From Thraustochytrium sp. TN22 (lineage: Eukaryota > Sar > Bigyra > Thraustochytrida > Thraustochytriidae): DNA of 64,000 nt. The notes under the pieces are model-generated. The model did no database searches, had not been told where the DNA came from, and was given only the letters and a program-made list of their open reading frames with translations. Positions 1 through 64,000 of this stretch are shown here, piece after piece (position 1 is the first letter of the stretch; every line of letters starts with the position of its first letter). The translations under genes and the position numbers were made by a program. The stretch lies in contig JABLUY010000046.1 of the NCBI GenBank assembly GCA_013306675.1, forward strand, positions 62,001 through 126,000, read 5' to 3'.

Positions 1-1441
1 CCAGGCTGTGGATTGCGCTGTTGATGCGCTCCAGGTCGCGCGGGTCGTGGCAGGAGGCGCTGCGCAGGTCGATCTCGGCGATGCGGATCTCCTCGTAGTT
101 GCGGTGCAGCGTCTCCAAAAAGTCCTCCTGCTGGCCCGGCGCGAAGAGCACGTGCAGGTTGCGCCCACAGCTCACGGCGCCGTAAATCTCCCACACGCAC
201 CACGCCCGCGTCAGCGCCGCCGGCACGCGCCACGAGTCGAAGAAGATGAGGCGGTCATCGAAGCGCCGGATGCCTTGGTGCAGCGCCGTGGACAGGACCA
301 GCTCGCGGTCGCGGCGCGCCTGTTCCGGCTCGTCCGCGTCGCGCACCGCCAGTCGCGTCTGATTCACGCAAAAGATGTCCAGCCACACGAACTGCTCCTT
401 GAGCGACCGCCCGTGCGCCTCGCAGTACGAGACCAGCGCGTCCACAAAGTCGGCGAACCGCGAGCTGCGCGCCTGGCTCACAAAGGCGCCCTGGAACGGC
501 CGTCCCTTCTCGTCCTCCGTCAGCAGGTCCAGGAAGAGCCGCCAGTTTCGCACGCACCGTTTCATCACCACCTGCTCGCAGATGTCTTCCATCGTCCACG
601 CGCGCCGCGGCTTGTCGCGCACCTGCTGTGCCGTGAATCGCACGAGCTCCGCCTGCCGCATCGCCTCGCCCAGGTGCAAGTCGCCTTCCAGGTGCCGCAC
701 GTAAAGGATGGTGTCGCCCTTGCGTGTATTCTCCGACAGGTCCTCCTGGCACACGAGCAGCCGCACGTCGGGCGCCTCGGTCCCATCCATGAGTCGCCGC
801 TGCAGGTCCTCCAGGAACCACACCGACAGCCCGCGGAATCGAATGAATTCCGAGTCCGCGTCCAGCCGCGCGCACTCTTCCAGCGCCGGGTCCTCGGCCG
901 CCTCCCCGACCTGCTCTGTCGACGGCTCTATGTAGCACCACTGCTGATGCCCGTGATGGTCTTGTCGTTGTTGTTGTTGTTGCTGATGCTGATGATGATG
1001 ATGATGATGCTGATGATGCTGATGCAGCTGATGATGATGATCATGATGCTCGTGATGTCCGTCCTGGATATAGTTCTTGCCGCCCTGCGCCTCCTGGCCT
1101 TCCGTGGGCGTCTTGGCCGCGCGAAGCGCCTCGCTCTCGCCGTCGCTCACCTCGATCTCCTCGTCTTCCTCGTGGTCCTGGAAGTGCTCGTCGTCCTCCT
1201 CGTCCTCCTCTTCATTCTCGTGCTCGTCCTCCTCGTCATCGCCCTCGTACGGCGCGACGACGTCCTCCTCCGTCGGTTGTGCGAAGCAGCGCGGAATCCC
1301 GGCGCGGCGGCGCCGCGCCTCCAGCTCCGGGCCCTGTTGTCGCTGCTGTTGCGAGGCCCTCAGGCGCGGTCTAGCCGTCACCTCGTGCGTTGCCGTCGTC
1401 GTGCAGGTCGTCGTGCAGGTCGAGCAGCGCCAGGCCGCGTT
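1..1441 (-). CDS. Partial gene: WLDIFCVNQ-type (HET/TIR-like) domain protein
   Basis: A minus-strand reading frame stays open from the left edge to at least 1441, so the C-terminus lies outside the window. In gene order it encodes a low-complexity Arg/Gln part, a long Glu/Asp-rich stretch (about 1130-1260), a His/Gln run (about 965-1055), then a folded region. That region carries FVWLDIFCVNQ (about 350-395) and RAWCVWEIYGA (about 175-215), preceded by segments such as SVWFLEDLQRR and SRFADFVDALVSYCE. The pair of motifs (W-[IVL]-D-x-F/I-x-x-NQ, then R-x-WC-x-x-E) recurs in large protist protein families and resembles fungal HET and TIR-like folds. I infer that family and assign no biochemical activity. 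I found no in-frame ATG upstream of the conserved part, so the start is probably in a spliced 5' exon and 1441 is only an approximate boundary. Confidence 0.6.
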
Positions 1442-2765
1442 GCCGCGCCTCGCGCGCGACATGGATGGTGCCTTGCAGGCTTTGATGCGCGCTCTGACAG
1501 AGCTCAGAGCTCACGTCGCGGCAGATCAGGCGACTGCCTGCCTGCACGTTGGTGCCGCCCAGCGCAGCTTGCCCGAGCCGAAACGGGCTCTGCCCGCCCC
1601 CAAGGCGGCCGCGCCACACTGCAAGGAGTGAGGGCACCACCGGGGCACCGCCAGGGTGCAAGAGCGGGTTCTGCGAGCAGCCGCGACTCCGCGACTACGC
1701 CAGCCCGCGCTGGCCGGGCAGCCAGGCTCCCGGGCAGCTGAGCTCAGCTCGCGCCCTGCGCCTCGGCCTCCGGGTCGCGTCGCCGCGTCGTGCTGCCGTC
1801 ATGCATGCCACGCCATGCCTGCCGCCTGCCCGCGGCGCCGCCCGCTCGCGTCCAGCCCGCCGCCTGCGCCTGCGCCTGCGCCTGCGCCTGCGCCTGCGCC
1901 TGCGCCTGCGCCTGCGCGCGCCGGCCGCCAACCGCCGGCCGAGCCGAGCCCGAGGCTGCGCGGCGCGGGCGGACGGGCGAGCGGCGGCTCGCCTGCTCGC
2001 CTCTTTCAAGCGCGCGGCCCTCGGGGCGCCGCGCTGCACGTGCGGGCTCGGACTCGGCGCAGCGGCGCGGCGCAGCTCGCAGCTCGCCTCGCGGGCAGGA
2101 GAGAGGCCCGGGCTGCGCGGCGCGAGCGGCCTGGCAGAGGGCGCGGGGCGCGGCGCGGACCTCGGAGCTGAGATCGATCTTCGAGTTCACGCTGAGGAAA
2201 AGTCCTCGCTCGCCAGGCCTGGCCTGCCTGACAACCAGAAGATCGCAGCGTCTCGCAGCCGGCGCTGGCACCGCACCGCACTGCGCACTGCAAAGCCGGG
2301 CCCGAGCGCTGACTGGCCGGCGGACCACGGCGCTGGCCCCGGCCTGTGCGCAGAACACTGCCTGCCAGTGCTTGCGGCGCAGTGCGGCGCTTCGCACTGC
2401 ATTGCGCGGCAGGTGGTAACTTACTAACTTATCAGTTCTCCGTGGCCGGTGGCTTCCCGGCCGGCTTGTTTGCTTGCACCTCCGGCTGAGGATCTTCCGC
2501 CCCTCCGCGGGCGACTCCCGGCCGGCCGCCACGCATGAAATGAAGTTGAAAGATGCGAGACGACGGCGATGGTGAGCGGTGCGCCCGACCGGGCCGCGGT
2601 GAGCGCCGGAGAACCACGTTGCGCCAACTAGTACTCGCTTGGTTGGCCCCTGGCGTGTTTGCACTTTTACTGCAGGGTTGATTGAACTTGATTCTTACGT
2701 TTTAGTCGATACCAAGTGGTAGTGTAGTAAGTGTACAGGATGCTTCGCTTTGCTGGAAGACTTTG
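1442..2765. other. Intergenic / 5' region, no supported gene
   Basis: G+C-rich, low-complexity DNA between the partial minus-strand gene and the MCU gene. It holds nine perfect copies of a CGCCTG hexamer, a stretch with several interleaved GCACTGC-like short palindromes (about 2275-2410), and a perfect TACTAAC followed by CAG at 2422-2434. The open frames here are driven by the hexamer or are antisense-like, and none has a recognisable domain. It may include the 5' exon(s) of the left-edge gene. Confidence 0.5.
1861..1914. repeat. (CGCCTG)9 hexamer microsatellite
   Basis: Nine uninterrupted copies of CGCCTG. It creates spurious Arg-Leu, Ala-Cys and Gln-Ala frames on both strands. Confidence 0.95.
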
Positions 2766-3602
2766 CTAGGACGTGCGGCGGAGAACAGTGGCGTATGAAA
2801 GGCTGGAGAAGGTACGCGTGTACCAGAGAAGGGCGAGCAAGGAAGCGGTGGAGCCTACAAAGTATGTGATGGGCTCGACAATGTCCCAGGAGAGGAAGAA
2901 AAACGTCATGTAAAAGAGAGAGCCCTGGAGCGCGAAAACGCCGGCCACCATGGACCAGCGCACGGCCATCTCGCGCAGCGGGCGCGCAGGCTTGCGCTCC
3001 GCCTCCGGCGTCGGGTCGATCGTGGGCAGCGGCGAGGCGAAGCGCGCGCGGATGCGCTCCGGGTGCAGCACGACGCGGCCGGGATGGCGCCGGCTTACGT
3101 AGATCTCGCCCAGCGCCTCAAGCGCCTGCAAGTCGCCGCCAACCTCCTTCTGCACGAAGTCCGCCGGGAGCGTCCAAACCGGCACGGTGGCAGGGTCCAA
3201 CCGGCTGTCGCCCTCCAGCACGCTTGGTCCGGCGCAAACGCCGCCGCCCTCCTCCTTCTCCTCCTCCAGCTCAGGCCCGCCGATGCGTACGTCGCGCCCG
3301 CCGATCTTGACGACGAAGCCGCGCTGCAGGGCATCCTCCACCTTGGCGTCCGGCGCCGAGCCCTCCACGAGCAGCGCCTGGCTCCTCGCGTTGATGCCCA
3401 GCTCCTCGACGAGATTCTCCACCTTGGACCCGGCCCTGGCGGGCACTGCCAGCATGCCCTTGTCGCCCAGATCAGCTCGTACCCACACGTACCCGCTCAG
3501 CGCTCGCGCCGCCGTCGCCTTCGTCTTCGTCCTTGCCGCCGCTGACGCCGCCAAGCCAGCCTTGAGGCCCAGGCACCTCGTCGCCGCTATCATCCGCAGC
3601 AT
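2766..3602 (-). CDS. MCU: Mitochondrial calcium uniporter pore subunit (MCU-like)
   Basis: A 278-residue single-exon protein. The start is the ATG at 3602, in an ACCATG context, giving a basic/Ala-rich N-terminus typical of a mitochondrial presequence. The middle is a soluble domain. Two transmembrane helices lie at about residues 210-260. Between them sits SWDIVEPITYF, which matches the MCU signature W-D-I-M-E-P-x-T-Y-F; the Asp and Glu that form the Ca2+ selectivity filter are both present and the Met is replaced by Val. Family knowledge: MCU tetramers take up Ca2+ across the inner mitochondrial membrane. The gene is head-to-head with the gene at 4430. A bacterial-like or MCUb-like paralogue is the main alternative, but the intact D..E pair favours an active channel. 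Confidence 0.88.
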   Translation of the reverse strand: MLRMIAATRCLGLKAGLAASAAARTKTKATAARALSGYVWVRADLGDKGMLAVPARAGSKVENLVEELGINARSQALLVEGSAPDAKVEDALQRGFVVKIGGRDVRIGGPELEEEKEEGGGVCAGPSVLEGDSRLDPATVPVWTLPADFVQKEVGGDLQALEALGEIYVSRRHPGRVVLHPERIRARFASPLPTIDPTPEAERKPARPLREMAVRWSMVAGVFALQGSLFYMTFFFLSWDIVEPITYFVGSTASLLALLWYTRTFSSLSYATVLRRTS

Positions 3603-4429
3603 GGTGGCCTCCAAGCTCTACCTAGCTAGCTAGCTGGAGAGAGGCCAGCGCCGGCCGCACGGCGCCTCGCGACCCCCGCCGCTGCCGCGCGCCGCCGCGT
3701 CGGACGCCGCGCGCCTCGAAGCCGCGCCGCGCAGCGTGTCCGCAACGTTGGAGTTTGCCTCCCCGTCCGAGTCCGAGTCTCTGCTAGCTTGAGCTCCAGC
3801 GAGCTAGCTAGCTAGAGCGAGCTAGCTGCTGGCTGCAGCCGCCAGCACTCCGCGCGCCCTGCGCCGGCGCGGCGCGGCGCGGCGCGGCCCGTCTGCCTGT
3901 CTACCCGCCTGCCCCGCGCGCGCCGCCTGGCCGGCGCCGCGCAGGCTGCGGCGCTCGCGCGGCGGCATGATGAGTGAAATTCGAATTCGACTTTCGCAGC
4001 CTCGACGACGAGGCGGCGAAGGCGGAGAAGAAGCCGCGGCAGTCCTGCTTCGCGGTTCGAACGCGCGCGCGGCCGGCGGGCGGGCGGGCGGGCGGGCAGG
4101 AGCGCGGGAGCGCGGGCGGCGGCAGCGCGGCGGTGGCACGCGTCCGAGCTTGGCGCAGGGGCGCAACGGCGGCCGCCCGCTGCGCCGACGTGTGGGGCGC
4201 CGGAGTGGGCCGGGGCGGGCGGAGCTGGGCTGGGCTGGGCTGCGCTGGGCTGCGCTGGGCTGCGCTGGGCTGGGCCGGGGTCTTCTCGGTCGTCGCCTCG
4301 CTCTCGGTGTTCTCGCACGTCGTCGTCTCGCTCCGGGTCCTCCCGTGACGACCGTCGCTTTCTGAGCTTGGTGTCGCGTGTTGTGCTTCCTTTTGACGAC
4401 GCCGAGCGCGTCGCCGAGCGCGAGACAGG
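3603..4429. promoter_or_regulatory. Shared divergent upstream interval
   Basis: About 0.8 kb between two divergent start codons. It contains CTAG-tetramer runs (3631-3641 and 3804-3828), a CGCGG pentamer tract near 3865-3887, a GGGC tetramer tract near 4078-4098 and a GCTGG/GCTGC pentamer tract near 4222-4272. No coding feature is supported. A bidirectional promoter role is inferred from gene orientation only. Confidence 0.4.
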
Positions 4430-5813
4430 ATGCGGCGAAGCGTGCAGAGCAAGTCGCTCAATGACTTACGACAGCTGGACGCAGAGGCCGAGGAGAGGCA
4501 GTCGCTTCTGAGCAGAGCGGAGGCCCGTGGCGGCGGCCTGCCGAGGCGGCGGTGGTCCTTTTCCGATTTGCTGGGCCATGCGGACGCGGCCGGCAAGGGC
4601 AGCGGCAAGGAGGCGCCGCCGCAGCGACCCATGCCCCTGACGACGGCAGAGGGCAACGGGATCGGGAGCGGCGCGGGCGAGCAGCCACCAGAGTCCATGC
4701 TGCAGCAGTTTCAGCAGCGCCTGGCGCAGCAGGTGGTTGAGGCACTCCGGGAAAGCGTGAGCGATCCCAGGGCGCTCGAGGAGCTCTTCTACAACATCAG
4801 CAGCTCGGTGCCGTCCCGGTTCGCGGACAAGCTAAACCTGGACATGGACCGCCGCTGGTTCTACTACGAGCTGCTGGCCACGCACTACTACATGATGGAG
4901 CGCAAGTTCGCGCCGGGTGCCATCCGCGACACGCTGCTGCCGCTCTTCAACTCGCTCTGGTCGCTCGACCACTCGCCGGCCGTCTTCGCGCTGCTCTTCC
5001 ACCGCTACCTGCTAGAAACCCCGGCCGGTCTCAATTCCATGGGCTGGGTGATGCGCTTCAACGTGCTACTCAAGGGCGCACACCAGCTCTTCTGGTTCGA
5101 CCTCGAGCACGGCACGCGCAAGCTATGGCCGCTCTTCGTGCGCCTGCGCGAGAAGATCTTCGAGCCCACCTCGCCTTTCTTCATCGACGACGGCGAAGAG
5201 GACGAGGAGGATGTCGCGGGCGGCAAGACCAAGTCCTCCTTCTCCTCGTCTTCGTCGTCTTCGTCCACCTCCTTTAACAAGGGCGTCGGCGGGAGTGACC
5301 CGGTCTCCTACTACCAGAGCCGCCGCGCTGCGCGCGAAGCCATCCGCCAAGACTTTGGCTGCGTGCTCTCCCGTTTCTACTTTTACTACTCCTCGCGCCC
5401 CGAGCGGATGCTCACCTTCAGCGTCAACCAGCTCCAACTCGAGAACGGACTCGACTCCTTTGTCACGCAGCTCGTCTACCAGCTTCGCAAGGTCGGTAAG
5501 CACAACGAGACCGCGCTGCTCCACTTCCTGCGCTGCTCTGAGCGCATCCCCATGGACCAGCTCGAGCTCGCCTCGCGCAACCGCCTCTTCTCCGTTCTGC
5601 AGGAGCTGCAAATGCCCGGTGCCCCGCTCTACCCGACCGCGGCAGTTTGCACACAGGCGGAGACCACAATGAATGAGCTCTTCCCGCAAGGTAGGTGGCT
5701 TCGCTTCGCCATTAACCTGCTCTTTTGGTTTCTCCGCCCCGTCCATGTCCTCAAACACCTGTGGAGTCGTCACCATGCCTAAAGTGCTGCTGCTTCGTGC
5801 AAACGGAAAATGA
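4430..5813 (+). CDS. Conserved protein of unknown function, probably two exons
   Basis: The ATG at 4430 opens a basic/Ser-rich N-terminal tail, then a well-folded-looking helical region (about residues 85-420) with aromatic-rich motifs such as RRWFYYELLATHYYMMERK and GLNSMGWVMRFNVLLKG. That region is interrupted by an acidic and Ser-rich loop (about 250-285). I do not recognise the family. A likely intron runs from GTAGGT at 5691 to AG at 5784, with an ATTAAC branch-like motif and a pyrimidine tract. Splicing it in phase 1 ends the protein with QVLLLRANGK at 5813. If unspliced, the frame instead runs to 5782 and adds a hydrophobic tail of about 30 residues. The spliced form is preferred. Confidence 0.65.
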
Positions 5814-6388
5814 GATAGACGGCGGCGGCGGCCACCGCGCCGGCCGAGGCGGCCGTGACGATGATACACCGACGACAACGACAAGGACGACGACGACGAC
5901 GATCCTCTCGACTCTACCTAGCTAGCTAGGGGTCCCCTGTGCGTGCAGCAGTACTTCCTGCCTGCTGCCTGCCTGTAAAACTAGCCCTTCTCCTCCTCGT
6001 GTCATCGCCATTCTTTTTTGCTGCTGGCACTGGCGCTGCACCGCCCGCGTGCGTGCGTCGCGTCGCGCCGCGCCGCGCCGCACCCCACAGGTGCTTCGAC
6101 TCGGACTCGGGTGACTCTCTTCAGATGTTTTCGCCCGACATCATCCGTGCGACCGCCGCCAGCGCGCTGGACTGGATCACCCCGTGCAGTGAGATGACTA
6201 TCTCCAGATCGCCGTCGCCGCCCTAGTCAGCCAGCACCGTCTCCTCAAGCCAGACCGAGCTCGAGTGCGCCGTGGCTCCGGCGATCGCCGGCTGGCGGTC
6301 CTGCACGTTAGGCCATGGCTCGCGTCGCTGGGCCACCTTTGGCACTTGCTCTCACAGTCAAAGTCAAACTCGTCACGCCGCGCGCCGC
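5814..6388. other. Intergenic, no gene seen
   Basis: Contains a CTAG run at 5917-5930, pyrimidine-rich DNA, and a CGTCG/CGCCG pentamer tract near 6056-6080 upstream of the next gene. Frames here are short and lack domain-like sequence. Confidence 0.4.
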
Positions 6389-9300
6389 ATGAGCGGCGGC
6401 TTGGGCGGCGCCGAGCGCGCGCTGCGCACGCTGCTCGGCGGCTTGGGCAGCAGCGGCGCGGCGAGCGACGCCGCAAGCGCTGCCTCGCTGCTGGCCCTCC
6501 TGTCCCATGCTGAGCCAGCATTCCGCGAGGTCACGCTGCGTGTGCTGGCCGCGCAGCCGCTGCTGCTGCAGCGGCAGCTCGATGCGACCAGCAAGGACCC
6601 GGAGGCGCGGGCGCGCGTCGCCGACAGGCTCCTTGCCGTGCTCTACGATGACGAGAGCGCGGAGAATCGCCACCTGGCGGGCCTCGTGCTGGGCCGCGCA
6701 GGAGCAACAACTGGGGGCGCAAAGGTGCTGGACCAGGCCGCGAATGGTTGCTTCGAGCTCTTCCGCGCAGCCACCTGCGGCCCGAACGATGCTCGGACCA
6801 ACCATGTCGTGGCCGCCATCGCCGCGCTTGGGCCCTTTCTTGAGCACATCGTCGCCAGAGACGGGCCGCAGGGCGAACGCGTGCAGACCTTCGCGCGCGA
6901 GGCCCACCGACTACTCTCCTCGCAAGAGCCCCGCGTCCCGCTACTCGTTGCTACTCTGCTCCGCGCACTCCGCGAGCATCTCACCGATACACGCAGCAAC
7001 AGGGATATCTTCATCGAGCCACTGCGCCCGCTCGTGCAGCGACTCTTCGTCGTGCAGCGTTTGCGCCGCCACGTGAACGAGCCCGCCCATGATCTCATCC
7101 GCTCCGAGGGTAGCTGGTTCCTCTGCCACTGGTTCCAACTCCCAACAGACGACTTTATCGCCCAGCTAGACCCCGCGGTCGTCGCTGCTCTCGCCAACAC
7201 ACCCAGCGACAGCAGCGCACAGGACGCATACCGGGACAACGGCGAGATCACGCAGCTTCTTGCCCGCGCCAAGGCGCGCGCGAGACAGGCTGCTTCTGGC
7301 CGTGCGATGCAGACAGGGCCGCGAGCCTCACGAGCGCCGCGTCTCGCCATCCTCGGCGGCTTCGCACCGAGACGATTCGCCGAGGTCGCCGCCATTCAGA
7401 AATGCGCGGACGACCCCCACGACGACGACGACGACAACAACGACAGCCGCGATCTTGCCTCGCTCGAGGATCACACCGCAGCTCTGCGCAGCGGCCTCAG
7501 CTTCCAGCTTCAGGCGGCCGAGCTCGCCTTCTCCGGCACTCAGCGCGAGATCTGCCTGCAACTCGCCAACCCCACCGAGACACCCGAGCTCTTCTCACTA
7601 CAAACCTACCCAAGCAGACACTTTGTCGCCATTCCGGCGTATGGCGTCGTGGAGCCCAAGTCCTCCATCCTGGTACGCGTCGTCTTTATTCAGCACACGG
7701 AAGACGCCTCGCTAGCCAGTGTCAAGCTCAGCGGCTTCTTGCGCGTACGCACCGCTCAGGGCCTACCTGGGGAGCGCATTGCGCTCGCCGCCTTCCACGG
7801 GCCGCTCCTCCAGGTCGAGAACGAACGTGTCGAATTCGGCTACTCGCCGTTCCAGGCCCCGTCGCCGCGCTCGCTCCCGGTGATCGTGCGCAATCGCTCG
7901 CAGACAGCGTGCCACTGCGCCATTGCCGTCGCCAGCGAAGACCCGGCCTTCGTCGTCACCAAGTCCCGCGTGCTCATCCTCCCCGGCGAGGAGGCCTGGG
8001 TCGACGTCAACTTCCGTCCGCGCGAGGCCAAACCGTATGAGGACACGCTCCAGATCGTTGGTCCTGCCGGCGAGGTCCACGAGATCGAGCTCGCCGGTCA
8101 CGGTGGAAGTCCACTGCGGGTGCACGATCACGAGCTGGACTTTGGGATCGTGCGCACTGTCAAGGAGATCAAGTGCGTTCGCGTCGAGAACCTCAGCGCC
8201 GACCGTCCCTTGCTCGTTCGCTTCCGCTCCTCCCGACCTGCGCTCGTCCAGGTCCAGGGTGTCTGCCTGCAGCCGCGTGAGTCCCGCGACATTGAGGTCT
8301 CCCTGCACGGCGCCCCACCCGGCACCTTCCAGGCCATGCTCCTCGTCGGCGCACCGGGCTGCCTGCCGGTCCGCGTGCACCTGCACGCCTTCGTTGGTCC
8401 GCTCGTTGGCCTCCCACTCGCCAAAACCATCAGCTTCCCTGTGCAGAGCACAGGGCTTGATGCCGTCTTGCCGCTGCCTGTGCGAAACTTTAGCGACGCG
8501 CCCGTCGAGTTCTTTCTGACCGGCTTCGAGGACTCCCCGTGCACCGCCTGGTTCCAGTCGCCCACGCAAGACGCGGTGAACCTCACCTCAGGGACCACCG
8601 TCGTCATGCAGGCTGGGGAGGACGTCACGCTGGACCTACGCTTCGCGTCCGCCAAGCCTGGTCTCTTTCGTCTTCCAGTCTCCATCGAGCTCGTTCACCC
8701 GCACCGTATCACGTACGGTCCATGGTACATCATGCTGCCGTGTATTGGGCCCGACCTCAGCGGCGATGCGCGCCGCCTCAAGACCAAGCCCATCACCTTC
8801 GCCAGCCTCACGCGCATGCTGGCCGTCACGCCGACGAACGACCACGGCGGGCTGCGAGACAGTAGTGCGACCGATGAGGAAGATGGGGACGATGAGGAAG
8901 ACCCGGAGGGAATCAACGAGAACGAGGTCAAGGACGACGACGCGCTCGAGACGGTCGAGACCCAAGACCGCACCGCCAACCTGCGCTTGTCCGCGGACCG
9001 CACGCCCGTCTACCACATGCCCGGCAGGGCTGCCGAAGCGCTCGGCCGCGTCGAGCTGCGCAATCTCACCAACGTCTCGCAGCCCTACCGCGTGCTCGTC
9101 TCCAGCCCCTTTGTACTGCGCCAGCCGCGCTTGCTCGAAGGCTACGTCGACCCACACGACTCCATCTCGCTCGAGGTCGTCATCGACGCGGGCCTTCACA
9201 AGGCCGCCGAGAAGCCCACCTGGGGCTTCCTCTCTGTCCTCTCCACCGACGCGCGGGGCCACCTCAAGGCCGAGTCTGCCACGCTCTTGCACGGCGCCTC

Positions 9301-12300
9301 CACGCCTCCCGTCCACGTGACCGGGCCCGACGGCAGCTTTGTCTTTCGAGGCCTGTATCGAGGCGATAGCGACATGCGCGTGCTCCGTCTTGCCAATCAA
9401 ACCCCGCAGATCGTCGCCGCCAAAATTGCAGTCGAGCAGGACGCCCAGGTCTCCGCCTTTTCCGTCATTGAAGATCCGCACGCCGTGCCAAAGGTGCCCG
9501 CCACACAGCTCCAGCTTGACCTCCAGCCCTGGGAGCGCCGAGACCTGCGCATCGTCTTCACGCCGCGCACCTCTGACGTCTTTGCGGCGCCTTTGCGTTG
9601 CTCCATCACCGATCCTTTTGCAGCCGCGGAGGAGGAGAACGAGGACGACGCCAAGACCACGGCTGCCAATGCTGCGTCTGCCGAGGTCCTCAAGGTCTTC
9701 CGGGCACAGCTCGATGGCGGTGCCTTCGGGCTCGTTGCCTTTTTGCGTGCGAGCCAGACCGTCTTGGACTTTGGCACCCTCAGCATCGGCCGCAGTCTGG
9801 AGCGCACCTTGGCCCTTACCAACAAGTTTGCCCATCCGGTCGAAGTGGCTGTCGCGGTCGACGGCGGACCCTTTCGCATCGGCCTCGGTGCGGCTGACCT
9901 CCTCAGCCTGCCCTCGGCCACCGTGGATGCCACAAGGCGCGTGGCGCTCGACATCTCCACCAAACCGAGCAAGGCCGGCACCTCCGTGCGCTTCGCCCGC
10001 CTTCTCCCAATCTTTGGCGACATGTCTGAGTCCGTCGATATCGCTCTGCGCGTGAGCGCCGGTGAGGCCCGTCTCTCCAGCAGCCGCGGTGATCCTTGGC
10101 GCGTCTGGAGCTTTTGGAACGACGACCTCAAGCCCGTTCTCGCGGCCGAGCGCTCCGGCACTGTCGACTTTGGTGCTGTGCGCACGGCGTCCTCCAAACC
10201 GGCCCGCATGCGTCTCGTCCTCGTGAACCACGGCTCGCGGCCCCTCACGATCACCCGCATTGTCTGCAAGCACCCACAGCTGCGCTGGTCGCTCGACACG
10301 CCGCCTGGACACGCGCTCGCGCGCCCTGCAGCCGCCGGCGTGTCCCCGTCCCGCCTGCAGCGCATGCGCCGCGTCGCCGTCGCGGATGCCCTGGTCTGCG
10401 CTGGTGCCGACACCACCGCGAGGCACCGTCTGCTTAACATGGAGGCCCGGTTTGACCTCGCTGCAAACACGCCCACGGACTCCACCGTCGACTGGGACGA
10501 GGTCGACTATCAGCTCGCCGTGCTCCAGCGTGCAGTGTACCGCAGGCTGCGCCTCGAGGAGCTCGACCGCCGCCAAGCCCAAGACGAGCGGCCCGCTGAC
10601 CAGGACGAAGAGCCAGAGGAGCCGATGGAGACCCCAGAAGAGACTGACGAGGACCTTCGCCTCGTGCTCGCTTCCTATGGCGTTGGCCACAGGGACTTGG
10701 TATGTCTCCCCATCCGCCTCGAGCCGGGCCACGAGCTCCCACTACTTCTCACACTCGGCTTTGAGGTCGACCAGAGCGGCTTTTTAGACACCACGCTCGA
10801 GGTGCACCACGACGAGCCCGGAGCCCCGGCCGACACGCTCTGCGTCTTTCGGCTCGCTGCGAGCTTTCAGCCCGCACTGCAGGTCGATGTTGACACCCTT
10901 CGCTTTGGCATCGTCGCCACCGGCTCGACCGCGCACGCATTTGTCACGCTGCACAACCCGGGCAGCCTTGCGGTTCCCTGGGCGGCTTTCATTGACTCAA
11001 GCGTCTTCAGCTTCGCACCCGCCTCCTCCGTGCTCGAACCGGGCCATACGCAGCGCATCAAGGTGGTCTTTGAGCCGCCGGAGGGCCATGCGCAGGGTTT
11101 GCTCTCAGGCACGCTCGTCGTCCGTGAGACCGCCACGCCCGGGGCTGACGAGGTCCGCGTGCAGCTCGACGGCGCCGCGGGCGCCGCCCAGGTCATCGCG
11201 CAGCTCGCCACAGCTGAGCACGCGGCGCTTCTCGACGTTCCATTTGGCTGCATTCAGGTCGGCACGCGCAAGCAGGAGGACATCCTACTCTGCAATCGAG
11301 GCAACTTGCCCGCAGACTTTGTCATCGAGGAGATTGTCTCTGAGGATGGGAGCTCTACCACTTTCTTTGACTGCGCGCCCGCCGCCGGCCGAATTGGCCC
11401 GGGGGAGTCCTGCGCCGTCGCCGTGTCCTTCTCCGCCGCAGACCTCGGCGACTGCGCTTCCCGCTTCCGCGTCCTCTGGGACACGGCGCTGGACCGTGAC
11501 GGCGAAGCGGGCGGCACTACAACCTCGCAAACGCTGGACTTTGCCTGTCACGGTAGCGGTGGCACGCCGCAGCTCTTTGTGCGGCAGTCCTGTGTTGACT
11601 TCGACCAAGCCATTGCCGGGGTGGCAAACACGGCGGACCTGGAGCTCTTCAACCATGGGTCGGCCGAGTGCTGCGTGGTATTCAGCATGCCCTTTGACAC
11701 GCTTCGTGTGGACCACGGACCGCACGGTGTCCGCGTGCCCCCGCGCGAGAGTGTCCGTGTGCCGGTAATCTTTACGCCGCGCTCTCTAGAACGCCTCGAG
11801 GGCACCTTCACGGTGCGCTCGACGCACGACGCGCGCGTCAGCTTTCAGGTCGACGTCACGGGCGTGGTTGGAATTCCGGAACTCAGCGTGACTCCGGAGC
11901 GTGCCTTGGAGGCGCTCGACTTCGAAGTTGCGCTTGTCAAGCAGCGCCACGTGCGCAGCTTCACCATCACCAACATTGGCGACGTGGGGCTCGAGTACCA
12001 GTGCGCCTTTCTGCGGCCCACGCCGGCCGCACTTGAGCGCCATGAGCGCCTCCAAGCCCTACAAGCTGAGCCTCCGCGCGGCAGCCGCTCCCTGGCCAAA
12101 GCCCCCGACCGCCGCGCCTCGCCTCGGCGAACGGTCGACGCCTTGGAGAACCGACCGCGCTGGCTCGCCATGTTCACCTTCCCGGATGACTTCGAGGAGT
12201 TCACGCCAGACGCACTTAGCGTCGACCCCGTGGATGGCTACTTTGTGCCGGGCGTCATGGTTCACTTCACCGTGACATTTGAGCCGCAGGAGCGCGAGCG

Positions 12301-15300
12301 CGAGTCGCACGCAATCCTGGCTATCCGCAATCGGTACGAGACCGTGTTTGCGGAGGTGCGCGGCGTGGGCGGCGATCCGCTGCTGGAGCTTGACACCCCG
12401 CTCCGCGTTGTTGACTTTGGCCTCTGCGAGCAAGACCAAGTGTACGAGCGCACCGTGCACGTGCTCAATCCAGGCAACGTCCCGTACGACTTTGTCTTGG
12501 AGGCGGACCCGAACGACGCCGAGCTGCAGGCCACGCTACTGCAGCTCTCCACCCAGCCCAAGAAGCAGCAGCAGCAGCAGCAGCAGGATGTGGCTGCGGC
12601 TAGCAGCGGGCTCCGTTCGACGCGCAGCGCCACGCGGTCCACGCGACGCGACGCGCTGCCGGAGATGGACGATCTCCAAAGGAAACTCGCACGCGCGCTG
12701 CGCCGCTTTGGGTTTAGTGTCGAGACGACCGGCGCCTGTGAAGCTTACAGTCGCGCGCCAGTCACCTTTAGGTTCCGAGTGCCAACAGGCGCCGAGGATG
12801 CCAGCTTGGTGAACCGTATCTTCTCCGCCAAGCTGTTGCTGCGGCACCCGACGGGCTACGAGCAGCTCACGCTGCGCGCCAAGGAGGCGCACGCGCAGCT
12901 CGCCCTCTATGAGACGGACGAGACGCCATACCTCGAAAAGGTGCTGAATTTCGGCGTGTGCGCCGTGCGCCAGACGCATCGCCGCACCATGCTCTTGCAT
13001 AATACAGGCAAGCTACCGGCCATCTACTACATGCATTCCAAGGCACCGAGCGAATTCAGCGTAGAGCCCCGCGAGGGGACGGTGGCCCCGGACGAGTTCC
13101 TCCCGATACACTTCTCCTTTGATCCAACACAGAGCGATCGTGTGGAAGGCACCTTTGTGGCAATTTACAACAACCAACAGAAGCGTCTCGAGGTGTCTGT
13201 GGCAGGGACGGGCGGCCGCGGCGTCACGGAGCCCGAGTTCCTCTCGGAGCGCGACCGTGCCATGCACGGCCTCGACTTTCAGCTCGTCACCACGCACGTC
13301 CTCATGGAGAAGCAGTTCCTCGTGCACAACACGGGTCAGGTTCCGCTACAACTGGTATGCGAGTCCACCTCGCCGTACTACACGCTATCGCCGATCCGCG
13401 TGCAAGACATCCAAGGCGCCTCTACGGGCTACAACGCACGCTTTAACCTCCAGCTCGACGGCACGGCGCTGCGCCTTGAGCAGGCCCCCGTGCCCATGGT
13501 GGTTTCGCGGCAGCGTCGTCGTCCCGGCGAAGAGGATGCGCTCTCGCCCACCGGCTCACTCTCGCGCAGATCCACCGCGCGGCGCTCAATGCGCGGCGCA
13601 GTTGTCAAAGACGCCGTCAACGCGGACGCAATCGGACGCCAGCAGAGTCGGGTGGCGCTCGACCTATTCTCCAACGCCGGCGAAAAGCGCAACGGCGACA
13701 CCGTCGTCGAGTGCACGCTGTACCCAGGGCATTTTCTCGTGCTACGCGTCCGCCTCTGCGCAGAGCGCGAAACCTCATACACGGGGCTTCTCAAGCTGCG
13801 CAGCGAGTTCGACTCGCTCAGTGTGCCGCTGCGCGCCCGCGGCGGCGCGGTCAAGCTCAGCCATCGTGGCGACCTGGACTTTGGCACCGTTGCCTGCGAC
13901 CACACTTACATGCGCACCATTACGCTCACCAACCTCGGCACCATCCCAACCAGCGTCGAAGTGTATTGGCGCATGGCACCCGGCTCGCGCGAGGCCGCCG
14001 AGATCGCCGGGCTCGGCGTGCGAACTGCGACGGTGCTGTTGCGCGGCACGCGCACCTCGCTGGGCCGCATGCGCTTCTGGCAGTGGGCGCTCGAGAACGT
14101 CCTTCTGCTCGTGCGCGAGGCGCGCCACCAGAATGGGAATCGTCCGCTGACGCAAGAGGAGTGCGTGGCGCTCCTCGACCCGGACGCCGAGAGCGATTTC
14201 TTTGACGGCGACGACCTGCGCGCCGCGGCCGCCAAGCACGGGTCCTTCGGCCGCCGCACGACGGCCCTCATCTCGACGGCCAAGGTGGCCGGCCGCAGGA
14301 CGCTCAAGGCCTCGAGCGCGGCCACCGGCATGACGCGTGCGTATCGCAGCCTGTGCGAGGCCGGCAACGCGACCGGCTCGCGCATCGGCCAGATCCTCGA
14401 TCGCTTCGAGCGCTACCAGAGCGCGCAGACGGCAAAGCAGCGGTCCGAGGCCGTAGACTTGTCGACGGTCATCCGGTCCATGCAAGATGCGGAGCGCGGG
14501 TCCGAGTCGCTGAGCAAGATGCTTCAGGCCGCCGCTGACAGGGCGCCCGGCGCCTCCACGCTCACGACGGCCACGAGCAGCCGCAAGCGCAAGGGCGCCA
14601 ACGCGAGCAACAACGACACGGGGACGCGGCCCGCCATCTCGATCGGGGCACGCCACGATGGGAGCGACAAGGTGAAGCGGGCGCGGCCCAACAACAATCA
14701 GTTTGAAAAGCTGGAGGAGGAGGATCCACAACAGGACCTCGAGCAGCAGCTCATCGAAAGCAAGTTCAGTCTGCCGCATGTGCAGGCAACGCCGCGTCAG
14801 GGCACGCTCTCGGAGCGCCTTAGCATGGACCTTGTCGTGTCGATGAACACGTCCATCACTGGGTCGTTCCGCGCAACGCTAGTGGTGGCGTCCACGCTGC
14901 CGGGCGTGCCGGCGTATGAGATCCCGATCGCCGCAGAGGCACAGGAGGTGCGCGTGGTGGTGGACGACAGCAGCACCATCAACTTTGGTCGCCAGGCGCT
15001 TGGCGAGACCAAGGTGCTGCGCCGCGTGTTTGAGAACCAGGGTTCCATGCAGGTCGACTTTCGCGTGCGCAACAACAACGAAGACCTGGCGGCCGAGCCA
15101 ACGGAGGGTATTCTGGAGCCCGGCGAGTCTGTGGCGATTGACTTCGTCTACGCGCCGTCCAGCGAGAGCCTCTGCGTGCACCCTGTCCTCTTTGAGACCA
15201 ACTGCACGGCGCCTATCGTCCTGGACGTTTACGCGGGCGGCGGCTATCCGCAGCTGGACCTCGACTACTACGAGCTCTTCGACTTTGGCCGCTGCATGGT

Positions 15301-17428
15301 GGGCAAGACCATCCCAAAGCGCCTGCGCATTGGCAACTCCGGCAATGCCGTGCTTACCGTGACTCGCCTCACCTTCAAGGACGAGCGGCGGGGCCGCGCC
15401 GCCTTTCAGCGCGGCGAGGATTGGCCGCACGAGCTCGACGCCGGCAAGCCGCTGCGAATCGCGCCCTCAGAGAACGCCTATCTGCCGTTGGTCTTCCTTC
15501 CGCAAGCGGAGAACTACTATGAGGGGGCGTTGACCATCTACACGACAGTGGGATCCTTCGTGCTCAGCCTCGCGGGCAGCGGACGCGAGGCCGTGCTGAG
15601 CCTGTCCGCGCAGCGCGTCGACTTTGTCGACTGCATCGTCGGTAACGCGTACAAGCAGTCCTTCGAGATTTCCAACGCCGGCGACCTGACGTACCCGCTG
15701 GAGGTTACGCTCATTTGCTCCGAGGACAGCAAGCCGGCCGCATCGTCGCAGCGTCGCCGCACCGTGCTGGACGACCTGCGCGTCGAGCCGCTTAGTTTGG
15801 CCATTGCGCCCTTCGAGAAGCGCGCCATCACCGTCACCTTTTTGCCGAGCCACGAGGTGCGCGAGACCATGGGCGACGTTCGCATCGCGCTCTCCTCGAT
15901 CTACTCGAACTTTGACGTCCCACTGCGCCTTATTGCAGGCACGGCGCGGCTCGTGCTCTCGCCAGCCGGCTTTGAGTTTGGCCACTTCCAGGTCTCGGAG
16001 CGCGCGCAGGCCGTCGTGCGCTTCCGCAACGAGGGCACCATGGGCTTCGGCTTTCGCATCAAACGCGCCGGCAAGGGCGCCTTCCCGTTCAAGCTGTCCT
16101 GCTGGGACGCGCACCTGCCGCCCTCGGAGGACGTCGAGGTTGTCGCCACCTTTGTGCCGCCTGAGGCGGGCGGCGCAGCGGCCGCACTGGGTGACTTTTG
16201 CAAGGAGTTGGTCGTCGAGACCGACCTGGTTGGCAGCATGACCGTCGTTCAGCTCAAGGGCAAGTGCGACGCCTCCATGCTGCACCCTTGGGAGTTCGAC
16301 CAGGTGCGTCTCGGGCCGTGCGCTGTCGGGGACTTTGTCACGCAGACCGTCACGGTGCGCAACTACGGCGGCTTTCCGGCGCAGCTTACGCTGCGCCCGG
16401 GCTTCCCGCTCAAGGTCGCGCCGCGCAGCCTCGAGGTGCCCGGCTACGGGGAGGGCAGCTTCACAGTCAGCTGGAAGCCCAGCGGCAGTTACGAGCTGCG
16501 CGCCGGCATCAAGATGCAGTCGAACGATGGACCCATTGACATCCAGGTCAATGGGCTTGGCGTGTACCCAAAGTTCCGCGTCGAGGAGGGCGATCGCCTC
16601 GACTTTGGCGTCTGCGCGCCGGGCGTCGCCTACGAGCGCTTCTTCGTCCTGCGCAACACGGGCAAGATCCCGCTCTCCTGGTCCGTGCCGGCTGTGGCGC
16701 CGGCCTACGAGGTCGAGCCCGCTGCGGGCGCCCTCGGCACTAATGACACGCAGACCGTTGCGGTCCGCTTCAAGCCTCTCGACGTTGGGCGCTTCGTAGG
16801 CGACTTTATTGTCGAGTCGCGCGGCCGGTACAAGATTGTCAGCGCCTCGGGGCTCGGCGGTGTGTACAGCCTCGCTCTACACCCCGCGGTGCTGGACTTT
16901 GGCGAGACGCCCTGCGGCGGATTCACGGAGCGAGACCTGCGCATCACCAACGCTGGCACGGTCCCGGTCGACCTCGACCTGCGCTGCGAGCGGGACGAGG
17001 CTGCCTCGGCAGCGGCGGCGCGCGTCAAGCTACGTCTCCCTCGGGAGGGTCTGCAGCTCCCGCCTAAGGCCTCCGTCGTGGTGACCGTCGCCGTGCACCC
17101 GGGCTCGGCGCCACGTCCCTTTGCGTTCTCGCTGCGCGTCCTCGCTCACGAGGGCACCGAGGTGGTCCCGGTGCAGGGCTGCGGCCATCTTATTGAGCTG
17201 CTGCCAGAGACGGAAGCCATGCTGCGCGCGGAGCACTTTGCCTCTCTCGAAGTTGCCCCCGAGGAGATCTTCGACGACCCGGCCGTGGCGCGCGTCGTGC
17301 AGGCGATTGACGTTGACGACGAGGACCGGCTCGCCAGCTTGCAGGCGCTCCTCCTGGCGCCCATTGACCAAGCTGTCGCGCTCCCGAATATCGACACTAT
17401 CCTCGCACCTCCGGCGGCCTTCTTGTGA
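6389..17428 (+). CDS. Giant ASH/MSP-repeat axonemal protein (HYDIN/CFAP47-like)
   Basis: A single uninterrupted frame of 3,679 residues. I chose the ATG at 6389 (MSGGLGG); an earlier in-frame ATG at 6272 adds 39 residues of unconserved sequence. The first ~350 residues are Ala/Leu-rich, helical and armadillo-like. The rest is a long series of immunoglobulin-like ASH (ASPM-SPD2-Hydin)/MSP-type domains, recognised by recurring LDFG-x(2)-x-G starts and N-x-G-x-x-P turns, for example LDFGTLSIG, VDFGLCEQD, LNFGVCAVR, LDFGTVACD, FDFGRCMVG and LDFGETPCG. An acidic linker, a short Gln run and a Lys/Ser-rich helical insert (about residues 2500-2800) break the series. Giant ASH proteins of this type occupy the central apparatus or related axonemal sites of motile flagella. 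No CH domain is visible, which argues against a straightforward CFAP47 orthologue. Confidence 0.85.
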   Translation: MSGGLGGAERALRTLLGGLGSSGAASDAASAASLLALLSHAEPAFREVTLRVLAAQPLLLQRQLDATSKDPEARARVADRLLAVLYDDESAENRHLAGLVLGRAGATTGGAKVLDQAANGCFELFRAATCGPNDARTNHVVAAIAALGPFLEHIVARDGPQGERVQTFAREAHRLLSSQEPRVPLLVATLLRALREHLTDTRSNRDIFIEPLRPLVQRLFVVQRLRRHVNEPAHDLIRSEGSWFLCHWFQLPTDDFIAQLDPAVVAALANTPSDSSAQDAYRDNGEITQLLARAKARARQAASGRAMQTGPRASRAPRLAILGGFAPRRFAEVAAIQKCADDPHDDDDDNNDSRDLASLEDHTAALRSGLSFQLQAAELAFSGTQREICLQLANPTETPELFSLQTYPSRHFVAIPAYGVVEPKSSILVRVVFIQHTEDASLASVKLSGFLRVRTAQGLPGERIALAAFHGPLLQVENERVEFGYSPFQAPSPRSLPVIVRNRSQTACHCAIAVASEDPAFVVTKSRVLILPGEEAWVDVNFRPREAKPYEDTLQIVGPAGEVHEIELAGHGGSPLRVHDHELDFGIVRTVKEIKCVRVENLSADRPLLVRFRSSRPALVQVQGVCLQPRESRDIEVSLHGAPPGTFQAMLLVGAPGCLPVRVHLHAFVGPLVGLPLAKTISFPVQSTGLDAVLPLPVRNFSDAPVEFFLTGFEDSPCTAWFQSPTQDAVNLTSGTTVVMQAGEDVTLDLRFASAKPGLFRLPVSIELVHPHRITYGPWYIMLPCIGPDLSGDARRLKTKPITFASLTRMLAVTPTNDHGGLRDSSATDEEDGDDEEDPEGINENEVKDDDALETVETQDRTANLRLSADRTPVYHMPGRAAEALGRVELRNLTNVSQPYRVLVSSPFVLRQPRLLEGYVDPHDSISLEVVIDAGLHKAAEKPTWGFLSVLSTDARGHLKAESATLLHGASTPPVHVTGPDGSFVFRGLYRGDSDMRVLRLANQTPQIVAAKIAVEQDAQVSAFSVIEDPHAVPKVPATQLQLDLQPWERRDLRIVFTPRTSDVFAAPLRCSITDPFAAAEEENEDDAKTTAANAASAEVLKVFRAQLDGGAFGLVAFLRASQTVLDFGTLSIGRSLERTLALTNKFAHPVEVAVAVDGGPFRIGLGAADLLSLPSATVDATRRVALDISTKPSKAGTSVRFARLLPIFGDMSESVDIALRVSAGEARLSSSRGDPWRVWSFWNDDLKPVLAAERSGTVDFGAVRTASSKPARMRLVLVNHGSRPLTITRIVCKHPQLRWSLDTPPGHALARPAAAGVSPSRLQRMRRVAVADALVCAGADTTARHRLLNMEARFDLAANTPTDSTVDWDEVDYQLAVLQRAVYRRLRLEELDRRQAQDERPADQDEEPEEPMETPEETDEDLRLVLASYGVGHRDLVCLPIRLEPGHELPLLLTLGFEVDQSGFLDTTLEVHHDEPGAPADTLCVFRLAASFQPALQVDVDTLRFGIVATGSTAHAFVTLHNPGSLAVPWAAFIDSSVFSFAPASSVLEPGHTQRIKVVFEPPEGHAQGLLSGTLVVRETATPGADEVRVQLDGAAGAAQVIAQLATAEHAALLDVPFGCIQVGTRKQEDILLCNRGNLPADFVIEEIVSEDGSSTTFFDCAPAAGRIGPGESCAVAVSFSAADLGDCASRFRVLWDTALDRDGEAGGTTTSQTLDFACHGSGGTPQLFVRQSCVDFDQAIAGVANTADLELFNHGSAECCVVFSMPFDTLRVDHGPHGVRVPPRESVRVPVIFTPRSLERLEGTFTVRSTHDARVSFQVDVTGVVGIPELSVTPERALEALDFEVALVKQRHVRSFTITNIGDVGLEYQCAFLRPTPAALERHERLQALQAEPPRGSRSLAKAPDRRASPRRTVDALENRPRWLAMFTFPDDFEEFTPDALSVDPVDGYFVPGVMVHFTVTFEPQERERESHAILAIRNRYETVFAEVRGVGGDPLLELDTPLRVVDFGLCEQDQVYERTVHVLNPGNVPYDFVLEADPNDAELQATLLQLSTQPKKQQQQQQQDVAAASSGLRSTRSATRSTRRDALPEMDDLQRKLARALRRFGFSVETTGACEAYSRAPVTFRFRVPTGAEDASLVNRIFSAKLLLRHPTGYEQLTLRAKEAHAQLALYETDETPYLEKVLNFGVCAVRQTHRRTMLLHNTGKLPAIYYMHSKAPSEFSVEPREGTVAPDEFLPIHFSFDPTQSDRVEGTFVAIYNNQQKRLEVSVAGTGGRGVTEPEFLSERDRAMHGLDFQLVTTHVLMEKQFLVHNTGQVPLQLVCESTSPYYTLSPIRVQDIQGASTGYNARFNLQLDGTALRLEQAPVPMVVSRQRRRPGEEDALSPTGSLSRRSTARRSMRGAVVKDAVNADAIGRQQSRVALDLFSNAGEKRNGDTVVECTLYPGHFLVLRVRLCAERETSYTGLLKLRSEFDSLSVPLRARGGAVKLSHRGDLDFGTVACDHTYMRTITLTNLGTIPTSVEVYWRMAPGSREAAEIAGLGVRTATVLLRGTRTSLGRMRFWQWALENVLLLVREARHQNGNRPLTQEECVALLDPDAESDFFDGDDLRAAAAKHGSFGRRTTALISTAKVAGRRTLKASSAATGMTRAYRSLCEAGNATGSRIGQILDRFERYQSAQTAKQRSEAVDLSTVIRSMQDAERGSESLSKMLQAAADRAPGASTLTTATSSRKRKGANASNNDTGTRPAISIGARHDGSDKVKRARPNNNQFEKLEEEDPQQDLEQQLIESKFSLPHVQATPRQGTLSERLSMDLVVSMNTSITGSFRATLVVASTLPGVPAYEIPIAAEAQEVRVVVDDSSTINFGRQALGETKVLRRVFENQGSMQVDFRVRNNNEDLAAEPTEGILEPGESVAIDFVYAPSSESLCVHPVLFETNCTAPIVLDVYAGGGYPQLDLDYYELFDFGRCMVGKTIPKRLRIGNSGNAVLTVTRLTFKDERRGRAAFQRGEDWPHELDAGKPLRIAPSENAYLPLVFLPQAENYYEGALTIYTTVGSFVLSLAGSGREAVLSLSAQRVDFVDCIVGNAYKQSFEISNAGDLTYPLEVTLICSEDSKPAASSQRRRTVLDDLRVEPLSLAIAPFEKRAITVTFLPSHEVRETMGDVRIALSSIYSNFDVPLRLIAGTARLVLSPAGFEFGHFQVSERAQAVVRFRNEGTMGFGFRIKRAGKGAFPFKLSCWDAHLPPSEDVEVVATFVPPEAGGAAAALGDFCKELVVETDLVGSMTVVQLKGKCDASMLHPWEFDQVRLGPCAVGDFVTQTVTVRNYGGFPAQLTLRPGFPLKVAPRSLEVPGYGEGSFTVSWKPSGSYELRAGIKMQSNDGPIDIQVNGLGVYPKFRVEEGDRLDFGVCAPGVAYERFFVLRNTGKIPLSWSVPAVAPAYEVEPAAGALGTNDTQTVAVRFKPLDVGRFVGDFIVESRGRYKIVSASGLGGVYSLALHPAVLDFGETPCGGFTERDLRITNAGTVPVDLDLRCERDEAASAAAARVKLRLPREGLQLPPKASVVVTVAVHPGSAPRPFAFSLRVLAHEGTEVVPVQGCGHLIELLPETEAMLRAEHFASLEVAPEEIFDDPAVARVVQAIDVDDEDRLASLQALLLAPIDQAVALPNIDTILAPPAAFL

Positions 17429-17670
17429 ATGAATTCTAAAGATTTGGTAGAATGCTTGCTGAGAAAACAATCATGGGGTGCATCCCGTCCCATTCGACCG
17501 TGACTTTTGTTGTTGCTCGTCTTTCGGGCGGGTCGATGATATATGTTGCGGCGCTCAGCAAGGCGCTCTCTGCGAGAAGGTGGTGACAGGTGGTCCCATG
17601 GTACCCAGTACAAGGTTACCATTCGCCGCTGCCTCTCTGCACTCTCGGTGACAGCGCAATACTGAAAAGA

Positions 17671-19344
17671 CTACTGCGTGTCCCACTCGTCCGTGGTCTT
17701 GTTGTTGCTTGGATCGTCTTCTGGCGGGTCGATGAGGTTGCGACGCTCAGCGAGGCGCTGCGAGATAGCACCAAAGAGACCACCCCCGCCAGCCTCCTCC
17801 GCGGACTGAGCCGTCGCGGCGCTCGTGTTGCTTGCGTTGCTTCCCACCCTGCGAAGGTGCGCGTTGCCCTTGCGGATCTCGGCCAGGAAAGGCACTTCGC
17901 GCGTCGGGAGGGCCGGCTTGGCGGCCGAGGCCGTGGCCGAGGTCGAGGCTGAGGACGCGATCGAAGACGAAGACGAAGACGGTTTGGTAGACACCTCGGA
18001 GGGCGCAGAGCTGGAGACAGACGCAGGCGCAGGCGGAGCCGCCGGCGCGGGCGGGGCGGGTTGCTTTTGGAAGGGGCGCTTGGACACGGCAAGAAAGGAC
18101 TGCGGCACGTAGCCCGCAGTGGCATCCGGGCGCTCGACCAAGACCCAGCCTGCTTCGGGCGCGTTGAGCGTGTGGACCAGGTCGCCAGCCTGGACGGTCA
18201 TCTCGGACTCGCTCTGCGCCTCGAAGGTCTCCAAGACCTCGGCTGTCTGGTCGGCGGCGCTCACCTCGGGCTGCGGCACGGACGCGGCACCGGCAGAGCT
18301 GGTGGTGCTGGCCTGGTCTGCGTCCGTGGCGAGCGTAGCGCGCGAGGTAGTCACGTAGAGCACAAAGGCGCCGGCACCGGCGGCGATGGGCAGCGTCATG
18401 AGCATGCACTTGATGCCCTCGACGGACTCCTGCCAGTCGTGGTGGAACTGCTGCGACGTGGACAGCGTGCGCGAGGTGAGCGCGATGTAGGCGACGACCC
18501 AGGCGATGTAGTAGAGCGGGAAGGCGGAGCTGGGGCTGGTCCAGGCGCGCTTGCCGGGCGTCTCGGAGTGGTCGACGCCCGAGGTCTCGCCGCGCAGCCA
18601 GAGCGCCGTGGCCACGGCCGCCACGAAGGTGTGCAGCGCCGTGTACCAGTGGCCGGAAAGCAGCATGCAGTTGGTGACCTGGCGCTCGCGGAGCCAAAAG
18701 TGGAAGCAGATGGAGACCGCCCACGTGTAGGCGCAGGCCGCCTCGACGATGGGCAGCAGCACAAAGGTGGTGTCGGCGGCGGACGGGAAGAACGACGGCA
18801 CGGGCCGGTCGGCCAGGTTGAGCGCGGCCTGCGCCGCCAGCACGAGGAAGATGGGGATGACGGCGCTCATGGCGCCCATGCGAAAGAAGAGCTGGTTCAC
18901 GACGGGCCGCAGCGCGCGGTCCAGCGTCTGCCGCTGCTTGGACGCGAACTCGCGCGCCAGCCCGCGGCTCAGGGTGTGGTTGCGGATCCACGCCTCCGCG
19001 TTCACCACGTCCATGTCCTCCATGTACGCCTGGCACTTCTCGCGCGCCAGCGCCTTTTGCTGCGCCACGAGCGGGTGCGTGGTCTGCAGCATGCGCGGGA
19101 ACTTCATCAGTACCAGCAGGCCGCCCAGCACCGCGAATCCGAGCACCAGCCCGGCCCACGTCGCGCCCACCACCTGCAGCTTGCGCTGCATCGCCTCAGC
19201 CGGCCACCCCTTGCGCTCCGCGCCGCCCCGCGCGCCGCTGCCGCCCTTGCGCACGACCGCCAGCTGCTCGAACGCCAGGCAGAAGCCTGTCGCCAGCATC
19301 AGCCCCACGAAGGGCTCCACCTCCTTCCACGCCACCCCGCTCAT
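17671..19344 (-). CDS. Polytopic membrane protein with cytosolic SH3 and WH2-like motif
   Basis: A 557-residue single-exon protein starting at the ATG at 19344. About seven hydrophobic helices fill residues 8-340, including an N-terminal one, a pair around 150-215 and others near 245-330. They are followed by an SH3-type domain at about 368-418: its ALYDF-equivalent start is VLETFEAQSESEMTV, with AGDLV, GWVLVE and GYVPQSFL at the expected places. A Pro/Ser-rich linker leads to FLAEIRKGNAHLRRV (about 482-500), which matches the WH2 actin-binding consensus (L-x-x-I-x-x-G-x-x-L-[KR]-x-V). The tail is acidic. I do not recognise the membrane part. SH3 plus WH2 on a membrane anchor suggests an actin-nucleation or cortex-linking role (inference). 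It is head-to-head with VPS35L. Confidence 0.75.
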   Translation of the reverse strand: MSGVAWKEVEPFVGLMLATGFCLAFEQLAVVRKGGSGARGGAERKGWPAEAMQRKLQVVGATWAGLVLGFAVLGGLLVLMKFPRMLQTTHPLVAQQKALAREKCQAYMEDMDVVNAEAWIRNHTLSRGLAREFASKQRQTLDRALRPVVNQLFFRMGAMSAVIPIFLVLAAQAALNLADRPVPSFFPSAADTTFVLLPIVEAACAYTWAVSICFHFWLRERQVTNCMLLSGHWYTALHTFVAAVATALWLRGETSGVDHSETPGKRAWTSPSSAFPLYYIAWVVAYIALTSRTLSTSQQFHHDWQESVEGIKCMLMTLPIAAGAGAFVLYVTTSRATLATDADQASTTSSAGAASVPQPEVSAADQTAEVLETFEAQSESEMTVQAGDLVHTLNAPEAGWVLVERPDATAGYVPQSFLAVSKRPFQKQPAPPAPAAPPAPASVSSSAPSEVSTKPSSSSSSIASSASTSATASAAKPALPTREVPFLAEIRKGNAHLRRVGSNASNTSAATAQSAEEAGGGGLFGAISQRLAERRNLIDPPEDDPSNNKTTDEWDTQ

Positions 19345-20072
19345 GCTGCCGCCGCCGCGCCCTCGCGCCTGCCGCTCCGCCGGCTGCTGCTCTGCCGCGC
19401 TGCGCTCTGCCGCGCTCTGCCGCGCTGCGCCTCACCCGGCGGCGGCCTTGGCACCGGCGCCTCGCGCTCGCGACGATCTCGGACGCGAGCCTCGGGTGCG
19501 CTGCTCGATCTGCGCGCGCCGCTCGCCGCCCAGCCGCGCCCGCCGCGCGCTGCCGTCTGCCGTCTGCCGCCGCGCCGCCGCCGCCGCGCGCCGCGCGGAA
19601 CGTGCTGCCGCGCGCGCGCGCTCCTCCACCGTGGCTGCCGCGCCTGGCCGCGCCTGGGACGGGATGCGGTTCTGCCAATGCAGGCACGGCGCGGCGCTCT
19701 CGCACGGGCTCAGGCTCAGGCTCAGGCGCGAGGCGCGGCGGGGCGCGGGCCGCGGCGCGGAGGCGCAGGCAGGCGCGAGGCGCAGGAAAGCGTGAACGAC
19801 ACGATGCGGGGCTGCCACGGCGCCAGCAGGCGCCCGAGGTCCGCCCGAGGCGCCTCTCGCTCCGATGGATCAGATCAGGGCGGCTCAGGCTGGCACGTTT
19901 GAAAATCGGCGCTGCTGCTTGAGGTGAGGACAGCTTGAGCGCGCGCGCGAGCGCGAGGAGGCAGGGCAGACGCGCGCGGCGGCGCGCGCGGAGGCGAGGC
20001 GAGGCGAGGCGAGGCGAGGCGGCGGCAGGCGGCAGGCCAGCGGGACGGAGAGGCTGCCAGCCAGCTCTAGAG

Positions 20073-20108
<36 letters not shown>

Positions 20109-20109
20109 C
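19345..20109. promoter_or_regulatory. Shared divergent upstream interval with tandem short repeats
   Basis: About 0.77 kb between the SH3/WH2 gene and VPS35L starts. It contains GCTGC/CTGCC pentamer-like DNA (19380-19435), a GGCGA pentamer tract (about 19990-20020) and a CAGG tetramer run (about 20073-20109) that touches the VPS35L start codon. No gene is supported. A bidirectional promoter role is inferred. Confidence 0.4.
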
Positions 20110-23052
20110 ATGGCGCGCGAGGAGGAGGACGGCGCGACGACGCTGGCGGCGCTGGCGAGGGCCGGCGCGCTGCGGCCGAGGCGGCGCGCGAGGCCAGGCG
20201 CGGCGGGGCGCGAGGCGGAGCGCGAGCGGGTGCAGGAACACCCGCTTGCGCCGTGGCAGCGTAGGCTCAAGGGGCCGCCGCGCAGGGGCGCCAGCAGCGA
20301 GACCGTGGCCGTGGCCGCGGGCGACGACCCGCTGTCGTCGGCGGCAACGGCGGCAACGGCGGCATCGGCGAGGGCGAGGGCGAGGGCATCCGGACCAGCG
20401 TCTCCGCTCTACACGCCGTCACCGGAGTCGCCCCGCGGCGAAGAAGCGGACGAGAGCGTTGCGGCCGATGAGGCCCTCCGGCGAGCCGAGGAGGCCGCCT
20501 GGCAGCGCCTCGTGCGCTCGTGCAGGTCCGCTGCGCTGGCCGCCGATGGCAAGGTGCGTGTAAGGCAGGACGCGACAGTAGCTGGGATAACCGGGCCGCC
20601 GACCTCGCTCATGTCGCCGCTGGAGCAGGAAGACCTTAGCGGCGGTGCCACCGGGTCGCCGTCCGCGTCTCGGGCGCGCCTACGCCTGGGCCACCTCCAG
20701 GCGCGAACGCGCAGCCGTAGCGTCCTCTCGCAGGAAGGCGCCGGGGCCGCGACGGCCTCCTCTCCGAGGTCCCCGCGGTCGCCCTCCAGCGCCAGCATCC
20801 GCGCCGCAGCCGCGGCCGCGGCCGCCCCACCGCACCTCGTGAGCCTGACGCCCAAGGAGTGCGTGGACCGCGTGGCCTGGCTGCGCTCGGTTATGCAGCG
20901 GCGCTGGGCGCGAGGGGAGCGTACGCGCGCGCTCCGCGTGGCCATCCAAGCCGTGCGCCTGCTCACGGAGCCAGCGGCCCCGACGCAGCATGCATTCCTG
21001 TGGGCGCACGTCGTGGACCTCATCGACGGCCTCGGAGCTCAGGTACGCGCACTCGTGGAGGCGGCCGAGGACCGCGCCGACCTGTGCGCGCGCTGGCTCG
21101 AAAAGGTCGAGAGCGTGCGCGAGCTCCTGCCGCGGCTCTATATGCAGATGGCTCTCGTGCCGTGCTACGCGCAGCTCGCCTCCGCCGACGAGGCTGTCGC
21201 CGAGACGGAGCGCATCGCGCTCAGCATACGTGGCGTCGGCGACCCGGTCGCCGGCCTCTTCTGCCGTGCCTACTTGGCCCGCGTCGGCGGCAGGCTCCTG
21301 GCAGCCTCCAGCGATGCGCGCGCGCGCGGACACGCACGCTCGCGCTGGCGCCAGGTTCTTCTCGGCACCCTGGTCGACTTCCGCCGGTGTGCCGAGGACT
21401 TTCAGGCGCGTCGCGGCGCTGAGCTCTGGACCTTTCTCGGCGTCACCGCCGAGGCCTTCGAGGTCGCAATGGTGCCCGCCGCTCAGTGGATTATGCGCTG
21501 CATCGGCATCGGCGCCACCCAGGAGCACTTCGCACAAACGCTCCGCCAGTGCGCATCTTGGGGCCTCGGCCTTAGCGTGCTGTTTGGCGGCTTCGAGCCG
21601 CACCTCTACGCGCTGGACGCGGAGTCGCTCCTCGCGCGGGTCGAAGCCACCTCCTGGCACGCCTCGGTGCGCGGTTACGCTCTCGTGCGCATCGTTGAGG
21701 GGCTGCGCGCGGCGCGCGGCGGCGACATGCGTGTTAGCAGCGTCGCAGTCTGCGCGCCCGGTCTCCTGGACGCGCTCTGGACCGCCGTCGCAGGCCTCGA
21801 AGGTGAGGCCGCGTTTGCGGACGCGGCCGCCGCGCTCGTCCAGCTCCTCGCGGACCAAGACGTCGCGGCGGCGGCAGCAGCCTCCGGTGTCGCACCCTTT
21901 GCGAGGCGAGCCGCCATCCTGGGTGGCGTCGAGGCCCGCCTCGCGCAGACGTACGAGGCGCGAGCCGGGCTTGACGCGCTCGAGCCCCAAGTCGAGCGCA
22001 TGTGCCTGGCGCTCTGCGGCGCAGGCGCCGGCCTCACCGACGCGCACCTCGTGGCGCTCTTTGGCATGCTGCAAGGCCCTGGCAAGCTGACCGTCGGTAA
22101 GGCCCTTCTCGCGTCCTTCTCCGCGCGCGCCGACCCAGTCGAGGTGCACGCAGCCATCACGGTGGCGCGCGACTTGCACGACGCGGTCGACTCGCTCACG
22201 GGCATCGACGACCGGGCGGGCATCGATGCGCTCGTCTGCCGCGTGCTGGAGCGCATCGACTTCGGCGCCGACCTCGACCAGCAGTTCCGCGTGCTCGGTG
22301 AGTGCCGCGCATCCTTCCCCGCACTACCGCTCGTGCAGGAGCGCGTCATCATTGGCGTCGCGCAGCTCGTCTTGCGCGCCCAGGCACAGGACCGTCGCGC
22401 AGGACCCGTGGTCGCGCGCGGCGGCGGCGGCGGCGGCCGCAGCAGCGGCGGCGGTACTGCCAGTCTGCAAAAGGCCATGCTCGCGTTTTGTCACGTCAGC
22501 CTGCCCTCGCTCGCGGACGCCGGCTCGCGCTTTGCGCTCTCTGTAGACTGCGCGCAGGCTGCGCTCGCTGCCGGCTTTCTCCCGCAGACTGATGCGCTCT
22601 TGGAGCAGGCCCTCACAGCCCTGCCCGACGTGGAACCCGAGGCGCGCCGTCTCGAGTGCCTCTGTACCTTTGCGGCCTCGATCGTCCCGGTACCCGGGCC
22701 CCGCAGTGACCCGCTGCGTCTCGTTCGCCGCGCCCATGACCTCCTGGCAGACATGCCCTGGGACGCAAAAGGTTCGCGCCGCGGATGGGGCCGCATCGCG
22801 CTTCTTCGGGCGCTCGCCGCGCTCGCTCAGCCCCGCCTTGCGCCACGCCTTCCTGCCGTGCAGAGTAACGACCAGCTCTACTTTGACGACAAAGCCTATG
22901 AGGCGGCGCTCGAGTGCCTCTGCACCGACATCGCCACCACCCTCCTGCGTGACGACGTGCAGCAAGATGCTCCTGCGCTCGCCCGGGCCACCCACGACCT
23001 CCTCCTGTCCACCTTTGAGCCTGCGGACAACGAGAATGCCTCGACGTCCTAG
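20110..23052 (+). CDS. VPS35L: VPS35L, scaffold subunit of the Retriever recycling complex
   Basis: A 980-residue single-exon protein, close to the ~960 residues of the human protein. After a disordered basic/Ser-rich N-terminus (about 1-235) comes an all-helical solenoid. Family-typical stretches are LLPRLYMQMALVPCYAQL, then RGVGDPVAGLFCRAYLARVG, where animal VPS35L has the same GDP...A...Y.CRVG pattern. Later segments include the LGVTAEAFE and VLFGGFEPHLYALD regions. Family knowledge: VPS35L assembles with VPS26C and VPS29 and recycles integral membrane cargo from endosomes with SNX17 and the CCC/WASH machinery. The ATG at 20110 follows a CAGG tetramer tract directly. A Gly-rich loop (about 769-780) is a local low-complexity insertion. 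Confidence 0.85.
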   Translation: MAREEEDGATTLAALARAGALRPRRRARPGAAGREAERERVQEHPLAPWQRRLKGPPRRGASSETVAVAAGDDPLSSAATAATAASARARARASGPASPLYTPSPESPRGEEADESVAADEALRRAEEAAWQRLVRSCRSAALAADGKVRVRQDATVAGITGPPTSLMSPLEQEDLSGGATGSPSASRARLRLGHLQARTRSRSVLSQEGAGAATASSPRSPRSPSSASIRAAAAAAAAPPHLVSLTPKECVDRVAWLRSVMQRRWARGERTRALRVAIQAVRLLTEPAAPTQHAFLWAHVVDLIDGLGAQVRALVEAAEDRADLCARWLEKVESVRELLPRLYMQMALVPCYAQLASADEAVAETERIALSIRGVGDPVAGLFCRAYLARVGGRLLAASSDARARGHARSRWRQVLLGTLVDFRRCAEDFQARRGAELWTFLGVTAEAFEVAMVPAAQWIMRCIGIGATQEHFAQTLRQCASWGLGLSVLFGGFEPHLYALDAESLLARVEATSWHASVRGYALVRIVEGLRAARGGDMRVSSVAVCAPGLLDALWTAVAGLEGEAAFADAAAALVQLLADQDVAAAAAASGVAPFARRAAILGGVEARLAQTYEARAGLDALEPQVERMCLALCGAGAGLTDAHLVALFGMLQGPGKLTVGKALLASFSARADPVEVHAAITVARDLHDAVDSLTGIDDRAGIDALVCRVLERIDFGADLDQQFRVLGECRASFPALPLVQERVIIGVAQLVLRAQAQDRRAGPVVARGGGGGGRSSGGGTASLQKAMLAFCHVSLPSLADAGSRFALSVDCAQAALAAGFLPQTDALLEQALTALPDVEPEARRLECLCTFAASIVPVPGPRSDPLRLVRRAHDLLADMPWDAKGSRRGWGRIALLRALAALAQPRLAPRLPAVQSNDQLYFDDKAYEAALECLCTDIATTLLRDDVQQDAPALARATHDLLLSTFEPADNENASTS

Positions 23053-23652
23053 TAGACGCCAAGCAACGGCGCGAGCATGCCGCCTGGAGTATTTTTTTTT
23101 GCTGCAACTTGCCTACTGTCGCTTTTTTCTCTGGCTGCTGAGTGGGATCTGAATTCCCGTCCTCGCCCGCCCCCCGGAGGGCGCGACAACGATGCATTTT
23201 GTGCAGGGCACAGTCAAGACCAACATTAGGGCACGTTGAGCCACCTTTTCGGCTCGTCAGCAATGAACTCGTAATGGAGACGACCGAGGCAGCGTCCTCC
23301 TTTGATGCAGACCTGCCGTTTTCGACCGTGACCTCCTCTCTGCAGTGGCTCGAACCGGAAGCGGGCGTCCGGTTGCGTCGCTGCGCATAGACGCGTCCAC
23401 GCACGCAGACACAGCGCCGCGTCGAGGGATCCTGGCCGCACACAGACCATGAATTGACATGGCTGACTGAATTAGATGAATGAATGGTCGGGGCAGCTCG
23501 GGCTCGGAAATGAAGTGAAGACAAATGGAGGGAGGGAGGAGGATCCGAGTAACCTGATGCCGCTGCGCGCGGCTCGCCTTTCAGAAAAACATGCCTTGCT
23601 CGCGCGCTGGGGCGGCTGTGGCGAGCTTGTAGGGTCGCAGGACCTGTCATGA
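23053..23652. other. Intergenic, VPS35L 3' side, no gene seen
   Basis: T-rich 3' flank near 23090-23130, then moderate-G+C DNA with short unconvincing frames on both strands. Nothing with domain-like sequence was found. Confidence 0.4.
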
Positions 23653-24013
23653 CAGACTGTATGCTCGGCGGGCTCGGGTTCGCCCATGTCGGCCCCACTC
23701 CGCACCTCTTGCTCGGGCTTGGCAAACTTGTCACGAGAGATAAATGATGACCGAGCGAGTGGTCTGGTGGCGGTCCTAGCTCGCTGCGCCAGCCTTGCCA
23801 AGGAGTCGAACTTGGCAGCCACTGAGGTCGTTGCCGTCGCGGCCGGGGTTGGTCACGACTCTGATCAGGCGGTCATAGGAACCCGCCATGTCTGTCAAAA
23901 AAGTCCTGCAGCTTGGGTCAGGTCGCGATAAGTTGTATTCGGTGAGTATATCACGCCTATGCTTTCGTGCGCGACGCCGTTCAATCCGTCATACTCGACT
24001 TTCAGTGTTGTGT
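23653..24013 (+). repeat. Diverged ~360 bp repeat, copy A (direct)
   Basis: Begins CAGACTG-TATGCTCGGCGGG. It shares with copy B, in the same order, GGGCTCGGGTTCGCCCA, the ACGAGAGA block, an AAGGA-TCG-ACT-GGCAGCC block, TCAGGCGGTCATAGG and a GGTGAG block near its end. It is placed head-to-tail with copy B at a period of 361 bp and is the most diverged copy. No terminal target-site duplication or transposase was seen. Confidence 0.75.
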
Positions 24014-24370
24014 CAGACTGGATGCTCGGCGGGCTCGGGTTCGCCCACGGCGCTCACACCCCCCGCCACCTGCTCGGCAAGTAGTAGCACGAGAGAGGAA
24101 GGATGGTTGAGCTATTCATGGTCTGCCAGCTGGCCTAGCGCTAGCCTGCGGCGCTAGTCAAGGACTCGGACTCGGCAGCCGACGACGTCGTCGCCTGCCC
24201 GGCCGTAGTCGGCCAGGTGTACTGTCAGGCGGTCATAGGGCCGGTTCCATCTGCCCCTTGCCCTGCGGCCTCGGCCAGGTCTTGGTACTGTTGTAGCTGG
24301 TGAGCACCTCGCTGGTGGTGTCGTGCACGATGCCGTCCTTGTCGCCGTACTTGTCAAGACCTTGAAGGCT
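24014..24370 (+). repeat. Diverged ~360 bp repeat, copy B (left arm of inverted pair)
   Basis: Begins CAGACTGGATGCTCGGCGGG and ends near the GATGCCGTCCTTG and CCGTACTTG blocks beside the AT-rich island. It matches copy A directly and copy C inverted. On its minus strand, reading away from the island, it has a frame with KYGDKDGI..DTT..VLTSYNST that parallels a frame in copy C. Confidence 0.85.
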
Positions 24371-24593
24371 GGAAATTTTATAATGTATAATATACTTTCC
24401 AAATTCAGACCACAATTTTTAATCCATTCGTGCAGTTCAATAGAAAATTGGTAAAAACAAAATTAATTAAAATAATTTCGAAAATCAGAAAAATGTTCGG
24501 TAGCTTTTGAATTAAAATTGCATAAATTTTTCTCAATTTAAAATATATATAAATTTTGTGAACAAAAATTACTTTACTCCTTAGATAAACAAA
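24371..24593. other. AT-rich island (~20% G+C) between inverted repeat arms
   Basis: About 220 bp of mostly A/T DNA with poly-A and poly-T runs, in a window that is otherwise strongly G+C-rich. The edges coincide with the inner ends of inverted copies B and C. No coding potential was found. Candidate roles are centromere core, replication origin or the inner part of a decayed mobile element. The sequence alone does not decide between them. Confidence 0.9.
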
Positions 24594-24599
24594 AGGTTA

Positions 24600-24984
24600 C
24601 GACACTCAAGGTCAAGTACGGCGGCAAGGACGGCATTATGCGCGATAACACCGGCAAGGTGCTTACCAGCTACTACAGCACCGCGATCTGACCCAGACTG
24701 GAGGGCAAGGGACAAGCGCGACCGGCCCTATGACCGCCTGACCGCACAGATGATCTGGCCGACCACTGCCGGGCAGGCGACGTCGTCACTGGATGCCGAC
24801 TCCGACTCCTTGACCCGCTGAGCGCCGCAGGCTAGGCCAGTTGGCAGGCCCTTTGAAGAATAGCTGCACCATCTCTCTCAGTACTTGCCGGGCAGGTGTA
24901 AGTAAGTAAGTATGCCCAGGCTGTCAAGGTGGAGCGGGGTAGGGCCGCCTCGGGCGAGCCCGAGCCCGCCGAGCATCTAGTCTG
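24600..24984 (-). repeat. Diverged ~360-385 bp repeat, copy C (right arm, inverted)
   Basis: Read on the minus strand it starts CAGACTAGATGCTCGGCGGG and follows copy B block by block, including GACGACGTCGCCTGCCCGGC, TCAGGCGGTCATAGGGCCGG and TAGCTGGT-AGCACCT. A GTAA tetramer run (24898-24912) is an insertion relative to copy B. Its plus strand has a short frame with KYGGKDGIM..NTGKVLTSYYST from about 24610 to the TGA at 24690. Confidence 0.85.
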
Positions 24985-26531
24985 ACATTCTTACAAAATC
25001 ATGTGTAAACGAGGTTGAGCAGAGTTTCACAGTCGCTCTCAGCGCTCGCGGGCAGCGAGCACCGGACCGGGGCACTACCAGTGCGTCAAAGCCGATTCAC
25101 ACGGGCGGAGCGCGATCGAAAAACTAACTGCAAGCTGACCAAAGCAAGCTCCACATTGACCGCCGACTTTCAGCTACTGCAATGCAATTACGCCGGCCTT
25201 GGCATGTTGTCCAAGCCGAGCTTCTTGATCGTCTTGTTCTTACTTCACCAACATCAAGACAAACAAACCTCCGCGCTGCCTGTCACAGGCTCGCTGCTAC
25301 GACGCGCAGGTCACCTGGTGGTAGCACACAGCTCGCACAGCTTGCCCGCTGCAGACACAGCCGAGGCTTCGTTCGGGATTTCCTTCGCCGTTGCTGGCGC
25401 CGTGGGGCCGGAAAAAGAAGCGCCGTAAGTACAACCGCACAATGAGGCGGATTCGACTACAGATCAACTCCAGTGCCTCACCAGAGTACCTCACCGCCAT
25501 CTCGCAGGCGCCACCCCGCCTCGAGCCACAGCAATCGGGACGACACCTTTTACAGCCCGCGTCCCTCGCGAAGTGGGAGGGCTCTGTCATCCAAGATTTT
25601 TGTAGGCAGGAAGGTCAACGTCTTCAACTTGAATCTCCCAACGACAAAGAGCGGCACGGGTTCGGCCGCAAACGGGCAGACGATAGGGATGCAAGCCTCG
25701 CCCGGGACGTAGCGTGCGCCATGTCGCCGTACACAACAACACTTGGTCACTTTAAATTGCGAAACAGATGCGCCAGCCGCTCGACTTCGCCTCGACGAGT
25801 TGGCCTGGGCAAGGCGCCCGCCCGCTCATAAGGATGCCAACCTGGCCTCAACCGCCACCACGACTATAACGGTGGTGACTGTGTCAGGGAGCATCCGAGT
25901 GCGATGGTCAACTTTCAGGCTCGAGAATAGTTGTTTTTTCGATTGATTGACGCGACGCATTCATCGGTCGGGCAGAGACTTTTTGCGTTTTTCTCGGGGT
26001 AAGGAGCTTGCCTGCCGTTAGCCGCAACTTGCCGAGCATAGCAGAAACACAAGTCTCAAGTCAGTATCTGGCTAATAACGAGCAAGGCGGACGGAGCCTG
26101 CAGCATTCGCATTGAGGCTTTTGAACTTGAAAGGCGGAGCTGTCTGTAGACGCTGAGGCCACCCCCCCACTCGCCGTCTTCCTCGCTCTCACTTTCGACT
26201 CGCAACAACGCCAGAGCACAGCACACAGCGTTCTGCACTCTCTTACAACAGGCAGCTAGCTTTGTCTGGAGCAGGCTCGCTTGCCGGCTGCACCGGCTGG
26301 CGTCTCGCCAGTGGCCTGACAGTGAGTTCGCTTCAACCTGGAAAGGAAAGAGGACCCATGAGTTCCGTCCCGGCCTTGGCGGTCACCACCAACCCGGCGC
26401 GGCGGCGCCGCGGGGGCGAGTGGAGCAGAGCGCGGTGGCGCGCGCAGGGACGCGCGAGTCGCTTGCCCGCGCGGCAGCCGAGGGCTCCGCCGGGCGTGCG
26501 GGGCGGCGGCGGCGGCGGCGGCGGCGGCGAG
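24985..26531. other. Gene-poor interval, nothing firmly supported
   Basis: G+C is lower than in flanking genes. Several open frames of 60-150 codons overlap on both strands near 25300-25830 (for example a Cys-rich one on the minus strand), but none has a recognisable domain, a good start context or splice support. The region could hold decayed coding sequence or UTR. The last ~100 bp before 26532 include a GGC triplet run (about 26504-26528) just before the TEX10/IPI1 start. Confidence 0.35.
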
Positions 26532-29500
26532 ATGGTCCAGGCGAAGCCGAAGAAGCGCAAGGTAGGTCAGGTCAAGCACCATCGGCGCGCCGTGGCTGGC
26601 GGCAGTGTTGGGCGAGGTGGCCGCCAAGACCGCGACCACGCAGCACAGCAAGCAAGGCCTACCCGGCTGGCTGCCTCGGGCTGCCGAGGCGTGCACGGCG
26701 GGGTTGACGGACTGCTGACTGACGCGACGCGACGCGACGCGACGAACAAAACAGGCGGAGGCGGACTTCAAGCATGTGCGGCGCAAGGTGGGGCGGCGCG
26801 CGCCTCAGAAGCTGAACGCGCAGGACACCTCGTTCAAGACCAAGACAGTGAACGTGCGGGAGCAGAGTCTGGTAGCGAGCAAGGACGAGGCGCTGCTCTC
26901 GTCCAAGAACCTGACGGTCCCGGAGCTGCTATCCAAGGCTCGGCACCACAACGCGCGCGTGCGGCGCGAGGCGCTGGACGGGCTACTGGAGGTCGTGGAG
27001 ACGCACCGGCAGTCGGCGCAGCTGCGCACGCAGCTGCCGGCCATGATGACGTGCGTGGTGGAGCTGGCCAACGACGACGAGAAGGCGGTACGCGTGGCGG
27101 TGCAGCACGTACTGCTGGCTCTCTTCGCGACGTCGACGCCCGGGCGCGTGCACTGGAGCATGCCGTTCCTGCGCCTGCTCTTCTTCCACGTCTTCGCGGG
27201 GCTCAACAGCCTGCGTCTTGGCTGCCGCATGGACGCGATGCGGCTGCTGCTGCTTATTGCGCGGCGCTTCCCAGACCAGGTCCGCGCGCGGCTCGGTCGC
27301 GTGGTCTCGCTCCTGACGGCGCTGCTGCGCACGACGCTGGCGCGCGTGGCGTCCTCGGCGACGGCGCCCGTGGCGGCCACACCCGTGCGAGAAGGCGGGT
27401 CGGCCGGTGCGCAAAAGCAGCAGGAGGCGCGCGCGGCCGCCAAGACCCTCGCGGCCGCAGCGTCCGTGACGGTGAGCGCGCCGGGCCGCGGCACGGGCGT
27501 TCTGCGCGACTTCAAGGACGCCAAGGCTCGCGCCAAGGCGCAGGCGCAGCAGCGCGCGCGCCGTAACAAGGCGCTCGCCGTGGCCGCTGCGACGAGCGAG
27601 GCGGCCTCGGACGCTGGCCTCGACGGCGACGAGGACCGCGCGGACGCCGGCGGGGGGACCGCGGCGGATGTGCTCGCGGACGGGGCGTCCCAAGGCCTGG
27701 AGCTCTGGGCCGAGGTCGCGCGCGGCCTCGTGCAGGTCTTGCTGCTGGCCGAGCCGGAGGCCCGGGCCTCGGAGGCAGTTCACGCGGCGGCCTCCCCGTG
27801 GCGCGCTCTCGTGGCCGGCTCGCAGGCCGCGGCGACGGCTGCGACGGTCGCGGGCCGCGCCGGCGAGACTGGCGCGACTGCGGACGGCGAGGACGACGAG
27901 GACGCCGGGGACCTCGCCAAGGTGGCCGCGACGCTGTGGGCGCAGGTCGGTACGCTCTACGGCGCGTGCCGAGGCCGCGGGCGCGCTGTTGTGTCGCAGA
28001 CGCGCGCCGTTGTGGCGGACATGCTCGCGGCCGCCGACGTTGTGCGGCTCTGCGTGCTGCGCGAGGCGCGGAGCGGCGCCGCGCAGCGGGATACCGTCAG
28101 CGACCTGCTACTCGCGGTCTCGGACAGCTTCCCGGTCAAGGGCGCCGGCCACCCGGAGCTGGCCTCCGGCATCTTCCGTATCAACACTCTGCTCGCGCAG
28201 TCGCTGCTGGCGGGCAGCAGCAGCGGCAACGCGACCAGTGGCGCCTGGGACGATGACTCGGACGCGGTGGTGGCCGTGGCTGCCTGGCTGCGCAAGAGCG
28301 CAGACCAGCGCAGCGCGCTGGAGGCGCAGCGCCTGCAGGCGCTGGTGGGGGTTATCCGCGACGGCCTGGCGCGCGCTGCGCCTGCGTCGCGCGTGGCAGG
28401 CGCTCTGCTGGACGCGCGCCGCGCTCTCTTCGCCCGGGCGCTCCAAGACCTCGTGGGCGACGCCGCCGTGGTCCACGTGCTCGAGGCGCTCGCCGAGATG
28501 GCCGCGGCCGAGCCGGACAGCGTGGAGGCGGATTGGGTCGCCGCGCTGCCCAAGATTGCATGGGAGATGGGCGTCGCGGCGGACGAGGCCAAGGACGAGG
28601 ACCGCATGCAAATTCTTTCACTTTGCTTCACTACGCTGCGCGCGCTCGCGGTGCGCGGCGCCGCCCAGGTGGCCTGGGACAAGGTCTCGCGCTGGCTCGC
28701 GCCGTTCTTCCAGGCGCGCCGTGGCGATCTCTGCACGGAGCCCTTCGTTGACGTCATGTCGGACGCCGTGCGCCTGCAGCTCGTTGACCTCGTGGCAGCA
28801 CTCCCTGTGGCGGCGCTTCCGGCGGCGCTTCTGCGCGCCATGTCGGCCGCCTGCCTCGCCCTGCGCAAGCGCGCGGACGCCGCCGCCGGCTCCGCGGCTC
28901 CCGCACGCCTCGCGCGAGCACCCCTCGTGCATCTCACGGCGCTGCCCGCGGAGGTGGCAGGCGGCCTGCGCGACGAGGCCGCCGCCGACCAGGCCGCCGA
29001 CGCTGCACACGACCTTGCGGACTTCGCGGCCGGGCTCTGCCTCGGCGACGATCTCGGCGACGACGACCTCGCCTCCGCGCTGGGCTCCGCTCTGCGCGCC
29101 TGGGCAGCGTCCGGCGACGCGCTGCGCATCGCCACGACCCGCCTCGTACCTGAGCTCATCGCCTCGCGCCTCGCGCGGACGGCCGAAGGAGAGCCCGTCG
29201 CGCTGGGCACGCAGCAGGCGCGCCATGTCGCGCTCGTGCTCACAGCGTGCGGCGCCACCTCCTCCGGCTTCACGGCCAGCGCGGAGCTCGCGGCGAGCGC
29301 TTTGGGCGCGCTGGGACGCGCCGACGCGGACGGCGCCGGGGGGATCGAGATCAGCGAGACTGCCGCGGACCTGGAGCCGGTCTTTTGCTTTGTGCCGCCC
29401 TCCTCCGACGTGGCGCTCGAGGCCGTGGCGAACGCCGCGGATTTTGGCGTCGCAGCGCGAGGCTGGGTCCGCGCGCTCGAGTTCGAGGCGGTGCACATGG

Positions 29501-29637
29501 ACTCGCTACGCCCTGCGCACCTCTCGCGCACGGCGAGCTTCGGAGTGATTCGGGCCAAGCTGCGTGCGTCAAAGGACGCCGCCGCGGCGGGCCTTCTGCG
29601 CGACCTGGAGCCGCTTGTGCAGCCCACGCGCGCGTGA
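26532..29637 (+). CDS. TEX10: TEX10/IPI1 homologue, Rix1-complex 60S biogenesis factor (two exons)
   Basis: Exon 1 (26532-26561) encodes MVQAKPKKRK. A phase-0 intron of 193 bp runs from GTAGGT at 26562 to CAG at 26754. Exon 2 continues AEADFKHVRRKVGRRAP to the stop at 29637, giving about 970 residues. The N-terminal block has the Ipi1/TEX10 hallmarks QDTSFKTKTVNVREQS, LTVPELLSKARHHNARVRREAL and a HEAT-like region up to about residue 200. The rest is a long helical, Ala-rich solenoid with an acidic linker. Family knowledge: with PELP1/Rix1 and WDR18/Ipi3 this protein acts in the nucleolus and nucleoplasm on pre-60S particles and ITS2 processing. It ends 22 bp from the converging YqgF stop. Confidence 0.85.
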
Positions 29638-29659
29638 TGCTCGCCGAGGCTCGAGCCAA

Positions 29660-30283
29660 CTACGACGAGTACCGGCGAAAGTCGCTGAAGCGCAAGGGCC
29701 CCTGCTCGCGCAGAAACTGACTCAGCACCACGCGCGCCGACTCCTTGTCCATCTTGAGTCGTCGCGCCTTGCGCTTCGGGAACCTGACCAAGGAGTCGTC
29801 GTCTCTCATGTAATCGTCCAACTCTGCCATTGCTGTCGTGTACCGCTCGTCCACGAGCACCTTGGGAACCTCCGGGAGGTCTAGCTCCTTGACGAATCGC
29901 AGCACCTGAACGGCCTGGGCGCCGACGCTTCCATCCTCCGGCAGCAGCGGGAGGCCCACAATCATGGCACCCACACCGTAGACGTCCATGGTATGCAGAA
30001 AGTACTCGCGCACCTTCTTCGGCTCCAGCTTGCGCACGTGCAGGTCCTCGTGCGCAAAGGCCGTGGACCAGTCCGGGCTCGAGAGCGCCACGCCGCACGT
30101 CCACGTCCCGTGGTCCAGCCCCAGCAGCTGCTCGCGAGGTCTCTCACGCGTCAGCTTGGCTTCCTCCGCTCTCTCCCTCCCTCCCTCCCTCCCTCGGTGC
30201 CCCGCTCGCCGCCAACGTACCGTCGTGCGCATGCTGTCCTTGCGCAGCACCCACTTGGCCAGGTCGCCTGCCTTCACCCACAT
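29660..30283 (-). CDS. YqgF/RuvX-family RNase H-fold nuclease, plant-type
   Basis: Starts at the ATG at 30283 (MWVKAGDLAKWVLRKDSM). Conserved YqgF motifs are LLGLDHGTWTCGVALS with the first catalytic Asp, VGLPLLPEDGS, VLVDERYTT with the Asp-Glu pair, and DKESARVVLSQFL with the last Asp. A short N-terminal helix before LLGLD is typical of plant YqgF proteins. The frame is open from 30283 to 29660 (207 residues), but an Arg/Glu-rich stretch between RTT and LLGLD is bounded by GTACGT (30220) and CAG (30128). It is probably a 93 bp intron, which leaves about 176 residues. Bacterial YqgF acts in 16S rRNA 3' end processing and/or Holliday-junction resolution; the organellar role here is inferred. 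It converges with TEX10 at 22 bp. Confidence 0.82.
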   Translation of the reverse strand: MWVKAGDLAKWVLRKDSMRTTVRWRRAGHRGREGGRERAEEAKLTRERPREQLLGLDHGTWTCGVALSSPDWSTAFAHEDLHVRKLEPKKVREYFLHTMDVYGVGAMIVGLPLLPEDGSVGAQAVQVLRFVKELDLPEVPKVLVDERYTTAMAELDDYMRDDDSLVRFPKRKARRLKMDKESARVVLSQFLREQGPLRFSDFRRYSS

Positions 30284-30856
30284 GGCGCCCGTCCCCTCCG
30301 TCCCGCCGGCCGGACCAGACTCGCTTCTGCAGAAGCGCGCGTCCGCGCGCCTGCTCTGCGCCAGCAGCCCGCCGCGCTCGCTCGCCCACCACTGGCGCAC
30401 GGAGCGCGACTCCCGGAGCGCCCCGCGTTCCCGGCCTCGCCTGGAAAACCCCGCGCTTTGCCTGCGTCCGCGCGAGGGGGGTCGCGGCGGGCCAAAGTCG
30501 CTGCCGCTGCCTGCGCGAAGCCTCGCCTCGCCTCGCGTCGTCGCGCTGCGCTGCAGACAGGGCGAGCGAGCGAGCGAGCGAGCGAGCGAGCCCTCGCGCG
30601 CGGCGGGCGGCGGCGGCGGCGCGCGCGCGGGCCGCCTCTCGGGCCCGGGGCCTGCTGCCAGGGCGCGCGCCTCGCTCGCTCGATCTCCGGCGCCGCGATC
30701 CGCCGCCGGCCGGGGCGAACGAAGTCTGGCTGTGAAGCCGAGTCTGCTGCACGGCAGCAGCCTGGCGGCGAGCGAGCGAGCGAGCGAGCGAGGCCGACGC
30801 GACGGTGACGGGTCCGGGCGCGCGGCGCGGGCTGCCCGCGGCGGCAGCGCCCGAGC
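30284..30856. promoter_or_regulatory. Shared divergent upstream interval with GAGC tetramer runs
   Basis: Very G+C-rich, 0.57 kb between two divergent starts, carrying GAGC/CGAG tetramer tracts at 30561-30591 and 30765-30792. Long frames across it are Arg/Ala-rich artefacts of base composition. A bidirectional promoter is inferred from orientation. Confidence 0.4.
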
Positions 30857-32278
30857 ATGGAGCGCAGCGCCCTGCTCGGCCAGGCCAAGGCCATGCAGGA
30901 GAGCATGCAGCGCCAGCACGAGCACCAGCACGTTGGAGCTGAGCACCACGATGCGACCACGGGCCACGCACCGCGCAATGGGCGCGTGCAGGGCGCGCGC
31001 GCGCAGCAGGACGACGCGCTACTCCGCCAGCAGCAGCAACAGCAGCAACAGGAGCACCAGCAGCACCAGCAGCAGCAATTGCTTCTGCAGCAGCAGCGAC
31101 AGCAACAGCAACAGCAGCAACAGCAGCAACAGCAGCACGAGCAGCAGCAGCAACAGCTCCTCCTCCAGCAGCAGCGGCAGCAGCGGCAGCAGCAGCTGGT
31201 GCAGCAGCAACAGCAGCAAATGCAACAGCAGCAAATGCAACAGCAGCAGATGCTGCAACAGCAACAGCAAGTGCAGCAGCAGCAGCGGCAGCAGCAGCAG
31301 CAGCAGCAGCAGCTGCAGCAGCAGCAGGGACAAGAACAGGAGCAGGACCAATACCAGCGCGATCTGCAAGAGCACCAGCGAGAGCGGTACGTGGGGAGAG
31401 CGGACGCCGAGTATGGGCACGGGGAGGGCCAAGGCGGCGAACAGGGCGAGCGGCTCGCACACCACGGTTACGATCACCACATGGGCGCGGAGGTCGACGA
31501 GGAGAGTGCTCTTCGCGGGCGGCAGGAGCAGCGGCGCCGGCGTCGGCGTGGAGGCCGGCGTGGCGAGGACGACGGCGCGGAGCGCCCGTTTTTTGAGCGG
31601 CTGGAGGAGGCCAACGGGAACCTGGACGGCAGGGATGACTATGTACGGCGGCTCGAAATGCAGCTGGACGAGTTCCGCAGACTCCAGGAGGAGTCCAAGC
31701 GACGGCTGTCTGCGCTCGAGTACATCAGCGATGACCTGGAAAAGCGGCTCGAGAGCGAAGCAAGCTGCAAGCTGGACCTGGAGCGCCAGCTGCAGGAGCG
31801 CGGCGAGGCGCACGAGCGTGAGCGCGCGGAGCTCACGGAGCGCATCAGTTCGCTCGAATCGCAGCTGCGCGACCGCGACTCGCAGGAGAATCTACTGAAC
31901 GAGAAGTTGCGCCGCCTGGAGCGCGAGCTGTACCGCATGCACCAGCGCAAGCACGAGATCGTGCAGCAGGTGCGGCGCCAGGAGGCTGAGGAGCGTGCTG
32001 CGGACCAGGAGGCTTCGCAGCGCATTCGTGCACAGACCGCGGCACGCGGTGGCCAAGACGCCTCGGATCCACCCGCCGTGCCGGCGCAGGGTGCGGCGGC
32101 CGACGCTGGCTCTGCCGCCTCGCGCGCGCAATCTCGCCGCCAGCACAACCATAGCGCGCAGGAGGAGGCCATGGCGGTCGCCTATTTTTCGCAGCCCAGC
32201 TCCGCGCTCGCCGAGGAGCAGAGCCGCTTCCGCATGGCCGAGTCGCTCGGGCACTTTTTCGCCGTCAACGACGCGTGA
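30857..32278 (+). CDS. Poly-glutamine coiled-coil protein, function unknown
   Basis: A 473-residue single-exon protein. After about 50 residues comes a Gln-dominated tract (roughly residues 56-170), encoded by mixed CAG/CAA with scattered Leu, His and Met. A charged, Arg/Gly-rich linker follows, then a heptad-rich coiled coil (about 260-385) with segments such as MQLDEFRRLQEESKRRL and ELTERISSLESQLRDRD. The tail is Ala-rich and ends GHFFAVNDA. I do not recognise a family. The Q-tract plus coiled coil suggests a self-associating scaffold (inference). The last codons and the stop lie in the first unit of a 34 bp tandem repeat. Confidence 0.75.
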   Translation: MERSALLGQAKAMQESMQRQHEHQHVGAEHHDATTGHAPRNGRVQGARAQQDDALLRQQQQQQQQEHQQHQQQQLLLQQQRQQQQQQQQQQQQHEQQQQQLLLQQQRQQRQQQLVQQQQQQMQQQQMQQQQMLQQQQQVQQQQRQQQQQQQQLQQQQGQEQEQDQYQRDLQEHQRERYVGRADAEYGHGEGQGGEQGERLAHHGYDHHMGAEVDEESALRGRQEQRRRRRRGGRRGEDDGAERPFFERLEEANGNLDGRDDYVRRLEMQLDEFRRLQEESKRRLSALEYISDDLEKRLESEASCKLDLERQLQERGEAHERERAELTERISSLESQLRDRDSQENLLNEKLRRLERELYRMHQRKHEIVQQVRRQEAEERAADQEASQRIRAQTAARGGQDASDPPAVPAQGAAADAGSAASRAQSRRQHNHSAQEEAMAVAYFSQPSSALAEEQSRFRMAESLGHFFAVNDA

Positions 32279-32464
32279 CCATGGTTTGATTCGCGCCGTC
32301 AACGACGCGTGACCACGGATCGATTCGCGCCGTCAACGACGCGTGACCATGGTTTGATTCGCGCCGTCAACGACGCGTGACCACGGATCGATTCGCGCCG
32401 TCAACGACGCGTGACCATGGATCGATTCGCGCCGTCAACGACGCGTGGCCATGGATCGATTCGA
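32261..32464. repeat. 34 bp minisatellite, six units, spanning a stop codon
   Basis: Six units start at 32261, 32295, 32329, 32363, 32397 and 32431, each with GCCGTCAACGACGCGTG. The first unit encodes the last five residues (AVNDA) and the TGA of the upstream gene, and the other five lie beyond the stop. Units partly alternate between a CATGGTTTGATTCG and a CACGGATCGATTCG form, suggesting amplification as a 68 bp dimer. Each unit contains an ACGCGT site, lost in the sixth, and most contain ATCGAT. Confidence 0.95.
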
Positions 32465-32646
32465 GCATGACTCTCGCGCAGCGCGGTGCGCACCTGTACG
32501 TACGTAGCAAAGAAGCAAGATAAGACCAAGCACTGCGGTCACCCAAGGTCATGGCATGCATGCATACATTCATCATGGGGTTCTTTTCTCTCTCGCGCTC
32601 TTTCTTCTGGTTTGTGTTGTCTTCTTTCATCATGTTTTCACGCAAG

Positions 32647-35600
32647 TTAGCGCTTGCGGCGCCGGCGGGTGGGCGCGACAATCTTGCGGCCCGTGTTGAA
32701 GGCACCTCCGGCGCCGCCAGCCGGCGCGCCGCCGAACGGGTTGTTGTTGGCGCCGGCAGGGGGAGCCCCAAAGCCGCCAGCCGGCGCGGCGCCAAAGGAA
32801 GGCGCAGCAGGGGCTGCGCCGCCAAAGCCACCGGGTGCGGCGCCAAACGAGGGCGCCGGTGCATTGCCGCCAAAGCCGCCACTCGCACCGCCGCCACCAA
32901 AGGGGTTCGCCGCCGCGGGAGCCGCCGACTGGCCAAAGCCCCCGCTCGAGCCGCCAAAAGAGCCTGGCGCGCTGGCGCCAAAGCCCGAAGACCCGGCGCC
33001 CCCTGCGGAACCGGGACCAAAAGAGAAGGCACCACCTGCCGAAGACGAGGAGCTGCCAAAGTTCATGCCGCCACCGCCGCCGGAGCTCGCGCCACCAAAG
33101 TTCATGCCACCACCGCTGCCGGTGTTGCTCCCCGAGCTGGCACCGCCAAAGTTCATGCCACCCGCAGAGGTAGACGCACCAAACGGGTTACCAGCCGCGG
33201 GCGCCGCGGCGCCCGTGCCGCTGCTCCCGCCGAACATCGAAGGCCCCGGCGAGGGCGAGCTTGAAGAGGACGGCGAGGTCCCGCTAGGCGCGGCCCCGAA
33301 ATTGGGCGCCCCCCCGGCCGCCGCCGACGAGCCGCCACCAAAGCTGAAGCCGCCGCTGCCGCCGCTACTGGCCGCGCCCGTGCCGCTACCGCCGCCGAAC
33401 TGGAAGCCACCGCCGCCAGAGCCACCGCTGCCGCTCGCCGCCGGTGCCGGTGCCGGCGCGCCAGAGCTAGCGCCAAAGGAGAAGCCGGACGACGCCGGCT
33501 TGGCCGCCTCGCTCGAGCTGCTGCCTGCGCCACCTCCACTACCACCGCCAAACGAGAAGCCAGAGCTGCTGGGCGCGGACCCCGAGCCGCCCGCTGGCGC
33601 CGAGCCTGACGAGGCGCCAAAAGCGAACCCACCGGATGCGGGCGCCGCCGTCGAGGATGTGGAGGACGTGGCTGAGGACTTGGCGCCAAAGGCAAAACCG
33701 CCGCTCTCGCTCGGCTTGGACGCCCCTGAAGAGAAGCTCGAGCTGCCAAATGGGTTGGCCGGTGCCGCCGGCACGTCCCCACCAGACGCAGGCTTCTTGT
33801 CGGCACTACCGCCAAACGAGAAGCCGGACGAGGAGGGCGCGCTGGCGGGCGCAGAAGACGTCGCGCCAAACGCGAAGCCACTGCTGGGCGCCGGAGCGGC
33901 GTCAGCAGCAGGCTTGTCGCCACCAGCGCTCGTGCTGGTGCTGCTACCGCCAAATGAGAAGCCCGTCGAGGTCGAGGCCGGCTTAGACTCGGCCGGCTCC
34001 GGCTTTTGCCCGAACGAAAAGCCGGCCGAGGCTGCCGGCGCAGGGGCCGCCGAGCTCTTGCTGCTGTCGCCGAAGGAGAACGACGTGGAGCTCTGCCCAA
34101 ATGGGTTTCCGGGCTTTTCTTCCGATGCTTCATCCTTTTTGGCCGAGGAAGCGCCGAAGGAAAAGCCGGCGCTCGCAGGCTTCTGCGACGCCTCCTGGTC
34201 CTCCTTCTGCTCCTTCTCGGCAGGCTTGGATGAGGAAGAGGCCGCCGAGGAGCCGAAGACGAACGGTTTGCTGCCGCTCGACTCCGACGACGAAACTGAA
34301 GAAGAACCAAAGCTGAACGGGGCCGAGGAGGACGAGGTTGAGATCGCCGACGGGAGGGCTGACGCCTTGGTCTCCTCTGGCGCCTTGGACTGCCCGAAGG
34401 AGAACCCAGAGCCACTTCCGGCCGGCTTGTCGGCGGCAGAGCCGCCGAACGCAAAGGGCGACTTGGAAAACGCATCGGAGCTGCCCGCGTCACCGTCGTC
34501 GTCGTCGTCGCGGCCCGCAGGCCGCCGCTTCTTCTTGGTGCCGGTCTCGCGCTCCTCGTCCTCGTCCTGATCACGGCCCTTGGTCACCGAGCCGAAAGAA
34601 AACGCGGGCCGCGAGTTGCTCTCTGCCGCGGCAGGCGAGGCGGCCGACGAGGCGCCGAACTGGAATGGGACCGGGGACGCGGCGCCCGCCTTCTTGCCAC
34701 CGTCGTCCTCGTCGTCCTGGGCCTTGCCAAAGTTGAAGGGCGTCTGCTGCGCAGGCTTGGCGAAAGAAAAGGGCGTCGAGGCGCTGGCGTCGCCGGTCGA
34801 AGACGAGGAGGACGAGGAAGAAGCGGGTGTCGGAAACGAAAAGGTCACCTTCTTGCCCTTCTTCTCGTCCGGGGTGGCCGCGGCACTGCTGGCGAGGTTG
34901 CTGGTTGTTGCCACCGCGCCGCCACTGCCGCTGCTGCTGCTATCGCCGCCAGCCTTGAAGGAGAAGGGCGTCGAAGAGGCCGCCGCAGAGCTAGAAGATC
35001 CGGTCTTGAAGGTGAAGGGCGAAGCGGCGGCCGCAGCAGCCGGCTTGGAGGCGGACGCTGCTTCCGGTTTCTCCTCGTCGTCGCCAAAGGTGTCGGCCGG
35101 CCGTGGTGCCTCGCACGAAGGGCACATGGTCTTGTGCTGCTTTTTGTCGTTCTTGCAGGAGCAGACCGGGCACTTCCATTGCCAGGGCTTGAGCAGGAAC
35201 TTGGCGAAGACGCTCGAGGTCACGGGCGCCGGCGCCGGCGCCGCGGCCTCTGGCTTGGCCGGGGGCTGACTATCACCGCTGCTGGTCGAGGCGTCGTCGT
35301 TTTCAACGCAAAGGTCCACCACAGGTTTGCTGGCGACAGGCGCCGGCGGAGAAGTGGCCTTGGGCGCCGCGGCCTGTGGCTTGGAAGCCGGCGCGTTGGC
35401 CGAGGCTGGCACCAGCGGCGGCAGCCCAGGGCGCTTCTCGAAGGTAAAGGACGCCAAGAGCGCGTCTGACGGCCTGCCAGCCGCGGCGAGAATGCCCGCG
35501 GCCGCCTGCACGCCGGCTGGCGGCGTGAAGACGAAGCGTTGATTAACCTTGCCGCTGTCGGCGGCGCTGGAGGCCTTGGCGGCAGTGGACAGGCCGGTGA

Positions 35601-37293
35601 ACTCCCCTCCAAAGAGGTTCGACCGGCCGGTCGCCGCCGGGGCGCTGGGCGCCGGGACCAAGGCGGCGGCGCCCGCGGACGACGGCTGCTGCCTGGGCGC
35701 CTGCGCCGGCCAGGGGGTGTCGACGCGCTGGGCGAGGTCGCCGGCCTGGCGCGCCTTGGTCTGGGGCGCGGGCGTCTGGAAGCGCACACGCGAAGGGTCA
35801 AGCGGGCGCGCAGGCTCCTGAGCGCCGCGCGAGACCTTGGGCGGCAGCTCCATGCTGCGCGAGGGCAGCGAGGCGTCGAAGGCAGGGGTGGCCTGGCTGA
35901 GGCGAAAGACCTGCGCGTCGCGCGAAGCCGTCGCGATGGATGGCGTCGCCCAGGTGGGCGGCCGACGCGAGCGCATATCCTCGAGCGGCGTGGACATCTT
36001 TCCCAGGGTCTGCATGATGCGCTGTGCCACGGCGGCCTGCTGGCGCTGGCGCTTCGACGCGGACTCCTCGTCGTCCGCGGCACGCTGACGCTTGGTGGCG
36101 CTCAGGAGCTGCGACGGCTGGCGCGCCGCCGGCCGCGCCGCGGAACGCGCGGACCACGCCACAGACAGCGAGGAGCTCCCGTGCCGCCCCCGCAGCGGCG
36201 TAGCGCTCGCGGGCGCCATGGGCGTCAGATGCGCAGACCGGTCCATGACGCGCGGGCTGGCAAACGACTGTAGGTTGGCGCGCTTCGCAGGCGACCCGTC
36301 GCTCCACAGCGCCGCGTCCGCCAGAGGCCGCTTCCTGCCGCCAGGCGACGGGTCGGGCGTGGAGGCCATTGGCGGCGCGGCCGCGCGCGCAAAGGGCGAG
36401 CTTGTGAAGGGTGAAGCCGATGCGGCGCGCGACCGGTATGCGCCGCTCCCGCCATTCGCCTCGGGCGTTGCTGTGGCACGTCCGAACGCCTGAGCGCTCG
36501 CGCGCTGCGGCGTCCCGCCTTCCAGGCCATCATCGGCCGAGCCCTCCTCCTCCTCCTCCTCCGCTTCGTCGTCGTCGTCGTCGTCATCGTCGGAGTCCTC
36601 TTCCTCTTCCTCCTCGGACTCCTCATCATCGTCTTCCTCGGCGTCTTCCTCGGAGTCTTGCTCGGACTCCTCGTCTTCATCGTCGTGGTCCTCCTCGTCT
36701 TCCTCGCTCTCGGACTCCAGCTGGAGGCGCTTGCGTAGAATGGCCTTGCCAACGTCCGGGTGCTCTTGCACCATTCGCAGTAGCTGCTGCAGCTTCTCCT
36801 GCTGGGTGCGACGAGGTTGAAGGGGCTCGGAGGTGACGGCCGAGGAGGCCTCGTCATCAGCCTCAATGCCGTCCTCCTCTTCGCGGTCCATCTGACGCAG
36901 CTGCTCACAAACCTTGACGAGCTTGCGGCGCAGACCCTCCGTGGTGCCCTCAGCAGCCAGTCCCAGCGTACGCAGACTGTCCTGCAGCTCTGCCCGCGAC
37001 ATGCTGGTGATGAGCCTGCCCTGAAAGCTGCTGGCATCGCCTGCGCCGGTTGAGGTGGCACTGCTCGAGGTGTTTGCGCGGCCCAGCGGCGGCCGCTGCT
37101 CCGGCATGACCGACGGCAGCTCCTCCACTGGGATGGGCTCGCGCAGCGCGCCATTGGCGCCGTTGGCGCCATTGGCGCCATAAGCTCCATTCGCCTTGGC
37201 CTTCTTCGCCTCCGCGCGCGTGGGAAGCGCCTCGCCGGCCTCTGCCTCCTGCGTCTGGCCGTCGCCCAGCACCATGCGCTTGATCCAGTCCAT
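32647..37293 (-). CDS. FG-repeat nuclear basket nucleoporin, NUP153/NUP1-like
   Basis: A 1,548-residue single-exon protein from the ATG at 37293. In order it has a short amphipathic N-terminus (MDWIKRMVLG), a SAP-like helix-turn-helix at about 98-132 (SMSRAELQDSLRTLGLAAEG), a long Glu/Asp run (about 195-255), and a disordered region. A single RanBP2-type zinc finger follows near 700-730 (WKCPVCSCKNDKKQ...C..CEAPRP). Then comes about 800 residues of FG repeats, mostly FSFG, FAFG, PFG and NFG. The C-terminus is GRKIVAPTRRRRKR, the basic end seen in NUP1/NUP153/plant NUP136-type proteins that binds karyopherins. Family knowledge: such proteins line the nuclear basket and mediate import and mRNA export. 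The SAP-like element is not standard for NUP153. Confidence 0.85.
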   Translation of the reverse strand: MDWIKRMVLGDGQTQEAEAGEALPTRAEAKKAKANGAYGANGANGANGALREPIPVEELPSVMPEQRPPLGRANTSSSATSTGAGDASSFQGRLITSMSRAELQDSLRTLGLAAEGTTEGLRRKLVKVCEQLRQMDREEEDGIEADDEASSAVTSEPLQPRRTQQEKLQQLLRMVQEHPDVGKAILRKRLQLESESEEDEEDHDDEDEESEQDSEEDAEEDDDEESEEEEEEDSDDDDDDDDEAEEEEEEGSADDGLEGGTPQRASAQAFGRATATPEANGGSGAYRSRAASASPFTSSPFARAAAPPMASTPDPSPGGRKRPLADAALWSDGSPAKRANLQSFASPRVMDRSAHLTPMAPASATPLRGRHGSSSLSVAWSARSAARPAARQPSQLLSATKRQRAADDEESASKRQRQQAAVAQRIMQTLGKMSTPLEDMRSRRPPTWATPSIATASRDAQVFRLSQATPAFDASLPSRSMELPPKVSRGAQEPARPLDPSRVRFQTPAPQTKARQAGDLAQRVDTPWPAQAPRQQPSSAGAAALVPAPSAPAATGRSNLFGGEFTGLSTAAKASSAADSGKVNQRFVFTPPAGVQAAAGILAAAGRPSDALLASFTFEKRPGLPPLVPASANAPASKPQAAAPKATSPPAPVASKPVVDLCVENDDASTSSGDSQPPAKPEAAAPAPAPVTSSVFAKFLLKPWQWKCPVCSCKNDKKQHKTMCPSCEAPRPADTFGDDEEKPEAASASKPAAAAAASPFTFKTGSSSSAAASSTPFSFKAGGDSSSSGSGGAVATTSNLASSAAATPDEKKGKKVTFSFPTPASSSSSSSSTGDASASTPFSFAKPAQQTPFNFGKAQDDEDDGGKKAGAASPVPFQFGASSAASPAAAESNSRPAFSFGSVTKGRDQDEDEERETGTKKKRRPAGRDDDDDGDAGSSDAFSKSPFAFGGSAADKPAGSGSGFSFGQSKAPEETKASALPSAISTSSSSAPFSFGSSSVSSSESSGSKPFVFGSSAASSSSKPAEKEQKEDQEASQKPASAGFSFGASSAKKDEASEEKPGNPFGQSSTSFSFGDSSKSSAAPAPAASAGFSFGQKPEPAESKPASTSTGFSFGGSSTSTSAGGDKPAADAAPAPSSGFAFGATSSAPASAPSSSGFSFGGSADKKPASGGDVPAAPANPFGSSSFSSGASKPSESGGFAFGAKSSATSSTSSTAAPASGGFAFGASSGSAPAGGSGSAPSSSGFSFGGGSGGGAGSSSSEAAKPASSGFSFGASSGAPAPAPAASGSGGSGGGGFQFGGGSGTGAASSGGSGGFSFGGGSSAAAGGAPNFGAAPSGTSPSSSSSPSPGPSMFGGSSGTGAAAPAAGNPFGASTSAGGMNFGGASSGSNTGSGGGMNFGGASSGGGGGMNFGSSSSSAGGAFSFGPGSAGGAGSSGFGASAPGSFGGSSGGFGQSAAPAAANPFGGGGASGGFGGNAPAPSFGAAPGGFGGAAPAAPSFGAAPAGGFGAPPAGANNNPFGGAPAGGAGGAFNTGRKIVAPTRRRRKR

Positions 37294-38111
37294 GCTGCCG
37301 CCGCGCTGCGCTGCGCTGCGCTGCGCTGCGCCTCGCCTCGCCTCGCGCCGCGCCGCGCCGCGCCGCGCCGCGCCGCGCTCGCCGCGCGGGCCGTGCCCAA
37401 CCGCCGCCTAGGCCGTCTGGGTCGCCTCGGCCTTGGCCGGCCGGCCGCCCGCTGCCGCTGCCTCGCGCCGCGCCCGCGCTGGCCGCCGCCCGCGCCGGCC
37501 GCTGCCCGCGCCGGCCGCCGCCGCCGCCGCCCCGCCGCGCCGCGCCGCCCGCGCGCCGCCGATCGCGCTCTGCCGCGCCTGCCACTCGTGCCACGCGCGA
37601 TCCGAGCCCTCAGCCCTGGCCGCCTTGCGGCTTCACGTCAACCAAGTCAAACCAACTTTAACCAAGTCAACCAAAGGCCAAAGCGTCCAAAGCAAAGCGG
37701 GCAAGCTGGCGAAGCTGCAGTGGTCACAGCAGGCGCCTAACTGCCGCCGCTGCTGGGTGGCGGCGAGGCGGCGAGGCCGTCCACGCCGCAGTGCCACTTG
37801 TGATTGCTCGTCAAGAAGAACTCCAACTCGCAGCTTCGGTCGGGCTTCCAGGCCTTCGCGCGCGCGGGGGGGTTGGCTGCGCGCCGGCCGCTCGACCGCG
37901 GGCTGCGCGGCTGCCGGGCTGATGCCATAACGTTTTGCTCTGTATCTCCTCTCTCCTTCTCTGTTCAAGTTGCGTTGCCTTGCTTGCCTTGCCTTGCCTT
38001 GCCTTGTCTTGACTTGCCTCGCCGAGCAGAGAGCAGAGCCAGAGACGGAGCGCGGCGGCGCGCACGGCTGCGTTGCGTGCGCGGCGGCGCGGCGGCGGTG
38101 GCGGCGGCGCG
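37294..38111. promoter_or_regulatory. Shared divergent upstream interval with pentamer tracts
   Basis: Starts with a long pentamer array (CTGCG, then CCTCG, then CGCCG; 37301-37378) beside the nucleoporin start. It also has a AACCAAGTCA-type direct repeat near 37638-37672 and a CCTTG pentamer array (about 37976-38020) before the dynein LIC start. No gene is supported. A bidirectional promoter role is inferred. Confidence 0.45.
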
Positions 38112-39743
38112 ATGACGGGCGCGGCGGCGGGCGGCGGCAACGCGTGGGAGGCGCTGCTGCGGCGCGTGGGCAAGGGCGGCGCGGGGGCGGAGACGGGCCG
38201 CGTCGTGGTGGTGGGCTGCGCGGGCGCCGGCAAGCGGACGTTGGTGAACAACTTGCTGCAGGCAGAGCGCGAGGCGCGCCGCCGACGCGCCGACGCGGGC
38301 GCAGCGGCTGCGCAGCGCACGGACACCGCCGACGTCGAGGATGACGTGCTCGGTGCGCGCGCCGTGTCCATGGCCGCGGTGGGATACACCTACCTGGACC
38401 CGCCGGTGGACCCCGAGCCGCCCGTCAAGGTGGACGTCTGGCTGCTCGAGCAGGATCAAGACGCGGTACGTGGTCTGGACACGGCACTACCCGCGGCGGC
38501 CTCGCTCGACCACACCGCTGCCGTCCTGCTCGTTGACCTGAGCCGGCCGTGGGATGCCATGCGCGTGCTGCAGGCTGGCTACGAGGCGATTCGCGCCCAC
38601 CTGGACAGCCTTCTGGCGCGGCAAGACCAAGGAAAGAATGCCGCGACCGAGAGTGGCGAGGGCGGCTTGGAGGCGGCGCAGCAGCAGCAGGAGCAGCAGC
38701 AGCGTCTCCTGCAGCGCGCCCGCGCCCGGACCGCCCGGTACCTGGAGGCGGTGCGCGCTGCGGCTGGCGACCAGTCCAAGTTCAGCGCGCAGTTCAACGT
38801 GACTGAGCCTTCGGGCGCCGTGGCGCAGGTGGATGCGTCCGCTGATGCGCCGGCGCCGGAGGATGCGCTGCCCCCCAAGAGCCTGGGCATTCCGCTCCTG
38901 GTGGTCGCCACCAAGGCGGACGTGATTCGCGGTGCCGCGGACGACGTGGAGACAGAGCTGCGCCTCGAGTTCATCCAGCGGCACCTGCGCCAGTTCTGCT
39001 TGGAGGCCGGCGCCAGCCTCACATACGTATCATCGCGCTCCGACGCCAGCCTGCTTTCCCTCTTGCAGTACCTCGTGCACGTGCTGTACCCACAGGCGCC
39101 GTTGCTGGTGGGCGGCAGCGGCGAGGCCAGCGGCGCTGCGGACCGCGTCGTCGGCCCGCTGGAGCTCATCGCGCAGCGGCATCTGGTGCACGTACCGGCG
39201 GGCGCCGACCACAGCGAGCTGGTTAATGCGCTGGCGGCCACTCGGCAGTCCGGCCTGGTCGACTGGACCGCCACAGACGCCTACGAGGAGGTGATTCGCG
39301 CCCCAACCGCGGCCGAGGGCGGCGCTACCCGGGACGCAGTCGCGGGGCCCGAAGACGCCGAGGACTCTGCGTTGCCGCACGCAAGCTTCTTGGCCAAGCT
39401 GTCCGCCAAGCAGAAGCTCCTCCCGGAGGCCTTTCGCGCCAGCACCACGGACGCGGCGGCCTCGGCGCTGGAGGCCTTCAATGAGACCGCCGCCTCCATT
39501 AAGCCCGGGCTCGTGTCCACACCGCTCAGGAAGGGCACGGCCTTGGCTGGCGGCAATGCTGCGGGCGGCGCCGTGGGCCTGGCCGACCTCGCCGCCGGGG
39601 CGGCAGCTGGCGGCACCGGGGGCGCTCTCGAACCCGGGTCGGCGCGCCGTGTCACGGCCCAGGACGCCAAGGAGAACCCCGCCCTCATTGCAAACTTCTT
39701 TCAGAACCTCCTCAACCGAGACAAGGACAAGCCCGACGCTTGA
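38112..39743 (+). CDS. DYNC1LI: Cytoplasmic dynein light intermediate chain (LIC)
   Basis: A 543-residue single-exon protein. I chose the ATG at 38112 (MTGAAAGGG). The G-domain-like region carries RVVVVGCAGAGKRTLVNNL, the dynein-LIC equivalent of a P-loop, with Arg where Ser/Thr is usual. It continues with VGYTYLD, VDVWLLEQD, HTAAVLLVDLSRPWDAM, GIPLLVVATKADVI and SLLQYLVHVLYPQ. A Gln-rich loop (about 197-208) interrupts it. The C-terminus is unstructured apart from ENPALIANFFQNLLNRD (about 522-538), which matches the LIC effector helix that binds Hook, BicD and other activating adaptors. Family knowledge: LIC stabilises the dynein heavy chain and links it to cargo adaptors. It is head-to-head with the nucleoporin gene. 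Confidence 0.88.
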   Translation: MTGAAAGGGNAWEALLRRVGKGGAGAETGRVVVVGCAGAGKRTLVNNLLQAEREARRRRADAGAAAAQRTDTADVEDDVLGARAVSMAAVGYTYLDPPVDPEPPVKVDVWLLEQDQDAVRGLDTALPAAASLDHTAAVLLVDLSRPWDAMRVLQAGYEAIRAHLDSLLARQDQGKNAATESGEGGLEAAQQQQEQQQRLLQRARARTARYLEAVRAAAGDQSKFSAQFNVTEPSGAVAQVDASADAPAPEDALPPKSLGIPLLVVATKADVIRGAADDVETELRLEFIQRHLRQFCLEAGASLTYVSSRSDASLLSLLQYLVHVLYPQAPLLVGGSGEASGAADRVVGPLELIAQRHLVHVPAGADHSELVNALAATRQSGLVDWTATDAYEEVIRAPTAAEGGATRDAVAGPEDAEDSALPHASFLAKLSAKQKLLPEAFRASTTDAAASALEAFNETAASIKPGLVSTPLRKGTALAGGNAAGGAVGLADLAAGAAAGGTGGALEPGSARRVTAQDAKENPALIANFFQNLLNRDKDKPDA

Positions 39744-39769
39744 TGTCTGTTCGCTCACTCGCTGCTCGG

Positions 39770-39940
39770 CACGCCGAGGAGGACCTGACCCTCATTGCCA
39801 ACTTCATTCCAGAGACTCTCCGCGAAGCCCGAGGCGCCGCGCACTGCAGCACAGTTGACTATGGCCCAGAATGCCAAGGAGAATCCGGCTTTTTCCCCCG
39901 CCAAGCCACTGGCAACCTCTTTCAAAAGGCCGCCGCTTGA
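39770..39940 (+). pseudogene. Two decayed partial copies of the LIC C-terminal helix segment
   Basis: Just 3' of the LIC stop, 39770-39838 contains CCCTCATTGC-AACTTC and encodes LTLIANFIPETLREA, like the LIC helix ALIANFFQNLLNRD. Then 39861-39940 repeats GGCCCAG-A-GCCAAGGAGAA (the codons for AQDAKENPA) and ends with a CTCTTTCA...GCTTGA that mirrors the true 3' end of the gene. The ATG at 39743 overlaps the LIC stop as TGATG and opens a 65-codon frame that spans both copies. The reading frame shifts within the second copy, so it no longer encodes the whole motif. Confidence 0.65.
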
Positions 39941-40914
39941 TTTTAGCTACCAAAGTAGCTAGCTAGCGAGCCAGGCTCGCGTTGCCGCGCCACGCGGAAC
40001 TTCGAAAGCGTGTAGCGTGGTGTGCTGCGCAATACCACCACCCTCTGTTGTGCAATTGATAATTTTCCTCTCTCTGCTGCTTGGATCCGCACAGCTTTGA
40101 CTCACTTTTACTGTTAGCTTTGAGAATCGCTGCGCCTCGCTGTCTGATTCGGACTCGGACACGGAAGGTTCGGATTTCGGTTGGTCACTGTGGTGTCGCG
40201 TAACGTTGCCCACTCCGGCGGGCCGCGTCGCGACGCGTCGACTCGGATCTGCCATCGCCGTGCAGTGCCGCGCCGAGAACGAGCGGGCATCCGCCCTGCC
40301 GCGCCCTGCCGTTCAAAGACCTCTCTCGCGCCGGGCCAGCAGCGCGTCAATGCAGCACGGGAGAGCTCCGCATGACAGGCGGTCGTGCGCATGACGGTTT
40401 TTTCACTTTGGGGCGGCCATGATCGGTACAGCGCGCACACGGGCACGCGCATCGGCTGGCGGCTGGGGAAAGGGGGGGGGGAGGGCCAACTTTGCGAGGA
40501 TTCACAGGCGTACCATGGTAACTATACGGAGCTGAGCCTTCCGAGAATGCTGCGGCGGGGGGGCACGCATCGACTGGTCTGCTAGCTAGCGAGCCAAGTC
40601 AATGTGGCGCCCCGCCTGGCCACAATGACTTGTATGATGACTCACCTGAGAAGGCTCGGCGAGCCTGGCGAACCGCTACGGCGCCGCGAGCGTTCGTGCC
40701 GGCCTCGATCGTCTCGTTTTCTTTTTTACGTTGTTCTAGCCAGCCAAAGAAAGCCGAAGAAGTGCGCCGACTCCCTGCTGTCGGCGTGAAAGACCGATAT
40801 CGGCCGCACAAAGAGCTTGCTCCGCGCGGAGCAGCTGGCTAGATCAACAGCAGACTCGGATTCGAGCAGATCGCTCGCTCACTCGCTCTTTCGCTCGCTC
40901 CTACGACGATCAAG
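39941..40914. other. Intergenic, no gene seen
   Basis: Contains CTAG runs near 39955-39968 and 40583-40592, a poly-G stretch (about 40470-40480) and short frames without domain-like sequence. The last ~100 bp hold TCGCTCG/CTCGCT-type pyrimidine repeats (40868-40900) before the next start codon. Confidence 0.4.
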
Positions 40915-41991
40915 ATGGTCTACTTTACCACGCGCAGCAGCTGCGTGCTCGTCGCCGTGCTCTGCGTGGCCGCGCCGCGCTCGCTTCTTGGCTCCTCTAC
41001 CAACGAGACGACGTATGACTGCGTGCTAGAGGACACCCAATTTGTTGGAGTCGAGATTCCTCAGGATGATGACCTGATTCCCGCCACCACCCCCGACGAG
41101 TGCTCGTCAATCTGCGCCACGTACGAGGAGTGCGCGTACTGGACCTTTTACGATGGGGAGGCGCCAAGCTGCACGCTCTTGGAGACGCTGGTTAGCGTGA
41201 GCACGGAGAATACGACCGAGTTTGTGTCCGGGATTCACGATTGCGAGGAGACCATGGCACCCACGCCTCTGACCGCCGAGCCGACTGCCGAGCCGACCGC
41301 TGAGCCGACTAGGATGCCGACCGCGGCACCGACGCTCGCGGTCGATGACGTGGAAGCCTGCGGGCCCTTGGCCGCTGACGTGGTCTTCGTCATGGACGGC
41401 TCGCGGTCCGTGTCCAGTGGCGAGTGGAGCAAGCTCAAGGACTTTGTGCGCCAGCTGGGCAGCGCCTTTGAGGTCGGGGCCGGCGTGGACGACACCCATC
41501 TCGGCGTCGTCAGCTTTGGCGACGAGGTTTCGACGCCCTGGATGCTCGCGGACACAACGGCCGGGAGCCAGCTGCTCTTCCAGGCCGCGGTGGACGCCTT
41601 GGACTCCATCGGCGGCGGCTCCGCGACCGGTCCAGCCCTCATCGCCGCTCGTGACCTCCTGCTGAGCGCCCCGGCCCGCAACCAGTCCCAGGTCGTTGTG
41701 GTCATCACTGATGGCATGCCAAGCGACGCCACGGGCTGCGTGGAGAGCGGATTCTCCTCTCGGGCTGAGCAGTGCGCCGTAGAGGCTGCTCAGGACCTCA
41801 TGGCCGGCGCCGATGGCCTCATGGACACGGAGGATGATGTTGAGCTCGTCTACGTGCGCGTGACGAACTCTGGCTCGAAGCAGCTCTTTGACAACATCGA
41901 AGACCACTACGTGCACATTTCCAAGTGGACCAAGCTGTCCAGCAAGGCCGACAAGGTTATTGCGGACATCTGCACCGAGGACGAGGATTAG
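40915..41991 (+). CDS. Secreted protein with PAN/Apple-like and von Willebrand A domains
   Basis: A 358-residue single-exon protein. A hydrophobic signal peptide (about 1-27) is followed by a Cys-containing module (about 35-105). The module has CVLEDTQFVGVEI and DECSSICATYEECAYWTF, which fits a PAN/Apple-type fold. Then comes a TAEPTAEPTAEPT linker (about 118-130) and a vWA domain (about 150-350) beginning ADVVFVMDGSRSVSSGEW. DGSRS supplies the DxSxS part of the MIDAS metal site, and VVVITDGMPSD is the later vWA strand with its Asp. No transmembrane helix or GPI-like tail is seen, so it is probably an extracellular adhesion or matrix protein. Short secreted PAN-vWA proteins are common in stramenopiles (general knowledge); the partner is unknown. 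Confidence 0.8.
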   Translation: MVYFTTRSSCVLVAVLCVAAPRSLLGSSTNETTYDCVLEDTQFVGVEIPQDDDLIPATTPDECSSICATYEECAYWTFYDGEAPSCTLLETLVSVSTENTTEFVSGIHDCEETMAPTPLTAEPTAEPTAEPTRMPTAAPTLAVDDVEACGPLAADVVFVMDGSRSVSSGEWSKLKDFVRQLGSAFEVGAGVDDTHLGVVSFGDEVSTPWMLADTTAGSQLLFQAAVDALDSIGGGSATGPALIAARDLLLSAPARNQSQVVVVITDGMPSDATGCVESGFSSRAEQCAVEAAQDLMAGADGLMDTEDDVELVYVRVTNSGSKQLFDNIEDHYVHISKWTKLSSKADKVIADICTEDED

Positions 41992-42398
41992 ACCGGTACG
42001 ACGAGGAGGAGGAATGTGGGTACGCACGTTAAAATTGGCTTCTTTGCCGCCGCATACAGCCAGCCACATGGCGAAGGCGGCGCGCACTTGAGAGTCGGCT
42101 GTAAAAACACGTGGCATGAGCGTCCCAAGATCGATGATAACGATGATGAATAATCTGACTCTGTCCCTGTTTTACTACTGCGGACACGGCAGGCACGCGC
42201 ACGTTCAGAACGCGCTTGCGTTGAGTAGTATGGGATGGGAATCTTTCGATTGATGCTTGCACGAATTTGAATTCACGCTCTTTTTCAGTTCGCACTCCTC
42301 TCCTTCTCCGGCCCTCGTTCTCTCCACGACTCCGGACCTCAATCCACAACAAGAGCAGTTCATATTTCTGCTTCGATCGTTCTACCATACCATACGGT
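41992..42398. other. Convergent 3' interval, no gene seen
   Basis: About 0.4 kb between the tail-to-tail vWA and OXA1 genes, lower in G+C, with T-rich stretches suited to 3' UTRs. No open frame with domain-like sequence was found. Confidence 0.4.
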
Positions 42399-43562
42399 TT
42401 AGTCCTTGCGACGCGTGAAACGCTGCCGGCGCGGCGGGCGCGTGCTGAAGACCTCCTGGTCAGCCGAGGAGAGAGGCGTGGCGCCGGTCACGGTGGTGCT
42501 GTCCGTGCCAGCCTTGGTGGCGTCAAGCGTGGCGGCAATGCCAGGCAGCACATCAATGCCCAGCGCAGGCTTGACGCCCGGTATCCTAAAGAGGAGCGAC
42601 TGCGTGAGCGAGAAAATGTTGGTGGCGGTCCAGTAGAGCGCAATGGCCGACGGCTGCGTCATGGTAATGGGCACCATGGCGACAGACATGGCGCGCATGA
42701 TGAGCTTGAGGCGAGCGGTGGCCTCCGGAGAGCTGTTCTCACTGAGCGGTGCGAGCTCCGACATGGAGATGAAGCTGATGGCGCACAAGATGGGCAAGCC
42801 GTAGGTCGGGTCGGCCTCGGCGAGGTTCTGGAACCAAAGCGTGCCGCCCTGCGTGAAGCTAGGGTACGAGCTGGCCATGTCGCGCAGCGTCCAGAACATG
42901 GTCAGAAAGATCGGGATCTGCGCGATGGGCATAGCAAACGTGGCCCAGATCTTGACGCCGTGGCGAGCCTGCAGCTGGTTCACCTGGCGCGCGTATTCGT
43001 ACTGCTGCTCCTGCGTCTCCGCTGGGCGCTCCTTCATGCGCGCCGTCAGCGCGTTCATCTCCGGCATCATGTGCTGCATGCGGGTCTGGTTGCGAATCTG
43101 GTAGACGGAGAGCGGGAACATGGCGGCGCGCAGCACGGCCGTGGCGGCGAGGATGGACATCCACCACGGCAGATCCGTGGCGAGGTGGAAGTAGTCGATA
43201 AGGTACGTCGCCAAGTCCACCGGCGTGTAGCCCAGCTTGGACGGATCCGGGTCCTGCAGCGACATCGCGCTGGCGGCGTCCGCCGCGCTCGTCAGGTCCG
43301 CCGCGTCATGCGACCACCAGCTCGCGTCCGTGGCGGCCGTGGTGGCGCCGCTCTCCTCGCTCTTGTCCTCGAGCGGCGGCACGCCTCCCGGCACGGCGCT
43401 GGACAGCGCGCGCGTCCATGCCGGCGCCCCCTGCGCCGGCCTGGCCGCGGCCAGCGGCCGCAGCGGCCGCAGCGACCGCTGCACGGGCGCCGCGCCCGCG
43501 CGCAGGCCTGTCAGCGCCGCTCCCGCGCGAGGGGCGCTGCGCAGCGCCGCCAGGAGCAGCAT
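42399..43562 (-). CDS. OXA1: OXA1/YidC/Alb3 family mitochondrial membrane insertase
   Basis: A 387-residue protein. I chose the ATG at 43562 (MLLLAALRSAPR) because upstream in-frame sequence is only G+C-rich repeat. The Arg/Ala-rich N-terminus is a probable mitochondrial presequence, with RALSSAVPGG as a likely cleavage area. The conserved core has DLPWWMSILAATAVLRAAMFPL with the family Arg in the first membrane helix, then NQTRMQHMMPEMNALTARMKERP. PIFLTMFWTLRDMA, GLPILCAISFISMSE and ALYWTATNIFSLTQSLLFRIPG follow. The C-terminal tail is short and basic (RRQRFTRRKD). Family knowledge: OXA1 inserts mitochondrially encoded and some imported proteins into the inner membrane next to the mitoribosome. 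It is head-to-head with the TTC12-like gene. Confidence 0.9.
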   Translation of the reverse strand: MLLLAALRSAPRAGAALTGLRAGAAPVQRSLRPLRPLAAARPAQGAPAWTRALSSAVPGGVPPLEDKSEESGATTAATDASWWSHDAADLTSAADAASAMSLQDPDPSKLGYTPVDLATYLIDYFHLATDLPWWMSILAATAVLRAAMFPLSVYQIRNQTRMQHMMPEMNALTARMKERPAETQEQQYEYARQVNQLQARHGVKIWATFAMPIAQIPIFLTMFWTLRDMASSYPSFTQGGTLWFQNLAEADPTYGLPILCAISFISMSELAPLSENSSPEATARLKLIMRAMSVAMVPITMTQPSAIALYWTATNIFSLTQSLLFRIPGVKPALGIDVLPGIAATLDATKAGTDSTTVTGATPLSSADQEVFSTRPPRRQRFTRRKD

Positions 43563-44090
43563 GCTGCCTCGCCGCCTCGGGCCCGCTCTCCGCGCCTCTT
43601 CGCCGCCGCTGCTCCGCTCTGGCCTGCTCCGCCCGCGCGCCGCCGCGCCGCGCCGCGCCGCGCCGCGCCGCGCCGCGCCGCGCTCGCCCGCGCCCCGCGC
43701 TCGCCCGCCGCCCGCCGCGTTTTCAAATTTGCCGCGTCGCGCGCCGCGCCGACAGTGATGTGCGGCACCGGCATTGGGGCGCTTTCGCGGCCTCCTCCTC
43801 GGCGGCCTAAGCGGCGCATGCGCGCGGCGCGGCGCGGCCGCGCGGCCTATGCGGCCGTTGGGGCGCTTGGGCCAGTCGCGACTTCGTGCCGTGGGCGCGA
43901 CTTCAAAGCTCAAGTTCGCGCGCGCGCAGACCCGGACTCGGACTCGGGCTCGGACTCGGACTCGGACTCGGACTCGGACTCGGACTCGGACTCGGAGCTC
44001 CAGCTTGAAGAGGGCGCGGCGGCGCCCGGCAGAGCAGAGCAGAGCAGAGCAGAGCAGAGCAGAGCTGAGCTTGGCGGCCCGCGCGCCGCG
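43563..44090. promoter_or_regulatory. Shared divergent upstream interval with pentamer/hexamer tracts
   Basis: CGCCG pentamer array at about 43639-43683 near the OXA1 start, a GGACTC hexamer array at 43932-43997, and an AGAGC pentamer array at 44029-44066 about 25 bp before the TTC12-like start. No gene is supported. A bidirectional promoter role is inferred. Confidence 0.45.
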
Positions 44091-46640
44091 ATGGCAGGGC
44101 TGCTGGACGCGGCGGCGCGCGCCGGCGTGAGCGAGGCGGACCTGGAGGACTTCGAGCGGCGCGCCGCGGAGACGGCCGACCTGGTGCGCGCGCTCAAGGA
44201 GGGCCGCGTCGCGCCGGAGGACGTGCGCGTGCCGGGCGAGAAGACCGAGGAGGAGAAACGCGCAGAGGAGGAGGCGCGCGCGCGCCGCGCCAAGGAGGCC
44301 GCCGAGCGAGCGGAGCGGAGCAAGCGAGAGGAGGCGCAGGCGTGGTGGGGACGCGCAGAGACGCTGCGCGGCGTGTCCCGCGCCGAGGCCACCGCGCGGC
44401 GCCGCGAGGAGCTCGCCGCGCTCGTGCGACACGGGCAGGCGGCCGGGCGGCGGGCAGCCAGCGCGGATCGCGCCGCCTCCGCCGCCGAGGAGCCCATCAC
44501 CATCACGGATGACGACGGCAAGGTGCTCTTCCCGCGGCCCAAGGAGCGCACGGACGCCCTCGACTACGCCAAGTGGGACCGGTGGGTTCCGGACGACCCG
44601 GTGAGCCTGGAGGAGATGCAGCGCGCCAAGGACGAGATCGAGGAGGAGCGCAACCGGCAGTTCGAGGCGGCCAACCCGGAGTTCTGCGAGCAGTTCCGGG
44701 CGGACCAGGCCAAGCGCACCGCGGCCAACGCCGACAAGGAGCAGAGTGCGGACCGCCTGCGGCGCAGGGGCAACGCGCGCTTCAAGGCCAAGGACCTCGA
44801 CGCGGCGCTCAAGCTTTACGCGGAGGCGCTCGTGCTCACGCCCTGGGCCGTGCCGGTCCTGGGTAACATGGCGCAGGCGCACCTGCAGCAGGGCAGCCTG
44901 GACGACGCGCTCGAGTTCTGCGAGCGCGCGCTCTTCCTCGACGAGAACAACACCAAGGCGCTCTGGCGACACGCGCGCGCTTGCATGGCGCGAGGCCGCG
45001 TCCAGGAGGCCGTCGAAGACCTGACGCTGGCCGCGCTGCTGCGGCCGGACGACACCGAGATAGACAAGGCGCTGGCCGACGCCCGCCTCGAGCTGCGCGA
45101 GTCGCAGGCCGTGGCCCGCGTGCGCGCCAGGGAGGAGGAGGAGCAAGAGCAGCAGAAGCAGCGCCAGCAAGTCGGGCCAGAGGAGGCGCTCGCGCGCGAC
45201 CTGGCCGACCTCGTGCGCGCGCCCGATCAGCCCAGTCTCGGAATTCTGAACCGCATGTGCGAAGCAGTGGTCTCTATCAGGGTGGCCGACGCTGGCGCGC
45301 GCCTGCCAGAGATGGCGCGCATCGCCATCAACGGCCTGCTCGAGTGCGTCGCGGCGCCCGCCGCGGACGGCGCCGCCAGCCTACAGGCGGACGCGCTCGT
45401 CGTCCTGCGCACCTCGGGCGCTCTGGAGCGGCTCTTCGAGGCCGCCGCGCGCGCGGACACTGCCGCGGAGCCTCGCCTCCTCGAGCTCCTCGCTTTCGCC
45501 GTGGCCGGTAGCAAGGCTAACCGCGACGCGATGCTGGAGTTCGGCCTCCTCGAGGCGGCGCTAGACCCGGCGCGCCCGCTCGCGGCGCGCCTGGGCCTGC
45601 TGCACGCGCTGTCGGAGCACGAGTGCTTTCGCGCGGATCTTGCGGCACAGGCCGAGGTGCCCACGACAGCCTGCGCCGGACTGCACGACACGGCGGCGCG
45701 CACGTTTGCGCCGGCCGCGCTCCTGCTCGCAAACCTGGCAGCCTCGCCCAGCGCCCGCACGACGCTGGCGCCGGCCTGCGTCGAAGCCGGCGCCGCTGAA
45801 GGCCTCGCCGCGGCGCTGCGCGACGGAGACCGCGCCGCGCGCGAGGACGCTTGCGCGGCCGTGGCCAACTTGTGCCAGGATTCGCGCTTCCGCGCGCGGT
45901 TTGACGCGGAGGGGCTCTTTGACGCGGCCTTCGCGCGGGGCAGCCGCCGCGACACGCCTGCCACGCTCGCCTTCTATCTGGCCGCCATGCTCAACCTCAC
46001 GGTGGAGCCGGCTGCCCCGGCGCGCGCGCTCCTTTCGAAGGCCCGCTGCTCCGCGCTGCTCGCTTGGGCGCTGGACACGTCGCAGCCGTCCGTGGTCCGC
46101 ACGCGCAGCGCCGCGCTGCTCTCTCGCGCGCTCGCCGACGCCACAGCCGGCACCGCTCGTGCTGAAGCGCTTCGCGCGGCGCACGCGACGGTTCTGGGGG
46201 ATCTCGCGGCACTGGCGCGCGAGCCCGACCTCGACGAGCACGCCGTGCGGTCGCTTGCCGCCCTCCTGCGAGCCGCGGCCGAGGACACCACGGCCAGCAA
46301 AGACCGCCTGGCGGTTTGCAACGCGCTGCAGAGCGTCCTGCGCGAGCAGTCGCTCGAGGCGGAGCGCCGTGGCAGGGTGCGCCTGCAGCTGTGTGTGAAC
46401 CTGGCGCAGTGCTTCGTGCAGCTCACCACGGACGCGGCGGTGTGCGCGCAGTCGGCGGCGCGGGACGTCCTAATCCCCGCGCTCGTCCGTCTGCTGCAGT
46501 TCTGCGAGGAAACCTCTGTGCGCAGGAACGTCGCGATTTGCCTTGCCAAGCTCGCGAAGTCGTCACCGGAGAACCTGGCGGCCATTCGAGCGCTCAACGG
46601 CATGCGCATGCTGGTCGAGCTCGGCGGATCCCTGGCCTGA
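44091..46640 (+). CDS. TPR plus armadillo protein, TTC12-like axonemal dynein assembly factor
   Basis: An 849-residue single-exon protein from the ATG at 44091. A charged coiled-coil N-terminus (about 1-130) leads to a conserved linker with ALDYAKWDRWVPDDPVS. Three TPR units follow at about 215-335: SADRLRRRGNARFKAKDLD, then AVPVLGNMAQAHLQQGSLDDA and NTKALWRHARACMARGRVQ. After an acidic/Gln-rich helix, the C-terminal ~450 residues form armadillo/HEAT-like repeats. A TPR triplet followed by ARM repeats is the TTC12 layout. TTC12 is a cytoplasmic factor for preassembly of ciliary dynein arms. The protein is longer than the ~705 residues of human TTC12, and UNC45-like TPR-ARM chaperones are the main alternative, although no UCS-type signature was recognised. 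Confidence 0.7.
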   Translation: MAGLLDAAARAGVSEADLEDFERRAAETADLVRALKEGRVAPEDVRVPGEKTEEEKRAEEEARARRAKEAAERAERSKREEAQAWWGRAETLRGVSRAEATARRREELAALVRHGQAAGRRAASADRAASAAEEPITITDDDGKVLFPRPKERTDALDYAKWDRWVPDDPVSLEEMQRAKDEIEEERNRQFEAANPEFCEQFRADQAKRTAANADKEQSADRLRRRGNARFKAKDLDAALKLYAEALVLTPWAVPVLGNMAQAHLQQGSLDDALEFCERALFLDENNTKALWRHARACMARGRVQEAVEDLTLAALLRPDDTEIDKALADARLELRESQAVARVRAREEEEQEQQKQRQQVGPEEALARDLADLVRAPDQPSLGILNRMCEAVVSIRVADAGARLPEMARIAINGLLECVAAPAADGAASLQADALVVLRTSGALERLFEAAARADTAAEPRLLELLAFAVAGSKANRDAMLEFGLLEAALDPARPLAARLGLLHALSEHECFRADLAAQAEVPTTACAGLHDTAARTFAPAALLLANLAASPSARTTLAPACVEAGAAEGLAAALRDGDRAAREDACAAVANLCQDSRFRARFDAEGLFDAAFARGSRRDTPATLAFYLAAMLNLTVEPAAPARALLSKARCSALLAWALDTSQPSVVRTRSAALLSRALADATAGTARAEALRAAHATVLGDLAALAREPDLDEHAVRSLAALLRAAAEDTTASKDRLAVCNALQSVLREQSLEAERRGRVRLQLCVNLAQCFVQLTTDAAVCAQSAARDVLIPALVRLLQFCEETSVRRNVAICLAKLAKSSPENLAAIRALNGMRMLVELGGSLA

Positions 46641-46802
46641 GGTCGATGCAGGGGCGAGGCGAGGCGAGGCGAGGCGGGGCGCGGGGCGGCTTGGTGGCGG
46701 TAGGAAAGACGGGGTGCGGCATGGACAGGCAGACCTCTCTGTCTAATAGATGAAAAGGAAAAAGCTCTGTAGCGAGCGTTTTGCGAATGTGCGCCATCGC
46801 CT

Positions 46803-47510
46803 TCACGTTGTTGTTGTTATGTTGTACTGGCCCGTCCGCGGCCTGGCACCAGCGTGCTGCTGCATGCGATGCACGAGCGCTAGGAGCGCCTGCATCTGCG
46901 TGTTCTGACGACGTTGCTCCTGCTGCAGCTCGGCCACCAGCGCCTGCGTCGTCCGCAGGCGGTGCTCCAGGTCGTGCACCCGGGCCTGGTCGGCGAGCGC
47001 GCCGAGGCGGTGCGCAGCAACCTCCTTCTCGAGCGCCGCGATTCGCTCCTCGGCCTTTGGCGTCTGCTCTGCGACCGCCGCCACCTCCTGCCGCAGCGCC
47101 GCGAAGCGCTCATTGCAGGACTCCTGCAGCGTGCGCAGCACGCCGTTAACCTTTTCTCGGAAGGCCTGCAGCGAGGCGCCCGCGTCGGCGCGCAGCGCGT
47201 CCATGGCCGCCTCCGTCAGCTCGCAGCGGCGGTCGACGGTCTCGGAGCTCCTCGCCTCCGCCTCGGAGAGCGCCGCCTCGAGTCCATCCAGCCTGCGCTC
47301 CACCTGCTGCGCGCGCAGCTGCGCCTCGAGCGAGCCAACCTTTTGCGCCTCGTCCAGCTGCACCTGCACGTGCTTGAGCCTCAGCTCCACCTTGTCCAGC
47401 CTCGCCTCGCGCTCCGCCCTGGCCGTCGCCGGCCTCGCCTCGCTCGCCGCCGCCGCCGCCGCCGCCACCGCGCGGCCGCGCGTGCCCCTCGCCCGCGCGC
47501 CGCCGCGCAT
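46803..47510 (-). CDS. Small coiled-coil protein, function unknown
   Basis: A 235-residue protein from the ATG at 47510 (MRGGARARGTRG). Upstream in-frame codons exist, but they are Arg/Ala repeats without an earlier good start. Residues about 35-215 are almost continuous heptads, for example LDKVELRLKHVQVQLDEAQK, LDGLEAALSEAEARSSE and ERIAALEKEVAAHRLG. The C-terminus is polar and ends NITTTT. No transmembrane segment or catalytic motif was seen. It is head-to-head with the bL21m gene and tail-to-tail with the TTC12-like gene. Confidence 0.65.
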   Translation of the reverse strand: MRGGARARGTRGRAVAAAAAAASEARPATARAEREARLDKVELRLKHVQVQLDEAQKVGSLEAQLRAQQVERRLDGLEAALSEAEARSSETVDRRCELTEAAMDALRADAGASLQAFREKVNGVLRTLQESCNERFAALRQEVAAVAEQTPKAEERIAALEKEVAAHRLGALADQARVHDLEHRLRTTQALVAELQQEQRRQNTQMQALLALVHRMQQHAGARPRTGQYNITTTT

Positions 47511-47928
47511 GCTCCCCCGCGCGCTAGCGCATGCCCGGCCGGCGCTGGCCGCTGCGTCGCCTCTGCGCCGCTCCGTCTTCCCCTCGCCGCGCCGCGCCGC
47601 GCCGCGCCGCGCCGCGCCGCGCCGCGCGCGCCTGGCTCGCCGCCCGCACCCCAACGGCGGCGGGGCGGTGGGCCGCGCTGCTCAAACTCTGCTCCTCTGG
47701 TCATGGCTGCTCGTCCTCGGACCTCCCCGGCCCCGCGCTGCGCAACGCAAAAGGTGCCTCCGGGTTGCGCGCCTGGAATGCGTTGCGCAGCCGGAATGCG
47801 TTGCGCAGTTCGCGGCGGCGCGGCCGGGCGCGGCCGCGGCGATAGGCCGCGGCGCGGCGGCCACTGCCGCGCGGCGGATGATGGGCAGAGCTGCGCAGGG
47901 CCGCGCGCGGGGCGTCGCGCGCGCAGAG

Positions 47929-47983
<55 letters not shown>

Positions 47984-48007
47984 GCGGCGCGGCGGCGGCG
48001 CGGGGCG
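47511..48007. promoter_or_regulatory. Shared divergent upstream interval with CGCCG and GGC tracts
   Basis: Contains a CGCCG pentamer array (about 47586-47626), a repeated GGAATGCGTTGCGCA motif (twice at about 47776-47804) and a long GGC triplet array (about 47930-48001) that ends at the bL21m start codon. No gene is supported. Confidence 0.45.
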
Positions 48008-48628
48008 ATGCTGGGGGCGGCGCGCGCGGCGCGGGCGCTGCCGCGGGCGCTGGCGCCCGGCGCGGGCCCGCGGGCGCGGCTCGCGGCGACGGCGCGCGCG
48101 CTGAGCGAGAGCACGGCGGCCGCGCAGGGCGGCGAGGTGGCGCCGACCAAGGCGTGGCGGACGCGCGTGCAGCAGCGGCACTTCGAGGAGAACGAGGCGC
48201 TGCGCGAGGCCGCGCGCAAGCGCCTGGAGGAGGCCACCTGCGCGGTGGTGGAGCACAAGGCCGAGCTGCCCTTCAGGGAGGACGGCGCGCCCAGCAAGTT
48301 CGCAGTCGTGGCGCTGTCCGGCACGCAGTACAAGGTTGTCGAGGATGATCTGATCGTGTGCGACCTGCTCGCGGGCGCGCAGGTCGGCGAGAAGTTCGTC
48401 ATTGACAACGTGCTGCTCGTGGGTGGCCTCGACAAGACTGTCATCGGCCGCCCCATCATCAAGGGCGCCACCGTCACGGCGCTCGTCGAGGAGATCACCA
48501 AGGACAAGAAGATCATCATCATGAAGCGGCGCACCAAGAACCACAAGTCCCGGCGGACCAAGGGCTTCCGCCGTGACGTCACGTTCCTGCGCATCGCTAG
48601 TATTGACTATGACCTTCACAACCTCTGA
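48008..48628 (+). CDS. MRPL21: Mitochondrial large-subunit ribosomal protein bL21m
   Basis: A 206-residue protein from the ATG at 48008. The N-terminal ~45 residues are Arg/Ala-rich (probable presequence). The C-terminal ~110 residues match bL21: KFAVVALSGTQYKVVEDDLI, GEKFVIDNVLLVGG, TVIGRPIIKGATVTALVEE and KIIIMKRRTKNHKSRRTKGF. The family signature K-R-R-[KR]-x(2)-[KS]-x(2)-[KR]-x-G-H/F-R is present. Family knowledge: bL21 binds 23S-type rRNA in the large subunit, and a plastid copy is less likely given the presequence. The start follows a GGC triplet array. It converges with LpxC at 146 bp. Confidence 0.9.
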   Translation: MLGAARAARALPRALAPGAGPRARLAATARALSESTAAAQGGEVAPTKAWRTRVQQRHFEENEALREAARKRLEEATCAVVEHKAELPFREDGAPSKFAVVALSGTQYKVVEDDLIVCDLLAGAQVGEKFVIDNVLLVGGLDKTVIGRPIIKGATVTALVEEITKDKKIIIMKRRTKNHKSRRTKGFRRDVTFLRIASIDYDLHNL

Positions 48629-48774
48629 GAGAGTGACAGCGGTGGGTGCTCTCTCTCTCTCTCTCTCTCACACATTCTCTCTCCCCTCTCTCTCTTTTTT
48701 TTTTCTGGTGCCAGCGGTAATAAACAAAAGGAACACTTCACAATGCAGGAAAGAAATCCTTGCGTGCCTTCATG

Positions 48775-49683
48775 TCAGCGCTCTAAGGGCCGTAGGCGCG
48801 CCTCCACCATGCTCGCAAAGCGCGCGCTCGCAGCGTGGCCTGGCGCGCGCGCGTGCACCACGCCATCCAGCGCGCCGTGCGCCGCGAGCAGGACGCCAAG
48901 GTCGCCCAGACAGTCCAGCAGCTTGTGCGCGACCCACTCCTCCGCGAGTCGCAGTCCACCCTCATTCACCGTCGCCGCGGACCCGTCGCCGCGAAAGACG
49001 ACCGAGTTGTCCAGCGAGCCGCCGAGCGCCAGCCCCGCCGCGCGCATGCGCGGAACGTCGGCCTCAAAGCAAAAGGTGCGGGCCGGCGCCACGCGCTCCA
49101 CAAAGTCCATGGACGGGCCCTCTTGTGCTGCCGCGTACGTGTGCGTGAGCGTCGCGGTGCACGGGCCCGGTAACCTGCCGCCAAAGTCGTCCAGTTCCAC
49201 GTGCAACTCGAGTCGCGGCCGCGTCGCGTCGCCCGCTGGCTCGTGCGGCCGTAGCTCGTAGCGACGCTTCTCCTCGGGCAGGTCCAGCACCACGGGCGCG
49301 TCCACGGTCACCACGGGGAGGCGTGCGTCCAGCGCCGCCACCTGGCCGCGCAAGGCCGCCACGAACTCTCTGGCGGACCCGTCCAGCACGGGCACCTCGG
49401 GCCCGTCCACCACGATGGTGGCATCGCTCACGCCGCAGCCCACCAGTGCGGCCAGCAGGTGTTCCACCGTGCGCACCGACCCGTCCTCCCCGCAGTCCAC
49501 CTCCGTGCACAAGGGCGTCTGCACGACGCGCTCGGGCGCCAGCGCGTGCCGCCTGGCCGCGCCCGCCACCACGACGCCCAGGCCTGCGCCAGCCTCTGCG
49601 GCCTCGACCCTCGCGCGGCACGGCGCTCCTCCGTGCAGCCCGACGCCTGCGAACTCCACCGCGCGCCTCACCGTCGCGCGCAT
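48775..49683 (-). CDS. LPXC: LpxC, UDP-3-O-acyl-N-acetylglucosamine deacetylase
   Basis: A 302-residue protein, almost the length of E. coli LpxC (305), from the ATG at 49683 (MRATVRRAVEFAGVGLHGG, aligning with the bacterial start). All key residues are in place. TVEH gives E74 and Zn ligand H75; PVLDGSA is the conserved loop; ARTF...LGGSLDNSVV is the substrate region. VAHKLLDCLGD gives Zn ligands H253 and D257 plus D261, and GHA gives the general acid H283. Family knowledge: it catalyses the committed step of lipid A synthesis. Plant orthologues exist and act in mitochondria. The extension upstream of 49683 is Arg/Ala-rich repeat sequence. It is single-exon with eukaryotic-style flanks and sits head-to-head with an MMPL transporter, so contaminating bacterial DNA is unlikely. 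Confidence 0.92.
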   Translation of the reverse strand: MRATVRRAVEFAGVGLHGGAPCRARVEAAEAGAGLGVVVAGAARRHALAPERVVQTPLCTEVDCGEDGSVRTVEHLLAALVGCGVSDATIVVDGPEVPVLDGSAREFVAALRGQVAALDARLPVVTVDAPVVLDLPEEKRRYELRPHEPAGDATRPRLELHVELDDFGGRLPGPCTATLTHTYAAAQEGPSMDFVERVAPARTFCFEADVPRMRAAGLALGGSLDNSVVFRGDGSAATVNEGGLRLAEEWVAHKLLDCLGDLGVLLAAHGALDGVVHARAPGHAASARFASMVEARLRPLER

Positions 49684-50128
49684 TGCGCCGCGCCGCGCCG
49701 CGCCGCGCCTCGCTCCCGTCCTCGCCCTGCCTGTCTGCCTGTCTGCCTGTCGGCCTGGCTGCCTGGCCGCCTGGCTGCCTGGCCGCCCGCCTGCCTCCGC
49801 CCCGCCCCGCGGCGCAGCTCGCCGCACAGGCGCCCGCCCCGCGGCGCCGGGCTCGGCTCGGGCTCTGCCGCGCCTCGCGGTCGAGCTGCGCCGGGCTCGT
49901 CTGCTCATGCCATGCCTCCCAGTCAAGTCAAGCTAGCAGAGGCTAGCTCCCCGCGGCTCGCTTGCCCAGGCTGCTTGGCTTCAAGTTCGCTCGCGGCGGC
50001 GGCCGCGGCAGACCGCGAGGGCGCGCGGCGGCGGCGGCGCGGGCGCGGCGGCGGCGGCGGCGGCGCGGGCGGCGGCGGCGGCGGCGGCCTGCGGCTGCCC
50101 GCACGGCGGCGGCGGGCGGCGACGCGAC
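49684..50128. promoter_or_regulatory. Shared LpxC/MMPL divergent upstream interval
   Basis: Only 445 bp between start codons. It contains a GCCGC pentamer stretch (49687-49708), CTGTCTGC/CTGGCTGC tetramer-like repeats (49728-49790), a CTAG pair (49931-49945) and GGC runs (50020-50090). The compact spacing suggests a common promoter region (inference). Confidence 0.45.
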
Positions 50129-53100
50129 ATGCAGCGCGATGGCGGCGGCGGGGCCGCCGCTGCGGCTGCAGCTGGGACGGACGAGGCGGCGGGCGCCGGC
50201 GCGGGCGCGCGAGGCGCGACGGCGGAGTCGGCGGAGTCGGCGCTGTCGCGGCGCAGCGGCGGCAGCAGCCGGCGGCTCGCGAGCGGCGGCGAGAGCAGCG
50301 GAGGCGGCTTCGGCAGCTTCAGCGGCGGCGCGGCCTGGCCGCCGTCCGGGTCGTCCTCGGCGAGGCGCAACCGGCACAGCAGCGCGAGCGGCATGGGAGG
50401 CATGGAGGGCGGCAACAATGGGAGCAGCCGCGGCGAAGAGAACAGGCCCTTCTTCCGCCTGGCGGAGGACGAGGAGCGCAATCTGCTCACCGTGGAGGGC
50501 GAAGGCGTGACGTCCATCGTGGAACGCCGCGCCGAGCTCCTGCGCGGATTGCTCTGCGGCTGCCTGTCAGGGTGCTTCTCGGATCTGCCCTGCTGCATCG
50601 TGTGGCGCACGTGCCAGAGCAAGGGCCCGAGCGCCAAGGACGCCGATGGCAAGTCGGAGCAGTCTGGCGACGACCGCAGCTCCGAGGACTCTTGGGACGC
50701 GGACGCGGACTTTAGCGGGTCCTGGGCGCGCCGCAAGCACGTCTGGCCTCGCGGCTTTGGGCCCGGCTGGGTCATTCGCACTTTCTGCCCGCTCGTGCTG
50801 CTCGGCTGGACGCTCATCTTCTACAACGGCCTCCGCCATGGCATGGACCTGCTCGGCAGCCTCAGCGGCACCATCACGGCGCCAGCCGGCAGCCGGTCGG
50901 CGCTCGCCGAGCAGGCGTACCTCTACGGCTTCAAACACGCCGCGGAGGAGGACTTTGTAACCAATACCATGGTGCTCGTCGAGGCGCACGACGGCGGCTC
51001 CGTGCTGACGCCCGAGGTGGAGCAGTTCTCGCGCACGCTGCAGAGCGCCGTCACCTGTGACAATGGTGGGCGCGGCGCCTGCGCGAACGGGCTTCTCGAT
51101 CTGCGCGCCGTTGTGCGCTACGATGGCTACTATATGACGCCGCCCGGGTACGAGCGCAACGCCACCGAGTCCGTCTTTGTGAACGAAGACGCGTCCGCCA
51201 TGTTCATCTACGTCCGTCACAGCTTCCAGCACGGGCTCTCCATGAATCTCTTCGACTTTTACGACGACTTTCTGCAAGCCAACGGCCCCAACCCGGCGCT
51301 CTACACGGTGCGCTACACCAACGAGCAGAAGCTGCTCAAGATCGCGCAGAACCAGGTTATTTATGACTTTGCGCATGCAGACCTCATCGGGATCCCGTTC
51401 GCCTGGGTCATCCTCGTCTGGTATTGTGGGTTTCCGGCTTTTTTGGTGCTCATCAGCCTGCCCGTTTGCATTCTGGCGTCCTTCTCGCTCAGCGTGCACT
51501 GGATGCCGGCCGGCCTCTCGCTACCGACCTTCGCGCCTTCCATGATCGTGTCCATGGCGGTGGCGCTCAACGTGGACTACGCGCTCTTCATGCTGGTGCG
51601 GTACTCGGAGGAGCTGGCGCGCGGGGCTCCGCGCCAGTTCGCCTTGGACCAGGCCATGAACACGGCTGGCAAGACCATTGGCGTCTCCGGCTCCATCATG
51701 CTCGTCAGCAACGGCTGTCTATACTTTGTGAAGGCCGAGACGGTGGCCTCGCTCGGGGTGGCGCTCGCCATCACCAACCTCATCACCATCGTCACCAACG
51801 TCACTCTGCTCCCGGCGCTGCTCTGCGCGGCCGGCCCGCTCCTGGACGCCCTCCGCGCCTTCCGCTGGCCCACGGTCTCGGGCAGCCTCTCTGTGCTCGC
51901 CTCGGGGCTGCGCATGGCTGGTCTCCTGGCGGTCTTGCCCTTCCGCCGCTGCTTTCAGGCGGTCTTTGGCTCCGGCCGCCGTCGCAAGACCATCAAGGTG
52001 CTCCGCCACCAGCAAGGGCAGGCAGGTGTGCATGAGCTCCTCATTGCCGATGACGACGACTTGGACGACGATCTGGACGCTGCCTCGGACATGAGTGGGG
52101 CCCTCTACGATGAGGTTGGTGGCCAGCTCGTTCCAGTGGAGCGGGCCGGCGGCGACTTCGGCGGCGATTTCGGCGAGGGCGGCGCTCGAGAGGGGGGTGC
52201 GGCCGCCTCGTACTCGAGCATGCTCGATACCTTTTTGAGCAATGAGGAAGATGTTTCGATCCAAGGCGCTGGCAGCGGTGCGGCCGGGGCCACCGCTGGG
52301 TCCACCACCGCCGCCGCTCCCGCCGCCGCCGCCGCTTCCTCCTCCTCCTCCTTCATTTTACGAAACGCAGCAACCCCTGCACCGGAAGGTCGCGCTGGTG
52401 GTGTGTCAGCAGCCGAGTCCTGCTTGGTGCCGCGCGAACCGGAGGACGGCGAGGACGGCGGAGCGGGTGCTACGACCGTGTCGAGCGCGCGCAGCGCGCA
52501 GAGCAAGGAGAATGGCCACCCGCCAGACATCCGCATCAGCGTGGACCGCGCGAGCCTGGCGAACGAGAGTGCGGCCGGGTTTGCGATGTCAGGCCCGCCT
52601 ACCCGCAGCAGCGAGCGCGAGCGGCGCCGGCGCGCGCACGCGCAGTCGTCGCGCGTGCTGTCGGCGCAGTCGCGCGTCTGGGCCGCCATCGCGCGGCTCT
52701 GCCTCAACTACCCGAGGGCACTCATCGCCGTCGTCGTGGCCGCTAGCATGCCCGTGTGCTGGCAGATTGGCCGCTTTTCATGGACCGACAGCCAGGCCAA
52801 CCTGGTGCCGGCGCAGAACGTCTATGTCCGCACGGTGCACGACATTGGCCAGCGCGGGTTCGCGGCCGGGTATTTGTCTGATTACAAGGCGATCGTGGCC
52901 AGCCCGGTCAGCGACACGGCGCGGCAGCCGCTCACCTCCGACCTCTGCTTCGACGACAACGTGGGCCTCCAGCAGCTCATGCGCGTCGCGCACAAGGCCA
53001 AGCCCAAGATTCCCGCGCCATGGGCTGGCCTTAACTGCGCCTGGGTAGCGGAGCAACTGCCCTCGTGCGAGGTCCCGGACACCGTCTTGGCCCGCTTCCC

Positions 53101-54319
53101 GGTGGCCAAGGGCGTCCTGCGCAACCTGTGCCCGGCCTCGTGCTCGCACGCATGTCGCGGTGAAGTCTTTCAGTCACGCCGTTTTTGGGGCAGGCTTCAG
53201 GTTGCCTCCGAGACCCTGCTGAAGGTTTCGTGGCAGCATAGCACGGCCAACGTCGAGGCTGCGGGGGGCGAGGACCGCCTGGTGACGGGCATGGTGGAGA
53301 GTCCGGCGCTCTTTTTGGGGCGCCGGTACTCGTGGGAGGATGCGGGCGCCATTTTGAGCGGCGACTACGCGCGTGCGGTGTCGCCGCGGCTCGCGCGGCT
53401 CGCGGGCGTCTCGCCCGAGGACGCCCAGCTCGACGCCATCGACCTGCAGTGGCGCGACAAGTTCCACACGATGATTTCGCTAAACGGAACATTGACGGCG
53501 ACGCAGGCACTCATTCGCATGCGGCCATCCTTTGAACCATACGACGGCGAGGCGCATCCGTGGGTGAACGACATGCACAGCGCCATGCGCGAGGAGGGCT
53601 TCAACGACAAGGAGGAGGACTACCGTTTCTTCTTTGGCGGCGCGGTAGTGCGCATCTTTGACCAGGTGGACCAGGTGTACCAGGACACGCCCCCGGTCAT
53701 GCTGACCGCCGTCATTCTCACCGTGCTTGGCACCAGTGTGATGGTCTTTCAGTCGCTCCTCCTCGGGCCTCGCTTGCTGCTCACGATTGCGCTCACGCTG
53801 GGGCTCGTCTTTGGCACCACCGTGCTCATCTTCCAGGACCTGGAGGCCAGTCCGGAGGGCGCCGGTCTGTATTGGATCGTGCCTATTCTAGGCGTGCCCA
53901 TCATGGTGGGCTGTACACTCGACTACGACTCCTTCGTCGTCGCGCGCATTTTTGAGATGCGCCTCGCCTCGCTCTCCACGGAGGCCGCCGTTTTTGCCGG
54001 CCTGCAGGAGACCGGCCACGTCATCACCATCGCTGGCATCATCATGACGGTTGCCTTTGGATCCATGTGTCTCTCTGCCATTCCGGTGGTGCAGCAGATC
54101 GGCGGCCTCCTCGTCGCGTGCTGTCTGCTGGACACCTTTATCGTCCGCAGCTTGCTCGTGCCATCACTCATGCTCGTCGCTGTCGAGCTCAACTGGTTCC
54201 CGAAGAAGATGCCAGAGGTGTCCATCACCATGGACATGCTGCGCGCTGCAGCGCTGCATTCCTCTTCCTCCTCATCCAGCCGTCGTGTGGCTCCCGGGAC
54301 GGGCCGCTCGAATGGGTAG
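50129..54319 (+). CDS. MMPL/RND-superfamily membrane transporter
   Basis: A 1,396-residue single-exon protein with two RND halves. After a low-complexity N-terminus, a first helix lies near 215-235. The first ectodomain leads to a membrane block (about 425-590) with LNVDYALFMLVRYSEELARG. The second half has a helix near 865-885, a second ectodomain, and a membrane block (about 1190-1380) with GCTLDYDSFVVARIFEMRL. The two Asp-Tyr pairs (D483-Y484 and D1265-Y1266) match the proton-relay pairs of MmpL lipid transporters. A ~200-residue disordered cytosolic linker joins the halves. The second ectodomain holds a Cys-rich ShKT-like module (about 969-1010) containing CAWVAEQLPSC and CPASC. Family knowledge: MMPL proteins export or flip lipids using the proton gradient. 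The substrate is unknown. Confidence 0.82.
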   Translation: MQRDGGGGAAAAAAAGTDEAAGAGAGARGATAESAESALSRRSGGSSRRLASGGESSGGGFGSFSGGAAWPPSGSSSARRNRHSSASGMGGMEGGNNGSSRGEENRPFFRLAEDEERNLLTVEGEGVTSIVERRAELLRGLLCGCLSGCFSDLPCCIVWRTCQSKGPSAKDADGKSEQSGDDRSSEDSWDADADFSGSWARRKHVWPRGFGPGWVIRTFCPLVLLGWTLIFYNGLRHGMDLLGSLSGTITAPAGSRSALAEQAYLYGFKHAAEEDFVTNTMVLVEAHDGGSVLTPEVEQFSRTLQSAVTCDNGGRGACANGLLDLRAVVRYDGYYMTPPGYERNATESVFVNEDASAMFIYVRHSFQHGLSMNLFDFYDDFLQANGPNPALYTVRYTNEQKLLKIAQNQVIYDFAHADLIGIPFAWVILVWYCGFPAFLVLISLPVCILASFSLSVHWMPAGLSLPTFAPSMIVSMAVALNVDYALFMLVRYSEELARGAPRQFALDQAMNTAGKTIGVSGSIMLVSNGCLYFVKAETVASLGVALAITNLITIVTNVTLLPALLCAAGPLLDALRAFRWPTVSGSLSVLASGLRMAGLLAVLPFRRCFQAVFGSGRRRKTIKVLRHQQGQAGVHELLIADDDDLDDDLDAASDMSGALYDEVGGQLVPVERAGGDFGGDFGEGGAREGGAAASYSSMLDTFLSNEEDVSIQGAGSGAAGATAGSTTAAAPAAAAASSSSSFILRNAATPAPEGRAGGVSAAESCLVPREPEDGEDGGAGATTVSSARSAQSKENGHPPDIRISVDRASLANESAAGFAMSGPPTRSSERERRRRAHAQSSRVLSAQSRVWAAIARLCLNYPRALIAVVVAASMPVCWQIGRFSWTDSQANLVPAQNVYVRTVHDIGQRGFAAGYLSDYKAIVASPVSDTARQPLTSDLCFDDNVGLQQLMRVAHKAKPKIPAPWAGLNCAWVAEQLPSCEVPDTVLARFPVAKGVLRNLCPASCSHACRGEVFQSRRFWGRLQVASETLLKVSWQHSTANVEAAGGEDRLVTGMVESPALFLGRRYSWEDAGAILSGDYARAVSPRLARLAGVSPEDAQLDAIDLQWRDKFHTMISLNGTLTATQALIRMRPSFEPYDGEAHPWVNDMHSAMREEGFNDKEEDYRFFFGGAVVRIFDQVDQVYQDTPPVMLTAVILTVLGTSVMVFQSLLLGPRLLLTIALTLGLVFGTTVLIFQDLEASPEGAGLYWIVPILGVPIMVGCTLDYDSFVVARIFEMRLASLSTEAAVFAGLQETGHVITIAGIIMTVAFGSMCLSAIPVVQQIGGLLVACCLLDTFIVRSLLVPSLMLVAVELNWFPKKMPEVSITMDMLRAAALHSSSSSSSRRVAPGTGRSNG

Positions 54320-54469
54320 ATCGTCTCTCTCTCTCACTATGAATCGATGAATCGATGAATCGATGATCTTGTGTGTGTATGTGTGTCTCCACGTTGCCAG
54401 TGCCAGAGGCTTCCCGAGTCCTGTCACTTGGCATGTTCCAAAGCAAACAGGGCAGAGGGTGATGACAGG

Positions 54470-57400
54470 TCACTTGGCTTTAGCAAACAAAGTCTTGACC
54501 CATGGCGCCTTGGCACCGAACGAGGTCCTAAAGTCAGCGCGGCGCGAGATGCACTCATAGAGCAGGCGCGGGCGCACGTGGGAAAGACCGCCATCGCGGT
54601 CGGAGATGAGCTGCGGGAGGTTGGCGGGGGGCACGATGAAGAGCTGTGAGATGAGGCGCAATTCGTCCCAGGTCTCGACAACATCCGTGATGGTGGAGCA
54701 AAACGGGTTGTTGGTAAACATCTTGGCGAGCGTGCCAATGTCCTGCACGAGGGTGAAGGAGCCGTTCACCGACACCTTGGCCCTGCGCAGGGTGCCGAGC
54801 AGCACATCGCGGCCGAGGTAGGAGAGGCGCACGAGGGCGATCTGGCGCGCGTCGGGGTTGGCGATGCGCGAGGCACGGTCCACGTAGGCAGCGAGCAGGT
54901 CCACGCAGGCGAGGCACCAGTCAGAGTTGCGGTCGTATTGCACTTCAGTGCCCTCCTTGGGCGCGTAATCGGCCTTGTCCCACAGGGCCAGCGCGCAGGC
55001 CTGCGCGTGCGCGGAGGCAAGCGCAAGCGCATTATCGAGCGTGTCGGCCAGGAGGTCCTCGCACTGGTCGAGGCGCTTGGAGAGGAAGTCTTGGCACACG
55101 CTGACGGCGTTGGGCGACTTGGACAGCGAACGGTGCACGACGTCGCGCCAGTAAAAGAGGATCTGCTCCAGGCAGCGCTCCGCGGCCTGGCTGGTGGCCA
55201 CGTAGAGCTCGAGCGCCGCCATGGGCGCAAGCGAGCCAAGGACGTTCTCGCGGCGCTTGAGGCGCTTGGTGAGGAGCGCGACCAGGGACTTGACCGAGGC
55301 GTTCGCCGTGGCGAGCGCTGGCAGCACTTCGAGCCGGTGCGTGATGGGCGAGGCGCCCACGACGTAGGCCTGCTCGTGGTCGTCGAACAGGTCCATCTCT
55401 TCGGCGAGCGCTTTGAGCATCGAAGTGCCGTCCGTCTCGCGAAAGGGCGCTGCCGAGCCCACGCGCGCGTGCACGGCCTGCAGCACCGGAACAAGGATGG
55501 CGCCGAAGAAACGCTCGCAGAGCATCTGGAAGAGCTTTTGCGCCGCCTCGTAAAAGGCGCGGTAGTCGTCGGCGATGGCCAGCACCATGTTGTCGCCGCC
55601 TTGGCCGCCACGCAGACCAGACGAGCCCCGGAACTCATCGTCGTCATCATCGTCGTCGTCATCATCGTCGTCGTCGTCATCATCATCGTCCTCATCTGCG
55701 CCTCCGCTCCCGCCTCCGCCGTATCCGGCCGCGGCGGAAGACGGGCCGAGGAGGTCGACGCAGCGCTTGTGCGCCTCGAAGGCCCAGCGGATTGACTCGC
55801 CCGGGACGCCCGTGAGGTCAGGGAGGACTGCCTTGAAGGTCTCGTCGCGCGGCGCCGGTGGCATGTCCGCGGCGATGTCGTCGACGTCCTCGAGACGCCA
55901 GGCCAGGCCCTCGGCCGCGAACCTGGCGAGGTAGTCGATGCGGAGACCGAGGAGGTCGGCCCGCCAGCTGGCGCGCAGCTGCAAGAGCCGGACAACGAGC
56001 GACTCCTCGTTGAGCGCGGCGTTGGCGGCCGGGTCGGCGCTGAGGCCTTCGAAGAGGCGGGTGAGCGCGGCGCCCGGGTCCCGCGCGTAGAGCGCCCGCA
56101 GCGCGCTCTCGTCCAGCAGGAGGTCTTGCGGCGAGAGTGGCGGCGTGGTGGCGCCGGCGCCGGGCGGCGTGGTGGAGCCGGTCCCGCTTCCCGAGGGCGG
56201 CGTCTGCGCGCTCGGGTTGCGCTGCGGGCGCGTGACGCCCGGGGGCGGCTCGAGGTCGGGCGCTACGGCGCGCACGAGTTCGAAGGGCATGGCCGCGAAG
56301 AGGCGCTTGGAGACGCGCTGCGCGTAGAGCTGCTCTTCACGGCTCGCGTATTTGGCGGTGAAGGGCTCGAAAACCGCGGTCACCTGGCGGCGGATAATGT
56401 CCACGTCGAAGTGGAGCATCTGGCGCGAGGCGTCCGCGGCGCGCGTCAGGTCCTGGCTCGCTTTGCGCGCCCCGAGGCGCGCCTGCGCCTGCGCCTGCGC
56501 CTGCACCTGCGCCTGCGCCTGCGCGGGCCCAGCGCCCCCGGGCGCGCGTCGCAGGCCGCGCGCCAGCTCCTGCACGAGTGCCTCCGCCTCCTTGTGCGCC
56601 GTGAAGAGAATCTGAAGGAACTCGTTGTGCGCGATGGGCGCGCCACGCGCCTCGGGCTCCAGAAAGTCTTGCAGGATGCGCTTGAGGCCGAAGGAAGTGT
56701 CACTGAAGAGACGCGTCACGAGCAGCGCCAACACCTCCTCGGCGTGGCGCGGAAAGACCCTGGCCACCACAGCGTGTGTGGCGCGCACGACGCTGCGGAT
56801 CTGCGTGAAGAGGTGCGCCAGATTGTCGCGCAGCGCCGTGTTGCGGAAGCCGATGGAGCGCTCCCGCGCCGCCTGCAGCGGCGCCAGGCTGTGCTGCACA
56901 AAGTGCGTGAACACCTTGTCTGGGCCTTCCTTGTGGCGGAAGTTGTCCACGATGGCGTCCGCGCATGCGCGCATGCGCGTCTGGTCCCCGTCCGCCGCGG
57001 CGCGATCGAACTCGTCCAGCAGGCCCTGCAGAATACGGCCGCTGGTCTCTGCGATGCGCGCCACGCCGCGCTCCAGCCCGGGAACTGTGAAATCCTGCGT
57101 CACGCTCTCCAGATCGTGAATGTAGGGCGCCGCCTCGGCCAGCGTGCGCGGGAAGTCCGTGAAGAGCGGCGAGGTCACCTCTGGCTCGAAGGCGAACTCG
57201 GCAAAGTAGTGCAGCAGCTGCTTCGCGTACGCTGCGCGGCTTTTGACCTCGTCTAGGTGCTCGAGCCTTGACCCGATGCCGATGGCCGACTCCGACGCTC
57301 GCCCGAACTTGCGCTCCAGCGTGCGGAAGTGCCGCGCCACCTTTTCCTGCACGCGGTTCTGCTCCTGCGCGATGTTGCGCAGTTCCTGCGATAGCTTCTC

Positions 57401-57685
57401 GTTCTCCACGCGCGAGCGCTCAATGCGCTTGCCCACAGCGCTGTCCATCTGCTCCACCTTGGCGATGGTCGCCTCCAGGTCCTCCTGCAGCGACCCCAGG
57501 TCGTCCTCGAGCAGGTCCAGCTCGTCCACGTCCACGCCCTGCGAGCAGACCTCGTCCACGAAGGCCAGCGCGTCGAAGTCCGCCACCACGAAGGTCGTCA
57601 GCCCCGGAGCCATGGCGCCCGCGCGCGCCGCTGCCGCAGGGCTCTCCTCGCGCGCAGGGCTCTCCGAGCGCAGGCTGCTCGCCAT
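54470..57685 (-). CDS. SEC10: Exocyst complex subunit SEC10/EXOC5
   Basis: About 1,071 residues from the ATG at 57685 (MASSLRSESPAREE). The N-terminal coiled-coil region has LEATIAKVEQMDSAVGKRIE, then ASESAIGIGSRLEHLDEVKSRA and AAYAKQLLHYFAEF, which match Sec10 (IG..L..LD..R..A..A..L..YF.EF). The long CATCHR-type helical region follows, ending with GTLAKMFTNNPFCSTITDVVE. Two insertions are local low complexity: a Gln-Ala run (around 56480-56525) and a run of about 20 Asp (around 55640-55695). The length exceeds the ~700-850 of animal or plant SEC10 largely because of these loops. Family knowledge: the exocyst tethers secretory vesicles to the plasma membrane, and SEC10 pairs with SEC15 downstream of Rab8/Sec4-type GTPases. 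One such gene lies at the right end of the window. Confidence 0.82.
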   Translation of the reverse strand: MASSLRSESPAREESPAAAARAGAMAPGLTTFVVADFDALAFVDEVCSQGVDVDELDLLEDDLGSLQEDLEATIAKVEQMDSAVGKRIERSRVENEKLSQELRNIAQEQNRVQEKVARHFRTLERKFGRASESAIGIGSRLEHLDEVKSRAAYAKQLLHYFAEFAFEPEVTSPLFTDFPRTLAEAAPYIHDLESVTQDFTVPGLERGVARIAETSGRILQGLLDEFDRAAADGDQTRMRACADAIVDNFRHKEGPDKVFTHFVQHSLAPLQAARERSIGFRNTALRDNLAHLFTQIRSVVRATHAVVARVFPRHAEEVLALLVTRLFSDTSFGLKRILQDFLEPEARGAPIAHNEFLQILFTAHKEAEALVQELARGLRRAPGGAGPAQAQAQVQAQAQAQARLGARKASQDLTRAADASRQMLHFDVDIIRRQVTAVFEPFTAKYASREEQLYAQRVSKRLFAAMPFELVRAVAPDLEPPPGVTRPQRNPSAQTPPSGSGTGSTTPPGAGATTPPLSPQDLLLDESALRALYARDPGAALTRLFEGLSADPAANAALNEESLVVRLLQLRASWRADLLGLRIDYLARFAAEGLAWRLEDVDDIAADMPPAPRDETFKAVLPDLTGVPGESIRWAFEAHKRCVDLLGPSSAAAGYGGGGSGGADEDDDDDDDDDDDDDDDDDDEFRGSSGLRGGQGGDNMVLAIADDYRAFYEAAQKLFQMLCERFFGAILVPVLQAVHARVGSAAPFRETDGTSMLKALAEEMDLFDDHEQAYVVGASPITHRLEVLPALATANASVKSLVALLTKRLKRRENVLGSLAPMAALELYVATSQAAERCLEQILFYWRDVVHRSLSKSPNAVSVCQDFLSKRLDQCEDLLADTLDNALALASAHAQACALALWDKADYAPKEGTEVQYDRNSDWCLACVDLLAAYVDRASRIANPDARQIALVRLSYLGRDVLLGTLRRAKVSVNGSFTLVQDIGTLAKMFTNNPFCSTITDVVETWDELRLISQLFIVPPANLPQLISDRDGGLSHVRPRLLYECISRRADFRTSFGAKAPWVKTLFAKAK

Positions 57686-58665
57686 GGTCAGTCGCCTTGG
57701 GCAACGGCGTCGCCCACACGGCCGACCCGGCCAGCGCGGCGCGGCGAGGCGCGGCGGCGCCAAGCCGGCAGGTCAGCCAGCCAGCCAGCCAGCTAGCTAG
57801 CCAGCCAGCCAGCCAGCCAGCCAGCGAGCGCCACGCGGCCGTCGCTTGCGCGCACGTAGACGAGACGAGATGAGATCACCGGTCTGACGAGCTTTGCCTG
57901 CCGCAGCCGCTCGCAAACAGAGCGACCAGCGTCGCGGGCCGGCCATCTTCAAGTTCATCACTGTCACACGATCGACCCGAACTCGCCCAGCGCCGGCGGC
58001 GGCCTTGGTAAACTAAGCTCGTACTTAGGGTACCGCCACGAATTTCCACGACGCGCGCGTCAGATAAATAATAGCGAGCTTGCAGCGCCCGTCGATGCGC
58101 GACGAAAACGATGGCCAGCAGGAACACTGTGCGACAATAACAGTGCCTTTGGTGTCTGCGTCTGCGTCTGTGGTCTGCAGGTTCCTTCGAAGCTTTGTCA
58201 AGGGTCGAATAATGATAGATCCCATGCAGTTTCAAGAAAACGGAAGATTTCGCACAAGCCCGTGTTGGTCGCAGTCGGATCAGTGCGTCGTAAGTTGCTG
58301 CTTCGCACAACTTGTTGCACGCTGTTCATGCTCGAATTGCAGAGAATCACGGGCCAAGCCACCACACCATCGCCCTTCACTCAGCACTACACCCGCTGGG
58401 CTTGATCCTTTCAGCTCGACATGGTCGCGATCCTTTCCAGTGCAAGAAACTCGCATCTTGCTCCTCGCTCTTTCGACGCCTTTCTTCATGATAGTTGTCA
58501 GTGGCCTTTTTCGTTGTTGCTCGTGATGGAACAGACTGTTGCGACTTGCCTCTCGCTCTTCTCGAGCCTGTATGTGCAACGATTGCTCTTGCCTCTCGCT
58601 CTGTTCGCTCTGTTCGAGCCTGTATGTACAACGATTGCTCTTCTCAACGCAGGCCAGGCGACGAA
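57686..58665. other. Intergenic, no firm gene
   Basis: Starts with a CAGC/CTAG tetramer array (about 57776-57826) near the SEC10 start. The rest has moderate G+C with short frames on both strands. A TATGT(G/A)CAACGATTGCTCTT block occurs twice (58571-58590 and 58623-58643), a local duplication of about 50 bp period. Confidence 0.4.
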
Positions 58666-59103
58666 ATGAAGTCATGCATCTTGGCCCTCGCACTTTTGAC
58701 CAGTTTGTCGCTGAATGCCGCAGCCCTCCGAGTCGTCTCGGCCAGGTCTCTCGTCTGCGTGCGTGCGCCACCAATCCCGACACCCAAGACGCAGCCATCG
58801 CCTCCGGCTGCGCTGGCGACTGCGGTCTTCACCAACCCGGCGCGCCCCTCCGTCACCAATCTCCCCGCATCTCGCGCTGTCTGCTGCCTTGTCGTTGTCA
58901 GGGACCACCTTGTCCATCTCCGCGAACCCGCAGTACCTCAGCTAATCCACTCGATCCTGGCCATCTTCACTGCCGACCTCGAGCCGGGCACGGCCGCATG
59001 CCAAGGCAAGGCAAGGCAAGGCAAGGCAAGAGTAGGCAAGGCAAGGCAAGGCGAGGCGAGGCGAGGCGAGCCACGCCATGCCACGCGTGCCACGGAGCAG
59101 TGA
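58666..59103 (+). CDS. Possible small secreted protein (low confidence)
   Basis: The ATG at 58666 opens a 145-codon frame whose first ~22 residues (MKSCILALALL, then TSLSLNAAA) look like a good signal peptide with an Ala-rich cleavage site. The rest is Pro/Ala-rich, passes through a GGCAA pentamer array as Lys/Ala/Arg repeats and ends there, which is not convincing. Either a short secreted peptide is spliced differently downstream, or the signal-like N-terminus is chance. No family is recognised. Confidence 0.22.
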   Translation: MKSCILALALLTSLSLNAAALRVVSARSLVCVRAPPIPTPKTQPSPPAALATAVFTNPARPSVTNLPASRAVCCLVVVRDHLVHLREPAVPQLIHSILAIFTADLEPGTAACQGKARQGKARVGKARQGEARRGEPRHATRATEQ

Positions 59104-59267
59104 GCCGCGCCCGGCTCGACGGCGCAGCGCCGCCCATCCGGCGCCGCGCACTCATCTTCCTCCCAAGTGCCAAGTCAAGTCAAGGCGCGGCTGCGGCGCC
59201 TCTGCGGCGCGCGCCTTGAGGCCAGGCCGGCCGGCGCAGCAGACCCCCAGCCAGGCTCGGCGCGGCT

Positions 59268-59313
<46 letters not shown>

Positions 59314-59497
59314 CGGGCGCTGCGCTGCGCTGCGGCGCGCTGCTCTGCGCCTCGGACAAGAAGCAAGCGTCCGTGGCGTACGTGCAGTGAGTAGCCACCG
59401 GAGGGCCGGGACGCTCGCCATCTCGTTCGTTCACGACGGCCTGGCGGCGACGGCCGTCCGCACTGCAGGCAGCGCGCGGCGCAGGGCCTGAGGGAGG
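59104..59497. promoter_or_regulatory. Upstream interval of the ZIP transporter gene
   Basis: G+C-rich DNA with a 44 bp GGC triplet array (about 59270-59313) followed by CTGCG pentamers. It is preceded by a GGCAA then GGCGA pentamer array at 59001-59070. Promoter/5' UTR nature is inferred. Confidence 0.4.
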
Positions 59498-60982
59498 ATG
59501 CGGGCTGCCGTGGTGGCGCTCGGCCTCGTGTTCGTGCTGCAGCTGCTGCGTGGCGGCTGCGCGGCCGCCGGGCAGCAGGTCCTGGTGCAGGCGTGCGGCG
59601 ACGTGGAGAGCGCGGGCCTGAACGGCAGCGAGCTGGCACAGCTGTGCGCGGTGTCGTGCTCGTTCGAGCTGGAGGATGTCGAGGTGGACGATGGCGGGTC
59701 CTTGGAGGACAACGTGCCGCTGGCGCTGGCGCTCGTAGCGGCGTCGTCGCTGTCCACCTCCCTGGGCGCGGCCTTCGTGTTTTGCGATAGCTTCGTGACG
59801 CGGGCGAACCGGCACGTGCTGGCGGCATCCATGGCGTTTAGCGCCGGCGTGATGCTGTATGTGTCGCTCATCGAGATCATCGTCAAGGGTGTGGACAGCT
59901 TCGCGACGTGCGACTGCCTTTGGGAGGCAGAGGATCCCACGGGGCCGGCACGCATCATGGCGACCATCTGCTTCTTCGGCGGCGTGGCCGGCTTCATGGC
60001 GCTGCACGTGTGTATTCACCGGCTGATGAGCCTCCGTCACGGCGGCGGCCACGGCCACTCGCACGACTTTGAGTTCAAGGCGCACCATCAGCACCCTCAC
60101 CAAGAGTCGACGAGCAGCACGAGCGCAGGGCCGACGCGCGTAAGCAGCCTCAAGGCCAAGGCGCCACCTTCGACTGCTTGCGACCTCGTGGAAGACGAGG
60201 CGACGAACGACGGCGTGGAGCTCACGATCATGGACGCGGCACGGCCGGACGAAGGCAGTGCTGGTGCGGCCAAGGTCGGGGCCCCGACCATGCGCGTGCA
60301 GACGTCCTTCGAAGAGGGCGCGGAGCCGGGTGACACCAGCGCGCACGCGAAAGCGCACGTAAACGCGCACGTAGAAGCGCACACGCATGGGCATGCGCAC
60401 GCACACGCTCATGCACACTCGCAGAGCCCGGAGTCGGGAGAGGCTCGCGACAAGAAGGAGGCGGCGGCGGCAGAGGAGGAGGAGGAGGAGGAGGAGGAGG
60501 AGGGGGGCGCGACAGAGGAGGAGAAGGACAACCTCCTGTTCGTGGGGTCGGTCGCAGCGCTCGCAATCGCGCTGCACAACCTGCCGGAGTCCCTGGCCAC
60601 GTTCACGGCGACGCTGGCGGACCCAAGCGTGGGCATCGGGCTCGCGTGCGCCATTATCATTCACAACATCCCGGAAGGCATCATCGTGGCCCTGCCAATC
60701 TTTTACGCCACGGGAAGCCGGTGGCGCGGGTTCGCGTGGGCGACCCTGTCCGGATTCGCCGAGATGGTGGGTGGCATCGTGGGCTACGCGGCGCTCACGA
60801 CGCCCTCGGACGTAGCTTTTGCCTCGCTCTTTAGCGCCGTGGCCGGCATGATGACGGCCATCGTGCTCAAGGAGCTCTTGCCCACGGCGTATCGGAGTGA
60901 CCCTCACGACCGCGTGGTCACCCTCAGCGTTTTCGGCGGCATGGCGCTCATGGCGCTCTCGCTTTGCCTGTTCTTAGTTTAG
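59498..60982 (+). CDS. ZIP (SLC39/ZupT-like) divalent metal transporter
   Basis: A 494-residue single-exon protein. A signal peptide (about 1-24) is followed by a Cys-containing lumenal part and helices at about 75-100 (VPLALALVAASSLSTSLGAA), 108-130 and 148-170. A long cytosolic loop (about 175-345) has HGGGHGHSHDFE, HTHGHAHAHAHAHS and a Glu run. The signature helices carry HNLPES (near 362) and HNIPEG (near 389), the metal-binding H-N-x-P-E-G/S pairs of ZIP helices 4 and 5. Three further helices end at LSLCLFLV. The helix 2 and 3 lengths and the HNLPES/HNIPEG pair resemble ZupT/ZIP subfamilies that import Zn2+, Fe2+ or Mn2+ into the cytosol. The substrate is not set by sequence alone. The extra His loop may sense or buffer metal. 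Confidence 0.88.
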   Translation: MRAAVVALGLVFVLQLLRGGCAAAGQQVLVQACGDVESAGLNGSELAQLCAVSCSFELEDVEVDDGGSLEDNVPLALALVAASSLSTSLGAAFVFCDSFVTRANRHVLAASMAFSAGVMLYVSLIEIIVKGVDSFATCDCLWEAEDPTGPARIMATICFFGGVAGFMALHVCIHRLMSLRHGGGHGHSHDFEFKAHHQHPHQESTSSTSAGPTRVSSLKAKAPPSTACDLVEDEATNDGVELTIMDAARPDEGSAGAAKVGAPTMRVQTSFEEGAEPGDTSAHAKAHVNAHVEAHTHGHAHAHAHAHSQSPESGEARDKKEAAAAEEEEEEEEEEGGATEEEKDNLLFVGSVAALAIALHNLPESLATFTATLADPSVGIGLACAIIIHNIPEGIIVALPIFYATGSRWRGFAWATLSGFAEMVGGIVGYAALTTPSDVAFASLFSAVAGMMTAIVLKELLPTAYRSDPHDRVVTLSVFGGMALMALSLCLFLV

Positions 60983-62538
60983 CCCCAATGGAGGGACTCG
61001 GAGAGAGAGACTCGGAGAGAGAGAGAATGAGAGAGAGAGAGGAAAGCACAATGATCAGAGTTAGCGTTAGCCTCCTTTAACCAAGCTCATTTTAGGCTAC
61101 ATGGTTGCTTTTCGCAGGAGTCGAGGAGGAGGAGGACAAGGGGGACCCGAGGAGGACGAACCGCGGAGCTCAAGGGCTGCTTGCATTGAGCGTGAGATCC
61201 GCGCTTGGTCCCATGGTCCAAAGAGGCAAGATCTGGAAGACGCGGCTGTCCGCTCCACTCGCTTGCTCGCAAGCCTCCTTCCACACCGGCCCCCCGCGCG
61301 CGCGTCATCCGAGCCCTCCTTCCATCTCCTCATCACCGCGTAACGCGCAGATCATGAACCTTCCATGATCAACCGGTCGGAAAATCCTGCACTGTCCCTA
61401 TGCGCGCGCAGTGGCGCGCCCCCCGTGGTCCTCCCACAGCGTCGGCATCCCGGCGGCCGCGGTCAGAGGTCCCGGGGGCGCTGCCCACTGGGGTCTGTGC
61501 GCGAAGTACCTCCCCCATCCCCTCGATGGCCTCTGCCCCACCTGCCCCGCAGCCCTCCCGCGCCCCCCCTCGCGGCCTGCACCCGGGCCCCGCACCGGCG
61601 TAACGCCCTGCTGCGCTCAGTCGCCGCTGCGGGCGCTGCGGGCGCCGGCGGGAGGGGGGCGCATTGCAGTGGCGAGCGGGGGCCGACTTTTCCGCGGCCG
61701 GCTCGCCTCGTCTCCCCCGCCGCCCCGCAAGTGCCGCTCCCGCGACGCGCGCCCTTGCCGCAAGTCGGCCTTGGAAACTCCCCACTTGCGCCGCGCCCTT
61801 CCACGTCAGTCAGACCGAGTCAGCCAGTCGGCGGAGTCGGCGGCGGCGCCGCGTCCGCCCGCCTTTCTTTCTTCTCCGCTCCGCGGCGCCTCGCCTCTCC
61901 CGCGCGGCCGCCAAGCCGCGCCAGGCCGTCTCGCTCCGCTCGGCTCGGCTCGGCTCGGCTCGGCTCTGCTCTGCTCTGCTCTGCTCGGCGCGGCTCGGCG
62001 CGGCGCGGCTCGGCGCGGCTTGGCGGCGCGGCGCGCGCGCTTGGCGGCGCTGGGCTTCGGCTTCGGTCGTTCAAACGGGCGCGGCGGCTCAGCTGCGGCT
62101 GCTGAGGCGGCCACTGGCGCTGTGACTGCGCGCAGTTCCCGGCGCGGATAGCCTACTTGCGCGGCGGCCGCGGCACTGCGGCGGCCGCGCCCGGCCGAGT
62201 CAGGAAAGGCGCGCGGAAGGCGGCGCGGCCAGGCAGCAGAGGCAGAAAGAGGGCGCAGAAAGAAAGCAGAAAGCAGAAAGCGGAAAGCGCAGAGCCGCAG
62301 TGGCAGAAAGCGCAGTGGGCAGGCAGGCAACTTGAAGGCAGGCAGGCAGGCAGGCAGGCAGGCGGGCAGGCAGGCAGACCCCGCTCGCGGCCGACCGGCA
62401 CGGCGAAGCGGAGCGCGCGGAGCGCGGCGGCAGAGCGGCGGCGGATCGCGCTCGCGCACGCACGCACGCAGGGACGCACGGCGCACGCACCGGCACGGCG
62501 CACGCGGCGGAGCGGCGGCGGCAGCAGCGGCGGGCACC
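60983..62538. other. Long intergenic interval before the Rab gene
   Basis: The ZIP 3' flank carries GA dinucleotide runs (61002-61043). A perfect inverted repeat GATCATG-AACCTTC-CATGATC (61352-61372) could form a hairpin. From 61400 the DNA is very G+C-rich, with CGGCT/CTGCT/CGGCG pentamer arrays (61936-62030), GCAGAAA repeats (about 62235-62310) and a GGCA tetramer array (62336-62378) ahead of the Rab start. Frames here are composition artefacts. No gene or RNA was recognised. Confidence 0.4.
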
Positions 62539-63781
62539 ATGGCGAACCGCGCGGCCAACACGAACTTTGACCTTCAGATCAAGCTGCTCATGATCGGCGA
62601 CAGCGGCGTCGGCAAGACCTGCCTGCTCTTGCGATACGCGAACGACTCCTTCAGCCCCACCTTCATCACCACCATCGGCATCGGTACGTTCCTCTCCCAC
62701 GCGCCGCGCGCGCGCCGTGCCGCGCGCGCCGCGCCGCCCGCGCGCCGCCTTCTCCGCGCGGAGCCGACCGGCCCAGGCTGGCCTCCCTCCTTCCCTTGCC
62801 TGGCCAGCCTTGCCTGCCTGCCTGCCTGCCCGCCTGCTTAGGCTGCCTGCGCGAGCCAGCGACGTTGGCGCCACCGCCGCGCCGCGGCGCCTGGGCGGGC
62901 GGGCGGGCGGGCGGGCGGGGCGGGGCGGGCCTGGTCGCTTCGCCGCGCCCCGCGAGGGGCGCGCCAGGGCGGGCGCCGCGGCGCGCCGCGCGCCGCGCTG
63001 CGCCGCGGCGAGGGTCGCTGGGCGGGAGGGCGGGAGGGCGGGCGGTTCCACGCGCGTTCGAGCGCGTATCTATGGGCGATCGATTTGTTTCGCTGGCCTG
63101 GCTTGGCGAGGCGAGGCGAGGCGAGGCGAGGGCGAGGGCAAACGACTGACGGGCGAATCGATCTTGCCGTACGCGCTCTCTCGCTCCATGCACAGACTTC
63201 AAGATCAAGACCATCCAGCTGGGCGACAAGGTGATCAAGCTGCAGATCTGGGTACGTTGGACCGGGGGTAACTCGTTTGCGCGTGGCAGGCGGCGGAAAC
63301 TAACTAAGACGGTGGCGACCCGCGCGACAAACAGGACACGGCGGGCCAGGAGCGCTTCCGCACCATCACCACGTCGTACTTCCGCGGCGCCCAAGGCATC
63401 CTTCTCGTGTATGACGTGACGGACAGGGGGTCCTTCGAGAACATCACCAACTGGATGGGCCAGATCTCAAATCATGCGGAGCAGAATATTAGCAAGGTGC
63501 TGATTGGAAACAAGGCGGACGTGGACCCCTCGGAGCGCGTGGTGAGCACGGAGGAGGGCCAGAAGCTGGCGCAGGAGTTCGGGATAGACAACTTCTTCGA
63601 GGCTAGCGCCAAGCAGGACATCAACGTCAAGCAGGCCTTCGAGGCCGTCGCCACTCACGTCAAGGACCGCCTCCTGCAGGACGCCGCCAAGAAGCCCGTT
63701 CAGGGCTCCAGCGGCCAGCCGGGCACCATCCAGCTCGACGGCAAGCCCAGCGGCGGCGGCGGCTGCGCCTGCGGCAAGTAA
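62539..63781 (+). CDS. RAB8: Rab8/RabE-type small GTPase, three exons
   Basis: Exons 62539-62683, 63196-63251 and 63335-63781. Introns are GTACGT...CACAG (512 bp) and GTACGT...AACAG (83 bp, with an ACTAAC branch-like motif). Splicing restores the Rab core: [19 protein letters not shown] (P-loop), [13 protein letters not shown] (switch I), [20 protein letters not shown] (switch II), GNKAD and ETSAK-equivalent EASAK. The total is 215 residues. Effector and switch sequences fit the Rab8/10/13 group, which drives post-Golgi secretion and, in flagellates, ciliary membrane delivery. The C-terminus GGGGCACGK has a CxC that could be geranylgeranylated but is followed by two extra residues. Confidence 0.9.
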
Positions 63782-64000
63782 CGCGGGACCCGCACGGCGC
63801 AATTTGAGCGAAATCCTCTACTCCGGGCTTGAAGCGTCACAAAGGCTCGGGCCTCCTCCTGCCCCCGCTACTTCGCGCTCGCCCGCTCGTCTCGTCTCGT
63901 CTCGCCTCGTCTCAGCTCTTCCCTTCTCCTCTCTTCTCTTCTCTCCCACCCCTTTCTCGTTCTCTCGCTCGCTCCTTCGCTCGCTGCTCGCTACAACCCA
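63782..64000. other. Rab 3' flank, pyrimidine-rich
   Basis: Contains a TCTCG/TCGTC pentamer array (about 63888-63915) and long CTCT-rich DNA to the right edge. No coding sequence was seen. Confidence 0.4.

Follow-up and report, generated by a model that had tools for sequence, protein, structure and literature searches.

Point centromeres of Saccharomyces contain a short AT-rich element, CDEII, whose length is constrained and whose sequence is free. Among stramenopiles, the diatom Phaeodactylum is described as having short, simple AT-rich CENP-A regions, and oomycete centromeres as marked by clustered copies of the copia element CoLT, in two relatives mostly with a single cluster on each contig (accessible part of PMC7082073). 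A 500-bp low-G+C diatom segment maintains a plasmid in the thraustochytrid Aurantiochytrium, which is reported to be much stricter than the diatom on maintenance sequences, one of the low-G+C inserts tried having worked best; the plasmid for thraustochytrid genetics presented there is built on diatom DNA (PMC12227449, in its available sections). In fission yeast, A+T-rich DNA, even when synthetic or bacterial, functions as a centromere (PMC8754631, as excerpted). Among yeasts, centromeres sit in clusters of Ty5-like elements in some species and in inverted repeats in others; the Ty5-like elements of W. anomalus are adjacent to the centromere motif without occupying it (PMC12711049, in part). 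In the open-access literature (preprints and most subscription papers lie outside this scope), we found no description of a native thraustochytrid centromere in the accessible text of PMC12227449 and PMC8467673.

The stretch analyzed here (the window) is 64 kb of the genome of Thraustochytrium sp. TN22 (C394:62001-126000, in an assembly of 37.9 Mb and 453 contigs), in which a first-pass annotation had described an AT-rich island between inverted arms and had proposed a centromere, with a replication origin or a decayed mobile element as alternatives. The core, put at ~220 bp and about one-fifth G+C, was recovered with that length and composition (Table 1). The lowest 200-bp G+C in the window, 20%, is found at 24372, and values below 45% occur only in 200-bp intervals starting between 24301 and 24501 (sampled every 50 bp across the 64 kb). 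The description of the window as G+C-rich and of the surroundings as gene-poor also holds: G+C is 53-59% in each 500-bp step between 23001 and 26000, as against mostly 60-78% elsewhere, with isolated low steps at 58001-58500 (52.8%) and 42001-42500 (55.2%). The flanking ORFs of at least 300 aa end at 23052 (+) and begin at 26262 (+), and the space between them is free of such ORFs save for a 373-aa minus-strand frame (22613-23734) that overlaps its left end. An Rfam search of the window returned nothing above gathering scores. Left of the island, at 22552-23003, short direct repeats with a spacing of 258 bp lie at the end of a 980-aa frame, which has a weak match to Vps35.

Table 1. Features of the island and its surroundings, in window coordinates
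Feature	Position	Strand	Basis and remarks
Gene-poor, G+C-depressed surroundings	23053..26261	.	ORF gap and G+C steps; comparable dip to ~2 kb over 20 loci
Third LTR1 fragment, older and more diverged	23650..23877	-	LTR positions 147-367, 70%; orientation as left arm
Left arm, solo LTR1 (Ty1/copia-type)	24011..24353	-	LTR positions 31-367, 5' side toward core; 84.8% to young copy
AT-rich core, proposed centromere core	24373..24594	.	222 bp, 20.3% G+C; maximal AT-scoring segment; same kind at 19 other loci
Right arm, solo LTR1, opposite orientation	24600..24987	+	LTR positions 18-367, 5' side toward core; 76.5% to young copy

The inverted, diverged arms of ~360-385 bp are real, and the outer coordinates first given for them are right to within a few bases of the LTR matches. 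When 24006-24370 is aligned with the reverse complement of 24600-24990, 289 of the 347 aligned columns are identical, and a further 62 columns are gaps; by BLAST, the arms are 75% identical over 24067-24353 and 24613-24898, and 84% identical over the outer ~60 bp. The comparison with the inverted-repeat layout of fungal centromeres did not survive, and we rejected the arms as a structural inverted repeat, since the best match of each sits on another contig and not in its partner. The nearest copies elsewhere are 89% identical to the left arm (arm A) and 83% to the right (arm B), whereas arm-to-arm identity is 77%; the arms are therefore independent, old solo LTRs, the right one being more diverged from a young copy than the left. 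The first ~30 LTR1 positions are missing or diverged in the left arm, and because neither LTR match includes the first 17-30 positions, the target duplications of the window arms are unreadable.

The family to which both arms belong, LTR1, is 367 bp long and ends in TGTCAG...CTGACA. Between LTR1 copies of the same orientation, on the LTR-sense strand, we found a gag-like CCHC knuckle (C33) and a copia-type RNase H (C323), both domains being assigned by reading the sequence. With the RNase H from C323 as a query, identity is 26-28% to frames on C9, C100, C397, and C67, which have RVT_2 as well, and reaches 85% over a short stretch of C75; all five genome hits of the RVT_2 profile (PF07727) fall on the same four contigs, C9, C100, C397, and C67, and the control genomes are silent. 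A second family, LTR2, is 1143 bp long and ends in TACG...CGTA rather than TG...CA. We dropped an alternative assignment of it to DNA transposons bounded by terminal inverted repeats when we found that two LTR2 copies on C67 (62265-63404 and 69046-70185) flank RVT_2 hits within a 2028-aa open frame (letters examined from 67000 onward); LTR2 is therefore the LTR of a second copia element. LTR2 occurs on 16 contigs, 12 of which have a core; C23 is without a core in the part examined, and C408 (401 bp examined), C43, and C207 fall outside the comparison. The LTR ends, the target duplications described below, and the gag and pol features mark the arm families as Ty1/copia LTR retrotransposons. Further copia-type RT/RNase H matches, at C9:16968-18359, C397:149596-150987, and C100:2481-3878, belong to open frames 1346-1552 aa long; their contigs are absent from the match lists of both LTR1 and LTR2.

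The first-pass annotation had suggested searching the assembly for similar islands, and this search, together with one for A/T runs, yielded at least 20 cores on 20 contigs, one each. Queried with 24000-25000 (1 kb), the assembly shows 98 matches, tightly clustered on 24 contigs, a recurrence far beyond chance. Within the stretches examined (up to 10 kb around the 23 other clusters; 6.1 kb on C90 and 4.7 kb on C375, limited by contig ends), an AT core lies near arm copies on 19 of the 24 matching contigs, and the twentieth core, on C99, came from a search for A/T runs (2.5 kb examined). The five contigs with no core in the stretch examined are C75 (a 4.7-kb N gap), C321, C98, C199, and C23 (match at the contig start). 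The LTR1 pieces found with no AT core on C199, C321, C98, and C23 may be ectopic insertions, or relics of sites that once were centromeres. Five clusters (on C67, C442, C323, C75, and C409) contain N gaps, of at least 2.7-4.7 kb, which could conceal longer centromeric DNA. Neither core nor LTR was present in three stretches of 10 kb that lie on C442 and C394 at a distance from the clusters.

Core length ranges from 142 to 252 bp (mean 193, SD 26; n = 20) and G+C from 15 to 25%; each core stands alone at its locus, the second-best AT segment scoring 8-19.4 against 69-103 for the cores. No sequence common to them was found: blastn between cores gives stretches of 14-43 bp only, the best being 22-37 bp with E ~1e-4, and for k = 6-10 the most widespread k-mer is in no more cores than the best of 300 shuffles, a comparison that a short degenerate motif could escape. 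Some individual words, CAATTTTGA for example, are above their own mean in the shuffles, yet they are not more widespread than the best shuffled word. Over the 20 loci, G+C is ~62% out to 2 kb from the core vs. 68% at 4-5 kb, and this dip persists when the LTRs are excluded. The occurrence of the 20 cores on 20 different contigs is not significant by itself, as random placement predicts 0.98 same-contig pairs (an estimate in which the size-biased mean is set to 196 kb, the average size of the contigs with a core).

To bound the number of cores, we counted 28-base positions with at least 25 A/T: 823 genome-wide. Of these, the 20 cores hold 490, and another 31 fall in the 2.5 kb examined of C318, an AT-rich contig that we rejected as a nuclear island and that reads as mitochondrial. 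The same density over all 22.35 kb of C318 would amount to ~277 positions, leaving ~56, or two average cores; if the remainder of C318 held none, 302 positions would be left, corresponding to at most ~12 further average cores. A/T runs of at least 17 number 80 in the genome, 23 in the cores and 57 outside, some of the latter mitochondrial. The census is incomplete, and LTR-free cores may remain.

To characterize the arrangement of the LTRs, we merged and counted their pieces at the 20 core-bearing loci (n = 76, where the pieces of one copy may count twice). They crowd around the cores, 28 of the 76 lying within 50 bp, 46 within 500 bp, and 55 within 1 kb, with the farthest at 4.4 kb. They are also oriented: the 5' end points toward the core in 43 of 48 LTR1 and 25 of 28 LTR2 pieces, and among pieces of at least 300 bp in 22 of 25 (two-sided binomial p = 1.6e-4) and 14 of 16 (p = 0.004), respectively. 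The exceptions are LTR1 pieces on C20 (two), C111, C287, and C427 and LTR2 pieces on C67, C409, and C331. With this polarity, transcription from most LTRs would head away from the core. The combination of arms varies from locus to locus (LTR1/LTR1, LTR1/LTR2, LTR2/LTR2, or one side only), and the elements differ in age as well. Exact 5-bp target duplications bound 11 of the 29 two-ended copies of both families; three of them are pure A/T (AAATA, TTTTT, and AAAAT), all at core edges, while the remaining eight each contain G or C. In the loci examined, we saw no core interrupted by an LTR, though split cores might be missed or lost there. At the C99 core, within 2.5 kb examined, blastn detects just two LTR2-like fragments (68-73 bp), although by eye the right edge resembles the LTR2 start; on this basis we regard the core as primary and the LTRs as secondary. 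On C67 (61158-63404 and 69046-70224), a full LTR2 element is apparently nested in an older, inverted LTR2, and the two halves of the latter overlap by five bases (LTR positions 35-39), a target duplication beside the core.

We assign a probability of about 0.7 to the reading that the cores are short AT-rich centromeres at whose edges copia elements land. The first-pass proposal of a centromere is thereby the best supported one, through the like cores on 20 contigs, the G+C-depressed surroundings, and the kinetochore candidates described below. Each core would be the DNA of a short centromere, its ~190 bp approximating one nucleosome plus linker, in which A+T richness and length are kept and sequence is not, and it would be placed within a few kilobases of gene-poor, G+C-depressed DNA. 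The LTR1 and LTR2 families would integrate preferentially beside the core or at its edge with the 5' end toward it, LTR-LTR recombination would reduce them to solo LTRs, and a solo LTR left on each side, as in the window, would give the appearance of an inverted repeat around an AT-rich core. The polarity could arise if integration senses the orientation of centromere chromatin; on the other hand, it could reflect the loss of chromosomes whose LTR promoter transcribes into the core. We would expect CenH3 to occupy the cores and each chromosome to have one core. Chromosome numbers for labyrinthulomycetes or Aurantiochytrium were not found in the open-access literature.

The genes of the host are compatible with such a centromere. 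A candidate CenH3 on C132 (47000-48400) is an H3 variant with two additional residues inserted between histone-fold helices 1 and 2 and a long N-terminal tail of its own that includes an acidic stretch; among solved structures, it is closest to an H3/CENP-A chimera and to Cnp1 of fission yeast, with canonical H3 scoring nearly as high. The CENP-C_C profile matches on C254 at 2.6e-9, above the cut-off, and 4 of 14 prokaryote controls matched too, below the cut-off; the C254 product is a candidate CENP-C and may be a cousin of the CENP-C_C fold. Because candidates for both proteins are present, CenH3-type centromeres are likely in Thraustochytrium sp. TN22. A search for Ndc10 of the CBF3 complex (PF16787) gave no match in the genome, and all 14 control genomes were equally silent.

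The pure-A/T target duplications at core edges are what speaks for a different account, in which the cores are AT-rich DNA that serves another function (such as that of a chromatin boundary or a heterochromatin nucleation site) or none at all, and copia integrases simply favor AT-rich or nucleosome-depleted DNA. We consider this unlikely: most of the exact duplications are not pure A/T, base composition does not account for the orientation of the LTRs, and the likeness of the 20 cores in length and composition despite their dissimilar sequences, with a single AT segment per locus, points to a constraint on the core itself. Replication origins fare worse on the numbers. Some yeast origins are short and AT-rich, as the cores are, but eukaryotic origins are spaced at tens to hundreds of kilobases, and 20 cores (or ~32 at the loosest bound) in 37.9 Mb amount to one per 1.2-1.9 Mb, too few for this role, which we regard as very improbable; a core might additionally serve as an origin.

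The mobile-element alternative raised by the first-pass annotation holds for the arms, which are copia-type LTRs, and fails for the core. That core and arms together form one decayed element with terminal inverted repeats is suggested by the inverted arrangement and mobile-element descent of the arms, yet it is barely credible: the loci have LTRs in common and differ in their core sequences, arm combinations vary, LTR1 and LTR2 stem from two different elements, 11 LTR copies each have their own 5-bp target duplication, and in none of the 20 loci did we see the same core between the same arms with a common outer duplication. A centromere of the fungal inverted-repeat type, with arms that serve as functional pericentromere and are kept alike by conversion, would fit the single orientation in which most LTR pieces face the core. 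Under conversion, however, siblings should be nearest relatives, and a sibling in the same locus is nearest for only 4 of the 18 LTR1 copies that have one (two identical same-orientation pairs, resembling both LTRs of single young elements) and for none of 9 LTR2 copies; some cores, moreover, have a recognized LTR on one side only. We judge this arrangement highly unlikely, and return to short AT-rich centromeres with copia elements at their edges as the preferred reading.

So read, the TN22 cores can be compared with several described systems. They share with the diatom type the stramenopile relationship, a short stretch of low G+C (15-25%), and the lack of a common sequence; they differ in being shorter, ~190 bp against the 500-bp diatom segment, and in that most are flanked by oriented copia LTRs. 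Phytophthora sojae, with its CoLT centromeres, is likewise a stramenopile with copia clusters, and the TN22 clusters coincide with cores on 19 of the 24 LTR1-query contigs and 12 of the 16 LTR2 contigs, the centromeric identity of which is our proposal; P. sojae centromeres, however, are long and transposon-rich, whereas in TN22 mostly solo LTRs surround a short AT core. In the budding yeasts Cyberlindnera and Wickerhamomyces, with their Ty5-cluster and motif centromeres, copia-family elements and LTRs are likewise concentrated at centromeres, whereas in the TN22 cores we found no common motif; the accessible part of PMC12711049 gives no rule for the orientation of the elements relative to the core. 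The resemblance to CDEII of the Saccharomyces point centromere is that the TN22 cores, too, are short, AT-rich, length-constrained, and sequence-free; conserved flanking motifs of the CDEI/CDEIII kind were not seen at the cores, whose flanks are LTR1, LTR2, or neither, and the lineage differs. A more far-reaching idea, which we hold tentatively and with more doubt than belief, is that these cores represent a third, independent kind of minimal centromere, in which a motif-free AT core of ~190 bp, the size of a single nucleosome, suffices for kinetochore assembly through composition and length alone, and the integration machinery of two copia families senses kinetochore polarity, so that the 5' end almost always comes to lie toward the kinetochore. 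The composition-alone part is weakened because Aurantiochytrium does not maintain every low-G+C insert well (PMC12227449, in the sections available).

If the cores are centromeres, they are candidate sequences for testing in industrially used thraustochytrids, and they would form a bridge between two centromere types, the AT-rich one of diatoms and the copia-marked one of oomycetes. The sufficiency of composition and nucleosome-sized length would then become testable. A rare handle on how an integrase reads centromere chromatin, or on the effects of transcription there, would come from the way the two retrotransposon families are oriented around the core.

Further searches concern the assembly and its host. 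Arrays of three TTAGGG or TTTAGGG units were absent from the assembly, the telomeres being either unassembled or of another sequence, and the LHC chlorophyll-binding family gave no match in the genome and one among the 14 controls (a cyanobacterium). The host is probably a marine, non-photosynthetic protist, neither a fungus nor a diatom. The nad5 frame at C318:6600-9100 uses no TTA and 15 TTG in 286 codons (the frame leaves the stretch; gene names were assigned by reading), two further frames on C318 are also free of TTA, and the rps13 frame reaches a TTA at the expected end of the protein. TTA is a stop codon in the Thraustochytrium mitochondrial code (NCBI table 23). It seems to be a mitochondrial stop codon here as well, which points to a labyrinthulomycete (thraustochytrid) host.
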